Shown one piece after another: positions 1-64,000 of a stretch of DNA of 64,000 nt. Location of the stretch: positions 1-64,000 of the forward strand of contig JACRHJ010000021.1 of assembly GCA_016212105.1 (NCBI GenBank). The letters run 5' to 3'. The notes under the pieces are model-generated. The model worked only from the letters and a program-made list of their open reading frames with translations, searched no databases and had not been told where the DNA came from. The DNA is from Nitrospirota bacterium (GTDB taxonomy: Bacteria > Nitrospirota > JACRHJ01). The translations under genes and the position numbers were made by a program. Position 1 is the first letter of the stretch. Every line of letters starts with the position of its first letter.

Positions 1-83
1 CCCTTATTGCGAAGGCGGATTACCTGCTTGCGAAGCTCGTACTTTGATGCTTTGTTTAACTTGCGTGCGTCGGTCTTTTCCAT
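1..83 (-). mobile_element. IS630-type transposase, N-terminal fragment cut by the window edge
   Basis: Read on the minus strand, an ATG at 83-81 opens a frame that stays open to the window edge (27 codons, beginning MEKTDARKL and continuing with a basic ...LRKQVIRLRNKG stretch). This matches the usual first residues of IS630-family transposases, just before their helix-turn-helix. Only the N-terminus is visible, so I cannot say whether the element is intact. No terminal inverted repeat was identified. Family call is by recognition of the N-terminal phrase only. Confidence 0.55.
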
Positions 84-148
84 GACCGACACTATATCAC
101 AAATAGAGATGGATTGCACTAAATATCCACCGGGTTAATATAAGGCAT

Positions 149-379
149 TTATGCATGAGAGAGCACGAAGTCCTCGTGGTTACCCCGCAGAAGGACCATG
201 TAGGGCAGCTCATGCTTTACTTGTAAGATATCTACGACCTCGAAGCTACTGGACCCCCTGTCTATATAGGCGCCAAGAAATACAAGCCTGCTGTCCGCAG
301 TTGGCGCTATCTGCCCGACAAGACCGGCCAGCTTGTCCAGGTGCCCGTGAATGTCGCCGATAGCGATCAGCCTTGACAT
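149..379 (-). pseudogene. Truncated PPP-family metallophosphatase (serine/threonine phosphatase-like)
   Basis: A 76-residue frame carries the first three metal-site motifs of bacterial PPP-family phosphatases in order: GDIHGH (residues 8-13), GAYIDRG (where GDYIDRG is expected) and RGNHED near residue 66. Intact relatives are about 210-240 residues and have two further His motifs that are missing here. The second motif has lost its metal-binding Asp (D to A), and the frame stops just after GNHED. Both the truncation and the lost ligand say this is a decayed fragment. It lies next to transposase debris, which may explain the loss. Confidence 0.6.
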
Positions 380-582
380 GCTGCGTGGTCTCGCAGCCTG
401 CTATTCGTACTATTATATTGGCATAAATGATTAAATATGCTATATTAAATGACATATGAGGCTATATGCGACCGATAAAGCCTCATTTGGTAAATTAACA
501 TACCTTACATGACAAGTTGACCGCGAATAATAATTACTTACTGGCTTAACAATGCCGTATTTACCTTCCGTTTTCAAAGAGG
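380..582. promoter_or_regulatory. AT-rich leader upstream of the exopolysaccharide operon, with an inverted repeat
   Basis: This stretch is far more AT-rich than its surroundings and has no convincing reading frame. It contains a perfect 8-bp inverted repeat, atgaggct at 456-463 and agcctcat at 479-486, with a 15-nt loop. No clear sigma70 or sigma54 consensus stands out; a GG/GC pair near 541-556 has the wrong spacing for sigma54. Because the long plus-strand operon begins at 583, the operon promoter and any operator most likely lie here. That placement is inference. Confidence 0.4.
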
Positions 583-1785
583 ATGCTCATCCACAAGGCT
601 ATACGAGCGGTCAATATATTGAAGATACTACACATTATCACGCGGCTCGACATGGGCGGCTCCGCCTTGGCGCTCATGCTCATCGCGGCGCTGCAGAAGC
701 GTCGTGGTTATGACGTCGCCGTGGCGCACGGCCCGACCGGCAACCACCAGGACGCAGCCTTCCTGGGCGGCGCGGGTGTCACAGTCCATTACATCCCCTC
801 GCTCGTGAGAGACATAGAACCGCTGAAGGACATCCATGCGCTCTTCTCGGTCTGGTCGCTTATAAGGATGACGAGGCCGGACGTAGTCCATACGCACACA
901 TCCAAGGCCGGGTTCGTCGGACGCCTCGGCGCGAGGCTCGCGGGCTGCCGGGCGGTGGTACACTCGCCGCACGGGCATGTGTTCTCGGGTTATTTTTCTC
1001 CTTACAAGAGCTCAATGTTCGTGCTGCTCGAACGCATCGCAGCGCGTTTCTGCGACCGCATCCTGCCTCTGACGTCCGCCGAGGCGGACGAGTACGCTGC
1101 CCGGGGCGTCGCCCCGATGGAGAGGATGCAGCCGGTGCCGATGGGCGTCAGCCTGGAAGGGTTCAAGCGCCCGTCAGTGTCGAGGCGGGAGGCAAGGCTT
1201 GCGCTCGGCATACCCGAGGACGCGGCGGTCGCCGGATGGGTCGGCAGGCTCGACCCGGTTAAGGACTGCGGGACGTTCATCGCGAGTTACCGGGCTGTTT
1301 CTGAGGGATGCGCGGCGTCCGCCGGTGTCTGGTACGTGGTCGTTGGCGACGGGCCCGAGGGCGCCGCCATCCGGACGAGAGCGGATGCTGCGGGCGGCGG
1401 GCGGATAGTGTTGACCGGCAGGCGTGACGACGTGGGCTGCCTGCTTCAGGCTATGGACGTGTTCGCGCTTACGTCATTGAACGAGGGCCTCGGCATGGTC
1501 CTGGTCGAGGCTATGGCGGCCGGCGTGCCGGTGGTTGCTACAGAGGTCGGCGGCGTGCCAGAGGTCCTGGGCGACGCGGGCTTTATGGTCCCGCCGGGCG
1601 ACCCGCAGGCGCTCGCCCGCAAGCTTGCCCGGCTGCTGGCGGACGAGGGACTGCGCAAGGAATTCGCGGACAGGGGCCGGGCGCGGGCCGAGCGGTACTC
1701 GATAGAGAGCACCGAGCGCGTGCTCGCGGGGCTTTATGAGGAAGTCCTCGCGGGCGCGGGTCTGGCGCGCGGGGCGGCAACATAG
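583..1785 (+). CDS. Glycosyltransferase family 4 (GT-B fold)
   Basis: A 400-residue cytoplasmic sugar transferase, probably acting on a lipid-linked exopolysaccharide intermediate. The N-terminal half has the glycine-rich acceptor-side start (LHIITRLDMGGS) and a HTHTSKAGFVGRLGA segment; the C-terminal half has the nucleotide-sugar-binding region ending in the GT4 E-x7-E signature at about E301/E309 (NEGLGMVLVEAMAAGVPVV). First gene of the operon. The ATG at 583 has AGAGG almost touching it; a TTG at 619 would give the more typical N-terminus KILHIITRLD, so the true start is uncertain. The sugar and linkage cannot be read from sequence. Confidence 0.88.
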   Translation: MLIHKAIRAVNILKILHIITRLDMGGSALALMLIAALQKRRGYDVAVAHGPTGNHQDAAFLGGAGVTVHYIPSLVRDIEPLKDIHALFSVWSLIRMTRPDVVHTHTSKAGFVGRLGARLAGCRAVVHSPHGHVFSGYFSPYKSSMFVLLERIAARFCDRILPLTSAEADEYAARGVAPMERMQPVPMGVSLEGFKRPSVSRREARLALGIPEDAAVAGWVGRLDPVKDCGTFIASYRAVSEGCAASAGVWYVVVGDGPEGAAIRTRADAAGGGRIVLTGRRDDVGCLLQAMDVFALTSLNEGLGMVLVEAMAAGVPVVATEVGGVPEVLGDAGFMVPPGDPQALARKLARLLADEGLRKEFADRGRARAERYSIESTERVLAGLYEEVLAGAGLARGAAT

Positions 1786-1786
1786 C

Positions 1787-1815
1787 CGTCATTCCCGCGA
1801 GAGCGGGAATACAGC
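1787..1815. repeat. Palindromic 'cattcccgc...gcgggaat' intergenic repeat
   Basis: A short inverted repeat (cattcccgc, then gcgggaat) directly after the glycosyltransferase stop. The same family recurs at about 28966-28994, 31130-31225, 31903-31957, 42881-42912, 46229-46285, 49232-49290, 51468-51500 and 62125-62184. It is non-coding and probably a REP/MITE-like element. Confidence 0.7.
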
Positions 1816-1830
1816 GACTTTAACTCTCGA

Positions 1831-1870
1831 AAGTTTTTGGGCCGCCTTTTTCCAAAAAGGCGGGACTTTT
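1831..1870. repeat. Hairpin repeat, copy 1 (second copy at 15107-15146)
   Basis: A perfect stem, ccgccttttt at 1842-1851 and aaaaaggcgg at 1854-1863, within a roughly 40-bp unit (aagtttttgggccgcc...ggcgggactt). A close second copy lies at 15107-15146. Both copies sit just upstream of a start codon inside the exopolysaccharide locus, so they could act as internal RNA hairpins, attenuators or processing sites. Confidence 0.75.
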
Positions 1871-1895
1871 CCTGCCTGTACCGAGAGGAAACAGC

Positions 1896-2717
1896 ATGTA
1901 CGAAGACTACTGGGGCCTGACGCTCCCGCCGTTCCAGAACGTGCCGGACCCGAGGCTTTACTTCGCATCCGCCCAGCACGAGGAGGCTATATCCCGCCTC
2001 ATGTACGTCATAAAGGGCGGCAAGGGCGCGGCCATGCTGACCGGGGAGGTCGGCTCCGGCAAGACCACCGTCTCGTGGATGCTGGCCAAGAGGCTCGGGC
2101 ACGACTGCAACATCGGCGTGATAAACAACCCGGCCCTCTCCCCGCTCGACTTCCTCCGGGAGGTGGCGTACCAGCTCGGCGTTCCGGACGGAGGCGTAAA
2201 GCGGCCCGCGAAACTTTCCCTGCTCCACGCATTCAACGAGTTCCTGTACGAGAACAACAAGGCCGGACGCGAGACGGTGATAATCGTGGACGAGGCACAG
2301 ATAATAAAGGACGTCAGGATATTCGAGGAACTCAGGCTCCTGCTCAACTTCCACATGGACGACCGCTTCCTGCTGACCCTCGTCCTGATGGGCCAGCCGG
2401 AGCTGTCCGGGAAGATAGCGAAGGTCCCGCAGCTCGGACAGCGGATAGCCGCGCGCTACCATCTGGGCCCGCTCGGCCCGGAGGAGACGGCCGGCTACGT
2501 GCGCACAAAACTCCGCGCGGCCGGGGGCAGGGACGGCATATTCACCGACGGAGCGCTCGGCGAGGTCTACAGGGTTACCGGAGGGATTGCGAGGGATATC
2601 AACAACGTGGCGGACCTGGCGCTTCTGGCCGGTTTCGCGGAACAGTCCGGGGAGGTCACCCCGGCGCTCGTCCAGACAGCGGCGATGGACGGCATGGCCA
2701 GGGCAGGTGCGATATAG
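1896..2717 (+). CDS. ExeA/GspA-like AAA ATPase of exopolysaccharide loci
   Basis: A 273-residue ATPase of the ExeA (AAA_22) type. It begins MYEDYWGL, the hallmark opening of this family, with Walker A GEVGSGKT at residues 50-57 and Walker B VDEAQ with D132/E133. Proteins of this kind are often encoded in exosortase-type (XrtA) exopolysaccharide loci beside Wza/Wzc-type genes, where their exact role is not settled. The long peptidoglycan-binding tail of classical ExeA is absent. No exosortase gene is visible in the window. RBS GAGAGGA precedes the ATG. Followed 32 bases later by the HD-GYP gene. Confidence 0.85.
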   Translation: MYEDYWGLTLPPFQNVPDPRLYFASAQHEEAISRLMYVIKGGKGAAMLTGEVGSGKTTVSWMLAKRLGHDCNIGVINNPALSPLDFLREVAYQLGVPDGGVKRPAKLSLLHAFNEFLYENNKAGRETVIIVDEAQIIKDVRIFEELRLLLNFHMDDRFLLTLVLMGQPELSGKIAKVPQLGQRIAARYHLGPLGPEETAGYVRTKLRAAGGRDGIFTDGALGEVYRVTGGIARDINNVADLALLAGFAEQSGEVTPALVQTAAMDGMARAGAI

Positions 2718-2749
2718 TAAGGAACATAGACATAATAAACGGCGGAAAG

Positions 2750-3796
2750 GTGCCTGACCCTGACGACAAGTCGAATGCCAGGAAGGTCTCGTTCACGGAC
2801 GCAGCCCTGAAGTATCCGGGAGTGGACGCGGGCGCCGAGAAACCGCAGCCCTGCCAGCCGTGCGAGGACGCCGCCCCGGAAACGTCCGGAGCCAGCCTTG
2901 AGGAAGACTACGCCACGGCCGAGGGTCTGCTGGACGAAGCGCTCGACATAGTCGGCAGGGGAGGGCTGATACGCCTGGAGCCGTTCGAGAGGCTGTCCGG
3001 GAGCTTCACGGAGCGGCTGCTGGACGGGGAGAACCTTGCCCTCGCGGCCTACAACAAGAAGACTGCGGACTACGACGTGGTATCCCACTCGCTGAACGTG
3101 GGGATACTCTCGCTCCAGGTCGGCAAACGCCACAAGCTCCCGAGGCAGGATCTCCAGGAGCTGTGCACCTCCGCGCTCCTGCACGACCTCGGCATGGTCA
3201 AGGTGCCGCGCGACATATTCCTGAAGCCCGGCACGCTGAGCACCACGGAGCGGGAACTTCTCCAGAAGCATCCCGCCGTGGCATACGAGGCTATACTTGG
3301 CGCGCACGACGCCACGGCCTCCGAGAAGGGCATGGCCGAGGTCGCCTACAGCGTCCACGAGAGGTGCACAGGCAGGGGATACCCCAGGAGGCTCTCCGCT
3401 GACGAGATACCGGAGCGGGCGAAGCTGCTGGGGCTGATAGACATGTACGAGGCCCTTACGCACAACCGTCCTTTCCGGAAGCGGCTCCCGCCTCTCGACG
3501 CCATAAAGGAGATAATCGCAACCGGCAGGGACTGCTTCCCGACAGACGCGCTGAAGGCGCTGATAGATCAGCTCACGACATACCCCGTCGGCTGTTCGCT
3601 GAGGCTCAACTCCGGCGAGATATGCAGGGTGGTCGCTACCAACCCGTTCTCGCCGCTCCGGCCTGTGGTCGAGGTTATATTCTCCGGCAGCGGGAAGAGG
3701 CTCGCCGAACCGAGGACGCTCGACCTGTCGCGCTCCCCGCTCCAGTTCATCGTGGACACGGTCTTCGAGGAAGACCTGCCCAGTCCGGGAGTGTGA
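2750..3796 (+). CDS. HD-GYP domain protein (putative cyclic-di-GMP phosphodiesterase)
   Basis: About 348 residues from a GTG at 2750; no ATG is available in frame before the domain, so this start is my choice. An N-terminal region without recognised domain precedes an HD-GYP domain: LLHDLGMVKVP carries the HD pair at about residues 145-146, and VHERCTGRGYP stands for the HHExxDGxGYP motif. HD-GYP enzymes hydrolyse cyclic di-GMP, the second messenger that usually controls exopolysaccharide production, so a regulatory role in this locus is plausible. The motif is not perfectly canonical (HDLGM for HDIGK; first His of HHE replaced by Val), so activity is uncertain. Its TGA overlaps the next ATG. 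Confidence 0.8.
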   Translation: MPDPDDKSNARKVSFTDAALKYPGVDAGAEKPQPCQPCEDAAPETSGASLEEDYATAEGLLDEALDIVGRGGLIRLEPFERLSGSFTERLLDGENLALAAYNKKTADYDVVSHSLNVGILSLQVGKRHKLPRQDLQELCTSALLHDLGMVKVPRDIFLKPGTLSTTERELLQKHPAVAYEAILGAHDATASEKGMAEVAYSVHERCTGRGYPRRLSADEIPERAKLLGLIDMYEALTHNRPFRKRLPPLDAIKEIIATGRDCFPTDALKALIDQLTTYPVGCSLRLNSGEICRVVATNPFSPLRPVVEVIFSGSGKRLAEPRTLDLSRSPLQFIVDTVFEEDLPSPGV

Positions 3797-4806
3797 TGGG
3801 ATACGGCGCGTTCATAATACACGGGGCAAGGGTAGGCATATACCCGCCTGACTCACGGATGGCGGACGAGTTCGGGCTGGAGCTGTTACCCATTATCACG
3901 GGCCGCGCGCGTGACTGCGAGGCCGACGTGCTCGCCGTCTACGATGAGCAAGGCGGCACGTCGTCACGCACCGGAGACGGTACGCTCCATTTCGACGCCG
4001 GCTGGGAGGGCGCTGAGAACTTCGAGGTCGCGGACGGCGTCCGGGTCTACCTGGACTATGGCAGGCTCGCGGTCAAGATATCCGCGAGAGACGGATCGTC
4101 ATTCGACGAGTCGCTGCTCGCGCTGGTCAACCTCGTCGAGTACATGCTGAGGCTGCACATGCACAGGAGCAGGCCGCTTGCCGTTTTCCATGCAGCGGCC
4201 TGGGAAGTCGGCGGGGCGGGCATACTCCTGCCGGGCGCGTCGGGGGCTGGCAAGACCTCGCTGTCTTTTATAATGGAGGCCGCCGGACACTTGATCATCT
4301 CTGACGAGGACTCTTTCGTCGTGAGAGGCGCGGACGGGCTGACGCTCCTCCCCTACCCTCGCAGGCTCAGGGTCGGAGGCGGGCTGCTCGCCGCATACCC
4401 GGAGCTGCATAACAGGGCCGCAAGGCCGTACAGCGCGTTCGGGGGCGAGGGGCTCCTGTTCGAGCATGACGGCAGGCCGGCATGCGTCGCGCCCCTCGCG
4501 GCGGTCGTGTTCCTCGACAACGACCCCGCCCACACAGGGCCGCCCATGCTCACGCCTCTGACTGAGAGGGCGCGTGTGCTCTACTCGCTCCTGGGTTCGG
4601 GCGAGTATTACCCCGCGGACAATGCCCACGGCCCTATGAAGGCTGAGTTCGCGGCTTTCAACAGGGCGCTGTTCGGTATCGCATGCGAGGCCGTAGACAA
4701 AGTACCCGCCTGGCGGCTTGTTTACGACATAACAAGGCAGTGCCGGCTCATACCGGAAGTAATCGAAGAACTTGCGTCGAACCTGATGGAGGCAGGACGT
4801 GTCTGA
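3796..4806 (+). CDS. HprK-like P-loop kinase of a peptide-modification cassette
   Basis: A 336-residue protein whose C-terminal half resembles HPr kinase/phosphorylase: a conserved His at H132 (FHAAAW), Walker A GASGAGKTS at residues 147-155, and ISDED after it, matching the HprK catalytic layout. True HprK acts on HPr, but no PTS gene is nearby. HprK-related proteins next to PqqD-like genes are known from exopolysaccharide loci, and in some lasso-peptide clusters HprK homologues phosphorylate the peptide. The start overlaps the preceding stop (TGATG), and the 3' end overlaps the PqqD gene by 8 bases. The substrate is unknown; a peptide or sugar in this locus is an inference. Confidence 0.8.
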   Translation: MGYGAFIIHGARVGIYPPDSRMADEFGLELLPIITGRARDCEADVLAVYDEQGGTSSRTGDGTLHFDAGWEGAENFEVADGVRVYLDYGRLAVKISARDGSSFDESLLALVNLVEYMLRLHMHRSRPLAVFHAAAWEVGGAGILLPGASGAGKTSLSFIMEAAGHLIISDEDSFVVRGADGLTLLPYPRRLRVGGGLLAAYPELHNRAARPYSAFGGEGLLFEHDGRPACVAPLAAVVFLDNDPAHTGPPMLTPLTERARVLYSLLGSGEYYPADNAHGPMKAEFAAFNRALFGIACEAVDKVPAWRLVYDITRQCRLIPEVIEELASNLMEAGRV

Positions 4807-5077
4807 ACATATAGAAATAATGCCCAGGGCAAACCCCTCGTTACTCAGCCGCAGGGAGGGCGACTCCCTCGTCCTGTTCAACGAGGACAGCGGGGACCCT
4901 TTCATCCTGAACGGCACCGGCGCCCGGATATTCGAGCTTGCGGACGGGAGGCGGGGCATAGGCGAGATTGCCGTCATGCTTGCGGCAGAATACGACGCCC
5001 CGGAGGAAGTCCTCGCCGATGACTGCGCCGAGTTCATAAGCATGCTGATACAAAAAGGGCTGCTGGAGGTGGCATGA
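4799..5077 (+). CDS. PqqD-family peptide chaperone (RiPP recognition element)
   Basis: A 92-residue winged-helix protein of the PqqD type, which binds leader peptides and presents them to modifying enzymes. Family hallmarks are the LNGTGARIFELADGRRGIGEI turn and helix region and the C-terminal DDCAEFISMLIQKGLLE helix. The GTG start at 4799 has GGAGG about 7 bases upstream. It lies between the HprK-like gene (8-base overlap) and the radical SAM gene (4-base ATGA overlap), which is the usual neighbourhood of a discrete RiPP recognition element. The 54-residue peptide encoded at 6068 is the natural candidate client. Confidence 0.88.
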   Translation: MSEHIEIMPRANPSLLSRREGDSLVLFNEDSGDPFILNGTGARIFELADGRRGIGEIAVMLAAEYDAPEEVLADDCAEFISMLIQKGLLEVA

Positions 5078-6066
5078 GGCTTTCCGCACCCATTGAGGTG
5101 TACTGGTGGCTGACCAGCCGCTGCAACCTCTCGTGTGCCTTCTGTCTGGCTGACGGTGGTGCGCCAGACCCCGGCGGAGAGCTCGACGAGGCCGGGAGGC
5201 TCGCTGTGCTGCGGGGACTGACGGAGGCGCGCGTCCTGCGCGTGGTGCTCTCCGGCGGAGAGCCGATGCTACTGCCTGGGATATACGGGTACATCAGCGA
5301 GCTGAGCCGGGCAGGCGTCTCGGTGGAACTTACGACGAACGGCACGCTCATCGACAGAGAGGCAGCAGCAAGGCTTTGGGACTCCGGGCTAAGGAAGGTT
5401 CAGCTCAGCCTGAACGGCTCGACGGCCGCAGTAAACGACCCGCTGATGGGCGAGTCATACGGGCGCATAACGGACGCGCTCGACATGCTCGTCCGGCTCG
5501 GGTTTATAGTCTCGGTGAAGGCTACCGCGACGAGGCGCAACATGGACGACGTGCCCGCGCTCGCCAGGATGCTGATGTCGCGCGGGGTGGTGAAAGTCAA
5601 AGTGGCCGACCCGACGCCTATGGGCAGGGCGTTCACTATGAGAGATACGCTCACGCCCGGCTTAGACGAGATCCGGAGCCTCCGGGAAACCCTCCAGGGT
5701 CTCGCCGCATCCGGTACTGTCGAGTTCGGGAGCTTCATGCTGAGCATGTCCGAGTCGGGCGCGGCCGCACGCTGCACGGCGTCGGGCGCGGCCGCGTACC
5801 GGGCGATAATCACGCCCGACGGGGCGATGGCGCCCTGCACAATGGCGACGCTCTGGCCGAAGAAGCTGAACGTCGCGGAACTCGGGCTCACGGGCGCATG
5901 GGAGAGGTTCGCGGAGTACTCCGGGTATCTCGACCCTGACCGCCTCGGAGGCGCGTGTGGGACATGCCTGGAGAAGAATGACTGCGGCGGCGGGTGCCGT
6001 CCGCTCGCGTACCTTTTCACTGGAGACTTGAACGGCGGGTACTCTCTCTGCCCTATGGGAGGTTAA
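5074..6066 (+). CDS. Radical SAM/SPASM peptide-modifying enzyme
   Basis: A 330-residue enzyme with the radical SAM cluster motif C17-x3-C21-x2-C24 (RCNLSCAFC), the SAM-contacting SGGEP, and a C-terminal SPASM domain binding auxiliary Fe-S clusters: a Cys after the TPDGAMAPC loop and then CGTC-x5-C-x3-C (CGTCLEKNDCGGGC) with a final Cys in SLCPMGG. SPASM enzymes commonly modify ribosomal peptides (PqqE, sactipeptide and mycofactocin enzymes). It overlaps the PqqD gene by 4 bases and is followed one base later by a tiny Cys-rich reading frame, the classic enzyme-precursor arrangement. The reaction type cannot be told from sequence. Confidence 0.9.
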   Translation: MRLSAPIEVYWWLTSRCNLSCAFCLADGGAPDPGGELDEAGRLAVLRGLTEARVLRVVLSGGEPMLLPGIYGYISELSRAGVSVELTTNGTLIDREAAARLWDSGLRKVQLSLNGSTAAVNDPLMGESYGRITDALDMLVRLGFIVSVKATATRRNMDDVPALARMLMSRGVVKVKVADPTPMGRAFTMRDTLTPGLDEIRSLRETLQGLAASGTVEFGSFMLSMSESGAAARCTASGAAAYRAIITPDGAMAPCTMATLWPKKLNVAELGLTGAWERFAEYSGYLDPDRLGGACGTCLEKNDCGGGCRPLAYLFTGDLNGGYSLCPMGG

Positions 6067-6067
6067 A

Positions 6068-6232
6068 ATGGAACAGGAAAAGAAACCCTGGCTGAGGCCC
6101 GAGCTTGAGGAGCTTTCGGTCAACCCGCCCGGAGAATGCAACCCAGGCTGGCCGCAGGGGGCGATATGCAATTTCCAGGGCGTGCCGCAGTACCAGACAT
6201 CATGCAACCAGAAGCCGACTGTATTGAGCTGA
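6068..6232 (+). CDS. Candidate RiPP precursor peptide (54 aa)
   Basis: A 54-residue frame lying 1 base after the radical SAM stop and 10 bases before the transglutaminase-like gene. The N-terminal third is charged and leader-like, containing KPWLRPELEELS: W8-x2-P11-x-L13 mirrors the Y-x2-P-x-L motif by which lasso precursors bind their PqqD-like B1 protein. The C-terminal part (from about residue 18) is rich in Pro, Gly, Gln and Asn, with three Cys at 24, 34 and 46 and aromatics W28, F36 and Y42. From about residue 20 on there is only one acidic residue (E23), so a lasso ring closed at position 7-9 is unlikely. It has no hydrophobic signal. Function as a precursor is inferred from position and motifs. 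Confidence 0.72.
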   Translation: MEQEKKPWLRPELEELSVNPPGECNPGWPQGAICNFQGVPQYQTSCNQKPTVLS

Positions 6233-6242
6233 GGCGTAAGCC

Positions 6243-6815
6243 ATGCATGGCGAACTTTCATACAGGCTGTTGAGGCTCCCGCTTCTGGGTGCGCCTGGCG
6301 GCGGTCTTGTCAGGGCGGCGCTGCCGGCGCTGTTCCATACGAAGCGCACGGCCTCGGCCCTGGCGCGCATGGACCCGGACGTCCTTTGCTGGCCGCGGTT
6401 CCGTTTCGTACGGGAGGCGACAACCGGCCCTCCTACGCTTCTGTTCAGGCTGCTGGCCAGGTCTCTGACGCGCGGGATAACGGGCGAATATGACCGGCTC
6501 GACACCATATACAAGGCGCTAAAGGGTGCAAAGGGCACGGAGCACATGGGCTACTGGCCGCTCCCGCTGGAGGCTCTTGCACTCCCGAGGCTCGACTGCA
6601 AGGGCTTTTCCATGCTGTTCGTGATGCTCGCGAAGGGTGCAGGCATGGACGCGAGGCTTGTCGTAGGCGTGGACGTCGAAGGCAGCGCAGGACATGCATG
6701 GGCAGAGGCGGATACGGAGAGCGGACGGATGATTTACGACCCACGCCTCGCGGCGCCCGTCTCGTTCAACGGCCGGCCCGGGGAGTACGGATGCATAGTA
6801 TCGAAGGCAGGCTGA
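6243..6815 (+). CDS. Transglutaminase-fold protein like lasso B2 leader peptidases
   Basis: A 190-residue protein with the Cys-His-Asp arrangement of transglutaminase-like cysteine proteases: C119 in LDCKGFSML, H151 in GHAWAEAD and D166 in MIYDP. The spacing and the phrase ARLVVGVDVEG...HAWAE match lasso-peptide B2 proteins, which remove the leader from the precursor delivered by B1/PqqD. A GAGG stands about 10 bases before the ATG. It follows the candidate precursor directly and overlaps the nucleotidyltransferase gene by 25 bases. A leader-peptidase role here is inference; many exopolysaccharide loci have transglutaminase-like proteins of unknown purpose. Confidence 0.75.
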   Translation: MHGELSYRLLRLPLLGAPGGGLVRAALPALFHTKRTASALARMDPDVLCWPRFRFVREATTGPPTLLFRLLARSLTRGITGEYDRLDTIYKALKGAKGTEHMGYWPLPLEALALPRLDCKGFSMLFVMLAKGAGMDARLVVGVDVEGSAGHAWAEADTESGRMIYDPRLAAPVSFNGRPGEYGCIVSKAG

Positions 6816-7948
6816 TAAGGCGGCTGCTCGCAGGCGCTTACAAAACGCGGGGCTTGAGCACTGGCGTCCTCACGGGGCGGGCGCGAGGTGAAGCCGCTAT
6901 AGTATCCGGCGTCGACTGGGCTCGTTTCCTTGATCTGTCCTTGTCACATGGCGTCTCCGGCGTACTGTACCGCGAATTGACCGGAGATACTGCGGCGCGC
7001 GAAACGGCCGGCGTCCCGGCCGACGTCATGGCGCGTCTCAGGGCGGACTTCCTGCGGATATCGGCGTACAGGCTCGCTAACGAGAAGGCCATCCGCGAGC
7101 TGGACGAGGCCGTTGCCGGGTCCGGGCTCAGGGTCTGCCTGATACAGGGAGCGGCATTGCCGTACGTGCTGTACGCTTCACCCGGCATGCGCCCGATGTG
7201 CGACATCGACCTGCTCGTAAGGGCGGACGCGCTTCCCCGGCTTACAGGGCTTCTCGCCAGCCTCGGATACGCCGCGGAGAGCGAGGCACCGGTGGTATAC
7301 ACACGCGGCACGGTCACGCTCGACGTGCATACCGAGCCTGTCGAGTTCTCGCGTTTCGGCGGCGTAACGCCCCTCTCCGTCACGGCGGACGACGTCCTGG
7401 GCGAGGCGGGCCCGCTTACCAGGCCGGGCGGGCTCCTCGTGCCGTCGGGACCGGACGTGTTCATACTCGCATGCGCGCACCTGATGAAGCACTCTTTCAT
7501 GCGCCTGATATGGTTCCATGACATAATCCTCCTGTCACGATACACAGGCATCGGGCCGGATGAGTTGTGGAAGCGCGCGGACATGCTCGGTCTCGTGAAG
7601 CCAGTCCGCATGTCTCTCGAACTGGCGAAGGCATACCAGGGCTTCGACGCCGGGTTCCCGCCGCCTCCTCGCGGGCTGGGGTTCCTGGAGGCAAGGATGC
7701 TCGCGGCCCTCAGCAGGTCCGGCCCGGTAAACGGGGCGGGCGACCTGCTCTATATCGCGGGGATGGACACCTTCCAGGGACGCTTGTCGTACATGAGGTC
7801 CGCTCTCTCGCCGCCCTCCCGCGACGCGCTGCCCGGCGGGACGGCGCATTGCCGCAACACTGGAGACACACGGGCCGGGAGGCTCGGAAGGAACATCCGG
7901 CTGTGCGCGTCCGCGGCGTACAGCCTGCTGAAAGGGTCCATGGCATGA
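6791..7948 (+). CDS. Nucleotidyltransferase family protein (NTP_transf_5-like)
   Basis: A 385-residue protein with a minimal nucleotidyltransferase core: GMRPMCDIDLLV contains the catalytic D138-x-D140 pair, preceded by LIQGAALPYVLY. This family occurs in exopolysaccharide loci and also in some HprK-containing lasso clusters, where its substrate is unknown. The ATG at 6791 has GGAG about six bases upstream and lies inside the end of the transglutaminase-like gene. Its stop overlaps the next start (ATGA). It may nucleotidylate a peptide, protein or small molecule, but nothing in the sequence decides which. Confidence 0.82.
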   Translation: MHSIEGRLIRRLLAGAYKTRGLSTGVLTGRARGEAAIVSGVDWARFLDLSLSHGVSGVLYRELTGDTAARETAGVPADVMARLRADFLRISAYRLANEKAIRELDEAVAGSGLRVCLIQGAALPYVLYASPGMRPMCDIDLLVRADALPRLTGLLASLGYAAESEAPVVYTRGTVTLDVHTEPVEFSRFGGVTPLSVTADDVLGEAGPLTRPGGLLVPSGPDVFILACAHLMKHSFMRLIWFHDIILLSRYTGIGPDELWKRADMLGLVKPVRMSLELAKAYQGFDAGFPPPPRGLGFLEARMLAALSRSGPVNGAGDLLYIAGMDTFQGRLSYMRSALSPPSRDALPGGTAHCRNTGDTRAGRLGRNIRLCASAAYSLLKGSMA

Positions 7949-8940
7949 CAAGAAATGGAATGGCGACATTCATAGCATTGGCCGTGAGAATCATGGCCCT
8001 CCTCGCCCTGTCCGCCGGGGCGTTAGCCGCCGAGGTCACGGAGAACAGCACCTTCAAGACCGTTTCCGGCGTCCCGGAATACAGGCTCGGACCAGGCGAC
8101 CAACTGGAAGTCGTCGTGACGCACGGCGTGACGCAGGACAAATACGACGCGACTGTCGCGGCCGGTGGCTCCATCACGGCGGGGATAGTGCGGGTCGGCA
8201 TCGACGGCCTAACTGTCGGCGAGGCGTCCGCGCGGGTCGAGGATGAGCTCAGGAAGTTCGTGCGCGAGCCTTATGTGACGATAAGCGTCAAGGACTACCG
8301 CAGCAAATCCGTGACCCTCCTCGGCGCGGTCCTCTCCCAGTCGCGCCAGCCGACCGGGCCGGGCGTGTACTACCTGAGCGGCAGGACCACGGTCATGGAA
8401 CTGCTCGGCGCGGCGGGCGGGCCGTCCGACAAGGCCAACCTCGAAAGGGTCCAGGTCAACCGTGCGGGCGGCACGCTCCACGTGAACCTCTACCGGACCC
8501 TCACGCTCGGCGACACGGAGCAGGACCTGGTGCTGGACGACGGCGACACGGTGTACGTCCCGGAGCGTGCCACCTCCGAGAGCAAGGTGTACGTATTCGG
8601 AGAGGTGACGAAGCCGGGCGTGTATCCCTATAACCGTGACATGGGCCTGCTCCAGGCGATATCCCTCGCGCAGGGCTACACGAAATATGCGGTAATGGAC
8701 GAGGTCCGCATTATTCGGGGCAGCGCGGAGAAAACCGACGTCATCACCGCGTCGGTAGAGGGCCTGCTGGAGGACGGCGACCTGAGCCAGGACATAGCGC
8801 TCCTGGGCAACGACATAGTCTACGTGCCGAGGAGCGGGATGGGCGACTGGAACGACTTCGTGGACAAGGTCATGCCGACCATACAGCTTATAACCGCGCC
8901 GTTAAATACCATGACGCAGATAAAGTACCTTTCCCAGTGA
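7945..8940 (+). CDS. Polysaccharide export protein, Wza/EpsE type
   Basis: A 331-residue envelope protein with an N-terminal signal peptide (MALLALSAGALAAEV) followed by a polysaccharide-export domain beginning YRLGPGDQLEVVVTHG and repeated SLBB domains (KSVTLLGAV..., SKVYVFGEVTKPGVYPY). It forms the periplasmic/outer-membrane exit pore for the polymer. Unlike classical Wza there is no lipobox Cys after the signal. The start overlaps the preceding stop as ATGA. A second ATG lies five codons downstream and could be used instead. It is paired with the Wzc-like gene 19 bases downstream. Confidence 0.9.
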   Translation: MTRNGMATFIALAVRIMALLALSAGALAAEVTENSTFKTVSGVPEYRLGPGDQLEVVVTHGVTQDKYDATVAAGGSITAGIVRVGIDGLTVGEASARVEDELRKFVREPYVTISVKDYRSKSVTLLGAVLSQSRQPTGPGVYYLSGRTTVMELLGAAGGPSDKANLERVQVNRAGGTLHVNLYRTLTLGDTEQDLVLDDGDTVYVPERATSESKVYVFGEVTKPGVYPYNRDMGLLQAISLAQGYTKYAVMDEVRIIRGSAEKTDVITASVEGLLEDGDLSQDIALLGNDIVYVPRSGMGDWNDFVDKVMPTIQLITAPLNTMTQIKYLSQ

Positions 8941-8959
8941 CGGACACCGACGGAGCCTT

Positions 8960-11173
8960 ATGACATCGTATGAACTGAACATACGCGACTACTGGCGGAT
9001 ACTCAAGAGACGGAAGAAGATAATCCTCCTGTCCGGGGCGGTCCTCGCGCTGCTCACGTTCCTGATGGGCGAGGCAAACGCGCCCAGGCCGCTCTACGAG
9101 GCGACGGCCTCCGTGAAGGTCGAGCGTTCGAGCACCATGGCGGGGCTTTTCATGGAGGTGCTCACCTGGTCGCCCATGGACAACATAGCCACGCAGACCT
9201 CCGTGATTAGGAGCTACCCGGTACTTGCGGAGAGCGCGGCCCGGCTCGGGATGATGCCTTCGGGCCTTGGCCCGGACGACGTGCGCGCCGACACGTCCTA
9301 CATGGCCGCGGTGTCCAAGCTCCAGTCGATGGTCAAGACGGAACAGGAGGGCGCGACCAACATAATCAACATCACGGTCTCGGCGGCGAGCCCCGACGAG
9401 GCGCAGAATATGGCCAACACCGTCGCAGAGGCGTACAGGGACCAGAACATCGAGATGAGGAACCGCCAGACGACCGAGGGCAGGAAGTTCATCGAGTCCC
9501 AGAGGAAGGTCGTCGGAGAGAGGCTCGCCAAGGCAGAGGAGTCGCTGAGGAGTTACAAGGAGACGTCCGGGGTCCTCGACATAAACGCCGAGGTCAGCCA
9601 GATGATGGACCGGACGGCAGAGCTCGAAAGCGAACAGGGCGCGCTCAGGCGCCGGATGGACGAGGCAGTCAAGGGGATAGCCGCGCTGAAGGCCGACAGG
9701 GCCGCGCCAGGAGACGGGAGCAGGCTGTTCACCGAGGGCTCCGACTCCTCGCTCTTCAGGCTGAACAGCCTGCTGACCGACCTTCAGCTGAAGCGGGAAA
9801 ACCTCCTCATGACATACCTGTCCACGCACCCGCTGATCGCGGACCTCGACTCCCAGATTACCAACACGCGCGGCGAGATGGCCGGGGAACTCACGGCCAA
9901 GCTGACGTCGTACAGGGAAAAGGACGCGCTCCTCACGAGGGACATAGCGGGGCTCAGAGCCAGGCTCGGCTCAGCCCCGGAGGCCGGGCTTGAACTTGCC
10001 AGAAGAGAGAGGGACGTAAAGGTAAACGCCGAACTGTATGCCCAGCTCGAGGCCAGGTATCAGGAGGCGCTTATCCGCGAGGCGGAGAGGATTGAGGAGG
10101 TCAGCATAATCCGGCCCGCCACCGCCCCTTCCAGACCGGTAAACCCGCCGAAACGCACCGCACATACCGTCTTGGGCTTCGGCGTCGGCATACTCCTGGG
10201 CCTGGTGCTCGCGTTCCTGCTCGAGTCCGTAGATACTTCTATCGGCACGATAGAGGAGGTCGAAGACTTCCTGAACGTACCTGTCATAGGCGTCATACCG
10301 GACTTCGGGAAGGACAGGCTGAAGAAGGAGATGACGGCGTTCTACCCGAAGGCCGGCCACGACGAGATAGATATGTACTCACGGCTCGTCACGCACTTCG
10401 CGCCGAAGTCAAACCTGTCCGAGTCCTACCGGTCGCTCCGCACCAACATAGAGTTCCTCGGCATAGAGATGGAGCACAAGGTATTCCTGTTCACAAGCTC
10501 CGCGCTCCGGGAGGGCAAAACCACTACCGTCGTGAACCTCGCAACCGTCCTGGCCCAGCTCGGAAGGAGGGTCATGGTGGTAGACGCCGACCTCAGGAAG
10601 CCCACGGTGCACCATGTCTTCGGCCTGGAGTCGCACGGCGGGCTCACCGACGTGCTGATGGGCAGCCACACGTGGCAGGAGGTCACGCGCACGGCGACCG
10701 ACATCATGCTCGGGAGACTCGGCGTGGACAACCTCATGCTGACGCCCGGGCTCGACAACGTGAACGTGATAACGGCGGGCGCGATACCGCCCAACCCGGC
10801 GGAGTTCCTGCACTCGCCCAAGCTCCCCGCCCTTATTATGGAACTCCGGAAGGAGTACGACATTGTCATATTCGACACGCCGCCCGTCCTGCCCATCACC
10901 GACGCTATGATCATAGCTGACAAGGTGGACGGCGTCGTCATCGTGTACCAGGTCGGGAGGATGGCGCGTTTCGCGCTCAAGAGGTCGAAGGCGTTGATTG
11001 AAAACGTCGGCGGCAAACTCCTCGGCGTAGTCCTTTCCGGCGTGCGGGCCGAGGTCAGCTCGGACTACTATGCGCACAGCTATTACTATTCCGACGAAGA
11101 AGCCGGGGACGACAAGCCCCACCGCTGGAAGGGCCGTGTCAAAAAGAGGCTCGACACATGGAAAGACCAATAA
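8960..11173 (+). CDS. Wzc-like chain-length determinant fused to tyrosine autokinase
   Basis: A 737-residue inner-membrane protein. The N-terminal Wzz domain starts with ELNIRDYWRILKRRKK followed by the first membrane helix; a long coiled coil spans about residues 150-370; PSRPVNPPKRTAHTVLGFGVG leads into the second helix. The cytoplasmic BY-kinase follows, with Walker A REGKTTT (K520) and Walker A' VVDADLRKP (D542, D544). The C-terminus has a tyrosine cluster (DYYAHSYYYSDEE) for autophosphorylation. It controls polymer length and export with the Wza-like protein. GGAG precedes the ATG; the 3' end overlaps the next gene by 16 bases. Confidence 0.93.
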   Translation: MTSYELNIRDYWRILKRRKKIILLSGAVLALLTFLMGEANAPRPLYEATASVKVERSSTMAGLFMEVLTWSPMDNIATQTSVIRSYPVLAESAARLGMMPSGLGPDDVRADTSYMAAVSKLQSMVKTEQEGATNIINITVSAASPDEAQNMANTVAEAYRDQNIEMRNRQTTEGRKFIESQRKVVGERLAKAEESLRSYKETSGVLDINAEVSQMMDRTAELESEQGALRRRMDEAVKGIAALKADRAAPGDGSRLFTEGSDSSLFRLNSLLTDLQLKRENLLMTYLSTHPLIADLDSQITNTRGEMAGELTAKLTSYREKDALLTRDIAGLRARLGSAPEAGLELARRERDVKVNAELYAQLEARYQEALIREAERIEEVSIIRPATAPSRPVNPPKRTAHTVLGFGVGILLGLVLAFLLESVDTSIGTIEEVEDFLNVPVIGVIPDFGKDRLKKEMTAFYPKAGHDEIDMYSRLVTHFAPKSNLSESYRSLRTNIEFLGIEMEHKVFLFTSSALREGKTTTVVNLATVLAQLGRRVMVVDADLRKPTVHHVFGLESHGGLTDVLMGSHTWQEVTRTATDIMLGRLGVDNLMLTPGLDNVNVITAGAIPPNPAEFLHSPKLPALIMELRKEYDIVIFDTPPVLPITDAMIIADKVDGVVIVYQVGRMARFALKRSKALIENVGGKLLGVVLSGVRAEVSSDYYAHSYYYSDEEAGDDKPHRWKGRVKKRLDTWKDQ

Positions 11174-12516
11174 GCAAGGCCGTCGCGGGCGCGGCGGCGC
11201 TGCTTGTATACTGCGCGCTGGCCCTGTTCATATCGCAGTCGTCCGCGAAGCTCGTGCTCCTGGCGGTGGGCGGCCTGCTCCTGACGGCGTCCGCGTTCAT
11301 CTATGCCGAGGGAGCGCTGTACGCGCTCATATTCTCGATGCTGCTCTCGCCCCAGATAGTAGTCGGCGAGACCGCCGCGCGCGAGATCACGCTCCGGCTC
11401 GATGACTTCCTCATAATCTTCATATCGCTCGGCTGGCTCGCGAGGGTCGCGGTTAACAAGGAACTGGGGCTCTTCCTCAGGACGCCGCTTAACGGCCCGA
11501 TAGGGCTGTATATCCTCGCATGCGTAGCCTCGACCTCGGCTGGCGTCGTGGCCGGGCTTGTGGGGCCGCTATCCGGCGCATTCTTCCTGCTCAAGTACGT
11601 CGAGTTCTTCTTCGTGTACTTCATCGCGGTCAACCATGTAAAGGACGGCACCCAGGTGAAGCGGTTCGTAGCCGCGCTCCTTGTCGTATGTCTCCTCACC
11701 AGCATATACGCCCTCATACAGGTACCGCTGGGCGGTCGCGTCTCCGCCCCGTTCGAGAAGTACAGCGAGCCGAACACCCTCGGAGGCTACCTCGTCCTGA
11801 TGCTCTCGCTCACTGCCGGGATGATGATGACCGCTCGGAAGAGGAGGAGTATATTCATGCTATGCGGGGTGGGAGCCGTCATAGCCGTCCCGCTCCTGCA
11901 CACTTTATCGCGCGCGTCCTGGCTCGCAGGCACTATGATGACGCTTGCGCTCCTGGTCTTCAGCGACAGGAAGCTTGCATTGGCTGCGGCTGTAGCGCTC
12001 GCGGTCGCGGTCTCACCGCTTGTCCTGCCGGAGCAGGTCAAGGAGCGCGCCGTCTCGACCTTCCAGCCGGACAGGGGCTTCAGGCAGAGCCAGACAGTGG
12101 CCGGCGTCACGCTCGACCCGTCCACATCAGAGAGGATAAGCGGTTTCAAGCGAAGCCTGAGCAAATGGTCGGACAGGCCAATATTCGGATACGGAATAAC
12201 CGGCGCTGGCTTCATAGACGGCCAGTACTTCAGGACGATTGTCGAGCTTGGGCTCGTCGGCCTGGCGGCATTCCTGTACATGCTCTACAGGGTCTTCAGG
12301 ATACTTTACACGGCTTACCGGTCGGAGGAAGACCCGTACTTCAGAGGGCTCGCACTCGGCGCGCTCGCTGGTCTTCTGGCAATGATGGCGCACGCGCTCG
12401 GCTCCAACAGCTTCATGATCGTCAGGATAATGGAGCCGTTCTGGTTCGCGGTCGGGCTGATAGTCGCGCACGGCCTGGCGAAGGCAGGCGACAGCAGGGA
12501 TGCGGCCTATGAATGA
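11158..12516 (+). CDS. O-antigen ligase/polymerase-like membrane protein (Wzy/WaaL family)
   Basis: A 452-residue protein made of about ten hydrophobic helices, with the O-antigen ligase core in the second half: a long loop holding a WSDRPIFGYGITGAG segment flanked by helices, as in Wzy polymerases and WaaL ligases. In a Wzx/Wzy-type locus with flippase, Wzc and Wza present, polymerase is the likelier role; family similarity alone does not separate polymerase from ligase. It overlaps wzc by 16 bases at the 5' end and the methyltransferase gene at the 3' end. Confidence 0.85.
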   Translation: MERPISKAVAGAAALLVYCALALFISQSSAKLVLLAVGGLLLTASAFIYAEGALYALIFSMLLSPQIVVGETAAREITLRLDDFLIIFISLGWLARVAVNKELGLFLRTPLNGPIGLYILACVASTSAGVVAGLVGPLSGAFFLLKYVEFFFVYFIAVNHVKDGTQVKRFVAALLVVCLLTSIYALIQVPLGGRVSAPFEKYSEPNTLGGYLVLMLSLTAGMMMTARKRRSIFMLCGVGAVIAVPLLHTLSRASWLAGTMMTLALLVFSDRKLALAAAVALAVAVSPLVLPEQVKERAVSTFQPDRGFRQSQTVAGVTLDPSTSERISGFKRSLSKWSDRPIFGYGITGAGFIDGQYFRTIVELGLVGLAAFLYMLYRVFRILYTAYRSEEDPYFRGLALGALAGLLAMMAHALGSNSFMIVRIMEPFWFAVGLIVAHGLAKAGDSRDAAYE

Positions 12517-13357
12517 TAGCGGCAGATGCCCGCTTTGCGGGTCAGCCGGACGCGAGGAACACCTGAGCGGGCCGGGCTTCGTCCTTTACCGCTGCGCGGC
12601 ATGCGGCATGGTGTACCAGGACGCGCTCTACTCGGCAGGCGGCACGTATGAAGAGGGCTACTTCCAGGCGGGATACATGGCTGCCGAGAACGAAGAGCGG
12701 CTCGGAAAGAATGCGAGAGAGATTCTGGAGGCGCTTGCCCGCCACGTCGACAAGGGACGGCTCCTTGACATCGGCGCGGGCCCGGGTTATTACGTCAAGG
12801 CCGCGGCAGGCCGCGGATGGGACGCGCACGGGGTGGAGGTTTCGCGGTACGCGGCAAAGCACGCGAGGGAGGCCCTCGGCCTGGACGTCTTTTGCGGGAC
12901 GCTCGAAGAGGCGCAGTACCCGGACGGCTGGTTCGACGCGGCGATGATGGTGCACGTTGTGGAGCACCTGCCGGACCCTGTCGGGACGATGAAGGAACTC
13001 AACCGTGTCATGAGGAAAGGCGGCGCGCTCCACCTGTCTACGCCCAACATAACCAGCCGGAACGCAAGGAGAGACGGCGCGTCCTGGTGGGCGCTCAAGC
13101 CGGGCGAGCACCTGCTCTTCTTCTCGCCGGATACCATAAAGAGGCTTCTGAGCATGACCGGCTTCGAGGTAGTGGAGTTCGACACGAGCGCTACGGTTAT
13201 CAGCACGGAGTCGCTGCGGGGCGCTGGACTCCCCGCGGGTGAAGGCCTGCGGACGTTCGTGAACAGTTACCTTAAAGGCCCCAAGGAGTTCGTGAGACGT
13301 GCAGCCGGACGTCTTATCCAGGGCGAGAGCATAAACCTGATAGCGGTGAAGAAGTGA
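12509..13357 (+). CDS. Class I SAM-dependent methyltransferase with N-terminal zinc ribbon
   Basis: About 282 residues. The N-terminus has two Cys pairs (CPLC and CAAC) forming a small zinc ribbon, followed by a Rossmann methyltransferase with motif I LLDIGAGPGYY and HVVEHLPDP after it. This two-part layout is common in sugar- and surface-polysaccharide-modifying methyltransferases. The ATG at 12509 is preferred because AGG lies about 10 bases upstream; an ATG at 12500 three codons earlier is possible. The start lies within the end of the ligase gene. The substrate is unknown. Confidence 0.85.
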   Translation: MNDSGRCPLCGSAGREEHLSGPGFVLYRCAACGMVYQDALYSAGGTYEEGYFQAGYMAAENEERLGKNAREILEALARHVDKGRLLDIGAGPGYYVKAAAGRGWDAHGVEVSRYAAKHAREALGLDVFCGTLEEAQYPDGWFDAAMMVHVVEHLPDPVGTMKELNRVMRKGGALHLSTPNITSRNARRDGASWWALKPGEHLLFFSPDTIKRLLSMTGFEVVEFDTSATVISTESLRGAGLPAGEGLRTFVNSYLKGPKEFVRRAAGRLIQGESINLIAVKK

Positions 13358-14001
13358 CGGATACCATACCGAGGCTCCTGGAGCGCGCGCTGGGGAAGGG
13401 GCTGTACACCCCTGTCAAGAACCTCGCGAAGAAGCTCCTCTGCCTGTCGCGCGGCCTGACGGATACCGGTGTAAACGTATACGTCTCCCCGCTCGCACGG
13501 GTCGCCGGGGCTTCGAGGATACGCATGGGCGACGACGCCGTGGCCTACAGGCACGTGGTCCTGCACGCGAGGCTGGAGGGTTCGCGGATAGAGATCGGAG
13601 AGGGCACAATAATACTCGAATACGCCTCGCTTTACACAGTCGGCGGGTTCATAAAGATAGGCCGCGGCTGCAGCGTGAACAACTTCTGCGTCCTGTACGG
13701 CCACGGCGGCCTTACGATAGGAGACGGCGTCAGCATAGCGGCCCACACGGTCATAGTCCCGGCCAACCACAGGTTCGACGACACGGGATTGCCGATAAAG
13801 CTCCAGGGAGAGACGAAGAAGGGCATTGTCATAGGAGACGACGTCTGGATAGGCGCGAACGTGACCGTGCTTGACGGCGTGACGATCGGGGACGGGAGCG
13901 TCGTCGGCGCGGGCTCGGTGGTGACGCGGGACATACCCCCAATGTCGGTCGCCGCGGGCAACCCCGCGCGCGTCATAAGAAGGCGCGGTGAGCCAGGATG
14001 A
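13354..14001 (+). CDS. Hexapeptide-repeat (LbetaH) acyltransferase
   Basis: A 215-residue left-handed beta-helix protein with imperfect hexapeptide repeats and the WbbJ-type end IVIGDDVWIGANVTVLDGV...VVGAGSVVTRDIPP...AGNPARVI. Such enzymes O-acetylate sugars of surface polysaccharides. The N-terminal 45 residues are a basic helical extension. The GTG start at 13354 overlaps the preceding TGA, and the 3' end overlaps the next ATG (ATGA). Confidence 0.88.
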   Translation: MTDTIPRLLERALGKGLYTPVKNLAKKLLCLSRGLTDTGVNVYVSPLARVAGASRIRMGDDAVAYRHVVLHARLEGSRIEIGEGTIILEYASLYTVGGFIKIGRGCSVNNFCVLYGHGGLTIGDGVSIAAHTVIVPANHRFDDTGLPIKLQGETKKGIVIGDDVWIGANVTVLDGVTIGDGSVVGAGSVVTRDIPPMSVAAGNPARVIRRRGEPG

Positions 14002-15077
14002 AGGTCCTGCTCATCGCCCCGTCCGGCGCGGAGGTCCTGGGGGTTATCGGACGCTCCGTAGCCGCCGCACTCGGGCGGCTCGGCCACGAGGTCAGACATT
14101 TCGACTACCGGCGCGGTTTCGTGATGCCGTCCGGCGCGGGCAGCGCGCTTCGGAGTCCGTTTGGCATAAGGCTGCCGTTCTCACCGAGGTCTCTGCCGGG
14201 CGTGAAATGGTTCGAGGCGGTAAGGCGCGGACAGGCGCTCCTCTCGACCTGCGGCGAGTTCGGCCCGGAGGTGATACTCGTCCTGAAGGGCGAGGGCCTG
14301 GACGGGCGCCTGATACGGGAGGCCAAGGCCGCATCGGGAGCGGTGACGGTGAACTGGTTCCAGGACACGGTAACCCTGCCCGTGCTCAGGGATATAGCGG
14401 TATCGGTATCCGGCGGTTACGACTTCTTTTTCGGGATAGACGACGCCGAAGTGCTCGGTCAGGCGGGGCTTCGCTCTGGCAGTGCGGCATTTCTGCCGAT
14501 GGGCTTCGACCCGGAGATATACAGGAAGGCCGGGCTTTCCCCTGACGAGCTGGAGAAGTACGGCTCGGACCTGGCGTTCGTCGGCACGATGGTGCCGTCC
14601 CGTGTACAGGCGTTCGAGGAGCTTATGTTGCCTGGGCTGAGGATATGGGGCCCGCCTGTCACGGTGCACGGGCCGTGGCTCAGAGACGGCTCGCCGCTCG
14701 TTGGATGCTACACGGGGGTCGCGCCGCTCGGGGCCGAGGCGGCAAAGGTATACCGGGCGTCACGGGTGACTATCGGGATGCACTGCAACATCGGCGGCAC
14801 AGTCACTAACGTCACGCCGAGGGTGTTCGAGGTGCCGGCCTCGGGCGGGTTCCTGCTTACGGACGCCAACCCGCAGCTCGGTCACTTCTACGATACGGAG
14901 TCCGAGATGGCAACCTACGGCAGCTTAGACGAGCTTAAGGATAAGGCGGCGTACTACCTGGCGAACCCGGGTGAGCGGGCCGCTATGGCGGAGAAGGCGC
15001 ACCGCCGCGCGACTGCGGAGCACACCTGCGACAAGCGGCTTGAGGAGATGTTCCGTATTATCGGAGCGACTATCTGA
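13998..15077 (+). CDS. CgeB-like glycosyltransferase
   Basis: A 359-residue GT-B-fold protein resembling CgeB/DUF3880-type glycosyltransferases: an N-terminal KVLLIAPSGAEVLG domain, a middle WFQDTVTLPVLRDIA segment and a C-terminal PRVFEVPASGGFLLTDANPQL motif followed by a tail with AEHTCDKRLEEMF. These phrases are typical of the family. It probably adds one sugar of the repeat unit; specificity is unknown. ATGA overlap with the acyltransferase. Confidence 0.85.
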   Translation: MKVLLIAPSGAEVLGVIGRSVAAALGRLGHEVRHFDYRRGFVMPSGAGSALRSPFGIRLPFSPRSLPGVKWFEAVRRGQALLSTCGEFGPEVILVLKGEGLDGRLIREAKAASGAVTVNWFQDTVTLPVLRDIAVSVSGGYDFFFGIDDAEVLGQAGLRSGSAAFLPMGFDPEIYRKAGLSPDELEKYGSDLAFVGTMVPSRVQAFEELMLPGLRIWGPPVTVHGPWLRDGSPLVGCYTGVAPLGAEAAKVYRASRVTIGMHCNIGGTVTNVTPRVFEVPASGGFLLTDANPQLGHFYDTESEMATYGSLDELKDKAAYYLANPGERAAMAEKAHRRATAEHTCDKRLEEMFRIIGATI

Positions 15078-15106
15078 GCATGCCAGCTCAGACACTCAAT
15101 AGTGAA

Positions 15107-15146
15107 AAGTTTTTGGGCCGCCTATTTCCAGAAAGGCGGGACTTTA
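15107..15146. repeat. Hairpin repeat, copy 2 (first copy at 1831-1870)
   Basis: Same unit as at 1831-1870 with a few changes: stem ccgcctattt at 15118-15127 and agaaaggcgg at 15130-15139, so one mismatch and one G-T pair. It lies between the CgeB-like gene and the flippase start, which argues against starting the flippase upstream of it. Confidence 0.75.
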
Positions 15147-15157
15147 AAAAGGGGCAC

Positions 15158-16597
15158 ATGACCGACAAGGGCGACTCTAAGGCCAGGCGCGTCATCAAGA
15201 ACACGGCGTGGCTCTTCTCGGCCTCGCTCCTGGCCAAACTTGTATCTCTCGCACTGATGATAGTCATCGCACGTGGCCTGGGCGACTCTGCGTTCGGATG
15301 GTTCACGCTCGCGCTCTCGGTCTCGCAGATATTCATCATATCGGCCGACCTCGGAGTGACGTTCCTGTCCATGAGGGACATAGCTCGCGACCGCACCATC
15401 ATCGCGCGTTACCTCGGCGGGTTCGCCGTGCTGAAGTTCGCTCTTTCTGCGGCATCGCTAATCGCGGTCGTCGCGGCAGCCAACATACTCGGCTACCCGA
15501 CCGAGGTCAGGCGCATTATATACATTCTGTACGCGTACCTGATACTGGCCTCGCTCGCAGGGCTTTTGCGCTCGGCCTTCCTCGGAAGCGAGCTGATGTT
15601 GTACGACGCGGCCCTGACGCTTGCCGAGAGGCTCGCTGTCGTCGTGCCCGCGCTCGGGGCGCTCTGGCTCGGGTACGGCGTCCACGGCGTAGCCGTCTCA
15701 TACCTTATAGGCGGGGCGGTGAACCTCGTTGCGAGCCTGTACCTTGTGGGCACGAGGTTCGGCTGGCCAAGGTTCCACGTAGACTGGGACTTCTGGCTGG
15801 CATCCCTCAGGGAGGCGTACCCGTTCGCGCTGGTCGGGGTGTTCAGCATGCTGTTCCTGTACGTGGACACGGTGATACTCGAACAGTACCGGGGAGAGCG
15901 CGAAGTCGGGCTTTACAGCGCGGCCTTCGGGCTGATACACCACCTCAGGGTTGTGCCGTCGGCATTCCTCGGCGCGGCCTTCCCCGTGATGGCGCGCGCG
16001 TTCGGGGGCGGCTCCGGCTCTTCAGGAAGGATATACGCGAAGTCGTTCAAGATGGTCCTCGCGCTCGGCGTGCCGCTGTCGGCCGGCGGGTTCATGCTCG
16101 CGCCGGATATTATACGCCTTATATACGGCGAAGGCTTCATGGGCGCGGCCGCACCGTTCAGGGTGCTGATAGTGTCCGCGTGGGTGTTCTACTTAAACGG
16201 GCTGTTCGGATACTTCCTGCTCTCGCTCGACAGGCAGAAGGCGAACCTGGTAATGATAATCATAGCGACCGCGCTGAACATCGTCCTGAACTTCGCCCTC
16301 GTGCCGTCGCACGGATACATGGGCGCGGCCTGGGCGACGCTCCTGTCCGAACTCGCGGTCTTCGTCATGTCGCTCGCTGTGATACACAGGTGCGGGTACG
16401 GCTACCTGCCGTGGGGGCCGGCCGCGCGGTCGCTCGCGGCCTCCGGCGTGATGGCCGCGTTTCTGTCGCTCCCCGGCGTCATCAACGTCGCCGTGCTTGT
16501 GGCCGGCGGCGCGTGCGTTTACTTCCTGGCCTTGACTGCATTCCGGTTCTTCGACGCCGAGGACCGGGGGCTCCTTCGCGAGGTGCTGGGCAGATGA
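15158..16597 (+). CDS. Polysaccharide flippase, Wzx/MATE-like
   Basis: A 479-residue membrane protein with roughly 12-14 helices of the polysaccharide-transport (PST/MOP) family. The N-terminal phrase VIKNTAWLFSASLLAKLVSLA and the mid-protein segment VGLYSAAFGLIHHL are typical. It turns lipid-linked repeat units across the inner membrane. I start it at the ATG at 15158, which has a GGGG ribosome site, because the longer frame from 15080 would translate the hairpin repeat at 15107-15146. ATGA overlap with the following GT2 gene. Confidence 0.9.
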   Translation: MTDKGDSKARRVIKNTAWLFSASLLAKLVSLALMIVIARGLGDSAFGWFTLALSVSQIFIISADLGVTFLSMRDIARDRTIIARYLGGFAVLKFALSAASLIAVVAAANILGYPTEVRRIIYILYAYLILASLAGLLRSAFLGSELMLYDAALTLAERLAVVVPALGALWLGYGVHGVAVSYLIGGAVNLVASLYLVGTRFGWPRFHVDWDFWLASLREAYPFALVGVFSMLFLYVDTVILEQYRGEREVGLYSAAFGLIHHLRVVPSAFLGAAFPVMARAFGGGSGSSGRIYAKSFKMVLALGVPLSAGGFMLAPDIIRLIYGEGFMGAAAPFRVLIVSAWVFYLNGLFGYFLLSLDRQKANLVMIIIATALNIVLNFALVPSHGYMGAAWATLLSELAVFVMSLAVIHRCGYGYLPWGPAARSLAASGVMAAFLSLPGVINVAVLVAGGACVYFLALTAFRFFDAEDRGLLREVLGR

Positions 16598-17502
16598 CGG
16601 ATGCGCGCGGCGTGAGCGTGATAATACCGACATGGAACGGAGAGCCGCTCCTCAGGCGTAACCTGCCAGCGCTCCGCTCCGCAATGGCAGGATATGTCGA
16701 GCCGTGGGAGGTTATTATAGTAGACGACGGCGGGACGGATGGGACGGGCGCGTTTGTCCGGGAGGAGTATCCGGAGTTCAGGCTGGTCTCGCTCAAAGTG
16801 AACGCGGGCTTCGGCGAGGCCTGCAATACCGGCGTCCGCGAGGCGAGGCACGGTATTGTATACCTCCTGAACAACGACGTCGAGGTGAGGGCCGGATTTC
16901 TGGAGCCGCTCGTTGAACGGCTCGGCATGGCGGATGCATTCGCGGCGGGTTCGGTCGAGGTAGATGACGGACAGTACAGCCTGCCCCGCCTGAGGTTCAG
17001 TCACGGGACGTTTCTGCACGACTACGTCTTGCACGACGCTTCGGATTCGAGTCCGGCAGAGGTGTTCTTCGTATCCGCCGGGCACGCGGCATACGACAGG
17101 GCAAGGTTCCTGGAGCTTGGCGGGTTCGACCCGCTGTTCCGGCCGTATTACTGGGAGGACGCGGATATCTGCTACCGCGCGTGGAAGATGGGCTGGTCAT
17201 CCGTTTATGTGCCCGCAAGCGCGGTAACGCACTGGCACGGCTCGACCATAGGCCGTATGGACAGGTCGGGCGTGCAGCGGGTACACTGGCGGAACAGGTT
17301 CCTGTTCACATGGAAGAACCTGGATTCGCCGGCGTTGTGGCTTGCGCACATACTTGCCCTGCCGTTCCTTCTGGCCCTGATGCCGCTCCGGGGAAACGCC
17401 GCCTATACCGCCGGCTTCTTCATGGCGCTTGGCAGGATCGGCGAGGTTAAACGTAAACAGGGAAGGCTGAAGGACGCGGACGTGCTCCCGGGGTTCGGCT
17501 GA
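16594..17502 (+). CDS. Glycosyltransferase family 2
   Basis: A 302-residue GT-A enzyme. The N-terminus VSVIIPTWNGEPLL, the DDGGTDGT loop and LLNNDVEV (the metal-binding D-x-D-like site) are standard GT2 features of the rhamnosyltransferase-like WcaA group, as is the later GFDPLFRPYYWEDADICYRAW segment. A hydrophobic helix near the C-terminus suggests membrane association. Start ATG overlaps the flippase stop (ATGA). Confidence 0.9.
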   Translation: MTDARGVSVIIPTWNGEPLLRRNLPALRSAMAGYVEPWEVIIVDDGGTDGTGAFVREEYPEFRLVSLKVNAGFGEACNTGVREARHGIVYLLNNDVEVRAGFLEPLVERLGMADAFAAGSVEVDDGQYSLPRLRFSHGTFLHDYVLHDASDSSPAEVFFVSAGHAAYDRARFLELGGFDPLFRPYYWEDADICYRAWKMGWSSVYVPASAVTHWHGSTIGRMDRSGVQRVHWRNRFLFTWKNLDSPALWLAHILALPFLLALMPLRGNAAYTAGFFMALGRIGEVKRKQGRLKDADVLPGFG

Positions 17503-17503
17503 T

Positions 17504-18628
17504 ATGGCCACGGGCGTGCTCTATATAACATGCTTCGGCGGGTTCGCGGGCGGCGGGCAGAGGAGCCTGTACCTGCTCGTTAAGCACATCGACAAGTCTC
17601 GGTTCAAGCCGGTCGTGGCCGTGCCGGAGACGGGAGACCTCTCCCGCGCGCTTGAGGCGTTGGGCGTGCGTACCGTGGTCATGCCGTTCCCGCGCATCAG
17701 GGGCATCGCGGGTATCCTGCGCTACCGGCGGCGGGCGGACATGCTCGCGGGGTTGATAAAGGACGAGGGCGTACAAATAGTCCACACGGACTCGGTGCGC
17801 GAGACGTTCTACGCCGCGTCCGCGTGCCGCGCCACGGGCGCGAGGCTCGTCTGGCACATCCGTGACGACCTGCCGGGCGCGCCGCTCCCGAGGCTTATGG
17901 TGCGGGTCGCCGACCGGCTCCTCGTCCCTCGCTGCGACACGGTGGTACTCGCCTCCGCCGCGATGGGCGCGAGGTTCGGGGCAGGCTCGTCCGCGAAGTT
18001 CCGCGTGGTGCATAACGGCGTCGAGCTTGAAGGGTTCGGCGGCCCACGCAGCGGCGCGCTCCGGTCTGAGCTTGGCATCGGCCCGGACGTCTTCGTCGTG
18101 GCCGAGGTCGCGGCCATCACGCCGAGGAAGGGTCAGGACCTGCTCATACGCGCGGCGGCGCATGTCAAAGAAGCGGGCGTGCCGATGCACGTAGTCCTCG
18201 CAGGGCAGGACGACGGCGGGCACGTCGAGACACTACGTGCCCTCGCGGACGGCCTCGGCATGACAGAAAGCGTCCACTTTCTGGGCGACAGGGAGGACGT
18301 GCCGGAGATACTCGGCGGGTCGGACGCGCTCGCGCTCCCCTCACGGCGGGAGGCGATGCCGAGGTCAGTCATCGAGGCGATGGCCGCCGGGCTCCCCGTG
18401 GTCGCGTCCGACGCGGGCGGGGCGCGCGAGGCGGTCGTCGAAGGCGTAACCGGCTACATCGTCCCGTGCGACGACTACCGCGCACTCGCGGACAGGCTTA
18501 TGCGGCTCGCGGCGAACCCGGAACTGCGCTCAGGCATGGGCGAACGCGGGCGGCAACGGGCGATGGAGATGTTCGACGTCGCCGTCAAGACACGCGAAAT
18601 CGAGGCGATATACGAGGGGCTGCTTTGA
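17504..18628 (+). CDS. Glycosyltransferase family 4
   Basis: A 374-residue GT-B enzyme. The acceptor-side N-terminus contains GGFAGGGQRSLYLLVKHI; the donor-side half has VAAITPRKGQDLLIRA, FLGDREDVPEILGGSDALALPSR and the E-x7-E region (REAMPRSVIEAMAAGLPVVAS). It starts one base after the preceding stop. Its TGA overlaps the TTG start of the next gene. Sugar specificity is unknown. Confidence 0.9.
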   Translation: MATGVLYITCFGGFAGGGQRSLYLLVKHIDKSRFKPVVAVPETGDLSRALEALGVRTVVMPFPRIRGIAGILRYRRRADMLAGLIKDEGVQIVHTDSVRETFYAASACRATGARLVWHIRDDLPGAPLPRLMVRVADRLLVPRCDTVVLASAAMGARFGAGSSAKFRVVHNGVELEGFGGPRSGALRSELGIGPDVFVVAEVAAITPRKGQDLLIRAAAHVKEAGVPMHVVLAGQDDGGHVETLRALADGLGMTESVHFLGDREDVPEILGGSDALALPSRREAMPRSVIEAMAAGLPVVASDAGGAREAVVEGVTGYIVPCDDYRALADRLMRLAANPELRSGMGERGRQRAMEMFDVAVKTREIEAIYEGLL

Positions 18629-19719
18629 AAAAGACCGTTCTCAGCGCATACCTCGGGCTTCGGGCCGCGCTCATGCTCCCGTTCGCGCGTGTGCGCCCGG
18701 GGTTCGACCCATCAAGGGTTCGCAGCGTCCTGGTAATCAGGAACGACCGGGTCGGCGACATGGTGCTGACTACACCGCTGCTGCGCGCTATCGGGGAGTC
18801 CATGCCGGAGGCGGAGCTGACCGTGCTCGCGAGCGCGTCCAACGCGGACGTGCTGACGGGAAACCCGGACGTGGCGCGCGTCGTCGTGCAGAGTGGCGGG
18901 CTTATAAAGACGGCCGGGGAGCTGAGGCAGTCCCGTTTCGACCTCGCCATAGACCCTGTACTGACATACGGGCTCGGAACGGCGATTCTCTGCCTGCTCT
19001 CCGGTGCAAAGTACAGGGCCGGTTTCGCCTGGGCAGGCAGGGAGGCGCTCTTCAACCTCCCCTGCCCGCCCGCGGAGGGCGGCGGCCACATAGTCGCGCG
19101 GCACCTCGACATCGCGCGCGCGCTCGGCCTCGCGTTTATACCCTCCGCACCGGGGATATATATCAGCGCGTCAGAACGAGAGGCCGCGCTCGACGTAATG
19201 AGAGGCGCGGGCGTGGACCCGGGTTCCGGAGGCCCGCTTGTGGCAATACACCCCGGCGGTTACTACCCGTCCCAGCGGTGGCCGGCGAGGAGGTTCGGCG
19301 AGCTTGCGCAGGGGCTGGCAGACAGGTACGGCGCGAGGCCGGTGTTCTTCTCCGGGCGCGCCGAGTCGGGGCTTGTGGAGGAGGCGTCAGCCGCCATGCG
19401 GGACAGACCGGCACGCCTCGCAGGGCTCGGCATGCGCGAGTTCCTCGCGGCGCTGTCGTTATGCCGGATGTTCGCCGGGAACAACTCCGGCCCCCTGCAC
19501 TGCGCAGCCGCGCTCGGGCTTCCGACGCTGTCGTTCATGGGGCCGACCGACACGGAGCTTTTCGCGCCTTACGGGCCCGGACATGCTGTACTGAGGAAGA
19601 GGCTCCTCCCCTGCCTCGGCTGCGGCAAGGGCTACTGCGAGAGGATGACCTGCATGGAGGGGATAACCGTCGCCGAGGCCCTGGACGCGGCGGGGAAGGT
19701 TCTGGAGGCATTACCTTGA
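18625..19719 (+). CDS. Glycosyltransferase family 9 (heptosyltransferase-like), first of two
   Basis: About 364 residues from a TTG at 18625 that overlaps the previous TGA (TTGA); no ATG lies near the domain start, so TTG is preferred. The family opening VLVIRNDRVGDMVLTTPLLRAI, the donor-binding HPGGYYPSQRWPARRF and the NNSGPLHCAAALGLPT loop are those of ADP-heptose:LPS heptosyltransferases. C-terminal Cys-rich LLPCLGCGKGYCERMTC is a usual feature of the family. The substrate need not be heptose here. Confidence 0.88.
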   Translation: MKKTVLSAYLGLRAALMLPFARVRPGFDPSRVRSVLVIRNDRVGDMVLTTPLLRAIGESMPEAELTVLASASNADVLTGNPDVARVVVQSGGLIKTAGELRQSRFDLAIDPVLTYGLGTAILCLLSGAKYRAGFAWAGREALFNLPCPPAEGGGHIVARHLDIARALGLAFIPSAPGIYISASEREAALDVMRGAGVDPGSGGPLVAIHPGGYYPSQRWPARRFGELAQGLADRYGARPVFFSGRAESGLVEEASAAMRDRPARLAGLGMREFLAALSLCRMFAGNNSGPLHCAAALGLPTLSFMGPTDTELFAPYGPGHAVLRKRLLPCLGCGKGYCERMTCMEGITVAEALDAAGKVLEALP

Positions 19720-20789
19720 TGGACTATAAAAAAATCCTCGTCATAAACCTGGGCGGCATAGGTGACATGGTCATCTCCATCCCTTTTCTGAGGGGCCTCC
19801 GGGCGTCCTTCCCCGGCGCGGAGCTGCACCTCCTCGCCACGACAAGCAACTCGTGCGTCGTCAAGTACTCGGCCTACGCCGACCGCATCCACGCCTTCGA
19901 CATGCGGGCGGCGAGGCCAAGGGACGCGCTCGCAAGGCCCATGTGTTTAGTGTCCGCCCTGCGGACTGTCCGGGCGCTGTGGCGCGAGAGGTATGACCTT
20001 GCCGTGAACCTTATCCCGCTCGCGACGACGAGTAGCGCGCGGAAAATGGAGTTTCTCCTGGCAGCCATAGGCGCGCGCGTCCTCGCGGGAAGGGACACAT
20101 CCGGCCGGGGCGGGTTCTACGACATATCCGTCGAGGAGGACGACGGGTTCGGCATGTACGACGTGCGGCTCCACGCCCTGCTCCTCACGGCAATTGGCGG
20201 GACGCCTGACGACGGGCAACTTGAGCTGCCGCTCTCCCCTTCTGACGAGGCCGAGGCCGACAGGGTGATGAAGGAACTCGGACTGAACGGAGGGGACACG
20301 ATTATAGGGCTCAACCCCGGCTCCGGCTGGCCGTCGAGACGCTGGCCGGTGAGACGCTACGCCGAAACCGTAGACCTGCTCGCGGAACTGCCCGGCGCGC
20401 GGTTCGTAATAACCGGGAGCCGGGGCGAGTCCGGGCTTGCCCGCGAGCTTGCGTCCCTGACGCGCGTGCCGGTGCTCGACACAACCGGAAGGACGTCGGT
20501 CATGGGCATGGCCGCGCTCGTGAAGAGGTTAGCCGTTATGATAACGAACGACACGGGGCCGATGCACGTCGCCATCGCGGCAGGTACGCCGACTGTCGCC
20601 GTCATCGGGCCGGGGCATCACAGGCGGTTCCTGAAGGAGTCGGGGCGGGTCGAGATAGTCCGGCACGAGACGGGCTGCGCACCGTGCATAAACATCGTGT
20701 GCGAAAACATGAAATGCCTCGCCGATATAACGCCCGGCGAGGTGGCCGGGGCCGCGTTGAGGCTTCTGGGACGCGGAGGCGCGCGATGA
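19719..20789 (+). CDS. Glycosyltransferase family 9 (heptosyltransferase-like), second of two
   Basis: A 356-residue paralogue of the preceding gene: ILVINLGGIGDMVISIPFLRGL at the start, LNPGSGWPSRRWPVRRYAE at the donor site, TNDTGPMHVAIAAGTPTVA in the acceptor loop, and a Cys-bearing tail (GCAPCINIVCENMKC). Two adjacent GT9 enzymes suggest two successive additions of heptose-like sugars. The ATG overlaps the preceding stop by one base (TGATG). Confidence 0.88.
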   Translation: MDYKKILVINLGGIGDMVISIPFLRGLRASFPGAELHLLATTSNSCVVKYSAYADRIHAFDMRAARPRDALARPMCLVSALRTVRALWRERYDLAVNLIPLATTSSARKMEFLLAAIGARVLAGRDTSGRGGFYDISVEEDDGFGMYDVRLHALLLTAIGGTPDDGQLELPLSPSDEAEADRVMKELGLNGGDTIIGLNPGSGWPSRRWPVRRYAETVDLLAELPGARFVITGSRGESGLARELASLTRVPVLDTTGRTSVMGMAALVKRLAVMITNDTGPMHVAIAAGTPTVAVIGPGHHRRFLKESGRVEIVRHETGCAPCINIVCENMKCLADITPGEVAGAALRLLGRGGAR

Positions 20790-21451
20790 ACCCGCTGCAG
20801 TGGGTGGCCGCCGCATGGCGGAGGCGCGTCACGCCGCCGGACGCACAGGGCGAGTACACGACCGGCTGGCTGCCGCGCCTGGTTCGTGACGAGGTCGCGA
20901 GGAGGCTCGCGGGAAAGACCGGGACGCTCCTCGATGCCGGCTGCGGCGAGGGCCTGCTCTTCGGCGGCGTGTGCCGGGCGGCGGCCGGGCTGGATATCGT
21001 CGGCATAGACCCCTGGGAGGCGATACTCAGGCGTTCGACGAAAAGGATAGAGGACAACGGCTACGGCCGCGTCAGGCTTGCCCGCGCGGACGCGATGGCG
21101 CTGCCGTTCCGTGACGGGACTTTCGATTACGTCGCATGCGCGAACGTCGCGCTCAACCTGCCTGACAAGGCAGCCATAGCCGCCATGTTAGCAGAGGCTG
21201 TGCGTGTCGCGCGTCCCGGCGGATATGTGTTCGTGGACTTCAGGAACCGGCTGAACCCGCTCATCCGGGTGGGATACATGCTGGCCCCCCTGCACGACCC
21301 GGAGCTGAAGGTGCTCGTCAACAGCTACCGGCCTGACGAGGTCGCGGGCATGTTCCCCGCCGGCTCGCTTTCCGGACTGTCGCTCACAGGGCTCGGCATG
21401 GGGCTCGGCATGCTCTCGCCGGTGATATTCGCGGAGGCGGTAAAGAGATGA
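20786..21451 (+). CDS. Class I SAM-dependent methyltransferase
   Basis: A 221-residue Rossmann methyltransferase: motif I TLLDAGCGEGLLFGG, acidic IVGIDPWE, RADAMALPFRDGTFDYVACANVA (motifs II/III) and a proline-containing RPGGYVFVDF strand. Methyltransferase_11 type. It overlaps both neighbours by ATGA. Probably acts on a polysaccharide or lipid-carrier intermediate. Confidence 0.85.
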   Translation: MNPLQWVAAAWRRRVTPPDAQGEYTTGWLPRLVRDEVARRLAGKTGTLLDAGCGEGLLFGGVCRAAAGLDIVGIDPWEAILRRSTKRIEDNGYGRVRLARADAMALPFRDGTFDYVACANVALNLPDKAAIAAMLAEAVRVARPGGYVFVDFRNRLNPLIRVGYMLAPLHDPELKVLVNSYRPDEVAGMFPAGSLSGLSLTGLGMGLGMLSPVIFAEAVKR

Positions 21452-22638
21452 CGTTCAGGATAATACCGACGGCGGGCACGCCCGTGACCCTGGCCGACCT
21501 CGCGCACGCGGCGGTGGCGAAGGCCGGCGCCGTGCGCGAGTTCGAGGGAACCCTGGCCACAGTCCTCCGCGTCCAGTATGTGTCCTGCGCGGGATCGGCC
21601 ACGGCGGCGATGTATTACATACTACTCGCGATGAAGCGGCTGACGGCCGACCCGTGGCGAAACGAGGTCGTGCTCCCGGCATACACCGCCGGCGCGCCGG
21701 CGCTCGCCATAATGCGTGCGGGCCTCGTGCCGAGGCTCGCGGAAGTATCGCTCGCGAGCTTCAACGCGGAGCCCGACAATTTCATGGAAGCGGTTGGGGA
21801 GCGCACTCTTGCGGTGGTGCCGACCAGCCTCTTCGGCATACCTGTCGACGCGGGCAGGCTCCGGGCGATGCTTCCGTCTGATGTATTCGTCCTCGAAGAC
21901 GCGGCCCAGTCCATGGGCTCGGCCCTGGATGGCAGGGCCACCGGGACGATGGGCGACGCAGGCGTAGTCAGTTTCCAGCGGGGCAAGAACATGTCGACAT
22001 ACTCTGGCGGGGTCGCCCTGACGGACAGAGAGGACATCGCCGCGCTCGTCGCGCACCATGCGGGCGCAGCACATCGGCCGGGGCCGCTCGATACGGCGGC
22101 CGAAGCGGCCAAACTCGCCCTCGTTTCGGCCGTGGTGTGTCCGTCGGTATACGGGCTGGCCCACAGGCTGGTAGCGCCTCTCAAGTCCACCGGGCTTCAC
22201 GAGGGTTTCCGCGACAGCGCCTATACACCGTTCCAGGCAGGCGTGGGGCTGCGGCTCCTCGCCAGGCTCGATACCCTCTCCAAAGAACGAGCCGAGAAGG
22301 GCATGTACCTCATATCCGCGCTTTCAGGGTTAGGCGGGATAACAACCCCTGCCCTGCCGGCGGGCTCGTCGGTGGCGTTCGCGCACTTCCCGCTTCTCGT
22401 AAGCGACGAGGCGCGCATCGAGCGGATTCAGGAGAGACTGTTGCGGGCGGGCATGGAGACCTCCCGTTTTTACATGAAACCTCTGCAACAGATGATGGAC
22501 CTCGGGTATTCACCCGACCCGGACCCGTACCCCGACGCCACGTACCTGGCCCGGCACCTGCTCCTCATACCCGTGCACCACTATTCCGGCATGGACATGC
22601 TGGAGGAGGCGGCGCGTGTCATAAAGGAGACCGCATGA
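21448..22638 (+). CDS. DegT/DnrJ/EryC1/StrS-family PLP enzyme (sugar aminotransferase-like)
   Basis: A 396-residue PLP-dependent enzyme. Typical features are SAGSATAAMYYILLA-like cofactor-binding N-terminal helix (here CAGSATAAMYYI), FVLEDAAQSMGS, and FQRGKNMSTYSGG with the Schiff-base Lys at K180. The family makes amino sugars by transamination of keto-sugar nucleotides. The active-site region has RGKN where SxxK is more usual, a variant seen in some members. ATGA overlaps at both ends; directly precedes a radical SAM gene. Confidence 0.85.
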   Translation: MTFRIIPTAGTPVTLADLAHAAVAKAGAVREFEGTLATVLRVQYVSCAGSATAAMYYILLAMKRLTADPWRNEVVLPAYTAGAPALAIMRAGLVPRLAEVSLASFNAEPDNFMEAVGERTLAVVPTSLFGIPVDAGRLRAMLPSDVFVLEDAAQSMGSALDGRATGTMGDAGVVSFQRGKNMSTYSGGVALTDREDIAALVAHHAGAAHRPGPLDTAAEAAKLALVSAVVCPSVYGLAHRLVAPLKSTGLHEGFRDSAYTPFQAGVGLRLLARLDTLSKERAEKGMYLISALSGLGGITTPALPAGSSVAFAHFPLLVSDEARIERIQERLLRAGMETSRFYMKPLQQMMDLGYSPDPDPYPDATYLARHLLLIPVHHYSGMDMLEEAARVIKETA

Positions 22639-23795
22639 TACCAAGACGCGAACTGCCGAGGCTTCTCAGGAAGGCGCTCAGGCAGCCGGGCTACGCGCTC
22701 GCGGCATTCGGCAAGAGGATGCGCGCGTATATGGGCTACAGGTTCGGCGGGCCGCCGGCATGGCCGGAGAACATCACGCTCTTCCTCACGTACCGCTGCA
22801 ACATGCGGTGCCGGATGTGCGGGCAGTGGGGCGAGTCCGGGACGTCGAACAGCTACGACGGCGCGACCATATCGGGCGCGCTCTCCGTGGACGAACTTAA
22901 GTCGGTCATAGACGACGTGACGGGGTTCCGGCCCAACATCACGCTGTTCGGCGGGGAACCGCTCGTATACAGGGGCTGGGACGAGGTGACATCCTACGCC
23001 ACCCGGCGCGGGCTCCGGGTGAACATGGTCTCGAACGGGCTCCTGATGGGCTCCTCCGCCGAGGCTATGATACGCTCCGGACTCGCCGAGGTTATACTCT
23101 CGCTCGACGGGCCCGAGGAGGTGCACGACCGGATACGCGGCGTGCCGGGCGCGTTTAGGAGAATATCCGAGGGCGCAAGGACGCTTGCAAGGCTCAAAGA
23201 GGAGTCCGGCAGCCGCACGCCGCTCCTCAACGTGTCCTGCACGATAGGCGAGGAAAACCACGGCATGCTGCCGGAGGTCGCGGCCATAGCGGCTGATATG
23301 GGCGCGTCCGGGATAACTTTCCACCACCAGATATTCGCGGGCGAGGAGCAGTACGTTGCGTCGGAAAAGATATTCATGGATAGGCTCGGCCTGCCGGAGA
23401 CGGACTGGAAGGGGTTCGTCCGCCAGTCGCCTCCGGGGATAGACCCGTCCAAGGTTATCGCGGCCAGGGCAGGGATGCCGCCCGCGCCGGAAGGCTTCCG
23501 GGTGTCGTTCTACCCGAACCTGACCGACGAGGAGGTAAGGGCGTATTATACAGGCTTCCGGTTCAAACCGGCGAGCTACCGCGACCGGTGCCTGAGCCCT
23601 TGGATGGTCGCCTACGTATTCCCGGACGGCTCGGTCAGGCCGTGCCAGGCAATAAACTACGACACCGGCAACGTGCGGGATATTAAATTCCGGGACATAT
23701 GGCGAGGGGAGCGGTACGCGGAGTTCCGGGAACTGGTCAAGAGGGAGCGGTGTTTCTCTGTCTGTTCGAGGTGCACGGAGTTTTACAGGTACTGA
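22635..23795 (+). CDS. Radical SAM protein with SPASM/twitch-like C-terminus
   Basis: A 386-residue enzyme: after a 50-residue basic N-terminus, YRCNMRCRMC gives C55-x3-C59-x2-C62, with FGGEPLVYRGW as the SAM-binding segment. A C-terminal cluster region follows: RCLSPWMVAYVFPDGSVRPC, then CFSVCSRC. This layout is common in radical SAM genes of exopolysaccharide loci. Unlike the enzyme at 5074, it has no small peptide gene beside it; it overlaps the DegT-like gene, so a sugar or lipid substrate is equally possible. Confidence 0.85.
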   Translation: MIPRRELPRLLRKALRQPGYALAAFGKRMRAYMGYRFGGPPAWPENITLFLTYRCNMRCRMCGQWGESGTSNSYDGATISGALSVDELKSVIDDVTGFRPNITLFGGEPLVYRGWDEVTSYATRRGLRVNMVSNGLLMGSSAEAMIRSGLAEVILSLDGPEEVHDRIRGVPGAFRRISEGARTLARLKEESGSRTPLLNVSCTIGEENHGMLPEVAAIAADMGASGITFHHQIFAGEEQYVASEKIFMDRLGLPETDWKGFVRQSPPGIDPSKVIAARAGMPPAPEGFRVSFYPNLTDEEVRAYYTGFRFKPASYRDRCLSPWMVAYVFPDGSVRPCQAINYDTGNVRDIKFRDIWRGERYAEFRELVKRERCFSVCSRCTEFYRY

Positions 23796-23847
23796 CAAGA
23801 GCGGCTGGTGTCGCCTTAATGCTTTGATTTTCACCTGATACTTCATA

Positions 23848-23897
23848 CCCCCCCGGCCCCCTCTTATCTTAAGAGGGGGAGTAAAAGGATGGGGCCA
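23848..23897. repeat. GC-clamped palindrome repeat (ccctcttatcttaagaggg type)
   Basis: A C-rich run followed by the palindrome ccctcttatcttaagaggg, in the only gap (130 bases) of more than about 110 bases in the second half of the exopolysaccharide locus. Near-identical units occur at 34146-34190, 41273-41330 and 46315-46356. It could form a strong RNA hairpin. Confidence 0.75.
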
Positions 23898-23925
23898 GTT
23901 TATGTAATTAATTGCCGGAGTTATA

Positions 23926-25419
23926 ATGGGCGAGCGCTGGATGTGTCCACTGCTGGTTCGCTGGGTATCGCATATGCTAGCGGCGGCATTCGCAGTCTCC
24001 GTGCTCGCTCCTGCATGCGCGCAGGCGGAGGAATACCTCCACCTGCCGGGCGTGGTGCACCTCCAGACCGAGGGCGCGAGCCTTACCGGCGGCATGAGCG
24101 TCGAGCGCATGGTGGCCGAGGTAGAGAAGTCCGGGCTCGGGGTCGCGGTAATCACCGACCACGACAACATGCGAGTGGAGTACGGTATTTTCCCGCTCAG
24201 TGGTATTATTAAGAAGACGGCCGTGGCCACCTCCATCAGGACGTCCGGCCCAGACAGGTATCTTGCCGAGATACGCGAGGCGGGGGAAAGGCACCCGGGT
24301 GTGATAGTGATACCGGGTACGGAGGCGGTGCCAGCATACTACTGGGAAGGGAGCTACGTCGGCCACGACCTGTCCCTCCATAACTGGCACAGACATATAC
24401 TGTTAATCGGCATGGAGCGACCGGAGGACTACGAAGGCCTGCCTTCCGTGGGCGAGGGGTTCCCGCTGAAGCCCGGCGTCTCTTGCATCATTAACCTCTG
24501 GCCCGCCGCGCTCGTAATCAGCGGAGTCTGGCTGTTCCGGTACAACAGGAAGAAGACGGTCCATTTCGGAGCGAGCAGCATGACAGTACTGGTGCGCCCG
24601 TACCGTGCCATGGGCGGGCTGGTTTTTGTGGCCGGGGTCGCGCTAATTTATAACAACTACCCCTACTGCAATGCACGGTACGACCAGTATCATGGCGACC
24701 AGGGCTACGGGCCGTACCAGGAGGTCATAGACTACGCGGCTGTCCGGGGCGCGCTTACGTTCTGGGCACACCCGGATGTTAAGAGCGATGAGACTTACGA
24801 GGGGGTCAGGATGGAGACGCTCCCCTACCCCGAGGCGATGCTCAGGACGGCCGGTTATACAGGCTTCGCCGCCCAGCAGGAAGGCGAGAGGTTCACGGCG
24901 GTCCCGGGCGGGACGTGGGACAGGGCGCTGATGGAGTACTGCAAAGGGACCAAGGAAAAACCCGCCTGGGCGCTTGGCGAGCTGGACTACAAGGAGGGCG
25001 GATGGATGGGCGACACCCAGACGGTGTTCCTGGTCAAAGAGAAGACAAAAACGGAGGTAATGTCCGCGATGCGTGAGGGCAGGATGTACTCCGTTACCGG
25101 AGACTACAAGCCGGTGCTGCGCGACTTCCGCGTATCGGACACGGCCACGGGCGGCACCGCGACCATGGGCGGCGAGGCCGCATGCTCCGGCAACCCGGCC
25201 GTGCGCGTCTCCATGAACGTACCGGGCCGGTGGCCCAGGAAGCTCATACTCATCAGGGACGGCAAGGCCATAAAGACCTTCGAGGCGGCGGGAGACGTGG
25301 AAATATCCTACGAGGACAAGGACGCGCCCGGCGCGGGCCTGGGTTATTACAGGCTGATGGTCGAGCGCGGCATCGTGACGAACCCGGTCTTCGTCAGGTA
25401 CGGGAGGGGCCGGACATGA
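23926..25419 (+). CDS. PHP-domain metal-dependent phosphoesterase-like protein with internal membrane segments
   Basis: A 497-residue protein. An N-terminal hydrophobic segment (about 17-32) precedes a PHP-like domain with GVVHLQTEGA and VAVITDHDN (D78, H79, D80). Two hydrophobic helices interrupt the domain near residues 185-200 and 225-245. The PHP signature then resumes (YAAVRGALTFWAHPD, WALGELDYKEG). The C-terminal 100 residues are beta-rich. PHP proteins hydrolyse phosphoesters. Here the segments suggest the domain is anchored or membrane-embedded, which is unusual. ATGA overlap with the next gene. Confidence 0.7.
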   Translation: MGERWMCPLLVRWVSHMLAAAFAVSVLAPACAQAEEYLHLPGVVHLQTEGASLTGGMSVERMVAEVEKSGLGVAVITDHDNMRVEYGIFPLSGIIKKTAVATSIRTSGPDRYLAEIREAGERHPGVIVIPGTEAVPAYYWEGSYVGHDLSLHNWHRHILLIGMERPEDYEGLPSVGEGFPLKPGVSCIINLWPAALVISGVWLFRYNRKKTVHFGASSMTVLVRPYRAMGGLVFVAGVALIYNNYPYCNARYDQYHGDQGYGPYQEVIDYAAVRGALTFWAHPDVKSDETYEGVRMETLPYPEAMLRTAGYTGFAAQQEGERFTAVPGGTWDRALMEYCKGTKEKPAWALGELDYKEGGWMGDTQTVFLVKEKTKTEVMSAMREGRMYSVTGDYKPVLRDFRVSDTATGGTATMGGEAACSGNPAVRVSMNVPGRWPRKLILIRDGKAIKTFEAAGDVEISYEDKDAPGAGLGYYRLMVERGIVTNPVFVRYGRGRT

Positions 25420-26102
25420 TAGCCGCGATACACCAGCCGCACTACCTCCCCTGGCCGGGCTTCATGGACAAGATGGACCAGGCAGACGTGTTCATATACC
25501 TCGACACCGTGGACTACAAACGGAACGAGTGGCAGAACAGGAACCGCATCCGGACCGCCTGGGGCTGGCAGTGGCTTACCGTGCCGGTGGTCCATAACGC
25601 TGGCGACAAGATAAGGGACATCAGGATAGACGGAGGCAGGTGGCAGAGGAAGCACCTCCAGGCCTTCATGAACCATTACAGGGGGGCGCCGTTCTTCGGC
25701 CGGTGCATGCCGCTCCTTAAAGAGCGGCTCTACGACAGGGACTGGGGATGCCTCGCCGACCTGAACATAGCCACCTCCGAGTTGTTCCGGGAGATGATGG
25801 GGATAACGACGAGGACGCTCCGTGCCTCGGAGCTTGACGCGCGCGAGGAGCCTACGCTCCGGCTGATAGACCTATGCAAGGCCGCCGGCGCGGACACATA
25901 CCTTTCAGGGAGCTGCGGCCGCGACTATATGAAAACAGAATACTTCGATGAGGCGGGGATAAGGCTTATTTTTCAGGAGTTCTCACCCCCTGTCTACACG
26001 CAGGCGTACGAGGGGTTCATCCCCGGCCTCTCGACGATAGACCACCTGATGAACACGGGCGACGGCCTGCTTGCGCTCTTGCGGGAAGGGAGAAACGGAT
26101 GA
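25416..26102 (+). CDS. WbqC-family protein
   Basis: A 228-residue protein that opens with IAAIHQPHYLPWPGFMDKM, the signature of the WbqC family, and continues with DTVDYKRNEWQNRNRI and a C-terminal QEFSPPVYTQAYEGFIPGLS segment. WbqC-like proteins are found in O-antigen and aminosugar-modifying loci and are thought to help in N-acyl sugar synthesis; their chemistry is not settled. It overlaps its neighbours by 4 bases on each side. Confidence 0.88.
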   Translation: MIAAIHQPHYLPWPGFMDKMDQADVFIYLDTVDYKRNEWQNRNRIRTAWGWQWLTVPVVHNAGDKIRDIRIDGGRWQRKHLQAFMNHYRGAPFFGRCMPLLKERLYDRDWGCLADLNIATSELFREMMGITTRTLRASELDAREEPTLRLIDLCKAAGADTYLSGSCGRDYMKTEYFDEAGIRLIFQEFSPPVYTQAYEGFIPGLSTIDHLMNTGDGLLALLREGRNG

Positions 26103-26722
26103 AGATGAACATACTCGCCATAGGAGCGCACCCGGACGACCTGGAGATAGGCTGCGCCGGAACACTCATCAAGTACGCGGAGCAGGGACACGACGTGCAT
26201 ATGCTGGTGATGACGGGAGGAGAGTGCGGCGGCGACCCGTCGGTCAGATGCGAGGAGCAGCAGCTCTCCGCCGACCTTATAGGGGCGAAGGAATTATTCT
26301 GGGGCGGGTACCAGGACGCGAAGCTCCCGCTCGACCAGTCCCTGATACAGGACATCGAGTACTCGGTCGCGTCGCTCAAGCCGACGTTCATTCTCGCCCC
26401 TTATTTCGACGACACGCACCAGGACCACAGGCACCTCTCGCAGTGCACGGTCAGCGCGACGCGCTACACCAGGAACGTCCTATTCTATGAATGTCCAACA
26501 ACGCAGAACTTCACGCCGACGGTGTTCGTCGACATCACCGAGCAGATGGACAGGAAGGTCTGCGCGCTCCTCGCCCATTCGTCGCAGGTGCACAGGACGA
26601 GGGTCAACAACGTCGACATAGTGTCCGTCGCCCAGGCAAACGCGCGGTTCCGGGGCGTGCAGGGCAGGACGCAGTGGGCGGAAGGGTTCGTCCCGCTCAG
26701 GCTGTTCATAAATGTGGGATAA
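26099..26722 (+). CDS. PIG-L/LmbE-family deacetylase
   Basis: A 207-residue zinc hydrolase of the GlcNAc-PI/LmbE family: AIGAHPDDLEIGCAGT (zinc ligands H11 and D14 region) and YFDDTHQDHRH with the second His site. These enzymes remove N-acetyl groups from sugar or pseudosugar substrates. In this setting, next to WbqC and an aminotransferase, deacetylation of an N-acetylated sugar intermediate is plausible. Confidence 0.9.
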   Translation: MKMNILAIGAHPDDLEIGCAGTLIKYAEQGHDVHMLVMTGGECGGDPSVRCEEQQLSADLIGAKELFWGGYQDAKLPLDQSLIQDIEYSVASLKPTFILAPYFDDTHQDHRHLSQCTVSATRYTRNVLFYECPTTQNFTPTVFVDITEQMDRKVCALLAHSSQVHRTRVNNVDIVSVAQANARFRGVQGRTQWAEGFVPLRLFINVG

Positions 26723-26728
26723 CATGAC

Positions 26729-27862
26729 ATGGCCGACATAGGAATACGTAACGTGCTCTGGACGGCGGCCCTCATCGCTGCCCTTGCGCTGCTCGTCGAG
26801 CCCGCGAGGGGGATACTGTTCCGCGGCGGGCCGGACTGGGTATATGCACTCGCTATATCCTTTTCCATCACGTTCCTGGCAACCCCGGCCGCGATGAGGC
26901 TCGCGGTCAAGGTCGGCGCGGTCGACCTGCCGGACGCCCGCAAGGTGCACGACACGCCGACGCCGAGGCTTGGCGGCCTCGCGGTATTCGCGGGCGTGTC
27001 CGCCGCCGTTCTTACCAACAGCGGGCTCGGATACGGGATGGTCGCGGCGCTCGTGGGCGGGGCAATGATGGTCGCGCTCGGTTACTTCGACGACGTGCGG
27101 GGGCTGTCGTCCACGTTCAGGCTGTTCGTCCAGCTGCTCGCTGCCGGGCTCGTAATAGCTTCGGGGAAGCTCCTCACCCTCTTCCCTCCGAGCATGCCCG
27201 GCCTCATCGCCAACGTGCTCGTGACGCTGCTATGGATAATCGGCATAACCAACGCAATGAACCTGTTCGACGGGATGGACGGCCTCGCTGCCGGGCTCTC
27301 CTGCATTGTTGCATTCTTCATGGGGGTAGTCGCTTTCCAGACCGGCCAGCCCCAGCTCGGCTGGATGTCGGTCGTTATCATAGGCGCCTGCCTGGGGTTT
27401 CTGCCGTACAACTTCAAGACAAGTGGGCGCGCCGAGGTTTTCCTCGGGGACTCCGGCAGTACATTCCTCGGATTCGTACTCGCATGCATGGCGGTAAAGG
27501 GCAACTGGTCGGACAACAACCCTGTCATATCGCTGTCCAACCCTATACTGATATTCTGGGTGCTGATATACGACATGGTGCACATCACGGTCGAGCGGTT
27601 CTATACAGGGAAGACCCACACCGTACGCGAGTGGCTGGACTATGTCGGCAAGGACCACCTGCACCACAGGATGGCGAGGGTCCTGAAGAGTCAGAAGAAG
27701 AGCGTGCTTTTCATATACCTGCTGTCGGCCTCGCTCGGCATATCCGCTATCGCGCTCAGGAGCGTGGACGACGTATACGTCGCCCTCCTGCTCCTTCTCC
27801 AGGCCGTCATAATAGTCCTGATGATCACATTTCTGGAGGTCGCGTCCCGGCACAGGGAGTGA
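26729..27862 (+). CDS. WecA/MraY-family undecaprenyl-phosphate glycosyl-1-phosphate transferase
   Basis: A 377-residue integral membrane enzyme with about 10-11 helices. Signature cytoplasmic loops are PDARKVHDTPTPRLGGLAVF, GYFDDVRGL, NAMNLFDGMDGLAAG, VFLGDSGSTFLGF and HLHHRM, all WecA-like. It starts repeat-unit assembly by moving a HexNAc-1-phosphate from the UDP-sugar to undecaprenyl phosphate. It is the last gene of the exopolysaccharide locus, six bases after the deacetylase gene. The missing GDS-to-RFF signature of plant/bacterial MraY supports WecA rather than MraY. Confidence 0.88.
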   Translation: MADIGIRNVLWTAALIAALALLVEPARGILFRGGPDWVYALAISFSITFLATPAAMRLAVKVGAVDLPDARKVHDTPTPRLGGLAVFAGVSAAVLTNSGLGYGMVAALVGGAMMVALGYFDDVRGLSSTFRLFVQLLAAGLVIASGKLLTLFPPSMPGLIANVLVTLLWIIGITNAMNLFDGMDGLAAGLSCIVAFFMGVVAFQTGQPQLGWMSVVIIGACLGFLPYNFKTSGRAEVFLGDSGSTFLGFVLACMAVKGNWSDNNPVISLSNPILIFWVLIYDMVHITVERFYTGKTHTVREWLDYVGKDHLHHRMARVLKSQKKSVLFIYLLSASLGISAIALRSVDDVYVALLLLLQAVIIVLMITFLEVASRHRE

Positions 27863-27923
27863 ACCGTGAACACGGACCAACCTCGTTCAGCGTACTGTCG
27901 GTTGGCAAACAGTTCGAGATTAT

Positions 27924-28150
27924 TTAATCCCCTCGACGTAGTTGCCATAGACTTCGTACACAATAGCCTTCGAGGTGTCCCAGAAGGCGCACAAGCCTGT
28001 TCGAATCCGTGCCGACTGTCAGCGCCCATGCGGCGAACGTGTGTCTCAGGATGTAGGTACTCTTGTACGGGACTCCCGTAGAATTCAGTGTATTCGCCCA
28101 AGGGCCGTACTCTCTGCCGAATGCCTTTACGTCGGACACAGGGAGATTTT
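27924..28150 (-). pseudogene. Tyrosine recombinase (phage integrase) C-terminal remnant, frameshifted
   Basis: On the minus strand one frame reads ...KSTYILRHTFAAWALTVG...NRLVRLLGHLE, the conserved R-H-T and LLGH boxes of tyrosine recombinases. After a single-base shift, a second frame continues IVYEVYGNYVEGIK, which holds the expected catalytic Tyr region. Together they rebuild the last 60 or so residues of an integrase, so the gene is broken by a frameshift and lacks its N-terminal three quarters. The right end merges into the isomerase remnant. Confidence 0.7.
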
Positions 28151-28388
28151 CTCCGAGCTGTCGGGCGTCGAGTGGGCGCGCGGCTTCGGGAAGCGCATCT
28201 ACGAGCTGCACCTGCACGACAACTTGGGCGCGGCCGACGACCACATGCCGATAGGCGAAGGCGTGATAGACTTCGACGGGCTGTTCGAGGAGGTGCGTGC
28301 GCTCGTAATAGACCCGGTCTATACGCTTGAGGCGCATTCGGCCGAGGATGCGATGGTTAGTTTGGAGAGGGTGAAAAGGTATTTGTAA
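28131..28388 (+). pseudogene. Sugar-phosphate isomerase/epimerase (TIM-barrel), C-terminal remnant
   Basis: The frame from about 28137 reads as the last 80 residues of a xylose-isomerase-like TIM barrel: RIYELHLHDNLGAADDHMPIGEG (a metal- and substrate-site region) and DPVYTLEAHSAEDAMVSL. Whole proteins are about 260-280 residues; the upstream two thirds are missing, replaced by integrase remnant on the other strand. Without its own start it is probably dead. Confidence 0.65.
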
Positions 28389-28426
28389 CCGACGGGGTAA
28401 TTAGTGACTACCCATTTGATTACACG

Positions 28427-28708
28427 TTATTTTCTACTAATCTTTCTTATCGCTGCCATCAATAACAGATAATTGGCAACGCCTGCAACTATGCCTGCCA
28501 CACTTGCAATAATTTTCCCTTTAATCGGTATATTCAAGAACCAAAGTGGAATTATCACAAAAATCAGCAGGACTGTTAAGCCGGACGTTAGGCCAAAACG
28601 TATGGTCAGCGCTACACCATGTTTAAGCGCTACTATAACTATCACCGCAATAACTATTATCCCGGTAATAGCTGATATATCCCACATTGTCTTTGTAATA
28701 GTCATCAT
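28427..28708 (-). CDS. Small hypothetical membrane protein
   Basis: A 93-residue frame with three hydrophobic segments (about residues 14-30, 40-58 and 65-85) and a basic tail (IRKISRK). It is AT-rich compared with the flanking genes, suggesting transfer. No family recognised and no strong ribosome site seen, so it may be a chance frame; the three well-shaped helices favour a real gene. Confidence 0.45.
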   Translation of the reverse strand: MMTITKTMWDISAITGIIVIAVIVIVALKHGVALTIRFGLTSGLTVLLIFVIIPLWFLNIPIKGKIIASVAGIVAGVANYLLLMAAIRKISRK

Positions 28709-29047
28709 CTTTTATGCTTCTGTTGTCAGTCGGTAGGGTGGGCACGGCCCACCAATCACCGCCGTTATCTATCTATTCACTACCAATACCGGATAAATCC
28801 AAATCCCCCGTCGCGCCCCACTCCGCATCGTAAATCCCAAAATAAGCCCCGTGCCTCCCGGGAGAGGGGCTGGGGTGAGGGAGCGCCTTTCGTAGGGGCC
28901 GTACCAAGCGAAGCGCGTGTCGGCCCTTCTTCAAAATATGCCCGATAAATCGGGCAACTACAAATTCCTGGATTCCCGCCTTCGCGGGAATGACGAGCAA
29001 AGCCAAAAGCAGGTCCCTCGACTTCGCTCGGGACGACACCCCTGAAC
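28709..29047. repeat. Gene-free repeat block
   Basis: Contains a 'gtcggtagggtgggcacggccc' type tract, a 'cctctcccgggaggcac' inverted unit around 28850-28880, a 'ggccgtaccaagcgaagcgcgtgtcggccc' tract around 28895-28925, and a 'gattcccgcc/ggcgggaatc' hairpin near 28966-28994. No convincing gene. Confidence 0.7.
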
Positions 29048-29923
29048 TCACATCCTCAACGTCCTAACAAACGCAAACAAACTCCCTGTCAACCCGAGCA
29101 GCCCGCCGGACGCGATCATCCCCAGCCACGCCCAGACCGGCAGGAAGGCAAGCCCGCCCGGCGCAAGGAGCATCACGGACGGCGTGCCGGACAGGTAATG
29201 CAGCAGGCCGTACAGCACGCCGAGCGACAGCCCGGCGGCGATGAGCCCCTGGAACAACCCCTCCAGTAAAAACGGCCCCATTATAAAAATCCGGGCCGCG
29301 CCCATAAGCTTCATCACGGCAATCTCCTCCGAGTGGTTCAATACCGCGAGCCGGAGCGTGCTGTAGCTTATGAACACGACCCCCATAAGGACGGCAAGGC
29401 CGAGCGCGAGCCCGGCTATCCGGAACGACGCGAGCATCGACCGGAGCTTCCCTGCCTCCTCCTGCATGTAGTTCACCTCGTCCACGCCCTGCATCGTCCG
29501 CACCTCCTTGACGAGGGCCATCGCGGCCTCGGGGCCGGCATCGGGCCGGAGGGCCACGTCGAGCGACGCGGGCAGGGGGTTCGTGCCGAGGCTGTCTATC
29601 AGCGCGGCCTCGTCCTTCCGGGACCCCCGGAAGTCTTCGAGCGCCTTGTCCTTGGAGGTGTACGTCACGCCCGAGACGAGCGGGCTCCCCTTGAGCCTGT
29701 CCTGGACCGCGTCCAGCTGGGCCTGGCTGACGTGGTCGGAGAGGTATACCGAGAGCGGGAACTTCTCGGACATAAGGTCCAGCGCGGCCTTCATGTTCAT
29801 GAACACGGCAAGGTACGTGCCGAGGAAACCGAGCGCGACCGACAGCGTCACGGCGGTGAAGAGAGACGTGACCTTGGCCTCCCAGAGGTTCCTGAACGCG
29901 GACGATATGAAGTAGCGTATCAC
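29048..29923 (-). CDS. ftsX: Cell division permease-like protein FtsX
   Basis: A 291-residue protein with the FtsX plan: a cytoplasmic start (YFISSAFRNLWEAKVTSLFTA) leading into helix 1, a large extracytoplasmic domain, then three C-terminal helices with EEIAVMKLMGA, the FtsX/MacB coupling motif. FtsX with the ATPase FtsE controls septal peptidoglycan hydrolases. Here the upstream neighbour is corA, not ftsE, so its partner must be encoded elsewhere. No alternative start looks better. Confidence 0.88.
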   Translation of the reverse strand: MIRYFISSAFRNLWEAKVTSLFTAVTLSVALGFLGTYLAVFMNMKAALDLMSEKFPLSVYLSDHVSQAQLDAVQDRLKGSPLVSGVTYTSKDKALEDFRGSRKDEAALIDSLGTNPLPASLDVALRPDAGPEAAMALVKEVRTMQGVDEVNYMQEEAGKLRSMLASFRIAGLALGLAVLMGVVFISYSTLRLAVLNHSEEIAVMKLMGAARIFIMGPFLLEGLFQGLIAAGLSLGVLYGLLHYLSGTPSVMLLAPGGLAFLPVWAWLGMIASGGLLGLTGSLFAFVRTLRM

Positions 29924-29948
29924 TTGCCGGAAATCTCCTTATATATAT

Positions 29949-31019
29949 TCACAGCCACTTCTTCCTCCTGAAATATACCAGCATACCGGCCACGATTGCA
30001 AGCATAACCAGCCAGACGGCGGGGTATCCCCACCGGGCCCCAAGCTCCGGCATGAACTCGAAGTTCATGCCGTATACGCCTACTATGAAGGTGAGGGGGA
30101 TGAATATGGTCGCAATAATGGTCAGGACCTTCATCACCTCGTTCATGCGGTTGCTGATGCTCGAAAGGTATATGTCGAGCATGCCGGAGAGCATGTCCCG
30201 GTAGGTCTCGACGGTGTCCATCGCCTGTATCGTATGGTCGTAGACGTCGCGCAGGTATATGACGGTGCCCGGCTGGACGAGAGCCGTGTCCGCCCTCTGG
30301 AGGCCGCTTATGACCTCGCGCAGCGGCCATACCGACTTCCGGAGGTAGATCATCTCGCGCTTCATGCGGTGTATGGAGTGTACCGTGGCCGGGGTCGGGT
30401 CCGCGACCAGTGCGTCCTCGATGTCCTCTATCGTCTCGCCGAGAGACTCGAGCACCGCGAAGTAGTTGTCCACGACGAGGTCGATAAGCGTGTACGCGAG
30501 GAAGTCCGCGCCCATCTTCCGGATGCGGCCCTTGTTGCCCCGGAGCCTGTCACGGACCGGGTCGAACTCGTCGTCCGGCCTCTCCTGCAGCGAGATGACG
30601 AAGTTCGGGCCGAGTATGATGCTGACCTGTTCGGACATCACGCCGCTGCCGTTTACGTTCCCTTTATTTTCGAGCATACGGAGGACGATGTATATGTAAT
30701 CTCCGTAGTCCTCCATCTTGGGACGCTGGTCGGTGTTGAGGATGTCCTCAAGGACGAGCGGGTGCAGGCCGAAGCAGTGTCCGACCTTCTCCAGCACCTC
30801 GACCTGGTGCAGGCCGACCACGTTTATCCATGTGACCGTCTTCCTGTCCTTGTACGGGATGCATGCGTCGAGGCCGCTGATGTCGCTCTCGGTGATGGTC
30901 TCGCTGTCGAACACCATGCACGTGACGCTGGCCTTCTCGACCTTCCGCTCGCCTATGTGCACGAGAGTGCCGGGCGGGAGCCCCGCCTTCTTCGACCGTC
31001 TCTTGATTGTCCTCGCCAT
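29949..31019 (-). CDS. corA: CorA-family magnesium/cobalt transporter
   Basis: About 356 residues, with a large cytoplasmic domain and two C-terminal helices; the channel signature YGMNFEFMPE lies near residues 316-325 at the end of the first helix, and the basic C-terminus RRKKWL is typical. CorA forms pentameric Mg2+ channels. I choose the ATG at 31019 because GGAGGG stands five bases upstream; a GTG at 31031 four codons earlier lies within that ribosome site. Ends 25 bases before ftsX, so the two may be co-transcribed. Confidence 0.92.
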   Translation of the reverse strand: MARTIKRRSKKAGLPPGTLVHIGERKVEKASVTCMVFDSETITESDISGLDACIPYKDRKTVTWINVVGLHQVEVLEKVGHCFGLHPLVLEDILNTDQRPKMEDYGDYIYIVLRMLENKGNVNGSGVMSEQVSIILGPNFVISLQERPDDEFDPVRDRLRGNKGRIRKMGADFLAYTLIDLVVDNYFAVLESLGETIEDIEDALVADPTPATVHSIHRMKREMIYLRKSVWPLREVISGLQRADTALVQPGTVIYLRDVYDHTIQAMDTVETYRDMLSGMLDIYLSSISNRMNEVMKVLTIIATIFIPLTFIVGVYGMNFEFMPELGARWGYPAVWLVMLAIVAGMLVYFRRKKWL

Positions 31020-31081
31020 GCGTCCCTCCACGGGTTGTTAAGAGAAAGGATACCCACGCGGGCGTTTCATTGCAAGTTATT

Positions 31082-31225
31082 TCTGCGGGCGGTGACAGGG
31101 CCGGGCTGATGTGGTAGAATTTCAATAGCTGTCACCCCCGCGAAAGCGGGGGCCCAGTGACTTTGGACTGAGCTGGTTGCACATGCAATGAAAGTCGCTG
31201 GATTCCCGCTTTCGCGGGAATGACG
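31082..31225. repeat. Paired inverted repeats upstream of bcp
   Basis: Two 'cgcgaaagcggg' type inverted repeats (about 31136-31160 and 31200-31222) face each other across a 40-base spacer, forming a larger palindromic unit typical of a MITE-like element. It lies between corA and bcp on divergent strands. Confidence 0.65.
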
Positions 31226-31250
31226 GACTTTATTAATCAAGGAGGCGCAC

Positions 31251-31727
31251 ATGCCCGAAGAAGGAAAGAAGGCCCCGCTTTTCTGCCTGCGGGGGATAGA
31301 CAAGGACGGCGTCGAGGCCGAGTTCAGCCTGGCAAAGCTCCTCAAGGAGGGCAGGCCGATGATACTCTACTTCTACCCCAAAGACAACACGCCCGGCTGC
31401 ACGACCGAGGCCTGCGACTTCCGGGACAACATGAACCGGCTGACCGGCATTGCGACCGTCGTCGGCGTGAGCCGGGACTCGATTGCCAGCCACCTGAAGT
31501 TCAGGGAGCAGCACGGCCTGAACTTCATCCTGCTGACCGACCCGGACCACAAGGTGATGGAGGCCTACGGCGCGTGGGGCGAGAAGACGTCCTACGGCAA
31601 GACCACTGAGGGCGTGATACGCTCGACTTACATCATCGGCACGGACGGGAAGGTGAAGAAGCAGATGCTGAACGTCAAGGCCAAGGGGCATGTGGACAGG
31701 GTGCTGGAGGAGATGGGGAAATTATAA
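31251..31727 (+). CDS. bcp: Thioredoxin-dependent peroxiredoxin (Bcp/PrxQ type)
   Basis: A 158-residue peroxiredoxin with the Bcp active site YFYPKDNTPGCTTEACDF: peroxidatic C50 and resolving C55, five residues apart as in the 2-Cys PrxQ group. The central RDSIASHLKFREQHGLNF and DPDHKVMEAYG segments are standard. It reduces organic and hydrogen peroxides in the cytoplasm using thioredoxin. AAGGAGG lies a few bases before the ATG at 31251. Single-gene unit flanked by repeats. Confidence 0.93.
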   Translation: MPEEGKKAPLFCLRGIDKDGVEAEFSLAKLLKEGRPMILYFYPKDNTPGCTTEACDFRDNMNRLTGIATVVGVSRDSIASHLKFREQHGLNFILLTDPDHKVMEAYGAWGEKTSYGKTTEGVIRSTYIIGTDGKVKKQMLNVKAKGHVDRVLEEMGKL

Positions 31728-31734
31728 GGCGGGC

Positions 31735-32006
31735 TTCGTCCAATTGTAGGGGCCGACCTGAGTGTCGTCCCTTCTTGCTTTTGTGTAGGGGCGGGTCTCT
31801 GTGCCCGCCCATCTCCCTTCGGCGCGCCGGGGGCGTCGCGCCCTACATAGGACCAAGAAGGGCCGACACGCGCTTCGCTTGGTACGGCCCCTACATTAAG
31901 TCACTGGATTCCCGCCGGAGTTTACCCCGGTACGCCTGAAGCCGGGGCGGGAATGACGGTCTTTCTCCCCTCTCCCCGCAGTGGGAGAGGGGCTGGGGGT
32001 GAGGGT
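31735..32006. repeat. Repeat block between bcp and rsmE
   Basis: Holds several families in sequence: two 'taggggc...gggtctctgtgcccgccc' type units, a 'ggcgcgccgggggcgtcgcgccc' tract, a 'ggccgacacgcgcttcgcttggtacggcccc' unit, a 'gattcccgccgg...ccggggcgggaatgac' element and a 'cctctccccgcagtgggagaggggc' unit. No convincing gene. Confidence 0.7.
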
Positions 32007-32010
32007 TCCA

Positions 32011-32748
32011 TTATCCAACATCCCCCAGTTCATACTGAACGATAGCCAGCGCGGCGACGGCGGCGGTCTCGGTGCGCAGTATCCGGGGCCCGAGGCCCGC
32101 GACGGCGTAGCCTGCCTCGACGGCCTCGTCCACCTCGGCTTGCGTCAGTCCGCCCTCCGGCCCGACGAGGAGCGCGACCGACCCGGCCGGCCCGGCGGAG
32201 CGCAGAAGCGCCCGCAGCCCCTCGGACTTCGCCCCCTCGTAGAACACCACCTTCACGTCCGCGTCCTTCGTAGCCTCCAGGTACTCGCGCAGGTCCATGT
32301 AATCGGGCACCTCCGGCACGGAGACGCGCCCGGACTGCTGCGCCGCCTCCGTGGCGATGCGCCGGAGCCGGGACTGTGCCTTGACCGCGCCTTCCCTGTC
32401 CGGCCTCCGGACGGAGCGCTCCATCAGAACGGGTATGACCGTCGAGACGCCAAGCTCGACCGCCTTCTGAACGACCCATTCGAGCTTTTCGCCTTTGGGC
32501 ACGCCCTGGCCGAGCGTGAGCTTCAGCCTCACGGGGTCCTGTAATACCGTGGTGGACACTATCCTGAGTGTTACTGACTTCGTGGAGATGGACTCGATGG
32601 CGGTATCGTACTCGCGTGCGCCGTCGAAGAGGGTCACGGAGTCGCCCGGCTTCATGCGCAGGACCCTCGCGAGCCGCCTGGCCTCGGCCTCGGGGAGGGT
32701 TACGGAGTCGGCGGTGATGAGTTCGGGCTGGATGAAGATTCTTGGCAT
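32011..32748 (-). CDS. rsmE: 16S rRNA (uracil-1498-N3)-methyltransferase
   Basis: A 245-residue SPOUT-family enzyme. It opens with MPRIFIQPEL and a PUA-like domain with HLxRVLRMKPGD-like RRLARVLRMKPGDSVTLFDG. The C-terminal knot carries LLVGPEGGLTQAEVDEA and LGPRILRTETAAVAAL, the SAM-binding signatures. It methylates U1498 in the ribosomal decoding region. Commonly located just after dnaJ, as here (downstream of dnaJ on the minus strand), which supports the call. Confidence 0.93.
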   Translation of the reverse strand: MPRIFIQPELITADSVTLPEAEARRLARVLRMKPGDSVTLFDGAREYDTAIESISTKSVTLRIVSTTVLQDPVRLKLTLGQGVPKGEKLEWVVQKAVELGVSTVIPVLMERSVRRPDREGAVKAQSRLRRIATEAAQQSGRVSVPEVPDYMDLREYLEATKDADVKVVFYEGAKSEGLRALLRSAGPAGSVALLVGPEGGLTQAEVDEAVEAGYAVAGLGPRILRTETAAVAALAIVQYELGDVG

Positions 32749-32755
32749 TACACCC

Positions 32756-32905
32756 CCGTGTGGAGACCCCTCACCCCAACCCCTCTCCCGCGAGGAGAGG
32801 GGAATTATATACAGGCAGATTCTTCGCTTCGCTCAGAATGACAAACGCTTTTCTTCCCCCTCCCTCCTTGCGGGGGAGGGGGCAGGGGGGCTGGAGGTGT
32901 CTCTA
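32756..32905. repeat. Repeat block between dnaJ and rsmE
   Basis: Includes a 'cctctcccgcgaggagaggggaa' inverted unit, a 'tacaggcagattcttcgcttcgctcagaatgac' unit (also near 34065, 49430) and a 'cctccttgcgggggagggggc' unit. Confidence 0.65.
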
Positions 32906-32909
32906 CCTT

Positions 32910-34037
32910 TTACTCCGCGCCAAACAGCCCCTTGACCTTGTCGAAGAAGCCCTGGCTCATCGGGTGCGCGTCCACTCCGGAGAGGCCCGCGAACTCCTTT
33001 AGGAGTTCCTTCTGCCTGTCCGTCAGGTTGGTCGGGGTCTCGACCACGACCGAGACAAGCTCGTCGCCAATGCCGTAGCCCTGGACGTTCGTGATGCCCT
33101 TGCCCTTGAGCTTGAAGACCTTGCCGGTCTGCGTCCCCGCTGGTATCTTTATCGTCGCCTTCTCGGTCAGCGTCGGGACTTCTATGTCCCCGCCCAGCGC
33201 GGCGGTGACGAAGCTTATCGGCACCTCGCAGTGGATGTCGTCGCCCTCGCGTTCGAATATCGGGTGCTCGCGCACGGATATGACGATGTAGAGGTCGCCC
33301 GGAGGCCCGCCCATCATCCCCGGCTCGCCCTCGCCCGTGAGCCTCAGACGGCTGCCCGTCTCGACGCCCTTGGGTATCTTGACCGACAGCGTCTTTTCTT
33401 TCTCGACGTACTTTCTGCCACGGCAGTCCGTGCACGGGTCGGTGATTATCTTCCCCTCGCCCCGGCATGCGCTGCACGTGCGGGTCATAGAGAAGAAGCC
33501 CTGCTGGAAGCGGGTCTGGCCGGTGCCACGGCACTGCGGGCAGGTCTTGGGCGATGTGCCGGGCTTGGAGCCCGTGCCGGAGCATGTCGGGCACGGCTCG
33601 GTCTTGGGTATCTTTATAGACGTCTCGACGCCGAAGGCCGCGTCCTCAAACGATATGGTCATGTTGTAGCGGAGGTCGGCCCCGCGCGACGCGCGCGCCC
33701 TGCCGTGGCCCGCCGCGCCTCCGAAGATGTCCCCGAATATGTCTCCGAATATGTCCGAGAAGTCCTGGCCGCCCCCAAATCCAGCGCCGCCGCCCGGCCC
33801 GCCTTGCGCGCCCGCAAACGCCGCGTGGCCGAACTGGTCGTACTTCGCGCGCTTCTGCGCGTCGGACAGCACCTCATACGCCTCGGTCGCCTCCTTGAAC
33901 TTGTCGACGGCCTCGTGGTTGCCAGGGTTTTTGTCCGGGTGGTGCTGCATGGCCTGTTTTCTGTAGGCCTTTTTTATCTCTGTGTCGCTGGCGTTCTTGT
34001 TTACGCCGAGGATTTCGTAGTAGTCGCGCTTAGACAA
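32910..34037 (-). CDS. dnaJ: Molecular chaperone DnaJ (Hsp40)
   Basis: A 375-residue type I J-protein: J domain with HPD at residues 33-35, a Gly-rich linker around 75-115 ([13 protein letters not shown]), four CxxCxGxG-type zinc motifs ([32 protein letters not shown]) and a C-terminal substrate domain. It stimulates DnaK ATPase. On the minus strand it should follow dnaK, but an insert of about 3 kb separates them. A J-domain-like remnant lies near 34726-34770. Confidence 0.95.
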
Positions 34038-34055
34038 TGCATCATCCTTTATTGC

Positions 34056-34250
34056 TTATTGGTGTCATTCTGAGGCGAAGCCGAAGAATCCGCCTGTATA
34101 TAATCATTGTAGGGGCGCAGTTTACTGCGTCCGTTCCTTAGCTTTCATAACGCCCCCCTGCCCCCCTCTTATCTTAAGAGGGGGGAATCCCCTCTCCTCA
34201 CGGGAGAGAGCCTGCCCTGAGCGAAGTCGAACGGGGGCTGGGGTGAGAGG
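34056..34250. repeat. Repeat block upstream of dnaJ
   Basis: A 'cattctgaggcgaagccgaagaatcc' unit, a 'taggggcgcagtttactgcgtccg' unit, a palindromic 'ccctcttatcttaagaggg' unit near 34160-34186, and a 'cctctcctcacgggagag...gaacgggggctggggtgag' unit. No convincing gene. The dnaJ promoter, if separate, would lie here. Confidence 0.65.
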
Positions 34251-34263
34251 TATACACCAGGGG

Positions 34264-34683
34264 TTACTCTTCCTTTTTCAGGGCTTCGAGCTTCGCGTGG
34301 AGCTTCACGAACTCCGGGTAATAGACCGTCCTGACGCTACTCGCTATCTTCTCCGCCGTCTCTTCGTTGTATGTATGGGTGGTGAGCGCACGGCTCTTTA
34401 TCATGTCCATCCATATCTCGCCTTCTTCTATCAGGCCGCGCCTGAAGGCGAGTTGGAATGCGTCGCGGCTGCCGAATATGTTGGTCTCGCCCTGGGCCTC
34501 CAGGAAATCCTTGAGGGTGTTCCAGGCAAGCTCGTAGTTGTACTTGAAGACCTGCACCAACCCCAGCTTTTCGAGGTCTGAAAGCTCTCTCTGTTCCGCC
34601 AGTTCCACGGCTTCTGTCAGCAGGGCGATGACCTTGCCGAAGTTATGTAACCGCTGTATCCAGCGGATGTCGTCTGTGCTTAT
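34264..34683 (-). CDS. HI0074-type HEPN protein, partner of a minimal nucleotidyltransferase; canonical start missing
   Basis: The frame encodes a nucleotidyltransferase substrate-binding (HEPN) protein: ...RWIQRLHNFGKVIALLTEAVELAEQ...YELAWNTLKDFLEAQG...SRDAFQLAFRRGLIE...THTYNEETAEKI. Such proteins pair with MNT-type nucleotidyltransferases as toxin-antitoxin-like modules. The conserved N-terminal part upstream of the GTG at 34608 has no ATG, GTG or TTG before an upstream stop, but an ATA at 34683-34681 lies exactly seven bases after GGAGG. Either ATA is used as start or a mutated ATG has disabled the gene. No MNT partner is present. From GTG 34608 only 114 residues would be made. Confidence 0.65.
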   Translation of the reverse strand: MSTDDIRWIQRLHNFGKVIALLTEAVELAEQRELSDLEKLGLVQVFKYNYELAWNTLKDFLEAQGETNIFGSRDAFQLAFRRGLIEEGEIWMDMIKSRALTTHTYNEETAEKIASSVRTVYYPEFVKLHAKLEALKKEE

Positions 34684-34725
34684 GGGCGAGCCTCCTGATG
34701 GTGCCGCCTTGCGGCGGATAGTGTT

Positions 34726-34770
34726 TCAGTCCGTGGCGTTTTTGTGGACGCCGAGGACATTGTGGTTGTC
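34726..34770 (-). pseudogene. J-domain-like remnant
   Basis: On the minus strand, 14 codons read DNHNVLGVHKNATD and then stop. The start of the nearby DnaJ reads [14 protein letters not shown], sharing 8 of 14 residues with several conservative changes. This looks like a decayed copy of the first residues of a J-domain gene, in the same orientation as dnaJ, sitting directly after the stop of the AbiV-like gene. It may mark the breakpoint of the insert between dnaK and dnaJ. Confidence 0.4.
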
Positions 34771-34773
34771 GCT

Positions 34774-36309
34774 CTATTGCACCCCTTGCGCGTGCCTATT
34801 TTCCGAAAGATGTCTAAAAGTCTTGTTAAAGAAGGTGTCGCAGAGAATCTTCATCGTACCAACCTCGCCAAGTGTCAACCCTTGAATATTTGGTTTTGGA
34901 GTTTCCAAGATTTCAGCATATTTCAGATATTTATACATATCTTCCGAACTAGTCATGAACTCTGACATGAAATTGTAAAATATCGGAATAAAAGAACCAG
35001 TCCCATTCCACGCACCATACTGACGCATTCCACCCCTCAGAGAGTTGTAGAAACATTCAAATGCATTTGCCTCAAATTGCATATGTATGTCGGTTTTGCT
35101 TAATAACCCCAGTCCTCTCAGATAATTGTCGAAAGGTTCTTGCTTAACTTTTTCGTCAGGGCCGGGGAAAAAGGGGAAACAGAGCGCGGTATTGATTAAG
35201 TCCTGCTCTGACAAAATCCCTCTCTTCCAATCAATTCTCAGTGTTGGGTTTCTATCAATATTGAAATCCAAGTTGGTTTCAATGTCCCTTAACCTTTCAT
35301 AGTAACGGCTAACCTGCTCAGGCATGTACCACCAAAAAAAACCCATGGAACCTATGTTCAAGGACGCTATAAACCTTCTCGCCATATACCAACCTACGCT
35401 CCATAATGCTTGCGTGGAAACCCTATTGGATAGCGTAATTTCAATAATCATCTCAGATCTATTATTGGTCGGGAAAATATTTAACCCGTTGACACTATTA
35501 TTCCACCAATTCAACGGCTTAGGGCGGATTGAATGCGAATTTGTAAAGAGGCGGATTTTAAGCTTCCATTTATCTTTGTCCGCCTCTTCTTCGGACGGTG
35601 CGGGCCGCTGTAGTTCTTTTTCTGCCATTGCGCGCCCTTCAGCTTCCGCTTTATCGAATTTCTGCCTTAGCCATTCTACCCACGCACTTACTTGGCCGAG
35701 CCCGGCAAGTTTCTCGAAGGATTCTCTCCCAAATATAATGCGACGCTTTTCAATATCATTTGTTGCAAGAAGAAACCAACTGAGATTCTGACGTTCATCC
35801 TCGCTTAAAGATATTGCTGCCTTTCTACCCTCCATCCTAAGCCGTTTTTTGGCGAGAGCAATTAGCATTCGAGCGTTGTCACTTGTTATGATATCTTTCG
35901 GATTTTGAGCGGAGTTGTTTAATGGATCTACATAGAGACCACGTAGGCGAGTCTCATGTATTGTCTTTGCCAATCCCTCAAGTTCATTCAACTTTTTATC
36001 AGTTATTACTTCACTACCACAAAATAACGGTCCCCAAAGAGCCCAAAACAGTTTCTTTTCATGGTCCTCATACCATTTCGTAGCCCTTTCTGAGGAATCT
36101 TCTTTAAAAGAAGCGCAATAATTCACTATTATAAGTTGGGATTTTCCAATTTCTTCCAATGCAAGGGTGGCAAGGTGATAAGAAATATGTGGGTAAGGAT
36201 TCCCTTTACACAACCGTTGCGCTGCCTGAAGCAAATCCTTTGCATGATTAAGACATGCATCGGAAATGCTCATTAGCTCTACTGGAACTTCGTATTCTAA
36301 GTCTCCCAT
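34774..36309 (-). CDS. AbiV-like HEPN protein (putative abortive-infection defence)
   Basis: About 511 residues, AT-richer than its neighbours. The N-terminus (SISDACLNHAKDLLQAAQRLCKGN, then SYHLATLALEEIGKSQLI) matches the AbiV/HEPN helical domain, whose members take part in abortive phage infection. The remaining 400 residues are unrecognised, with a KDKWKLKIRL region and an aromatic-rich segment (GFFWWYMPEQVSRYYERL). I start it at the ATG at 36309, preceded by GGGGTGGG; a TTG at 36333 and an ATG at 36321 are alternatives. It lies in the insert separating dnaK from dnaJ. Defence role is inferred from the N-terminal domain only. Confidence 0.6.
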   Translation of the reverse strand: MGDLEYEVPVELMSISDACLNHAKDLLQAAQRLCKGNPYPHISYHLATLALEEIGKSQLIIVNYCASFKEDSSERATKWYEDHEKKLFWALWGPLFCGSEVITDKKLNELEGLAKTIHETRLRGLYVDPLNNSAQNPKDIITSDNARMLIALAKKRLRMEGRKAAISLSEDERQNLSWFLLATNDIEKRRIIFGRESFEKLAGLGQVSAWVEWLRQKFDKAEAEGRAMAEKELQRPAPSEEEADKDKWKLKIRLFTNSHSIRPKPLNWWNNSVNGLNIFPTNNRSEMIIEITLSNRVSTQALWSVGWYMARRFIASLNIGSMGFFWWYMPEQVSRYYERLRDIETNLDFNIDRNPTLRIDWKRGILSEQDLINTALCFPFFPGPDEKVKQEPFDNYLRGLGLLSKTDIHMQFEANAFECFYNSLRGGMRQYGAWNGTGSFIPIFYNFMSEFMTSSEDMYKYLKYAEILETPKPNIQGLTLGEVGTMKILCDTFFNKTFRHLSENRHAQGVQ

Positions 36310-36324
36310 TACCCACCCCATACT

Positions 36325-36359
36325 CAAACACAAGCCCAGCCCCGTATCACCGGGACTGG
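36325..36359. terminator. 35-bp direct repeat with terminator-like hairpin, copy 1
   Basis: Contains agcccagccccg and cgggactggc arms around a tatcac loop. The identical 35-bp unit recurs at 36995-37029, and the pair flanks the membrane-protein gene at 36394-36966. Copy 1 lies after that gene's stop, so it could terminate it. Confidence 0.6.
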
Positions 36360-36393
36360 CCGACTTCCCATATCCACAAACTTACTCGCAACC

Positions 36394-36966
36394 TCACAAC
36401 CCCAAAATCTCTAACGGGTTCGTCGAAGGCTTCGCGGAATTATCCTGCTTCGCCCAGGCATGCTCCCGTGAATCGTATTTCTCCATCCAGTCAGGCGGCA
36501 GCACGTAGTACTCCAGTGTGAACCCGGCGGCTTTCGCGTCTCCGGCGACTGCCTCGGTACGCGTGTAAATGTACCGGTTCTGAAACAGCGTCACAAGTTT
36601 CGGGGACGGTATCTTGTCCACGTACTTGGGCACAAGGTCAGTCAGCTCTGCCGGATATTTCCCCTGCTCCTGCCTGTACTCCTCGCAGGCATTTATCAGC
36701 AGCTCAGCACCGGGTTTCGCGTCCTTGAAGTTTATGCCGTTCGCCTTGATAACCAGGACGATCAGAAGCACGTACATCCCGAGCGATGCCCATCTCCGCC
36801 ACTCCGGCGGAACTCCCTGCCTGGTTATGACGGCCCTGAGGCCGGTAAAGGACAGGATAAGGAATTTTACCGCGACATACAGCCCCACCGGGACAATTAT
36901 CGAGTAGTTGAATAACAGGATGTCCAGAAGGAACAGTATCGCCACAAAAATCAATGTCACTGTCAT
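36394..36966 (-). CDS. Hypothetical membrane protein
   Basis: About 190 residues from the ATG at 36966. The N-terminal half has four hydrophobic helices (about residues 3-20, 25-45, 60-80); the C-terminal half is soluble and has LINACEEYRQEQGKYPAELTDLVPKYVDKIP, a phrase common to pilin-like and type II secretion tail domains, and ends DNSAKPSTNPLEILGL. The frame extends upstream to 37050, but that part would read through the direct repeat, so I exclude it. No family recognised with confidence. It lies between dnaK and the AbiV-like gene. Confidence 0.6.
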   Translation of the reverse strand: MTVTLIFVAILFLLDILLFNYSIIVPVGLYVAVKFLILSFTGLRAVITRQGVPPEWRRWASLGMYVLLIVLVIKANGINFKDAKPGAELLINACEEYRQEQGKYPAELTDLVPKYVDKIPSPKLVTLFQNRYIYTRTEAVAGDAKAAGFTLEYYVLPPDWMEKYDSREHAWAKQDNSAKPSTNPLEILGL

Positions 36967-36994
36967 AATGTATGTCCAGATATAGAGCGAATTA

Positions 36995-37029
36995 CAAACA
37001 CAAGCCCAGCCCCGTATCACCGGGACTGG
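36995..37029. repeat. 35-bp direct repeat with hairpin, copy 2
   Basis: Identical to 36325-36359 over 35 bp; the hairpin is longer here (agcccag...ctgggct). It lies just upstream of the membrane-protein gene. Confidence 0.65.
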
Positions 37030-37059
37030 GCTAAGATACCACATCGGCAAACTTTATTC

Positions 37060-37256
37060 AAGCGGCGGAGTAGCGGAGGAGATTGCCGCGTCGTCCCGCG
37101 AAGCGCGGGACTCCTCGCAATGACAACCGCTTCCCCCTCCCCTTGGTCCCCTCCCGCGAGGGGAGGGGAGAATCAAATTCTTCCCCCTCCATCGTTACGG
37201 GGGAGGGGGGCAGGGGGGCGTTATGACCTGCAAGAGAGAGGCTGGGGGTGTCCCCC
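37060..37256. repeat. Repeat block downstream of dnaK
   Basis: A 'gattgccgcgtcgtcccgcg...cgcgggactcctcgcaatgac' palindromic unit (also near 54807-54891) followed by 'cccctcccgcgaggggaggggag' and 'tacgggggaggggggc' units. Confidence 0.65.
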
Positions 37257-37259
37257 GCC

Positions 37260-39191
37260 TTACTTCTTCTCCTCAAACTCCGCATCCACAACCTTCTCGC
37301 CGCCGGCTGCTGTGTCGCCCGCGCCAGCGTCCGCGCCGCAGTTAGCCCCGCAGCCCGGCTGACCCTCGCCGGGGTTAGCCTCCGCGCCAGCCTTCTTGTA
37401 TATCTCCTCCGCCAGCTTGTGGGACACGCCAGCGAGCTTGTTCATCGCGGCCTTCACCTCCGCCGGGTCGGTAAGCTCCTTGGCCTTACGCGCCTCTTCG
37501 AGGGCCGCGGTTATGTCGGCCCGCTCGGACTCGGAGACCTTGTCGCCGAAGTCCGTGAGCGACTTCTCGACGGAGTAGATCAGCGTGTCGCACTCGTTGT
37601 GCGCCTCGGCAAGCTCCTTCTTCTTCTTGTCCTCGTCCGCGTGCGCCTCCGCGTCCTTCACCATCTTCTTTATCTCTTCTTCGGACAGGCCGGAGGACGC
37701 GGTAATCTTGATCGACTGCTCCTTGCCGGTGCCGAGGTCCTTCGCGCCGACGTGGACGATGCCGTTCGCGTCTATGTCGAAGGAGACCTCTATCTGCGGT
37801 ATGCCGCGCGAGGCGGGCGGTATGCCTACCAGCTCGAACCGGCCGAGAGTCTTGTTGTCGCCCGCCATCTCTCGCTCGCCCTGTATGACGTGTATCGAGA
37901 CCGCGGTCTGGTTGTCCGCCGCGGTCGAGAATATCTGCGACTTGCGGGTCGGTATGGTCGTGTTCCTCTCGATGAGGCGCGTCATCACGCCGCCGAGCGT
38001 CTCGATGCCGAGCGAAAGGGGAGTCACGTCCAACAGCAGTACGTCCTTGACCTCGCCCATCAGGACGCCGCCCTGTATGCCCGCGCCGATGGCCACGACC
38101 TCGTCCGGGTTCACGCCCTTGTGCGGCTCCTTGCCGAAGAATTCCTTGACCATCTGCTGCACCTTGGGCATGCGGGTCATGCCGCCGACGAGGACTACCT
38201 CGTCTATGTCCTTGGCGGTCTTGCCCGCGTCCGCGAGCGCCTTCTTGCACGGCTCGATGGTGCGCTTGATCAGGTCGTCGGTCAGGGCTTCGAGCTTCGC
38301 GCGTGAGAGCTTCATCAGGAGGTGCTTGGGGCCGGACGCGTCCGCCGTGATGAACGGCAGGTTAATCTCGGTATCGAGCGCGCCTGACAGCTCGCACTTG
38401 GCCTTCTCGCCCGCTTCCTTGAGCCTCTGGAGCGCCATCTTGTCCTTGGACAGGTCGATGCCCTGGTCTTTCCTGAACTCGTCCACCATCCACTTGATGA
38501 TGACCTCGTCGAAGTCGTCGCCGCCCAGGTATGTGTCGCCGTTGGTGGACTTGACCTCGAAGACGCCCTCGCCAAGCTCAAGGATGGATATGTCGAACGT
38601 GCCGCCGCCAAGGTCGTAGACCGCGATCGTCTCGTCCTTCTTCTTGTCGAGGCCATACGCGAGCGAGGCCGCCGTCGGCTCGTTGATGATGCGCAGGACG
38701 TTCAGGCCCGCGATGCGCCCCGCGTCCTTCGTCGCCTGGCGCTGGGAGTCGTTGAAGTACGCCGGCACGGTGATGACCGCGTCCGAGACCTTCTCGCCCA
38801 GGTAGTCCTCGGCGGTCTGCTTCATCTTGACGAGTATCATCGCCGAGATCTCGGCCGGGGAGTAGTCCTTGCCGCGTACCGTGACGTGCGCGTCGCCGTT
38901 CGGGGCCTTGGCTATCTGGTACGGCAGGTGCTTCTGCGCGTCCGCGACCTCCTTGGCCTCGTACTTCCTGCCGATGAGCCGCTTGATCGAGAATATCGTG
39001 TTGTCCGGGTTCGTGACCGCCTGCCGCTTGGCCACCTGGCCGACCAGCCTCTCGCCGGACTCCGAAATCGCGACGACCGACGGTGTGGTGCGCGCGCCCT
39101 CGGAGTTCGCTATGACAATCGGGTCGCCGTGCTCCAGCACGGAGACGCAGGAGTTGGTGGTGCCGAGGTCTATGCCTATTACCTTTCCCAT
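37260..39191 (-). CDS. dnaK: Molecular chaperone DnaK (Hsp70)
   Basis: A 643-residue Hsp70 of normal length. The ATPase half starts [13 protein letters not shown] and holds [14 protein letters not shown] and [10 protein letters not shown]; the peptide-binding half holds [17 protein letters not shown]. The C-terminal lid ends in DAEFEEKK after an Ala/Gly-rich tail. Works with DnaJ and GrpE in protein folding. GrpE is 56 bases upstream; the usual downstream dnaJ is displaced by an insert. Regulated probably through the CIRCE element at 41085-41111 as part of the hrcA operon. Confidence 0.97.
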
Positions 39192-39247
39192 CTTTTGTTC
39201 CTCCTTGACATATTATCCAGCAACGATGCTGTACGTTAAAATATCCT

Positions 39248-39916
39248 CTATTCCCCAGCGGGCTGCGGCCTCTTCGCCACGGTAACCATCGCGGGCCTCA
39301 AGATGCGGTCGTTAAGGAAGTAACCCTTCTGGAACTCCTCGACGACGGTGCCTTCCTCGAAATCCTCCGTCTCGACCTGCATCATCGCCTGCTGCTTCGC
39401 GGGGTCGAAGGGGAGCCCTATGGACTCCACCTGAGTCACGCCGTTCTTCGCCAGCGCGTCGACTAGCTGCTTCCTGACCATCTGGACGCCCTCGGTCAGC
39501 GCGTCCGAGCCGCCTGCCTCGCCCGCGTGGGCGAGCGCCCTTTCGAGGTTGTCCAGCACAGGCAGCAGGTCCTTTATTATGCCCTCGTTGCAGAACTTCT
39601 CGCGTTCGGAGAAGTCGCGGGTCATCCGCTTCTTGAAGTTGTCCGTCTCGGCGTACAGGCGCAGGTACTTGTCCTCCGCGTCCTTCGCCTTGGCGTCCAG
39701 CTCGGATGCCTTTTCCCGGAGCTTGTCGAACTCGGCCCTGATAGCGGCGATGTCCTCCTTGGTTGCGGGCTCGTGTATGCGCACAGCGGCCTCCTCGGTC
39801 GCATGCTCCGGCGCATTCTCGGCCGGCTTCCCGGCGTCGTCATCCGCGGGCGGCTTTCCGCCGTTTATCGGGACCTTGCGGCCCCCGTCGTGCTTGTCGT
39901 GCTTGTCGTGAAACAT
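39248..39916 (-). CDS. grpE: Nucleotide exchange factor GrpE
   Basis: About 222 residues from the ATG at 39916, which follows AGAGGTGA; a further-upstream start at 39946 would add ten residues that are not GrpE-like. The charged N-terminal 55 residues (His/Asp-rich HDKHDKHDGG) precede a long coiled coil (about residues 58-110) and the beta-rich head with LERALAHAGE and VQMVRKQLVDAL. It releases ADP from DnaK. Second gene of the hrcA-grpE-dnaK operon. Confidence 0.93.
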   Translation of the reverse strand: MFHDKHDKHDGGRKVPINGGKPPADDDAGKPAENAPEHATEEAAVRIHEPATKEDIAAIRAEFDKLREKASELDAKAKDAEDKYLRLYAETDNFKKRMTRDFSEREKFCNEGIIKDLLPVLDNLERALAHAGEAGGSDALTEGVQMVRKQLVDALAKNGVTQVESIGLPFDPAKQQAMMQVETEDFEEGTVVEEFQKGYFLNDRILRPAMVTVAKRPQPAGE

Positions 39917-40026
39917 GTCACCTCTCGCTGAATTCAATGGCCTCAAGTTGTAGTTGCCCCATTTATGGGGCGGTTTTAAGAGCGCCCGATGAATCGGGCA
40001 ACTACAACCTCAGACCGAATAAAGAA

Positions 40027-41064
40027 TCACCTCTCGCTCATCAAACGGCTGAGCACCTTCGCGGTGCAGTCCACTATCGGGATAACTGTATTGTAAGGCA
40101 TCCGGGACGGCCCGATGACGCCGAGCGTACCCATCACGTTCCCCTCGGCGCGGTACGAAGCCACGACCAGGGACACGCCCTCCATGTCAAAGTACGGGTT
40201 CTCCGCGCCTATGAAGACCTGCACCCCTTCGGCCTCGACCGCCCTGTCGAGGAGCTGTATAAGCCTGTGCTTTTCCTCGAAAGCATGGAATATCTCCTTT
40301 ATCTTGTCAAGGTCGCGGAAGTCCGGTATGTCGAACAGCTCGGACATGCTCCCGACGTAAAGCTCGCCCTCGGACGCGCCCTGCTCTCCGTGCTCGCCAG
40401 GCTCTCCGCCGGACTGCATCAGCGTCGTGAGCAGCCCCGTGTACCTGCTCCTGTCCTCGTCCATAAGCTCTGTCACGCGTTCCCGCATCTGACTGAGCGT
40501 CTTGCCGGAAAGCTCGCGGGAGAGGAAGTTGTTCGCGCGTTCGAGGTCCCGCGCGGTAAATTCCGGGTCGAGTAAGAGCATCCGGTTGTGTATGATGCCC
40601 GCCTCGGACACGAAGACCGCGAGCGCGCGGCGGCCCGACAGCGGGACAAACTCGACGTGCCGGTACACCGTCTCGGCCGGTTTGGGGGCCATGACGACTC
40701 CGACGTAATGCGACAGGGACGACAGGAGCCTGGTCGTCTCCTTCATAAGCTGGCCGAACTCGGAGCGGTGCAGGGGGTAGTTCATTATCTCCTGCTCCTG
40801 CTGGCGCGGGAGGGCCCGTACCTCCAGGAGCGTATCGATATAAAAGCGGTACGCCTTCCCCGTTGGGACGCGGCCCGCGGAGGTGTGCGGCTGGGCGAGG
40901 AAGCCCATCTCCTCCAGGTCGGCCATGATGTTCCTGACCGTCGCGGGGGATATGCCCAGCTCGTAGCGCTTGGTAATCGTGCGTGAGCCGACAGGCTCCG
41001 CCGTCGCTATGTAGCTGTTTATTATGGCCTTGAGGATGCCTCTGCTTCTCTCGTTCAGGTCCAT
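40027..41064 (-). CDS. hrcA: Heat-inducible transcription repressor HrcA
   Basis: About 345 residues from the ATG at 41064. The N-terminal winged helix reads GSRTITKRYELGISPATVRNIMADLEEMGFLAQPHTSAGRVPT, the HrcA signature. The C-terminal GAF-like domain ends ...GTLGVIGPSRMPYNTVIPIVD. HrcA binds CIRCE elements and represses heat-shock operons with help from GroEL. The GTG at 41091 in the longer frame lies inside the CIRCE element, so I reject it. First gene of its operon and thus autoregulated. Confidence 0.96.
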   Translation of the reverse strand: MDLNERSRGILKAIINSYIATAEPVGSRTITKRYELGISPATVRNIMADLEEMGFLAQPHTSAGRVPTGKAYRFYIDTLLEVRALPRQQEQEIMNYPLHRSEFGQLMKETTRLLSSLSHYVGVVMAPKPAETVYRHVEFVPLSGRRALAVFVSEAGIIHNRMLLLDPEFTARDLERANNFLSRELSGKTLSQMRERVTELMDEDRSRYTGLLTTLMQSGGEPGEHGEQGASEGELYVGSMSELFDIPDFRDLDKIKEIFHAFEEKHRLIQLLDRAVEAEGVQVFIGAENPYFDMEGVSLVVASYRAEGNVMGTLGVIGPSRMPYNTVIPIVDCTAKVLSRLMSER

Positions 41065-41084
41065 GTCCGCCGCCTCTCTCCGTC

Positions 41085-41111
41085 TTAGCACTCACCATAA
41101 CCGAGTGCTAA
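41085..41111 (-). promoter_or_regulatory. CIRCE operator (HrcA-binding site)
   Basis: TTAGCACTC, a 9-bp spacer, then GAGTGCTAA: a perfect match to the CIRCE consensus. It lies 21 bases upstream of the hrcA start and immediately after a sigma70-type promoter, so bound HrcA would block its own operon. Confidence 0.96.
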
Positions 41112-41112
41112 T

Positions 41113-41141
41113 AATGTACCAAATGCGTGTGGGCATGTCAA
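41113..41141 (-). promoter_or_regulatory. Sigma70-type promoter of the hrcA-grpE-dnaK operon
   Basis: On the minus strand, TTGACA (41141-41136), a 17-bp spacer and TACATT (41118-41113). The CIRCE element begins two bases after the -10 box, at the expected start of transcription. Confidence 0.85.
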
Positions 41142-41562
41142 GGGAAAATTGAGGGCAATTCAGCCATTGGACGCCCGAATCCCCATCGGTCATCTCGCAC
41201 GCGAGGGCAGGGGAGCAGGGGAACTTGCATATTAAACCGGCGGCTGAATATTTGGATTCATCGCCGATACTTCATAACGCCCCCCCTGCCCCCTCTTATC
41301 TTAAGAGGGGGAGTTAGAGGTGGGGGCCAGGTTGTTATAAATCCGGCGGGCGAAGCTCGCCATGATTTGGCTTCCATCCTAACAGGATCGAGGGGATGTA
41401 AGGGGGAACGTTTCCCCCTTGTCCGGGGCCATAATATTTAGTGGCGGGGGCCGCGCCCCCTTGAGGCCGCGATACCCAAGAGGATGTCCGGATATTTATC
41501 CGCCGCGTTAATAACTGCTGACAAAAGGCTGTGGGCTTGGTTTGAGCTACGGTAGATACTCT
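41142..41562. other. Gene-free region between hrcA and carbonic anhydrase
   Basis: No supported gene. It holds a palindromic ccctcttatcttaagaggg repeat near 41290-41311 and two short inverted repeats, 'ggcgggcgaagctcgcc' near 41345 and 'gggggaacgtttcccccttg' near 41402. The genes on both sides are on the minus strand, so it probably contains the 3' end region of hrcA's upstream neighbour that has been lost, or is simply spacer. Confidence 0.5.
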
Positions 41563-42207
41563 CTACGCAATCAACTCGAACCTCCCTGTCTCCTCCGAAT
41601 ACCCGTACAGGCTCCCGTCCTCAATATCGAAGTACCAGCCGACGAGCATAAGGAGCCCGGCATCGACACGCGCGCGTATCCAGGGGAAGGTACGGAGGTT
41701 TTCGAGCGATACGAGTATCGCCGCCTGCTCGCACGCGCGGGCGAGTTCCTCCGGCGTCCCGCCCGGCAGCTCGGACTTCGCCTTTTCCAGCGCGCCGTCC
41801 GCTATCTTCATCCAGTTCTCGATGAACCCGGCCGAAGAGAAGGCGCACTGCCCGCTCATGAGCGCGCCTATGCCGCCGCAGTGGGCGTGGCCGAGGACGA
41901 TGATGTGCCTGACTTCCAGCGTCAGGACGCCGAACTCGAGCGCCGCGCTGACGCCGTGGTAGCCCTTGCCCTCCTCGCACGGGGGCACGAGGTTGGCGAC
42001 GTTCCTTACGACGAACAGGTCGCCAGGGTCGCATCCGAACAGTATTGCGGGGTCCACGCGCGAGTCGCTGCATCCTATAATGAGCGACTTGGGCCTCTGC
42101 CCCTCCCTGAGCCGGTCGAAGAGCAGCCGCCCGGGGCCGCGCCCCTCGGCGAAGTAGTTTGCCTTGAACTCCCTGAAACCCTCGATGAACTTTGCTATGT
42201 CTTCCAT
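41563..42207 (-). CDS. Beta-class carbonic anhydrase
   Basis: About 214 residues from the ATG at 42207 (MEDIAKFI), which has AGAGGGA upstream; the longer frame to 42300 adds a segment unlike the family. Zinc-site motifs are CSDSRVDP and HAHCGG, with VVRNVANLVPP between them, as in beta-class enzymes. It interconverts CO2 and bicarbonate, in the cytoplasm. Single gene with repeats on both sides. Confidence 0.92.
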   Translation of the reverse strand: MEDIAKFIEGFREFKANYFAEGRGPGRLLFDRLREGQRPKSLIIGCSDSRVDPAILFGCDPGDLFVVRNVANLVPPCEEGKGYHGVSAALEFGVLTLEVRHIIVLGHAHCGGIGALMSGQCAFSSAGFIENWMKIADGALEKAKSELPGGTPEELARACEQAAILVSLENLRTFPWIRARVDAGLLMLVGWYFDIEDGSLYGYSEETGRFELIA

Positions 42208-42299
42208 GCCGTCCCTCTGGTTGCCAAAATCCCCTGACACGGCAAGGTTATTTGCATGCGGAGGTTTTGTCAACATTTTTATCGCCGGAAATGCGCCCA

Positions 42300-42356
42300 T
42301 CTTCCGCTTAACCCCCCTCTCCCTCTCATGGGAGAGGGGTCAGGGGTGAGGGTCCA
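42300..42356. repeat. Inverted 'cctctccc...gggagagg' repeat
   Basis: A 'ccctctcatgggagagggg' hairpin followed by 'tcaggggtgagggtcc', one of the most frequent intergenic families here (also near 28855, 31975, 32770, 42797, 44910, 60230, 62195). Confidence 0.65.
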
Positions 42357-42437
42357 TCAGATACATATTGACTTATCCCGCCATGTTTAGTAACTTTAAG
42401 CTATAGAAGCCAATACCAACCCCTAAGGAGAAGTTAG

Positions 42438-42779
42438 ATGCCACTCGACGTAGCGGTGCTGGACGACCAGTACAGGTACAAGAAACACATGCACATTGAC
42501 AAGGCGATTCACGGCACACTGTTCAAGAAGATCGTCACAACGGCGGACTACCCGAGCCTTGGCCTTGCGCACGATGAGAGCGAGGATATAACCATCGCGC
42601 CGGACATGGTCGCGGACCTTGCCGCGGACATAGACAGGCTCGAAGCGTACCTGAAGGCCGAGGCCCCGATGTCCGAAGAGGTCAAGGCGCGCTGCCTTGC
42701 GTTCACCGCCGCGCTGAAGGACATATGCGCCGTGGCGATGGCCGAGGGCCGGGCCGTGGAGTTCGTGGCTGGGGAATAA
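42438..42779 (+). CDS. Hypothetical protein, 113 aa
   Basis: An acidic, soluble 113-residue protein beginning MPLDVAVLDDQYRYKKHMHID, with a helical second half (MVADLAADIDRLEAYLKAEAPMSEEVKARCLAFTAALKDI). AAGGAGAAG lies about eight bases before the ATG and codon use is like the host genes, so I treat it as real. No family recognised; no membrane segments or Cys pairs. Confidence 0.65.
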   Translation: MPLDVAVLDDQYRYKKHMHIDKAIHGTLFKKIVTTADYPSLGLAHDESEDITIAPDMVADLAADIDRLEAYLKAEAPMSEEVKARCLAFTAALKDICAVAMAEGRAVEFVAGE

Positions 42780-42784
42780 AAGGC

Positions 42785-43020
42785 TTCGACCGCTGTCTCC
42801 CCTCTCCCTTCAATGGGAGAGGGGCCGGGGGTGAGGGTTGGTTCTAATGTAGGGGCGGGTCCCCGTGCCCGCCCTGGGTTAATTCCTGGATTCCCGCTTT
42901 CGCGGGAATGACGGGCTAAGACGGAGATTGCCGCGCCGCTTACGCTCCTCGCAAAGACAACTCCGGCGTGCCGATGGCACAGCCTGCCCCGGTATGCTTA
43001 TAGCCGGGGCGCCCTACAAT
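42785..43020. repeat. Repeat block upstream of the galT-like gene
   Basis: Holds 'cccctctccc...gggagaggggc', 'taggggcgggtccccgtgcccgccc', 'gattcccgctttcgcgggaatgac' and 'ccccggtatgcttatagccgggg' units one after another. No gene seen. Confidence 0.65.
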
Positions 43021-43035
43021 TACAGGGGGTGTCCA

Positions 43036-44025
43036 ATGTCCGAGATTAGGAAGAACCTGATTACCGGAGAGTATGTCATCCTCGCGCCGGAGAGGGCGAA
43101 GCGCCCGAGCGACTTCGAGTGCCCGGTAAAGCACGAGGCGCCGCCGGAGCGCGTGGACAACTGCCCGTTCTGTCCTGGCAACGAGGACAAGACCCCGCCG
43201 CACAACTACATCTGCCCGGACGCGGGCGCATGGACCTGCCGCTGCATCCCGAACAAGTTCTCGGCGCTCTCCTCCGAGGGCGACATGTGGCGGAACGAGG
43301 AAGGCCTGAAGGTCGTCATGGCGGGCGTCGGCCGGCACGAGGTGGTCATCGAGACCCCGTACCACAACCGCTGCCTCGCGGTCCTCCCGGACGAAGCTAT
43401 GAAGTGCTACATGAGCACCTGCCTCCACCGCTTCAATGCCTTCTACGCCGACCCGAGGGTCGAGCACGTCATCCTGTTCAAGAACCACGGCGCGGCGGCG
43501 GGGACGTCGCTTGAGCACCCGCACTCCCAGATAGTCGGCCTGCCGATGACCCCCGCCCAGGTGCGGTACCGCGCCCAGGACGCCTGCGACTACTTCGACG
43601 ACAAGGGGAGCTGTCTAGTCTGCCGCACGATAGAAGAGGAGGCGTCGGACGGCAGGCGCGTCATCATGGAGACGGATAACTTCCTCGCTTTCATACCGTA
43701 CGCGGCGCTCTCTCCGTTCCACACCTGGATATTCCCCAAGCGGCACATGCCCTGCTTCACGGCCATTACCGGTACGGAGCTGGACGAGCTCGCGGTCGTA
43801 CTGAAGACCGTCCTCTGGAAGGTATACAAGGGGCTCTGCAACCCGGACTACAACTACGTCATCAGAAGCGGCGCACCGTCCGACTGCAATGCGGACCACC
43901 TGCACTGGTACGTGGCGATAGTCCCGAGGGTGACGAAGGCGGCCGGATTCGAACTCGGAACCGGCATGTACATCAACCCGTCCATACCCGAGGCCAGCGC
44001 GGAGTTCCTGAGGGACGTGAAGTAG
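43036..44025 (+). CDS. galT: Galactose-1-phosphate uridylyltransferase-like protein (HIT superfamily)
   Basis: A 329-residue protein beginning EIRKNLITGEYVILAPERA, with NCPFCPGNE as zinc/cysteine site, and the catalytic GTSLEHPHSQIVGLP (HPHSQ; GalT active-site His in H-P-H). The second half repeats the fold (AALSPFHTWIFPKRH, ADHLHWYVAIVPR). GalT interconverts UDP-Glc/Gal-1-P; bacterial relatives of this size include ADP-glucose or DUF4931-type proteins, so exact substrate is not certain. The ATG at 43036 follows a GGGGGT; upstream frame extension is repeat sequence. Confidence 0.85.
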   Translation: MSEIRKNLITGEYVILAPERAKRPSDFECPVKHEAPPERVDNCPFCPGNEDKTPPHNYICPDAGAWTCRCIPNKFSALSSEGDMWRNEEGLKVVMAGVGRHEVVIETPYHNRCLAVLPDEAMKCYMSTCLHRFNAFYADPRVEHVILFKNHGAAAGTSLEHPHSQIVGLPMTPAQVRYRAQDACDYFDDKGSCLVCRTIEEEASDGRRVIMETDNFLAFIPYAALSPFHTWIFPKRHMPCFTAITGTELDELAVVLKTVLWKVYKGLCNPDYNYVIRSGAPSDCNADHLHWYVAIVPRVTKAAGFELGTGMYINPSIPEASAEFLRDVK

Positions 44026-44242
44026 GCGGGTATATGCCTGCTGCGTCGATGACGCCGCGTCCTGGCCCTTGCCGTCATACAGGTACGAGTAATGCGCGCC
44101 GTCCTGGCAAAGTAATTAAACACGCCACGCCCCCGAAGTCAACCACTTCTCCCCTCCATCCGCCGCCTTGCGCAGTCCATACATGAGCGGTATACTTATG
44201 ATAAGCAAACATGCCATATGTAACAAACATGGGGGTGACAAA

Positions 44243-44848
44243 ATGTCAACCGATACCAAAATCAACTGGCTTGAGGGCCTCGACCTCGCCTATAGCGTGT
44301 CTTCCCAGTCGCACAAGCCCGTCCTGGCGTTCTTCCACTACGAGCACTGCACCGGCTGCAAGAAGACCATAGCGAACACGCTTCCGAAGATGTCGGTAAT
44401 CGACTACGTTTCGGACAACTATGTCCCGGTCATGCTGGAGACCACGCAAAAGGCCGACGACGCCGAGCTTTACGGCATTGAATGGACGCCAACCTTCGTC
44501 GTGATGGACGACCACGGCAAGGAGGCATACCGCTGGGTCGGCTACCTGCCGGAGGACGACTTCATGGGCCACCTGAACATGGCGCTCGCGACCTACGCGC
44601 TGAAGAAAAAGGACTACCTGAACGCCGAACGGCTGTTCGACGAGATAGTCCTCAAGTTCCCGCTGACGGAGTTCGCGCCCCAGGCGGCATACTACCTGGG
44701 CGTCGTGAAGTACAGGGCGACCGGAGACGTCAACTGCCTGTCCAAGGCCTACATTGACCTCAAGGTGTCCTACCCGGACAGCCCGTGGACGGTCAAGGCG
44801 TCCGCATGGGAGAAGGCGTACATCGACAGCTTCAGGAAGGCCGCGTAA
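44243..44848 (+). CDS. Thioredoxin-fold protein with tetratricopeptide-like tail
   Basis: About 201 residues. A thioredoxin fold with FFHYEHCTGCKKTIANT, where C-x2-C takes the active-site place, and WTPTFVVMDDHGKEAYRWVGYLP (cis-Pro loop) resembles DUF255/YbbN-like proteins. The C-terminal 80 residues are helical (YLNAERLFDEIVLKFPLTEFAPQAAYYLG) and TPR-like. No signal peptide. A disulphide or redox-chaperone role is likely. GGGGGTGA lies before the ATG at 44243. Confidence 0.75.
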   Translation: MSTDTKINWLEGLDLAYSVSSQSHKPVLAFFHYEHCTGCKKTIANTLPKMSVIDYVSDNYVPVMLETTQKADDAELYGIEWTPTFVVMDDHGKEAYRWVGYLPEDDFMGHLNMALATYALKKKDYLNAERLFDEIVLKFPLTEFAPQAAYYLGVVKYRATGDVNCLSKAYIDLKVSYPDSPWTVKASAWEKAYIDSFRKAA

Positions 44849-44870
44849 AGGCGGTTGCTTATTAATGCAG

Positions 44871-44897
44871 GGGCCGACCCGTGTGTCGGCCCTTTTT
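44871..44897 (+). terminator. Rho-independent terminator
   Basis: Stem gggccgac / gtcggccc with a 6-nt loop followed by six Ts, 22 bases after the thioredoxin-like gene. It belongs to the 'gggccgac' repeat family. Confidence 0.85.
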
Positions 44898-45026
44898 TAT
44901 TAAATCCCCCTCTCCTCGCGGGAGAGGGGGTTGGGGGTGAGGGGTCTCCACTGTGGTGTTGGTGGTGAGGGGCACATCGGCGGGCAGTGCCCGCCCTACA
45001 ACTACCCCCTTTCTCCCATACCTGAC

Positions 45027-45054
45027 TTTACAACTCCAGTATAACTGCTACACT
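45027..45054 (+). promoter_or_regulatory. Possible sigma70 promoter for the epimerase gene
   Basis: TTTACA, 16-bp spacer, TACACT, about 45 bases before the start codon at 45099; AAAGGGG provides the ribosome site. Confidence 0.4.
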
Positions 45055-45098
45055 TTATATATAGGTAAGCAACAACCTATGGAAGAAAGGGGTATGAG

Positions 45099-46046
45099 AT
45101 GAAAATATTTGTATCCGGCGCGGCCGGTTTTATCGGAAGCGCGGTATCTGCCGAGCTTGTGAAAAGGGGGCACAAGGTGCTCGGCATGGCAATCGACGAT
45201 AACGAGGTGAACATCGTCAGGAAGACGGGCGCGATACCCGTCCAGGGCGACCTGTTCAAGGGCGGCGAGTGGTGCAACATAATCGCCGAGGCGGACAAGG
45301 TCATCAGCCTGACCCAGCCCACGAAGATGGGCGACGTGATCACCAGGGACAACGTCGAATCCTACAGCAGGAAACACACGGAGGCCGTGACGAACCTGAT
45401 AAAGGCTGCCTCGGACGGCAACGCCAGGCAGGTCATAGTCACGAACCACACCGAATGCTTCGGCAACAGGGACGGCAAGTGGGTAGAGAGCGACGCAGCC
45501 GCGCACGACCCGGTCGGGTTCTGCAGGCCGCTTGCGGGCTCGTTCGAGGCGATCGAGCGGACCGCCGAGGACGCCGGACTTTCGCTCGTGAACCTGTACC
45601 CCGCGCCGGTCTACGGCGACGGAGGGTGGTTCCCGATGGTGGTCGACGAGATGATCAAGGGCAAGATGAAGATGGTCTCGCCCGGCACCAACTACATGAA
45701 CCTGATCCACATCGACGACGTCGCAGCGCTTTACTCGCTGGTCGTCGAGAAGGTCGAGGGAAGCGACGTGTTCATCCTCTCGGACGACAGGCCGGTAAAG
45801 CAGATCGACATGATTAGCCACCTCGCGGACCTGCTGGACGTTGACGTCCCGGAGATGGTAAGCGTCGCGGAGTTCGAGAAGCTATACGGCTGGCTCACGG
45901 CCGAGTGCCTGTCGTGCAATACGCGGGTGTCGAGCCTGAAGGCCATCCAGACGCTCGGGCACAAGCCGATAATCAGGAGCTACGAGCAGGGCTTCGCATA
46001 CACGCTGAAACTGATGGGCGTCGAGCCGAGGCGGAAGGCCGCATAA
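45099..46046 (+). CDS. NAD(P)-dependent epimerase/dehydratase (SDR family)
   Basis: A 315-residue extended SDR protein. The N-terminal nucleotide-binding motif is KIFVSGAAGFIGSAV (GxxGxxG). The usual catalytic YxxxK is not obvious; a segment VSRPLAGSFEAIERTAEDAG-like (here FCRPLAGSFEAIERTAE) stands in its place, as in NAD-binding domain proteins of the NmrA-like/atypical SDR group. The substrate is unknown. Monocistronic, with its own candidate promoter and a strong terminator. Confidence 0.8.
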   Translation: MKIFVSGAAGFIGSAVSAELVKRGHKVLGMAIDDNEVNIVRKTGAIPVQGDLFKGGEWCNIIAEADKVISLTQPTKMGDVITRDNVESYSRKHTEAVTNLIKAASDGNARQVIVTNHTECFGNRDGKWVESDAAAHDPVGFCRPLAGSFEAIERTAEDAGLSLVNLYPAPVYGDGGWFPMVVDEMIKGKMKMVSPGTNYMNLIHIDDVAALYSLVVEKVEGSDVFILSDDRPVKQIDMISHLADLLDVDVPEMVSVAEFEKLYGWLTAECLSCNTRVSSLKAIQTLGHKPIIRSYEQGFAYTLKLMGVEPRRKAA

Positions 46047-46073
46047 TACGGTACACATATGCCATGCAACGTA

Positions 46074-46100
46074 ACGGCCCCGGAAGCGGGGCCGTATTTT
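46074..46100 (+). terminator. Rho-independent terminator of the epimerase gene
   Basis: acggccccg and cggggccgt arms with a gaag loop, then attttgt. Confidence 0.9.
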
Positions 46101-46388
46101 GTGGCTCTTTATGCAGGGGCGGGTCCCTGTGCCCGCCCTATTGTCATTGCGAGGAGCGAATGCGATGCGGCAATCTCCTCATTATAATAATCTATCGAGG
46201 AGATTGCTTCGCTACGCTCGCAAAGACAGTCACTGGATTCCCGCTGGAGTTTACCCCGGTATGCCTAAAGCCGGGGCGGGAATGACAATCAATTAATGGG
46301 CCGTGCCCACCCTATATTCCCCCCTCTTAAGATAAGAGGGGGGCAAGGGGGGCGTTATGAGAAGTTGGCAGGGGGGCTGGGGGCGTCT
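46101..46388. repeat. Repeat block between epimerase and slt
   Basis: Contains 'caggggcgggtccctgtgcccgccc', an extended 'cattgcgaggagcgaat...ggagattgcttcgctacgctcgcaaagac' unit, 'gattcccgctggag...ccggggcgggaatgac' and a palindromic 'cccctcttaagataagagggg' unit at about 46320-46342. No gene. Confidence 0.7.
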
Positions 46389-48764
46389 CTACCGTTGTGG
46401 CGTCTTCTCCCCGTACAGCCGTCTGTACATCATATAATTCCTGAGCACCCGCTTCACATAACTGCGCGTCTCGTAATACGTAATCCCCTCGATGAACTCC
46501 TCGTCGGTCGCGGCCGGGTCCTTATCCACCCAGCGCTTCAGCGGCCCCGGCCCGGCGTTGTATTCCGCGAGGGCGTGCGCCAGCCTGCCGCCGTGCCTCT
46601 CCACCAGCGATGCGAGGTAGCACGTCCCGAGCGGGACGTTGAACTCCTCGTCCTTCAACTGCTCGGTGGAGCCGAACCCGATGTTCATCTTCGCGCATAC
46701 CGCCCTGGCCGTGCCGGGCATCAGCTGCATGAGGCCGATGGCCCCAGCCGGCGAGACCGCCTCCGGGTTGAAACGCGACTCCTCCCGGATTACCGCGTAG
46801 ACGAGCGCGGGGTCGATGCCGAAGGCCTCCGCCTGCTTCAGGACGATGTCCGGGTACGCGAGCGGGTAGAGCATCTCTAGCGCGTAGCCCGGCACCGTCC
46901 CCCGTCCGACGTTCACGGAGTCCGAATACAGCCCGCCCGCAAGCTCCAGCGGCCTCTGGTACTGCCCGAGCGCAAGGTATGCGCCGGAAAGAAGCCTGAG
47001 CCCGTCCATGGAATGGCTGTACCCGTCCTCGGCGGCCCTGAGTTCCCGGACGGCCTCCTCCTTCATGCCCTGTAGCCCAAGCTCGGAGGCGCGAGCGAAC
47101 GGCCCGTAGCCGGGCATGGAACCCATATCCGGCGAATAGTAGCTCATTGCCGACTGTAAGGACGGCTGGCCGTCGTCCCCGCCGTCCACCCGTCCGCCGT
47201 CAGACGCGAGTAACCCGTAGAATGAGTATCCGTATGTGGACGCAAGTGAGGCGAACATGGCCGATGCCTCGTCCGTCCGCCCCTGCATCCCGATGGTCTT
47301 CGCCTGCCAGTATATCGCCTGGGGCGCGAGCGTAGAGCCGGGATACTCGGCCGCAAGCTTCAGGAAGGTCGCCTCGGAGCCCGGGTAGTCTCCGAGCCTG
47401 TAGTCGGCCAGACCCAGCCACCACAGCACCTCGTCCCGCCTGTCCGTCTTAGGAAATCCGGTCAGTATCTGGGTGAGTACTTCCTTCGACAGCCCGAAAT
47501 CCCCGTCCGACTGCGCGGTCACGCCAAGCAGGTACAGGCAGTCTGCCGTCCTCGGGTCTCCGGGGAACCGCGCGGCGCAGGAGGTCACGGTGCCCGCGAG
47601 TGCGGACTCGTCGCCCCTGAGGTGCGTCTTGCTGAGCCAGTAGTACGCGTCAGGCGCCTGCGCGTCGTAACCGCCCTCGATTACCTCCTTGAACGCGGCG
47701 ACCGCATTGTCGTTCTCGCGCAGGTCATAGTATGAACGCCCCAGCCGCAGGAGCGCCTCGCCCCTGAGGGCGGACTTCTGCTCAAGGCCCTGTAGGACTT
47801 CGGTGTACGCGCCGGCCGCGCTCCTCTGGCTGCCCCTTGCATATAACCTGTCCGCGCGCCGGAGCCGGTCTTCGAGCGTGGGTTCCGGGGCCGGGTGGCC
47901 GGCCTCGGCAAGCTCGGCCGCGAGCCGCTCGGCCTTCACCGTGGCTGAGTAACCCGGATACTCCCGCCAGAGCATCCCGTACTGGGCAAGCGCGTCGTCG
48001 TACTTCCCAAGCCCTGCGTACGCCTTCATAAGAAGGTAGTTCGCGTCGGCGGTCTGGTTCGATGAACGCTTCGTCTTCAGGAATCCACGGATTCGGTCCG
48101 CCACGTCCTGATACCTTTGCAGCTCGATATACTCACGCGCGGCGTCGAGCGCGGAGCCGGACGCGAGCACGCTTCCGGAGTAGTCCGAGACAAGTTGGCC
48201 GTACAACGCGGATGCGTCCTCGTGCCTCCCAGACTTCGCATACTCGTTTGCTGCAAGGTAGATTGCGTAGTCGGCAAGGATGGGGTATTTTTCACGCGCG
48301 TTCCCGAACAGCGTCGCGGCGGCGGCCGGGTCGCCCCCGGCGGCAAAGGCCCTTGCGGCGAGGAATACCGCCCTGCCCTCCCAGGCTGAGCCTTTGTGAG
48401 CGGCGGCAAGAGAAAGCGCGGCCTCTCCCGCCTCGCGGTACCTGCCGGACGCATGGAGGCCGACGGCCTCGCTGAAAGCGGCCTCCTCCGGGGATACATG
48501 CCTGACCGGGGCCGTTTCTGGTGTACTCGTTGTGTTAGGGGGGACGGACATGCTCCGGAGAGGCTCCGGTGCCGGGACGTGCGTACCGGCCAGGCTGGCC
48601 ACGACCCGCACGGGTGGGTTGTTGGCCGGAGCTTCCGAGTTAGCGGGCGTCCGGGCCACGCTTACACGCGAGCCGTTTCCGGACAGGACGCAGCCCGAGG
48701 ACAGGGCAAGGAGTATGCCGAGACAGGCATGGATTGGCGAGGATGCGGATGACTTGAAGCTCAT
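46389..48764 (-). CDS. Soluble lytic transglycosylase (Slt70-like) with TPR-rich N-terminal region
   Basis: About 791 residues from the ATG at 48764; a start at 48791 would add nine residues. Signal/lipoprotein-like segment CLGILLALSSGCVLSG is followed by an alpha-superhelical region built of many 34-residue repeats (about 90-570), as in Slt70. The catalytic SLT domain at the end has the Glu in EESRFNPEAVSPAGAIGLMQLMPG and AEYNAGPGPLKRW. It cleaves peptidoglycan strands with 1,6-anhydro product. The lipobox (SSGC) is not perfect, so secretion by lipid anchor is uncertain. Confidence 0.9.
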   Translation of the reverse strand: MSFKSSASSPIHACLGILLALSSGCVLSGNGSRVSVARTPANSEAPANNPPVRVVASLAGTHVPAPEPLRSMSVPPNTTSTPETAPVRHVSPEEAAFSEAVGLHASGRYREAGEAALSLAAAHKGSAWEGRAVFLAARAFAAGGDPAAAATLFGNAREKYPILADYAIYLAANEYAKSGRHEDASALYGQLVSDYSGSVLASGSALDAAREYIELQRYQDVADRIRGFLKTKRSSNQTADANYLLMKAYAGLGKYDDALAQYGMLWREYPGYSATVKAERLAAELAEAGHPAPEPTLEDRLRRADRLYARGSQRSAAGAYTEVLQGLEQKSALRGEALLRLGRSYYDLRENDNAVAAFKEVIEGGYDAQAPDAYYWLSKTHLRGDESALAGTVTSCAARFPGDPRTADCLYLLGVTAQSDGDFGLSKEVLTQILTGFPKTDRRDEVLWWLGLADYRLGDYPGSEATFLKLAAEYPGSTLAPQAIYWQAKTIGMQGRTDEASAMFASLASTYGYSFYGLLASDGGRVDGGDDGQPSLQSAMSYYSPDMGSMPGYGPFARASELGLQGMKEEAVRELRAAEDGYSHSMDGLRLLSGAYLALGQYQRPLELAGGLYSDSVNVGRGTVPGYALEMLYPLAYPDIVLKQAEAFGIDPALVYAVIREESRFNPEAVSPAGAIGLMQLMPGTARAVCAKMNIGFGSTEQLKDEEFNVPLGTCYLASLVERHGGRLAHALAEYNAGPGPLKRWVDKDPAATDEEFIEGITYYETRSYVKRVLRNYMMYRRLYGEKTPQR

Positions 48765-48864
48765 ATCTGCCCTGCGTGGAAGATAAGCCATTATCGTTCA
48801 ATAACGCCCGGCTGTCAAGGACTTCCGGGCGGGACTTCTGGGGCTTGCTCGGCAAACTTAGCCC

Positions 48865-48893
48865 TTGAAAATCGGCTCCGGATATGCTATTTT
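48865..48893 (+). promoter_or_regulatory. Sigma70-type promoter of the gatC operon
   Basis: TTGAAA, 17-bp spacer, TATTTT, 33 bases before the gatC start, whose ribosome site is AAGGGGG. Confidence 0.65.
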
Positions 48894-48926
48894 TTATAGT
48901 TCATAAATACTTACAAGGGGGAGCCC

Positions 48927-49214
48927 ATGAAGATAACCGTAGACATGGTCGAGAAGGTCGCCGCGCTCGGCAGGCTGGAGTACTCGGCCGAGGAAAACGA
49001 GACGCTTACCCGGCAGTTGGACGGCATACTGACGTATGTGGAGAAGCTGAACGAGCTGGACACCACCGGCGTCGAGCCGACCTCGCACGTCCTGCCAATC
49101 AGCAACGTTTTCAGGGACGACGTCCCCAGGCCGTCGCTATCACAGGACGACGCGCTCGGCAACGCGCCGGACCGCGCGGGCGAGTTTTACAGGGTGCCGA
49201 AGATTATAGAATAA
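48927..49214 (+). CDS. gatC: Asp/Glu-tRNA amidotransferase subunit C
   Basis: A 95-residue GatC of normal size: ITVDMVEKVAALGRLEYSAEE, then LDGILTYVEKLNELDTTGVEPTSHV and DDVPRPSLSQDDAL, ending GEFYRVPKIIE. It wraps around GatA in the GatCAB complex, which amidates misacylated Glu-tRNA(Gln) and Asp-tRNA(Asn). It heads the group gatC-panD-gatA-(insert)-gatB. AAGGGGG lies before the ATG. Confidence 0.95.
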   Translation: MKITVDMVEKVAALGRLEYSAEENETLTRQLDGILTYVEKLNELDTTGVEPTSHVLPISNVFRDDVPRPSLSQDDALGNAPDRAGEFYRVPKIIE

Positions 49215-49223
49215 GGCCACTCT

Positions 49224-49480
49224 GCCTTTGACCGTCATTCCCGCCCGTTCGGCTTCGCTCAGGGCAGGCTCCGGCGGGAATCCAGGAAGTTGATAGTTGC
49301 CCGATTCCTCGGGCGATATTGTAGGGCGCGACGCCCCCGGCGCGCCGAAGATTAAAGAAGGGCCGACACGCGCTTCGCTTGGTACGGCCCCTACAGTTGG
49401 CCGGGCGCAACAGACCGCGCCGATGAATAATATACAGGCGGATTCTTCGCTTCGCTCAGAATGACACCTAAGGTAATCGC
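49224..49480. repeat. Repeat block between gatC and panD
   Basis: A 'cgtcattcccgcccg...ccggcgggaatcc' unit, a 'gtagggcgcgacgcccccggcgcgcc' tract, a 'ggccgacacgcgcttcgcttggtacggcccc' unit and a 'acaggcggattcttcgcttcgctcagaatgac' unit. Confidence 0.65.
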
Positions 49481-49508
49481 GCTATAGAAGCTGTTTGGAG
49501 GTTCTAAG

Positions 49509-49865
49509 ATGTTACGCACTATGCTCCGGTCGAAGATACACAGGGCCACCGTCACCGAGGCCGACCTCGAGTACGAAGGGAGCCTTACGCTCGACCAGGA
49601 CCTGATGGACGCGGCGGGCATGGTCCCGTACGAGCAGGTCGGCCTGTCCAACCTGAACAACGGCGAACGGTTCGAGACCTACGTCATACCCGGGCCGCGC
49701 GGCTCCGGCGTGGTCTGTCTCAACGGCCCGACCGCAAGGAAGGGCATGGTCAACGACAAGGTCATCATCTTCTGCTACGAAGGGTTTACGGAAGAGGAGA
49801 TGAAGTCTTTCGTCCCGACCATCATAAAGGTGGACGCGAACAACAGGATAATCAACCCGTCATAA
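49509..49865 (+). CDS. panD: Aspartate 1-decarboxylase
   Basis: A 118-residue PanD of classical length. The self-cleavage site EYEG24-S25LT creates the pyruvoyl cofactor; the substrate-binding residues K9 and H11 in SKIHRA, R54 and Y58 in NGERFETYV all match E. coli numbering, and the GSGVVCLNGPTARKG loop is conserved. It makes beta-alanine for pantothenate. It sits between gatC and gatA, separated from gatC by repeats but followed 17 bases later by gatA. Confidence 0.96.
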   Translation: MLRTMLRSKIHRATVTEADLEYEGSLTLDQDLMDAAGMVPYEQVGLSNLNNGERFETYVIPGPRGSGVVCLNGPTARKGMVNDKVIIFCYEGFTEEEMKSFVPTIIKVDANNRIINPS

Positions 49866-49882
49866 CCATATAGGAGTCCGCA

Positions 49883-51349
49883 TTGGACCTGTACAAGCTG
49901 ACGCTTCACGAACTGAGAGACCTCATCGCAAAGGGCGAGGTTAATGCCAAGGACGCGGCCTTCTCGTACACACGCCGCATAGGCAGGGTCGAAAGCGATA
50001 TACACGCCTTCACGACGCTGACCGCGAACGCGACCATTTCCATGGCGGAGGCCGCAGAAAAGGCGGTCCTTGACGGCAAGGTAGGCCCCCTGACCGGCGT
50101 CCCGTTCGCCATAAAGGACAACATGGCGACGAAGGGCATACGCACGACCTGCTCGTCGAAGATGCTCGAGAACTTCATACCGCCGTACGAGTCCACCGTG
50201 ACATCGCGCCTCACCGACGCGGGCTACGTCCTGCTCGGCAAGGCCAACATGGACGAGTTCGCGATGGGTTCGTCCACCGAGAACTCCGCCTTCTTCACGA
50301 CAAGGAACCCGTGGGACACGGAGCGCATACCCGGCGGCTCGTCGGGCGGCTCGGCCGCGGCGGTCGCGGCCGACATGTGCGCGGCGGCGCTCGGCTCGGA
50401 CACCGGCGGCTCGATACGCCAGCCCGCGGCCTGCTGCGGAGTCGTTGGACTCAAGCCCACTTACGGCCGCGTCTCGCGTTACGGACTCGTCGCCTTCGCG
50501 TCCTCGCTCGACCAGATTGGCCCCATCACGAAGGACGTCGAGGACTCGGCCATCGTCATGAACGTCATCGGCGGACACGACCCTTCGGATTCCACTTCCG
50601 CCGACGTCCCGCTCCCGGACTTCACTGCCCACCTCAAGGACGGCGTCAAGGGCCTCAAGGTCGGTATTCCAAAAGAATATCTCATCGCCGGGGGCATCGA
50701 CCAGGAGGTCTACCTCGCGGTCAAGGAGGCCATCGACGTCCTGAAGGGCATGGGCGCGGAGGTGAAGGACGTATCGCTCCCGCACACGGACTATGCCGTG
50801 GCGACGTACTACCTGCTCGCTACCTCCGAGGCGTCCTCGAACCTCGCCCGGTATGACGGGGTCAAGTACGGCTACCGCGCGCCGGAGTTCACAGACCTCC
50901 TCGACATGTACAAGAAGTCCCGCTCGCAGGGTTTCGGGCCGGAGGTCAAGCGGCGCATAATGCTTGGGACGTATGCGCTGTCGTCCGGCTATTACGACGC
51001 GTACTACAAGAAGGCCCAGCAGGTGCGTACTCTCATCAAGCGCGACTTCGACGAGGCCTTCAAGGATGTCGATATAATCGTCACGCCGACCGCGCCGACG
51101 GCCGCGTTCAAGATCGGCGAGAAGACGGACGACCCGCTCCAGATGTACCTGTCTGACATCTTCACCATCTCCGTGAACCTGGCGGGCATACCGGGCATCT
51201 CCATCCCGTGCGGGTTGACCCGCGAGAGGCTGCCCATCGGCCTCCAGATACTCGGCCGGCATTTCGACGAGGAGACGGTGCTCCGCGCCGCCTGGGCGTA
51301 TGAGAATGCGACGGACTGGCACAAGAAAAGGCCGACGCTGGCGGAGTAG
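49883..51349 (+). CDS. gatA: Asp/Glu-tRNA amidotransferase subunit A
   Basis: A 488-residue amidase from a TTG start with AGGAG seven bases upstream. The Ser-cisSer-Lys triad is complete: K78 in AIKDN, S153 in GGSSGGS and S177 in [10 protein letters not shown]. GatA releases ammonia from Gln for transfer to the tRNA-bound Glu or Asp activated by GatB. TTG start is supported by the well-placed ribosome site and conserved N-terminus [15 protein letters not shown]. Followed by a repeat-bearing insert rather than gatB. Confidence 0.96.
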
Positions 51350-51355
51350 GGTTTA

Positions 51356-51660
51356 GTTGTAGCTGCCCGATTCATCGGGGGGGGTTGTAGGGCGCGACGC
51401 CCCCGGCGCGCCGGGGTTTGATTGTCATTCCGAGCGAAGCCGAGGAATCTGCTGTAATAAATTGCCGTCATTCCCGCGAAGGCGGGAATCCAGGAATTTA
51501 CAGGGCCCGGCTTCCAGACGGGCCGTTCGGAGACCGGCCCCTACGAACCACAACTAAGGGCAAGAAAAAGGCAGTGGAAGAGACGCCCCCAGCCCCCCTG
51601 CCCCCCTCCCCCCAAAGGAGGGAGGGGGAAGAGAAGATAAGCGAAGAGAAGAGAAGAGAA
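51356..51660. repeat. Repeat block after gatA
   Basis: Several families adjoining: 'gtagggcgcgacgcccccggcgcgcc', 'cattccgagcgaagccgaggaatc', 'cattcccgcgaaggcgggaatcc', and 'ccccctgcccccctccccccaaaggagggaggggga', then purine-rich gaagagaagagaag runs. A frame here translates only repeats. Confidence 0.65.
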
Positions 51661-51685
51661 GAGACAATAGCAGTGCAGGGGGCGT

Positions 51686-52060
51686 ATGGAACAGATTATA
51701 AGAGCTGTTGCGCGAAAGCTAAGAAGCGAACAGACGCCATCCGAGGAATTGCTATGGGAGCGCCTGAGGTATAAGCAGATTGGCGGGTATAAGTTCAGGA
51801 GACAGAAGGCTATTGGTAGCTTTATAGCAGACTTCGTATGTATTGAGAAAAAGTTGATAATTGAACTCGATGGCGATGTACATCTTTCGCTCAAGGCCAG
51901 AGACGCCGAGCGCGATTTGTACCTAAAGGATTCAGGCTATGCTGTGCTCAGATTTCGGAACCATGAAGTCGAGCAGGATATGGAAAGGGTCATTCGTAGC
52001 ATCAGCGATAGCTTAAACACAACCGAGGCCATACCATCCCCCGCTATGGGCGATAAATGA
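51686..52060 (+). CDS. DUF559 endonuclease-like protein
   Basis: A 124-residue protein of the DUF559/very-short-patch-repair-like nuclease group: RSEQTPSEELLWERLRYKQIGGYKFRRQKAIGSFIADFVC followed by LIIELDGDVHLS, ERDLYLKDSGYAVLRFRNHEV. The PD-(D/E)xK-like core is D in FIADFVC and E in IIELDG. These proteins are frequent in bacteria near repeats, function unknown. It lies between gatA and gatB, in an insert together with the HEPN-like gene. Confidence 0.8.
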   Translation: MEQIIRAVARKLRSEQTPSEELLWERLRYKQIGGYKFRRQKAIGSFIADFVCIEKKLIIELDGDVHLSLKARDAERDLYLKDSGYAVLRFRNHEVEQDMERVIRSISDSLNTTEAIPSPAMGDK

Positions 52061-52069
52061 TTTTCTCCC

Positions 52070-52125
52070 CATCTTCCCCCTCCCTCCTTTGGGGGGAGGG
52101 GGGCAGGGGGGCTGGGGGCGTGGCT
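52070..52125. repeat. 'ccctccctcctttggggggaggggggc' repeat
   Basis: A pyrimidine/purine inverted unit, close to the one near 51600 on the other side of the DUF559 gene in inverse orientation, so the two repeats flank the nuclease gene. Confidence 0.65.
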
Positions 52126-52192
52126 TCCATATCCTTTGACTTTCGCATTTGTTGACGGGGAGAGTGGCTTCCACGTATTCCCTAAGGTGAAT

Positions 52193-52852
52193 ATGGATAG
52201 AAACGAACTCATAAGACGCATAGTTATGGCATTGGTTGCACGGGGAATCGAGGACTTGTATATTGCCTTGATGCTTCTCGATAATTTCCCAAGGCAGCGT
52301 TTTACCTTGATCCAGCAGAGTATCGAAAAGCTGTCAAAGGCTTATATCATCGGTTATAAACTGACGAACAATAACACAAGCGATAATAACTTAGAGCGCG
52401 AAGCTAACGAGATTGCAAAGAAGCTATGGCATGGCAAGTACATAGAAGAGATAGACAATCTATCGAATGGCCGAATAAAGAATTCGCTATCCTCAAGGAT
52501 AGTAGTCTTACCAACTACTGCCGATAGGAAGAATAGATTAACGGAATGGGCGTTGCTGAAGGATTTCGAAAATCTTTTCTCGGAGTCCCGGTATCCAGGC
52601 CCATCTCCTCATGGTAATCGTCCATCGTATAAGATAAATAATACTATGAGATGGGACATGTTTGGAAGTACTGACATTGAAAAAGTCTGCGAGTCTGTGT
52701 TCAAGATATTGTTTCAAATGATGAACGATGATATAGGCATACCTATACCAAAAGTAAAACCGAACGGACGAATGAGTGACTACGGTTGGAAAAAATTCAC
52801 CCGGCTTTATTTTGCAAAATATCAGCCTATTCCTGTTGGAGGAAAACCATAA
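52193..52852 (+). CDS. Hypothetical HEPN-like protein (AT-rich insert in gat group)
   Basis: A 219-residue AT-rich protein from the ATG at 52193 (AAGGTGA just upstream). The N-terminal 100 residues look HEPN/AbiV-like: YIALMLLDNFPRQRFTLIQQSIEKLSKAYIIGYKL, a helix pair found in HEPN proteins. The rest is unrecognised. Base composition contrasts with flanking gat genes, indicating transfer. Its last codons contain the GGAGG ribosome site of gatB, and its stop directly abuts the gatB ATG, so gatB may be translated by coupling. Confidence 0.6.
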   Translation: MDRNELIRRIVMALVARGIEDLYIALMLLDNFPRQRFTLIQQSIEKLSKAYIIGYKLTNNNTSDNNLEREANEIAKKLWHGKYIEEIDNLSNGRIKNSLSSRIVVLPTTADRKNRLTEWALLKDFENLFSESRYPGPSPHGNRPSYKINNTMRWDMFGSTDIEKVCESVFKILFQMMNDDIGIPIPKVKPNGRMSDYGWKKFTRLYFAKYQPIPVGGKP

Positions 52853-54277
52853 ATGAAATTCGAAACCGTAATCGGCCTTGAGGTGCACGCGCAGCTCAAG
52901 ACGAAGTCAAAGATATTCTGCGGCTGCAGCACGCAGTTCGGCTCCGCGCCTAACTCCCAGACCTGCCAGGTATGCATCGGCATGCCGGGCGTCCTCCCGG
53001 TCCTGAACAGGACAGCCATCGAGTACATCGTCAAGACCGGGCTCGCGATGAACTGCCGCATCTCGCCGTACTCGCGCTTCGCCCGGAAGAATTACTTCTA
53101 CCCGGACCTGCCCAAGGGCTACCAGATATCCCAGTACGAACTGCCCGTATGCGAGGGCGGGCACGTCGAGTTCATGGTGGACGGCCAGTTGAAGAAGGTC
53201 GGGCTGACACGCATACACCTGGAAGAGGACGCAGGCAAGAACCTCCACGAGGGCATAAAGGACGCATCGCACGTGGACCTGAACCGTACCGGCGTGCCGC
53301 TGATGGAGATAGTCTCGGAGCCGGACATCCGCACGCCGGAAGAGGCCGCCGAGTACATGCGGAAGCTCCGGACGATACTCCGGTACATCGACGTATGCGA
53401 CGGGAACATGGAGGAAGGCTCGCTCCGCTGCGACGCGAACGTCTCCATACGCCCTGTCGGCCAGAAGGAGTTCGGCACGCGCGCGGAACTCAAGAACATG
53501 AACTCGTTCAAGAACGTCGCAAAGGCGATCGAGTACGAGATACGCCGCCAGACCCAGCTCATAGAGGACGGCGGACGTGTCATACAGGAGACGCGGCTCT
53601 GGGACGCGAACCAGGGCATAACAATTTCGATGCGCGGCAAGGAAGAGGCCCACGACTACCGCTACTTCCCGGACCCGGACCTGGTGCCGATAGAGGTCAG
53701 CAGTTCGTGGCTCGAAGAGATACGCGGCACGCTGCCGGAACTGCCGGACGCGAAGAAGGACAGGTTCGTCTCCCAGTACGGCATCCCCGAGTACGACGCG
53801 ATGGTGCTTACGGAATCGCGTCAGATGGCGGACTACTACGAGAGGACTGCGGCGCTGTCCCAGCCCAAGCTCGCGTCCAACTGGATAATGGGCGACGTCA
53901 TGAGGGAACTCAAGAACGACGGCGCGGAGATAGAGGACTGCCCGCTCACGCCCGAGAACCTCTCCGGGATGCTGAAGCTCATCGAGGACAACACGATTTC
54001 CGGCAAGATAGCCAAGACCGTGTTCGAGGAGATATACCGCTCCGGCAAGACGGCGGAGGACGTGGTCAGGGAAAAAGGCCTCGTGCAGATTACGGACGAC
54101 GGAGCTATAATTAAGGTAATAGAGGAGGTCATGGCCGCGAACCCGGACAAGGTAGCGGACTACCGTTCCGGCAAGGACAAGCTGTTCGGTTTCTTCGTGG
54201 GCCAGGTGATGAAGGCCTCCGGCGGGAAGGCAAACCCGGCGAAGGTCAACGACCTCCTGAGGGAGAAGCTGTCATGA
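52853..54277 (+). CDS. gatB: Asp/Glu-tRNA amidotransferase subunit B
   Basis: A 474-residue GatB: the start [24 protein letters not shown], the zinc-site Cys and the [18 protein letters not shown] motif are diagnostic, and [19 protein letters not shown]-like [18 protein letters not shown] follows; the C-terminal YqeY-like tail ends [15 protein letters not shown]. GatB phosphorylates the tRNA-bound acid. Full gat complex is present, split by an insert. ATG overlaps downstream lipoprotein by 4 bases. Confidence 0.96.
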
Positions 54278-54750
54278 AAAAGCTGTATGCGTCGGTCGCG
54301 CTGTTGCTGCTCGCGGCGCTGCTCGCGTCCTGCGGCAACACGAAGACGACCTTTATCGAGATATACCACGCGAAGGACTACCAGTGGCACAAGAACACGC
54401 TCGGCATCAAACTCCACTGGGACTACCTGCACCCGGACGACGGCACGATAGTCGCGGACGGCTACGTGGAGCCATTCAACCCGTCGAACGGCGTGCACAC
54501 GGTCAGGCTTGAACTGGTCGGCCTGGACAAGGACGGCAACGTCGTCAACACAGCGTCCGGCATGCCCAGGGACAACTACATCTACCACCCGCTCGACGAG
54601 TCTCCGTTCACCATATCCATGAAGCTGAACGGCAGCGAGAAGCGCTTCACGATACGCGGGACTTACTATTACTACAACGCGGGCGAGATACCGGACTACT
54701 CGACTTCCGACATCGAGTACATACCGATAGACGACACGGAGTCGCGCTGA
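54274..54750 (+). CDS. Predicted lipoprotein
   Basis: A 158-residue protein with a signal peptide and lipobox [20 protein letters not shown] (Cys at 20), then a soluble beta-rich domain with Tyr/Trp-rich strands ([32 protein letters not shown]). Probably anchored to the periplasmic face of a membrane. No known family recognised. Overlaps gatB by ATGA, so it is likely co-translated with gatB. Confidence 0.8.
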
Positions 54751-54756
54751 GGGCGA

Positions 54757-54893
54757 TTTGTCTTTGCGAGCGAAGCGAAGCAACCTCCTCTTTATTGCAT
54801 TTATTAGACGAGGAGATTGCCGCGTCGCCCCGCTTGACCCGGACTATTGAGCGGGGCGAGGCGCGGGACTCCTCGCAATGACATGGGCTATAT
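54757..54893. repeat. Extended 'gattgccgcgtcgcccc' palindromic repeat
   Basis: A 130-base unit with near-mirror ends, 'tgtctttgcgagcgaagcgaagc' and 'cgcgggactcctcgcaatgaca', and internal 'cgccccgct...agcggggcg' arms. It resembles the shorter units near 37080-37120 and 46146-46230. Confidence 0.7.
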
Positions 54894-54920
54894 TTATATG
54901 ACACTGTCAGGGACTTCCAA

Positions 54921-55424
54921 ATGGCGAACATAAAAGAAACTGAGACACACTACACCTTCCGCTCGAACATCGGCAACATAGGCGATTCGTTCTTCTACCT
55001 GCCGCACTGGTACAAGGAGAACCACGTCCTGATAACATACGTGCAGGGCAAGGCCCCGGCGGAGCATGCCGACTGGCTCGCCTACCTCGGCAAGCGCGGC
55101 ATCAGCCACGAGATAATCGGGAGCTACGTACTCGTCATGCCGGAGTCCGTCGAGCAGATGTTTGTGGACGAGAACACGTTCCGGGGGCTCTCCGAGATGT
55201 ACGTATCCCGGAAGAGGCCGACGGCGGAGACAGTGCCCGCGAAGGTGTACCCTGCGGACGGCTGCGACTTCAACACGGCGGTGCCAGACGGCTTCATGGA
55301 CGGACTGACCGCGCTCGACGCCCTGGTCTACATGTCGGAATGCGGCGACGGCGTGAACATCGCGCACAAGCACAAGGAAGAGATCATATACTTCGTCAAA
55401 GAGATGAGCGTCGAAGAACTATAA
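54921..55424 (+). CDS. Hypothetical protein, 167 aa
   Basis: A soluble 167-residue protein starting MANIKETETHYTFRSNIGNIGDSFFYLPHWYKENHVLITYVQG. Codon use is like the host genes. No domain recognised, no signal and no membrane helix. It is separated by 12 bases from the pepA gene and may be co-expressed. A second half with HADWLAYLGKRGISHEIIG and KHKEEIIYFVKEM looks globular. Confidence 0.65.
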   Translation: MANIKETETHYTFRSNIGNIGDSFFYLPHWYKENHVLITYVQGKAPAEHADWLAYLGKRGISHEIIGSYVLVMPESVEQMFVDENTFRGLSEMYVSRKRPTAETVPAKVYPADGCDFNTAVPDGFMDGLTALDALVYMSECGDGVNIAHKHKEEIIYFVKEMSVEEL

Positions 55425-55436
55425 AGCGAGGACAAC

Positions 55437-56933
55437 ATGGACCTGAAAGTCAAAGCGGGAGACATACTGAAGGACAAGTCGGACGCTGCGGTACTGACGG
55501 CGTTCGAGGGCGAGGCCATGTCTGGCATCCTGAAGGACGCGGACAAGGCGCTGGGCGGCGTCATATCCGACGGGGTAAAGTCCGGCGAGTTCACCGGCAA
55601 ACCCGGCGAGATGCTGCTCCTGCACACCGCGAAGGAGCTGAAGGGCGGCCCGGCCCGGCTGCTCGTCGTCGGACTCGGCAAGAAGGACAAGCTCAAGGCT
55701 GACTCGCTGATGCGCGCATCCGGCACAGCCGCGAGGAAGCTCCGGAAGCTCGGCTGCAAGGAGGTCGTCTTCTCCGTGGACGAGTCCGCGGGGCTCACCA
55801 TAACCAGGTCCGCAATGCACTGGGCCCAGGGCGCGCTCCTCGGCCTGTACACATACGACACCTTCAAGGCCGTAGACAAGGACAAGAAGGAGATCAAGAA
55901 GCTCACGCTCATGGTCGCTGACAGGAGCGCCCTCAAGGGCGCGGAAGAAGGCGCGAAGACCGGCCGTCTCATATCCGAGTCCGTCTGCTACGCGCGCGAC
56001 ATGATAAACGCGCCGGCCAACGAGATGACGCCGACCATCATGGCCGAGCGCGCGAAGCGTGCCGCGAAGGACGTCGGCCTCAGGTACAAATCGCTTGAGG
56101 CGTCCGACTGCAGGAAGCTCGGCATGGGCTCGTTCCTTGCCGTCGCGGCGGGCTCCGTCCAGCCGCCCAAGCTCATCACTCTCGAATACTCCGGCGGCAA
56201 GCGGGGCGAGAAGCCGGTCGTCCTGGTCGGCAAGGCGATAACGTTCGACTCGGGCGGCATATCCATAAAGCCCGTCTCCGGCATGGAGAAGATGAAGTAC
56301 GACATGTCCGGCGGCGCGGCCGTAATCGGCGTCATGCGCGCGGCGGCGGCGTTGAAGCTCCCGGTCAACCTCGTCGGCCTCGTCCCGGCGTCGGAGAACC
56401 TGCCCTCCGGGAGCGCATACAAGCCGGGCGACGTCGTCCGCGCGATGAACGGGAAGACCATAGAGATAATCTCGACCGACGCGGAAGGCCGGATGGTCCT
56501 CGCGGACGCGCTCTGCTACTCGGAGCGGTACAAGCCGAGGGCGATAATCGACATAGCGACCTTGACCGGCGGATGCGTCGTCGCGCTCGGCGACCAGGCG
56601 ATAGGGCTCATGGGCAACGACTCCGCGCTCAACTCCGCGATACTCGACGCGGGCAGCAAGACCTTCGAGCGGGCCTGGGAGCTTCCGATGTGGGACGAAT
56701 TCCTGGAGCCGATGAAGGGCGACGTGTCCGACCTGCGTAACGCGGCGGGCCGCGAGGCCCAGACCATCACGGCCGGAAAGTTCCTGGAGGAGTTCGTACC
56801 GAAGGGCGTAGCCTGGGCGCATCTCGACATCGCGGGCGTCGCCTGGGAGGAGAAGGGCATGGCCTACATCCCCAAGGGCGCGCGCGGCACGGGCGTGAGG
56901 CTCCTGCTGGAGTACCTGATGGCGGGTGCGTAG
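55437..56933 (+). CDS. pepA: Leucyl aminopeptidase (M17, PepA family)
   Basis: A 498-residue M17 metallopeptidase. The C-terminal catalytic half has VGKAITFDSGGISIKP (metal Lys and Asp), DMSGGAAVIG, and STDAEGRMVLADAL with D348, E350 and R352. It hydrolyses N-terminal residues from peptides with two metal ions and forms hexamers. The N-terminal half is a macro-like domain. The NTDAEGR motif begins with Ser here, a minor variant. AGCGAGGA precedes the ATG. Confidence 0.95.
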   Translation: MDLKVKAGDILKDKSDAAVLTAFEGEAMSGILKDADKALGGVISDGVKSGEFTGKPGEMLLLHTAKELKGGPARLLVVGLGKKDKLKADSLMRASGTAARKLRKLGCKEVVFSVDESAGLTITRSAMHWAQGALLGLYTYDTFKAVDKDKKEIKKLTLMVADRSALKGAEEGAKTGRLISESVCYARDMINAPANEMTPTIMAERAKRAAKDVGLRYKSLEASDCRKLGMGSFLAVAAGSVQPPKLITLEYSGGKRGEKPVVLVGKAITFDSGGISIKPVSGMEKMKYDMSGGAAVIGVMRAAAALKLPVNLVGLVPASENLPSGSAYKPGDVVRAMNGKTIEIISTDAEGRMVLADALCYSERYKPRAIIDIATLTGGCVVALGDQAIGLMGNDSALNSAILDAGSKTFERAWELPMWDEFLEPMKGDVSDLRNAAGREAQTITAGKFLEEFVPKGVAWAHLDIAGVAWEEKGMAYIPKGARGTGVRLLLEYLMAGA

Positions 56934-56937
56934 AACG

Positions 56938-57090
56938 CGACACGACTACAAGAAGGGCGGGCACAGGGACCCGCCCCTACATAAATACAAGGGGCCGACC
57001 ATCGTGTCGGCCCTTTTCTTTCGGCGCGCCGGGGGCGTCGCGCCCTACAAAATCGCCCGATAAATCGGGCAGCTACAACCACATTGCTCG
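56938..57090. repeat. Repeat block after pepA, with a terminator-like hairpin
   Basis: Holds 'gggcgggcacagggacccgcccc', then at 56991-57021 a hairpin gggccgac/gtcggccc plus a T tract which can terminate pepA, and a 'gcgccgggggcgtcgcgcc' tract. Confidence 0.75.
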
Positions 57091-57139
57091 CCCCCCTCAT
57101 AACCCTGGGTTCAGCCCTCCGGATAACCGAAAAATAGCC

Positions 57140-57168
57140 TTGACATCACAATATGTAGTGTGTAGAAT
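57140..57168 (+). promoter_or_regulatory. Sigma70-type promoter of nrdJ
   Basis: TTGACA (57140-57145), a 17-bp spacer and TAGAAT (57163-57168). A leader of about 155 bases follows before the nrdJ start; no recognisable B12 riboswitch motif was seen in it. Confidence 0.8.
57146..57161 (+). promoter_or_regulatory. NrdR-box-like operator overlapping the nrdJ promoter
   Basis: A 16-bp site tcacaatatgtagtgt, matching the ACACwAtATaTwGTGT-type NrdR consensus at nearly all positions, lies exactly in the spacer between the -35 and -10 boxes. NrdR is the dATP/ATP-sensing repressor of ribonucleotide reductase genes. Only one box is seen; pairs are more common. Confidence 0.75.
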
Positions 57169-57331
57169 ATTCGAGGCTACAAGATGAAGAATGTTTTAAT
57201 CCCTTGATTTATCCAAACGAGTAATCCGCGATACCCCGGAATCCATGCCCCGCCGGCGGCGGGACGCAAGTTGGCGCAGGTCACAATAATCAAGCAATAT
57301 CATACAATCGGAAGTCATATCGGAGGCAATC

Positions 57332-59830
57332 ATGGACGCATTTGATGAGCTTGGCGCGGGCGGCGTCATGGACGGAAGCTTGACCGGCAGGGGCCAGAAC
57401 GACCTGTTCAGCGCGGGCGCGGCAACGCCCGAGGGTACCCGCGTGAAGAGGCCGGTCGCCACATCCAACCCCAAGCTCGCCTCGGACACGAAGACGGCCG
57501 CGGGCATGCCCGAGGCCACCAGGGAGAGCATGCCCGGGAACCTCATAGAGAAGCACCTCGCACCGAGAAAGGAGCCGGCATTGACGCCGAACGCCATAAA
57601 GGTACTGGAGCGCAGGTACCTGAAGAAGGACGACAAGGGCAAGACCATCGAGCGCCCGTCCGACATGTTCGCGCGGGTCGCGCACAACATCGCCCTCGCA
57701 GAGAAGAACTACGGCGCGACCGACGCCGATATGGACAGGGCCGCGTCCGATTTCTTCGAGATGATGACCAGCCTCGACTTCCTGCCGAACTCGCCGACAC
57801 TGATGAACGCGGGCCGGGAGCTTCAGCAGCTCTCCGCGTGCTTCGTCCTGCCCATAGACGACACCATGGACAGCATATTCTCGACCATAAAGAACACAGC
57901 TCTCATCCACCAGTCCGGCGGCGGCACCGGCTTCTCGTTCTCACGGCTTCGCCCTGCCAACGACAAGGTGGCTTCCACGGGCGGCGTCGCATCCGGCCCG
58001 GTATCGTTCATGCGCGTCTTCAACGCGGCGACCGAGGCGGTCAAGCAGGGCGGCACCCGCAGGGGCGCGAACATGGGTATCCTGCGCGTAGACCACCCGG
58101 ACATCCTCGCGTTCATCAACTGCAAGGACGGCAGCAACGAGTACAACAACTTCAACATCTCCGTCGGCATCACCGAGGCCTTCATGAAGGCGGTCGAGGA
58201 CGGCACGGACTACAACCTGCTGAACCCGAGGACGAAGGAGGTCGTCAGCACCCTCCCGGCCAAGGACGTGTACGAGCGCATCGTCCAGCTCGCGTGGCGC
58301 ACCGGCGACCCGGGCATCGTCTTCATGGACAGGATAAACCGCGACAACCCGACGCCGCACATCGGCGAGATAGAGTCCACCAACCCCTGCGGCGAGCAGC
58401 CGCTGCTGCCTTACGAGTCGTGCAACCTGGGCTCGATAAACCTGTCCAACATGGTGGACGCGGGCGTCATCAACTGGGACAAGCTCGCGGACACGGCGAA
58501 AAAGGCGGTCCGGTTCCTCGACAACGTCATAGACATGAACAACTACCCGCTCGAAGCGATAGGCAGCATGTCCCGCGCCAACAGGAAGATAGGCCTCGGC
58601 ATCATGGGCTTCGCGGACATGCTTATCATGATGGGCATACCGTACGACTCGGACGAGGCGGTCTCGGTCGGGCGCGAGATAATGCGGTTCATCGACGAGA
58701 AGGCCAAGGACGCCTCCGAGTCCCTCGCGGAAGTGCGCGGCACGTTCCCGAACTTCCCCGGCAGCATCTACGACAAGGAGGGCGGAAGGAAGCTCCGCAA
58801 CGCGACCGTAACGACGATCGCGCCGACCGGCACGCTTTCCATAATCGCGGGCTGCTCGTCGGGCATAGAGCCGCTGTTCGCGGTCTCCTACGTCCGGACC
58901 GTCATGGACAAGGACGAACTGGTAGAGGTGAACCCGTACTTCGAGGCAGAGGCGAGGAAGCGCGGCTTCTACACCCCCGCGCTTATGAAGGAGATAGCAC
59001 ACCACGGGACGCTTGCGGACATAGACGCGGTGCCGGAGGACCTGAAGCGGCTATACGTCACAGCGCACGACATCAGCCCCCGTTCGCACGTCAAGATGCA
59101 GGCGGCCTTCCAGGAGTTCACCGACAACGCGGTCTCGAAGACGGTCAACTTCGGACACGACGCGACCCCGGCCGACATCGACGAGGTCTACATGCTCTCG
59201 TACAAGCTCGGCTGCAAGGGCGTGACGATATACCGTGACGGCTCCAAGGACGAGCAGGTGCTCTCCACCGGCAAGACCAAGGAGGCGACAGGAGGCACGC
59301 CCCAGCCGCAGCCGTTACCGCTGACCATGCCCGAGCCTCTGACGCACGGGAAGATCATACCGCGCCCGCGCCCGGAGACGACCCGCGGCTTCACGCGCCA
59401 GATAAACACCGGCTGCGGCAGGCTGTACATCACCATAAACGAGGACGAGAAGGGGCTGTGCGAGCTGTTCGCCTCGATGGGCAAGTCCGGCGGCTGCGCG
59501 ACCTCCCAGACCGAGGCGACAGGCCGCCTCGTGTCGCTTGCGCTCCGCTCCGGGGTGGACCCGGCCTCCATCATAGACCAGCTAAAGGGCATACGCTGCC
59601 CGTCCCCGACCTGGACGAAGGGCACCGCGATATACTCCTGCGCCGACGCCATCGCGTCCGCCCTCGAGGACTACATACAGAAGGACAGGCCCGGCACAAA
59701 GGGCGCGAAGGAGTACGGCAAGGAGAACCATCTCAACGTCTGCCCGGAGTGCCCGGAGTGCGGCTCGATGGTCTCGTTCGCCGAGGGCTGCGTCGTCTGC
59801 CATTCGTGCGGATTTTCGAAGTGCGGGTAG
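57332..59830 (+). CDS. nrdJ: Adenosylcobalamin-dependent ribonucleoside-diphosphate reductase (class II)
   Basis: An 832-residue class II reductase. GGTGFSFSRLRP, NPCGEQPLLPYESCNLGSINL (active-site Cys region) and an ATP-cone-free N-terminus are visible, then a TSCPD-like domain (GCGRLYITINEDEKGLCELF ... GGCATSQTE) and a C-terminal zinc/thiol tail with CPECPECGSMV and CVVCHSCGFSKCG that re-reduces the active site. It makes deoxyribonucleotides with B12. GGAGG is well placed. Promoter with NrdR-like box upstream. Confidence 0.95.
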   Translation: MDAFDELGAGGVMDGSLTGRGQNDLFSAGAATPEGTRVKRPVATSNPKLASDTKTAAGMPEATRESMPGNLIEKHLAPRKEPALTPNAIKVLERRYLKKDDKGKTIERPSDMFARVAHNIALAEKNYGATDADMDRAASDFFEMMTSLDFLPNSPTLMNAGRELQQLSACFVLPIDDTMDSIFSTIKNTALIHQSGGGTGFSFSRLRPANDKVASTGGVASGPVSFMRVFNAATEAVKQGGTRRGANMGILRVDHPDILAFINCKDGSNEYNNFNISVGITEAFMKAVEDGTDYNLLNPRTKEVVSTLPAKDVYERIVQLAWRTGDPGIVFMDRINRDNPTPHIGEIESTNPCGEQPLLPYESCNLGSINLSNMVDAGVINWDKLADTAKKAVRFLDNVIDMNNYPLEAIGSMSRANRKIGLGIMGFADMLIMMGIPYDSDEAVSVGREIMRFIDEKAKDASESLAEVRGTFPNFPGSIYDKEGGRKLRNATVTTIAPTGTLSIIAGCSSGIEPLFAVSYVRTVMDKDELVEVNPYFEAEARKRGFYTPALMKEIAHHGTLADIDAVPEDLKRLYVTAHDISPRSHVKMQAAFQEFTDNAVSKTVNFGHDATPADIDEVYMLSYKLGCKGVTIYRDGSKDEQVLSTGKTKEATGGTPQPQPLPLTMPEPLTHGKIIPRPRPETTRGFTRQINTGCGRLYITINEDEKGLCELFASMGKSGGCATSQTEATGRLVSLALRSGVDPASIIDQLKGIRCPSPTWTKGTAIYSCADAIASALEDYIQKDRPGTKGAKEYGKENHLNVCPECPECGSMVSFAEGCVVCHSCGFSKCG

Positions 59831-59962
59831 GTTGTAGCTGCCCGATTCATCGGGCGTTTTTGTAGGGCCCGACTTCCAGGCGGGCCGTTCTGAGACCGGC
59901 CCCTACGAGATCAAATACCAAGAAGGGCCGACACACGGGTCGGCCCCTACATAAAAACGGAG
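59831..59962. repeat. Repeat block downstream of nrdJ
   Basis: Contains 'gtagctgcccgattcatcgggc', 'gggccgttctgagaccggcccc' and 'agggccgacacacgggtcggcccc' units. The last could terminate nrdJ. Confidence 0.65.
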
Positions 59963-59970
59963 GCCACGGC

Positions 59971-60210
59971 ATGCTGCATAGCATCAAGGCGTTCATCAGG
60001 CGGGACGGGGCGCAGTATGTCGCCGAGTGTCTGGAAGTCGACGCGATAGCTTCCGGGGCCACGCTCGACGAGACTGTGGAGAACATCCGGTTCGAGGTCT
60101 CGCGTTCCCTCGTCGGCGTGGACATGGCCGCTATGGGTCTCATCTCGGACCCGATGCTGTTCATCACGGTCGAGGATGTGCCGCTGATGAAGCATCGGAT
60201 GGAGTGCTAG
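59971..60210 (+). CDS. HicB-like small protein (antitoxin-type fold)
   Basis: A 79-residue protein with the HicB/UPF0150-like strand-helix pattern: SIKAFIRRDGAQYVAECLEVDAIASGATLDETVENIRFEVSRS. No HicA toxin is next to it, so it is an orphan. GGAGG lies upstream of the ATG. Similar small proteins are common in bacterial genomes rich in TA remnants. Confidence 0.7.
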   Translation: MLHSIKAFIRRDGAQYVAECLEVDAIASGATLDETVENIRFEVSRSLVGVDMAAMGLISDPMLFITVEDVPLMKHRMEC

Positions 60211-60212
60211 TC

Positions 60213-60288
60213 GGAGACCCCTCACCCCAGCCCCTCTCCCCCCGGCTTTAAGCATACCGGGGCAGGCTGCAAGAGGAGAGGGGATTAG
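60213..60288. repeat. 5' part of a 265-bp duplicated segment (copy 1)
   Basis: A 'cctcaccccagcccctctcc...gagagggg' repeat into which a 'ggctttaagcataccggggcaggctgcaag' unit has been inserted. The same composite occurs at 62187-62261, so the two copies share one ancestor. Confidence 0.8.
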
Positions 60289-60477
60289 ATGTGGAGCAAG
60301 AGCATGACCGACGAGCAGAAGCAGAAGATACGTGACGCGGCCGTGGACGGCAGGCTCGCGTGCGCGAAGGCCTTCCGGCTGTCGGAGGAGCTTGATTTGT
60401 CGCTCAAGGTCATCGGGGAGTTTTGCAATGAGGACGGGATAAGGATAGAGCACTGCCAGTTGGGGTGCTTTCCGTAA
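60289..60477 (+). CDS. Small protein of unknown function, 62 aa (copy 1, intact)
   Basis: A 62-residue protein with a basic N-terminus (SMTDEQKQKIRDAAVDGRLACAKAF), a helix with LSEELDLSLKVIGEFC and a Cys-containing end EDGIRIEHCQLGCFP. It has four Cys (C25, C47-region, C57, C60), which could bind metal. The phrase CQLGCF recurs in small proteins of related bacteria, but I do not know a function. A diverged copy at 62262-62450 is broken by TGA at codon 25. Confidence 0.65.
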   Translation: MWSKSMTDEQKQKIRDAAVDGRLACAKAFRLSEELDLSLKVIGEFCNEDGIRIEHCQLGCFP

Positions 60478-60490
60478 GGAGATTATAGCT

Positions 60491-60712
60491 GTGATAAGAG
60501 AATACATAGCCGAGGCCATGCGCCGGGCAGAGTACGAGAAGGTCGAGGGCGATGAGCCGTACTACGGCGAGATAAAGGACTGCCCCGGCGTCTGGGCTAC
60601 CGGCAGGACTCTTGAGGAGTACAGGAAGAACCTTGAGGATACGCTGGACGGGTGGCTGGTTGTTAAGAATAGACGGATAGCAATAAGGCCGACGATTTGC
60701 CGGCCTTATTGA
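60491..60712 (+). CDS. HicB-like antitoxin-type protein, second orphan
   Basis: A 73-residue protein with typical HicB/UPF0150 features: a basic helix start IREYIAEAMRRAEYEKVEGDEPYYGEIKDCPGVWATGRTLEE then YRKNLEDTLDGWLV. GTG start with AAGGAG nine bases before. Its C-terminal tail IRPTICRPY is unusual and overlaps a hairpin (60682-60710), suggesting the original end was replaced. No HicA partner. Confidence 0.7.
   Translation: MIREYIAEAMRRAEYEKVEGDEPYYGEIKDCPGVWATGRTLEEYRKNLEDTLDGWLVVKNRRIAIRPTICRPY
60682..60710 (+). terminator. Rho-independent-like hairpin
   Basis: aataaggccg and cggccttatt arms with a 9-nt loop at the 3' end of the HicB-like gene; only a weak T tract follows. Confidence 0.5.
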
Positions 60713-60731
60713 TGGATGTACAGGAGATGAT

Positions 60732-61616
60732 ATGCCTTCAAGAACATATATTGTTAGAGATGAAGATAGATTGAATTTAGATTTCTACCAAAGGTATGAT
60801 GAAAACTACCTATTTAACAAAGCAGATACATTGTTCTGTATAAGTGAGGAACGCCAAACGTTCAGAACTATGATTGAAAGCATGGGCAGAGAAACAGAAT
60901 CGTTGACTGATAAGTATTTTGATGCATTAAGAGCAGAAATTCATTTCACAGAGTTACATCAATTTGAATGCCTTTTTGCTTTAATGATAGCCGTATTTCA
61001 AGAACTGCCTCACTGGCTATATCTAACAACATATTCTACAAGAGAAATTAAAGATGCTGTAAGAAAATACCTCGATGGTGATATTGATGGTTTAACACGA
61101 GGTTCTCATGCCGATGAGCACTCATTACTGAACCATTCTATCTACACCAAAATGGTAGTCACAGAACCAGATAAAAAAGAGAACTGGCACAAGAATCTCG
61201 ACAACATTAGCTGGATATTAAAACGTATTGCACGGAAATATATTGAGGGGCAAGAGTACAACGCATATAAACACGGTTTACGGGTTATGACGGGTAAATG
61301 TGCATTATACATACATCCGGACAATGAGCCTGAGAAAGCTACATGCTTGGGCTCTACTGATGACTCATTGACCTACTTGGAACTAAAGGACGTTTCTGAG
61401 GGAGGAGAGACTGTTTACTCGACTACAAAATTCATCAACCCACTTGAAAGCATAAACCATTTGTATGTCATGAAAGCTATGCTTGAAACTATTAAAGCTA
61501 CACGGTCTGCCATACTTAATAAACTATCTGGCGCTAAGCTAAATACCTTCATGGAGATAGATAAAGTCAAGTTCTTAGAGCTAAGGACAATTACCAAGAC
61601 AAGTTTTACTGTATGA
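60732..61616 (+). CDS. AT-rich hypothetical protein, 294 aa
   Basis: A 294-residue protein rich in Ile, Tyr and Lys and clearly AT-richer than all neighbours, so probably acquired. No family recognised. A helical region with NLDNISWILKRIARKYIEGQEYNAYKHGLRVMTG might be HEPN-like. No signal peptide or membrane helix. The coding quality (long open frame in AT-rich DNA, start after GGAG) supports it as real. Confidence 0.6.
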   Translation: MPSRTYIVRDEDRLNLDFYQRYDENYLFNKADTLFCISEERQTFRTMIESMGRETESLTDKYFDALRAEIHFTELHQFECLFALMIAVFQELPHWLYLTTYSTREIKDAVRKYLDGDIDGLTRGSHADEHSLLNHSIYTKMVVTEPDKKENWHKNLDNISWILKRIARKYIEGQEYNAYKHGLRVMTGKCALYIHPDNEPEKATCLGSTDDSLTYLELKDVSEGGETVYSTTKFINPLESINHLYVMKAMLETIKATRSAILNKLSGAKLNTFMEIDKVKFLELRTITKTSFTV

Positions 61617-61760
61617 ATGAACACAAAGAAACCAAAGGCAACAAAAACACTCCTCGACTTCATGGGCGTCGTCAAGGCTCCCAGGAAACCAAAGGATTGG
61701 GAAGAGGTGCGCAAGAAAGCACGCGAGTACGTAGCCAAGAAAGTAACCAGCAAGAAGTAA
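61617..61760 (+). CDS. Small orphan antitoxin-like protein, 47 aa
   Basis: A 47-residue basic protein: TLLDFMGVVKAPRKPKDWEEVRKKAREYVAKKV. It resembles the C-terminal toxin-neutralising part of AbrB- or PHD-type antitoxins without a DNA-binding domain. Its ATG overlaps the preceding gene's stop region by 1 codon. The frame runs on TGA-ATG linkage. Too short for usual gene calling. Confidence 0.5.
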   Translation: MNTKKPKATKTLLDFMGVVKAPRKPKDWEEVRKKAREYVAKKVTSKK

Positions 61761-61767
61761 ACCAACA

Positions 61768-61791
61768 CGGCCCCGCCTCCCGGCGGGGCCG
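61768..61791. terminator. Strong hairpin, likely bidirectional terminator
   Basis: cggccccgcc and ggcggggccg arms with a tccc loop, between a plus-strand gene and the minus-strand usp remnant. Confidence 0.75.
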
Positions 61792-61820
61792 CTCCATTTC
61801 CGCACGCGCAAACCCAAAGC

Positions 61821-62083
61821 CTACGCAGCCTTAGCCGCCCCAAGCTTCTTGCCGTACAGGTGGCTCCTCGTGACGATCACGTCGCATGGCGCGCCGTCCA
61901 CCAGCTTGTCTATGTTCCTGCCGAACAGGAACCTCTCCATCTTGCTCTCCTCGTGGTGGCCGAGCACCATCAGGTCTATCTCTTCCTCCCTCGACACGCG
62001 GATGATAGCCTTGACCGGGTCCTCGTCCTCGACGTCCACCGAGACCTTCAGGAGCCGCATCTCCTTCCTTACGAAGTCGTCCA
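61821..62083 (-). pseudogene. Universal stress protein (UspA family), 5'-truncated
   Basis: The minus-strand frame carries the second half of a UspA protein: VSREEEIDLMVLGHHEESKMERFLFGRNIDKLVDGAPCDVIVTRSH, which includes the G-x2-G-x9-G-like nucleotide-binding region (GHHEESKMERFLFGRN) and CDV. The frame continues upstream (DDFVRKEMRLLKVSVD) to 62083, where a repeat of the 'gtaggggcgcagttcatctgcgcc' family begins; the N-terminal 60-70 residues are missing. An internal ATG at 62060 would give a 79-residue fragment. Repeat insertion or deletion has probably killed it. Confidence 0.7.
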
Positions 62084-62084
62084 G

Positions 62085-62261
62085 TTGTAGGGGCGCAGTT
62101 CATCTGCGCCCGCACCGCATGTCCGTCATTCCCGCCCCGGCTTTAGGCATACCGGGGTAAACTCCGGCGGGAATCCAGGAATTTGAGGAGACCCCTCACC
62201 CCAGCCCCTCTCCCCACGCTTTAAGCATACCGGGGCAGGCTGCAAGAGGAGAGTGGATTAG
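62085..62261. repeat. Repeat block upstream of the second duplicated segment
   Basis: A 'taggggcgcagttcatctgcgccc' unit, a 'cattcccgccccgg...ccggcgggaatcc' unit and the 62187-62261 composite shared with 60213-60288. Confidence 0.75.
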
Positions 62262-62450
62262 ATGTGGAGCAAGAGCATGACCGACGAGCAGAAGCAGAAG
62301 ATACGTGACGCGGCCGTGGACGGCAGGCTCGTGTGAGCGAAGGCCTTCCGGCTGTCGGAGGAACTCGACCTGTCGCTCAAGGTTATCGGGGCGTTTTGCA
62401 ATGAGGACGGGATAAGGATTGAGCACTGCCAGCTGGGGTGCTTTCCGTAA
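62262..62450 (+). pseudogene. Copy 2 of the 62-aa protein, with TGA at codon 25
   Basis: Collinear with 60289-60477, same length (189 bp). Codon 25 is TGA where copy 1 has TGC (Cys); other amino-acid changes are few (A24V, E to A in VIGAFC). The copy is probably dead, but TGA in place of a Cys codon would also be compatible with selenocysteine; no SECIS-like evidence was found. Confidence 0.7.
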
Positions 62451-62464
62451 CAAGAGAGGTTGAC

Positions 62465-62680
62465 ATGAAAGGCAACGAGGCGACCGTCGAGGTGTTTTTT
62501 TCGGCGATAAAAGGGCTGACGAAGAAGCAGAGGTCGGAGCTGTTCGGCAGGATGTCTCAGGACCCCGCCATGCGCGAGGACATACTGGACCTGGCACTGA
62601 TTGAGCAGTCACGGGCCGATAAGGGCCGGGATATAGACTGGAGCGATTTCAAGGCTAAAAGAATAAGTGCCAAATTATAG
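62465..62680 (+). CDS. Antitoxin of a RelBE/ParDE-like module
   Basis: A 71-residue protein (KGNEATVEVFFSAIKGLTKKQRSELFGRMSQDPAMREDILDLALIEQSR...DIDWSDFKAKRISAKL). The helical body and the DxDWxxFKAK-type C-terminus resemble antitoxins paired with RelE/ParE toxins. GAGAGGTTGAC lies before the ATG at 62465. It overlaps the toxin frame starting at 62667, as is usual in such pairs. Confidence 0.65.
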   Translation: MKGNEATVEVFFSAIKGLTKKQRSELFGRMSQDPAMREDILDLALIEQSRADKGRDIDWSDFKAKRISAKL

Positions 62681-62819
62681 AATCAGACTTAGGCCCGCCG
62701 CGAGCAAGGATATCGAAAGGCTCAGCGATCCGATGTACGGGCGTGTCTCTTCCGCCATCGACGGGCTGGAGGCGGACGCGACTCCGCGTGGGTCTCTCAA
62801 GCTTTCCGGAAAGAGGTAA
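62667..62819 (+). pseudogene. RelE/ParE-type toxin, C-terminally truncated
   Basis: From a GTG at 62667 inside the antitoxin end, 50 codons read PNYRIRLRPAASKDIERLSDP...RGSLKLSGKR and then stop. RelE/ParE toxins are about 85-95 residues and continue after the KLxGK motif with the core RVGDYRVxY motif, which is missing here. The frame stops 65 bases before the tRNA fragment. The toxin is therefore probably dead and the antitoxin may protect against other copies. Confidence 0.65.
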
Positions 62820-62845
62820 TCGCATCTCAAGGCAACCCAAAAACA

Positions 62846-62875
62846 AAGGGGCCACAGCTTGCGCTGTAACCCCTT
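62846..62875 (-). terminator. Terminator-like hairpin after the tRNA fragment
   Basis: Imperfect stem (aaggggccacagc, loop, gctgtaacccctt) followed on the minus strand by a T-rich run; probably the old terminator of the fMet tRNA. Confidence 0.6.
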
Positions 62876-62883
62876 GATTTACT

Positions 62884-62928
62884 TGGTAGCGGGGACAGGA
62901 TTCGAACCTGCGACCTTCGGGTTATGAG
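62884..62928 (-). other. Attachment site: 3' half of an initiator tRNA(fMet)
   Basis: On the minus strand, 45 bases read from the CAT anticodon loop (ctcataacccg), through the T arm (gcaggttcgaatcctgt) to the 3' acceptor ccccgct plus ACCA. The anticodon stem's 5' arm and everything before it are absent (the neighbouring bases do not pair). This matches the usual attachment core of tyrosine recombinases, in a tRNA 3' end. The recombinase gene lies 105 bases further. Confidence 0.85.
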
Positions 62929-63033
62929 AACGGTGACATAGTCCTCACAAGTGGCCTAAATATCTACTAAATATAGATACTACCAGTATGCCGCACTCCC
63001 TGAAAATCCCGTAAATACCCCTCTACTGGCCAA

Positions 63034-64000
63034 TCATTGGCCAAGCATCCGCATGAAGGCCGCGCCGTCCTGCCGGGTCGCAGATTGCACGAAACGGGCA
63101 TAGGTCTTGGACAGCATTTCGATGCTTGTACCCATTTGTCGGGCTATCCAGGCCATGTCCTCGCCTGCCCTGAGCATCAGGCTGGCATAGGTGTGGCGCG
63201 TCTGGTAAAGTGTACGCCTGTCCAGTTTTGCCCGTTCGAGAGCGGGCAGCCATACCCTGTTGCGGACACCGTCTACGTCACGGTGGTTGCCGGCTCCGTT
63301 CGCAAAGACGTAAACCGAGCGAGTCACCCCGTCCCTCAGGCAGTAGACCGCCATGAGGTCCAGGAGCGCGTCTTTTACTGGCGGCAGCATGAGTATGTCC
63401 CTTTGGCTGTCCTTTGTCTTTGGCAGGCCCACCACACCCCGGGTGACACTTCTCTTGACATGTATCTGGTTGTTCTCCAGGTCCACGTCAGACCACTTGA
63501 GCGCGAGGAGTTCGCCGGTTCTCATTCCGGTATAGACCGCGACGGAAACGAACCGGGACCAGTACCATGTCAAAATACCGGTCAGCTGCCTGACCTCCTG
63601 GACAGAGAAGGGCTGGATGTCCGCCTTGCCGACTTTGAGCGGCCTTACATGCTCAGAAGGGTTGTGGTCTATCACCCCCCGGCGGTGCGCTTCACGAAGC
63701 AGTGTTTTGAGAGGGACGAAGATATTGTTGATGCGCTTTGGCGAGAGCCCCTTCAGCCTTGCGCGGAACAGTTTAAGGTCCTTTTCCGCTATCTCGTCCA
63801 TGTGCATTTCCGAGAATGCAGGCAGCAGATGCTTCTTAAAGGTCGAGTAGTAGTCTGAATAGGTGGACGGCTTGAGGGCCGGGGGCGCGTTCTCGGTCAA
63901 CCACCCCTCGGCGTACTGTCCGAAAGTAGGGCTCTCTTTGTCGCCGGAGCCGAGCTTGCTTCTGAACTCCTTCGCGCAGTTCCCGTATGGGAAGTGGTGG
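63034..64000 (-). CDS. Phage-type tyrosine recombinase (integrase), N-terminus cut by window edge
   Basis: The frame is open through the right edge; the visible 322 residues start within an N-terminal arm-binding-like region (PYGNCAKEFRSKLG). A SAM-like core-binding domain follows, then the catalytic domain with TGMRTGELLALKW (first Arg), LPKTKDSQRDILML, and TRHTYASLMLRAGEDMAWIARQMG (second Arg; usual H-x-x-R is Y-Q-T-R here), and SKTYARF with the nucleophile Tyr. Its stop lies 105 bases from the tRNA attachment site. It likely inserts the element that starts at 62929 and continues beyond the window. Confidence 0.92.
   Translation of the reverse strand, partial: HHFPYGNCAKEFRSKLGSGDKESPTFGQYAEGWLTENAPPALKPSTYSDYYSTFKKHLLPAFSEMHMDEIAEKDLKLFRARLKGLSPKRINNIFVPLKTLLREAHRRGVIDHNPSEHVRPLKVGKADIQPFSVQEVRQLTGILTWYWSRFVSVAVYTGMRTGELLALKWSDVDLENNQIHVKRSVTRGVVGLPKTKDSQRDILMLPPVKDALLDLMAVYCLRDGVTRSVYVFANGAGNHRDVDGVRNRVWLPALERAKLDRRTLYQTRHTYASLMLRAGEDMAWIARQMGTSIEMLSKTYARFVQSATRQDGAAFMRMLGQ

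Follow-up and report, generated by a model that had tools for sequence, protein, structure and literature searches.

A PqqD, radical SAM and HprK-like kinase cassette with a short Ser-ending peptide in an exopolysaccharide operon of a Nitrospirota bacterium

The window was the whole stretch of DNA analysed, 64,000 nucleotides in length (positions 1 to 64,000 of contig JACRHJ010000021.1, Nitrospirota bacterium GCA_016212105.1). Six frames at 3796-7948 were tightly packed and mostly overlapping, and none had an internal stop. They encoded, in order, an HprK-like kinase, a PqqD protein, a radical SAM (rSAM) enzyme, a 54-residue peptide, a transglutaminase-like protein and a nucleotidyltransferase, and were followed by an export protein. 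The cassette and its neighbours are given below.

1896..2717, + strand: XrtA/PEP-CTERM-type ATPase relative, upstream context (TIGR03015, 206 bits, cut-off 324.5)
2771..3796, + strand: HD-GYP-type HD domain protein, context, start codon not fixed (PF13487, 93.1 bits)
3796..4806, + strand: HprK-like kinase, 336 aa (PF07475, alignments, AlphaFold model)
4799..5077, + strand: discrete PqqD-type RiPP recognition element (RRE), 92 aa, GTG start (PF05402)
5074..6066, + strand: radical SAM/SPASM enzyme, 330 aa (PF04055, shared Cys columns)
6068..6232, + strand: precursor peptide, 54 aa (ribosome site, codon statistics, position as in relatives)
6243..6815, + strand: transglutaminase-like cysteine protease, 190 aa (PF01841, triad, AlphaFold core)
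6791..7948, + strand: nucleotidyltransferase NTP_transf_5, 385 aa (PF14907)
7945..8940, + strand: SLBB polysaccharide export protein, context (PF02563, 44.3 bits; PF22461)
8960..11173, + strand: Wzc-like chain-length determinant/tyrosine autokinase, context (TIGR01007, 174 bits, cut-off 108)

The start of the export gene (7945) overlapped the stop of the nucleotidyltransferase gene (7948), and the stop of the HD-GYP-type gene overlapped the start of the kinase gene (3796). The cassette was translationally coupled to a Wzx/Wzy exopolysaccharide operon. These frames and overlaps confirmed the six genes, their order and their exopolysaccharide setting as given in a preliminary description of this DNA. 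The description had also noted the lack of a lasso cyclase, and no asparagine-synthetase-type (PF00733) match occurred on the contig of the window; elsewhere in the genome, only weak partial matches were present. The XrtA-type ATPase hinted at an exosortase tie, which was set aside after a search of the genome found no exosortase.

The HprK-like kinase was a weak match to PF07475 (21.6 bits, under the cut-off of 33.3), and its assignment was backed by an AlphaFold model (mean pLDDT 70.8), which matched PEPCK and HPr kinase structures. The predicted catalytic residues His132, Lys153 (Walker A GASGAGKT) and Asp170 were retained, and the His, Lys and Asp were invariant across the alignment with relatives. 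The second Asp of the His-Lys-Asp-Asp motif was replaced by Glu (SDED). The kinase was nearest to those of Nitrospira-type PqqD-HprK-NTP loci, which have a true B2 and no rSAM. The PqqD protein scored 59.3 bits on PF05402 (cut-off 23.4); its nearest solved structure by sequence was the lasso B1 protein TbiB1 (E 1e-4), and its nearest relatives were the PqqD proteins of radical-SAM-type loci. Both proteins fell below the HPr-rel-A cut-offs (TIGR04352 kinase, 28.5 against 200; TIGR04353 PqqD, 25.1 against 35).

The rSAM enzyme scored 72.5 bits on PF04055 (cut-off 29.5). It carried the features of the broad radical SAM/SPASM peptide maturases, namely a CX3CX2C motif at RCNLSCAFC and SPASM-type cysteines in CGTCLEKNDCGGGC ... 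C, with a PqqD gene and a short peptide adjoining, and its invariant Cys columns were common to its relatives. No close relative was found in the GTDB contig scan, none among 61 relatives matched at E<=1e-30, and 396 Nitrospirota genomes held only one 32% match, in an unrelated context. In the tree, the enzyme formed a long branch and was not placed with the rSAMs of relatives. By its isolated rSAM, the cassette of the window is a singular version. The best plasmid matches were mycofactocin, PqqE and other rSAMs, and the nearest solved structure was PqqE (6c8v, E 5e-20). That structure and the best NCBIfam scores (MftC 125 and PqqE 113 bits) would suit a peptide that is not secreted and that, as in mycofactocin or PQQ systems, gives rise to a redox cofactor or acts as a scaffold for maturation. 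This reading is improbable, because the scores lay far under both cut-offs (265 and 381), the cassette had no other mycofactocin or PQQ gene, and the precursors, which have a Cys core and end in Ser, resembled the leaders of lasso peptides and of linear polyphosphorylated peptides (LPP).

The precursor peptide of 54 residues was MEQEKKPWLRPELEELSVNPPGECNPGWPQGAICNFQGVPQYQTSCNQKPTVLS, with the leader KPWLRPELEELSVNPP. Its WxxPxL leader motif was WLRPEL at residues 8-13, all three cysteines (Cys24, Cys34 and Cys46) followed the motif, and the last residue was Ser (Ser54). A GGGAGG ribosome site lay 5 nt ahead of the ATG. The GC3 value was 0.73, and the codon score was higher than that of the other five frames, yet lower than that of neighbouring genes. 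The match to the paeninodin leader model NF033524 was weak (14 bits, cut-off 27). The position and features of the peptide were the same as those of the precursors of relatives, although most of the latter have an EEVLxxCK stretch after the motif, which the window peptide lacked. On the basis of the ribosome site, the codon statistics and the relatives, the 54-residue frame is a credible precursor, as had been proposed. The C-terminal Ser, which the preliminary description left out, was the most telling feature of the peptide.

The fifth gene had been labelled lasso-B2-like, and this label did not hold. The lasso B2 models scored below their cut-offs (NF033537, 21.5 against 33; PF13471, 25.1 against 26), profile comparison to B2 gave a probability of 5%, and the true B2s of Nitrospira-type loci scored 53.5-54.8. 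The protein scored 37.6 bits on PF01841 (Transglut_core, cut-off 23), with a triad Cys119-His151-Asp166 that was invariant in the alignment. The core of the AlphaFold model (residues about 54-176) matched the cysteine protease 3isr and TgpA; the 53-residue N terminus was of low confidence, and the protein had no close family. The gene is better called a putative transglutaminase-like cysteine protease and a candidate leader peptidase. PDB sequence matches to release factor 2 (E about 0.03) were taken as chance.

The nucleotidyltransferase scored 120.3 bits on PF14907 (NTP_transf_5, cut-off 31.2) and is a candidate tailoring enzyme for phospho-Ser. It could instead belong to the polysaccharide operon alone; against this, a search of 296 Nitrospirota genomes at E<=1e-12 gave a single relative, which lay near another rSAM-peptide cassette in an exopolysaccharide-linked radical SAM locus (L072). 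The window and L072 had a common NTP-export-Wzc-Wzy gene order. This order and the operon coupling with export and Wzc-like genes would also fit genes that tailor a polysaccharide or carrier, with the short frame untranslated or not a substrate. Such a role is very improbable, given that the presence of PqqD calls for a peptide substrate, that the short frame has a ribosome site and sits where the precursors of relatives do, and that L072 has a PqqD-rSAM-peptide-HprK set a few kb from its NTP-export genes. Since the nearest loci of the kinase, PqqD and nucleotidyltransferase differed, their sequences suggest a mosaic origin of the cassette.

PqqD, rSAM and HprK genes occurred together in 63 non-redundant loci of named organisms from many phyla, and the core module spanned about twelve phyla. 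Just downstream of 41 of 66 rSAM genes lay a short frame (40-75 aa) with a [YWF]xxPx(hydrophobic) motif, compared with 445 of 4000 control stretches (11%). The expectation that homologous loci would carry such a frame at the same place was thus upheld. A C-terminal Ser was found in 38 of 45 collected precursors (expected 7.9%), a list that was hand-curated after the pattern was first noticed; with one locus per lineage, 10 of 12 precursors ended in Ser (p 6e-10). Chance leader-motif frames ended in Ser in 90 of 445 cases, so the single-peptide null was nearer 20%. Exactly three Cys followed the motif in 34 of the 45, like the window peptide. Hence, PqqD, a radical SAM/SPASM enzyme, a short peptide and an HprK-like kinase form a recurrent and widespread module. 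The preliminary description had seen lasso parts in which a rSAM replaced the cyclase; the cyclase was indeed lacking, but a simple swap was not borne out, because HprK, PqqD, rSAM and peptide are the module itself. Eight Poly_export genes lay in 0.84 Mb of rSAM module loci (expected about 0.5), a frequency (8/63) not clearly higher than that of non-rSAM loci (0/23). The link of cassette and polysaccharide was operonic and statistically recurrent, and a functional tie may accompany it.

LPP clusters, which often lie in capsule loci, combine an RRE with an HprK-like kinase and an NTP transferase (Popov et al., 2026, PMC13381572). Their signal peptidase is of the SpI type, their exporter is MsbA-like, and they were reported as restricted to Bacillota (PMC13381572). 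The window resembled them in its discrete RRE, HprK-like kinase and NTP transferase, its [Y/W]xxP leader and its polysaccharide locus, and differed in its rSAM, cysteine protease and C-terminal Ser; in the accessible part of the LPP text, radical SAM was not mentioned (PMC13381572). The window leader did not match the LPP motif YxxPxVLxHQxIxFETxxS. Phosphorylation might be the main step, as in LPP, with the rSAM minor or acting on another substrate and the cysteine protease doing the work of the signal peptidase. This reading has the LPP core genes (PMC13381572) and the likeness of the kinase to those of Nitrospira-type PqqD-HprK-NTP-B2 loci in its favour. It is nevertheless unlikely, as the cassette had no S26 signal peptidase (the only match of the genome was on contig C14), no MsbA-type exporter was seen among the genes checked, and the rSAM gene was intact and overlapped PqqD, with rSAMs beside HprK-like kinases in many loci.

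The kinases PadeK, ThcoK and SyanK phosphorylate a conserved Ser at the C terminus of their precursors, and the addition of hexose to phospho-Ser requires PsmN, which is annotated as a nucleotidyltransferase (PMC9266682). The window shared with the paeninodin/pseudomycoidin type the WxxP leader, PqqD-type B1, kinase, nucleotidyltransferase, cysteine-protease candidate and C-terminal Ser, and a lasso-type [Y/W]xxPx[L/V/I/F/A] leader stood with a discrete RRE; it differed in having no macrolactam cyclase, a protease under the B2 cut-offs and a rSAM. New here, on the sequences compared, is that most precursors of relatives end in Ser like the window peptide, the residue that paeninodin-type HprK-like kinases phosphorylate. 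The phosphorylated Ser of LPP lies at core position 3, not at the C terminus (PMC13381572), so that an HprK-like kinase is no proof of C-terminal phosphorylation.

SynChlorMet (TIGR04248-TIGR04251) is one branch of the HprK, PqqD, rSAM and peptide module, with YxxPxL-type small peptides (L084). It has two specific rSAMs and repeat-rich peptides without a terminal Ser, whereas the window has one rSAM. The weak Scm matches and the weakly paeninodin-like leader would be accounted for if the locus were of the SynChlorMet type or a lasso cluster in decay. However, the scores for ScmC, ScmD, ScmE and ScmF (20.6, 35.7, 84.6 and 69.1) were all below the cut-offs (125, 100, 400 and 400), a true SynChlorMet locus of the same phylum reached 329, 128, 640 and 634, the contig had no cyclase, and all frames were intact, which leaves hardly any likelihood for this origin. 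The GeoRSP models were also below cut-off (TIGR04302, 27.9 against 100; TIGR04303, 94.6 against 400).

Also close to the window were Nitrospirota PqqD-rSAM-peptide-HprK loci (L066, L072, L083 and others), for which no name was found. They had the same core genes and a Cys precursor with a C-terminal Ser, and some lay beside polysaccharide export genes. Unlike the window, their rSAMs fell in related clades and their leaders had EEVLxGCK; an S26 signal peptidase was nearby in many, a transglutaminase-like protein in none, and the gene order was often different. Loci of the HprK-PqqD-rSAM-peptide(-NTP) type in other phyla, such as L178 (Omnitrophota), had the gene order of the window and a C-terminal Ser; their sequence identity to the window was low, and no transglutaminase-like gene was found in them. 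A related locus of the cultured Desulfosediminicola flagellatus (L160) had genes for PqqD, a signal-peptidase-like protein and a radical SAM enzyme. The named systems do not fit the window cassette.

We consider it probable that the cassette makes a radical-SAM-modified, Ser-phosphorylated and Cys-containing RiPP. PqqD would bind the WxxPxL leader and pass the precursor on to the enzymes. Of these, the radical SAM/SPASM enzyme would modify the Cys-containing core, by usual expectation through a thioether or another crosslink. The kinase would phosphorylate, perhaps polyphosphorylate, Ser54, and the nucleotidyltransferase may attach a nucleotide or sugar to the phosphate. The Cys-His-Asp protein would cut off the leader. 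Given the coupled expression of the cassette and exopolysaccharide synthesis, its product is likely to be exported or to act with the polysaccharide. We infer the chemical steps, their order, the product, its export and its function from the gene set, the operon coupling, the catalytic residues and the conserved leader, Cys and C-terminal Ser. A RiPP-type cassette in a polysaccharide operon, as first described, was thus retained, with its product and function kept as proposals.

There is about an even chance that HprK, PqqD, radical SAM and a [YW]xxPx-leader peptide with Cys and a C-terminal Ser mark an unnamed phylum-spanning class of phosphopeptides modified by radical SAM enzymes, sister to the lasso and LPP phospho-RiPPs and recurrently beside polysaccharide export, of which the window would hold a highly divergent representative whose leader protease is of a new type. 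If the chemistry is true, PqqD, a [YW]xxP leader and a phosphorylating kinase would be common to three maturation chemistries, namely lasso cyclisation, linear polyphosphorylation and radical SAM modification, which would explain the trading of parts between such peptide families. The signature of leader motif, Cys core, C-terminal Ser and HprK-like neighbour would then find undescribed phosphopeptides in little-studied phyla. Moreover, the recurrence in polysaccharide export loci makes a role of lasso or LPP phosphopeptides in capsules or biofilms genetically testable. In the literature search, the module was largely undescribed, SynChlorMet gave no match, and no paper joined radical SAM, PqqD, HPr kinase and RiPP. 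The lone paper that named both HprK and radical SAM was a genome report in which each occurs once.

Judged from its sequence, the cassette is a real RiPP-type cassette, with chemistry and function predicted, and belongs, as a diverged member, to a kinase-linked radical SAM peptide module that is widespread. The six tightly packed genes were recovered in the order previously described, and four assignments (PqqD, Radical_SAM, NTP_transf_5 and Transglut_core) passed their Pfam cut-offs.

Genes of the cassette, each an intact frame
3796-4806, HprK-like kinase
4799-5077, PqqD, above the Pfam cut-off
5074-6066, radical SAM/SPASM enzyme (rSAM), Radical_SAM above the Pfam cut-off
6068-6232, precursor peptide of 54 residues
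6243-6815, protease-like gene (Transglut_core), above the Pfam cut-off
6791-7948, nucleotidyltransferase (NTP_transf_5), above the Pfam cut-off

The kinase scored 21.6 for HprK, below the cut-off of 33.3, but its AlphaFold model (18-sequence alignment, mean pLDDT 70.8) resembled PDB structures of PEPCK and HPr kinases, which upheld the HprK-like label. The HprK-like lasso kinases PadeK, ThcoK and SyanK phosphorylate a C-terminal Ser, their His-Lys-Asp-Asp motif was shown to be important, and the hexose on phospho-Ser requires PsmN (PMC9266682). His132, Lys153 and Asp170 of the cassette kinase were invariant across relatives, and the fourth motif residue was Glu.

A GGGAGG site lies 5 nt before the precursor frame, whose third codon positions look coding. 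The peptide contained WLRPEL and three Cys and ended in Ser; the EEVLxxCK stretch, typical of the main family of precursors, was absent from it. The prediction that homologous loci carry a short leader-motif frame at the same place was borne out. A frame of 40-75 aa with [YWF]xxPx(hydrophobic), within about 460 nt 3' of the rSAM gene, was found for 41 of 66 rSAM genes, at least two of the frames (L067 and L169) appearing spurious, compared with 11.1% of control stretches from the same loci. In a hand-collected set of 45 precursors, 34 had three Cys after the motif, and the last residue was Ser in 38 and Thr in 3. Ser made up 7.9% of the remaining positions after the motif, and 20% of chance leader-motif frames ended in Ser; hence, 38/45 was well beyond chance under either null, with relatedness partly controlled (10/12 when one locus per lineage was counted).

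The protease-like protein fell below the cut-offs of the B2 models, so the former lasso-B2-like label was replaced by transglutaminase-like. The absence of a lasso cyclase was confirmed on the window's contig, where PF00733 had no match. Because of this, and because the sole S26 peptidase of the genome sits away from that contig, the transglutaminase-like protein was the one gene product of the cassette recognised as a candidate leader protease. Residues 54-176, its core, were modelled with fair confidence and matched the fold of cysteine proteases and TgpA. Cys119, His151 and Asp166 were invariant in its alignment, and its relatives were partial matches only, to longer transglutaminase-like proteins.

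Relatives were drawn from 296 Nitrospirota genomes surveyed for PqqD, 60 regions and a GTDB contig scan, and were read with purpose-built profiles; many were metagenome-assembled genomes. PqqD, rSAM and HprK occurred together in 63 non-redundant loci, from organisms including Aminicenantes, Omnitrophota, Deltaproteobacteria, Chloroflexota, WOR-3, Planctomycetota, Verrucomicrobiota, Kiritimatiellota, Acidobacteriota, Elusimicrobiota and Bacillota. Related rSAM enzymes were present in archaeal loci, one of which (L172) also had PqqD and HprK. By best hits, the cassette kinase was nearest to Nitrospira-type PqqD-HprK-nucleotidyltransferase loci, and PqqD to an Acidobacteriota rSAM locus (L171). 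For both the nucleotidyltransferase and the export protein, the best hits lay in L072, a polysaccharide locus of Nitrospirota that also carries a PqqD-rSAM-peptide-HprK set. The cassette rSAM formed a long branch with at most about 30% identity to the others in the tree, and neither 396 Nitrospirota genomes nor the scan of GTDB contigs yielded a close relative of it.

The reported embedding in an exopolysaccharide locus was substantiated by a full operon. A GT4 glycosyltransferase, an XrtA-type ATPase relative and an HD-GYP protein precede the cassette; no exosortase was found in the genome. The SLBB export gene, whose start at 7945 overlaps with the nucleotidyltransferase stop codon, is followed by a Wzc-like kinase, Wzy_C ligase, methyltransferase, acetyltransferase and Wzx flippase; the operon also includes a heptosyltransferase-like protein, WbqC, PIG-L and a WecA-like transferase. 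A second radical SAM/SPASM protein (22137-23795, 552-aa frame) lies in the same locus, with no PqqD gene seen adjoining. In L072 (1-5122 and 8900-12682), the nucleotidyltransferase-export-Wzc-Wzy block is ordered as in the window, and the PqqD-rSAM-peptide-HprK-signal peptidase set lies a few kb away on the opposite strand. Export-protein relatives occurred in 8 of the 63 loci (0.84 Mb), compared with about 0.5 expected from one phylum's rate (Nitrospirota, 0.63 per Mb; Poisson p 9e-8), and in Nitrospirota alone (n=25) numbered 4 against 0.24 expected (p 1e-4), the loci being non-independent in both comparisons. None occurred in 23 non-rSAM loci, by itself no clear contrast with 8/63. This export-gene link agrees with the capsule loci published as the setting of linear polyphosphorylated peptide (LPP) and paeninodin-type clusters.

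In LPP systems, YxxP leaders are bound by the RRE, LppK polyphosphorylates core Ser3 and SpI cleaves (PMC13381572). By analogy with these systems and with the lasso kinases, PqqD would bind the leader of the window precursor, the radical SAM enzyme would modify the core, Ser54 may be phosphorylated, and the cysteine protease would cleave the precursor. Many rSAM-HprK loci had an S26 signal-peptidase-like gene near the kinase (e.g., L072 12128-12682, L131 8189-8896 and L132 8250-8723), recalling the LPP leader peptidase arrangement, whereas the window has none there. Nitrospira-type genomes carried PqqD, a small YxxPx peptide, HprK, nucleotidyltransferase and B2 without rSAM, a layout that is LPP-like but outside Bacillota and with B2 replacing the signal peptidase. 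In this family (f9: L103, L104, L106, L108, L111 and L114-L117), the peptide had 37-55 aa, some loci had an MsbA-type transporter, and no cyclase was obvious. Two other Nitrospira-type loci (L120 and L122) had three radical SAM genes and a pair of near-duplicate peptides with RPS at the end, together with HprK, nucleotidyltransferase and an S26-type peptidase.

The window cassette differs from SynChlorMet, of which L084, from the same phylum, is a true cassette passing all four Scm models. SynChlorMet cassettes in Nitrospirota were also seen in L071 and L087 and, by layout, in L069 and L091. One repeat-rich small peptide of these loci was searched and matched no NCBIfam model; the loci hold several such peptides with a YxxPxL-type leader, which could be Scm precursors.
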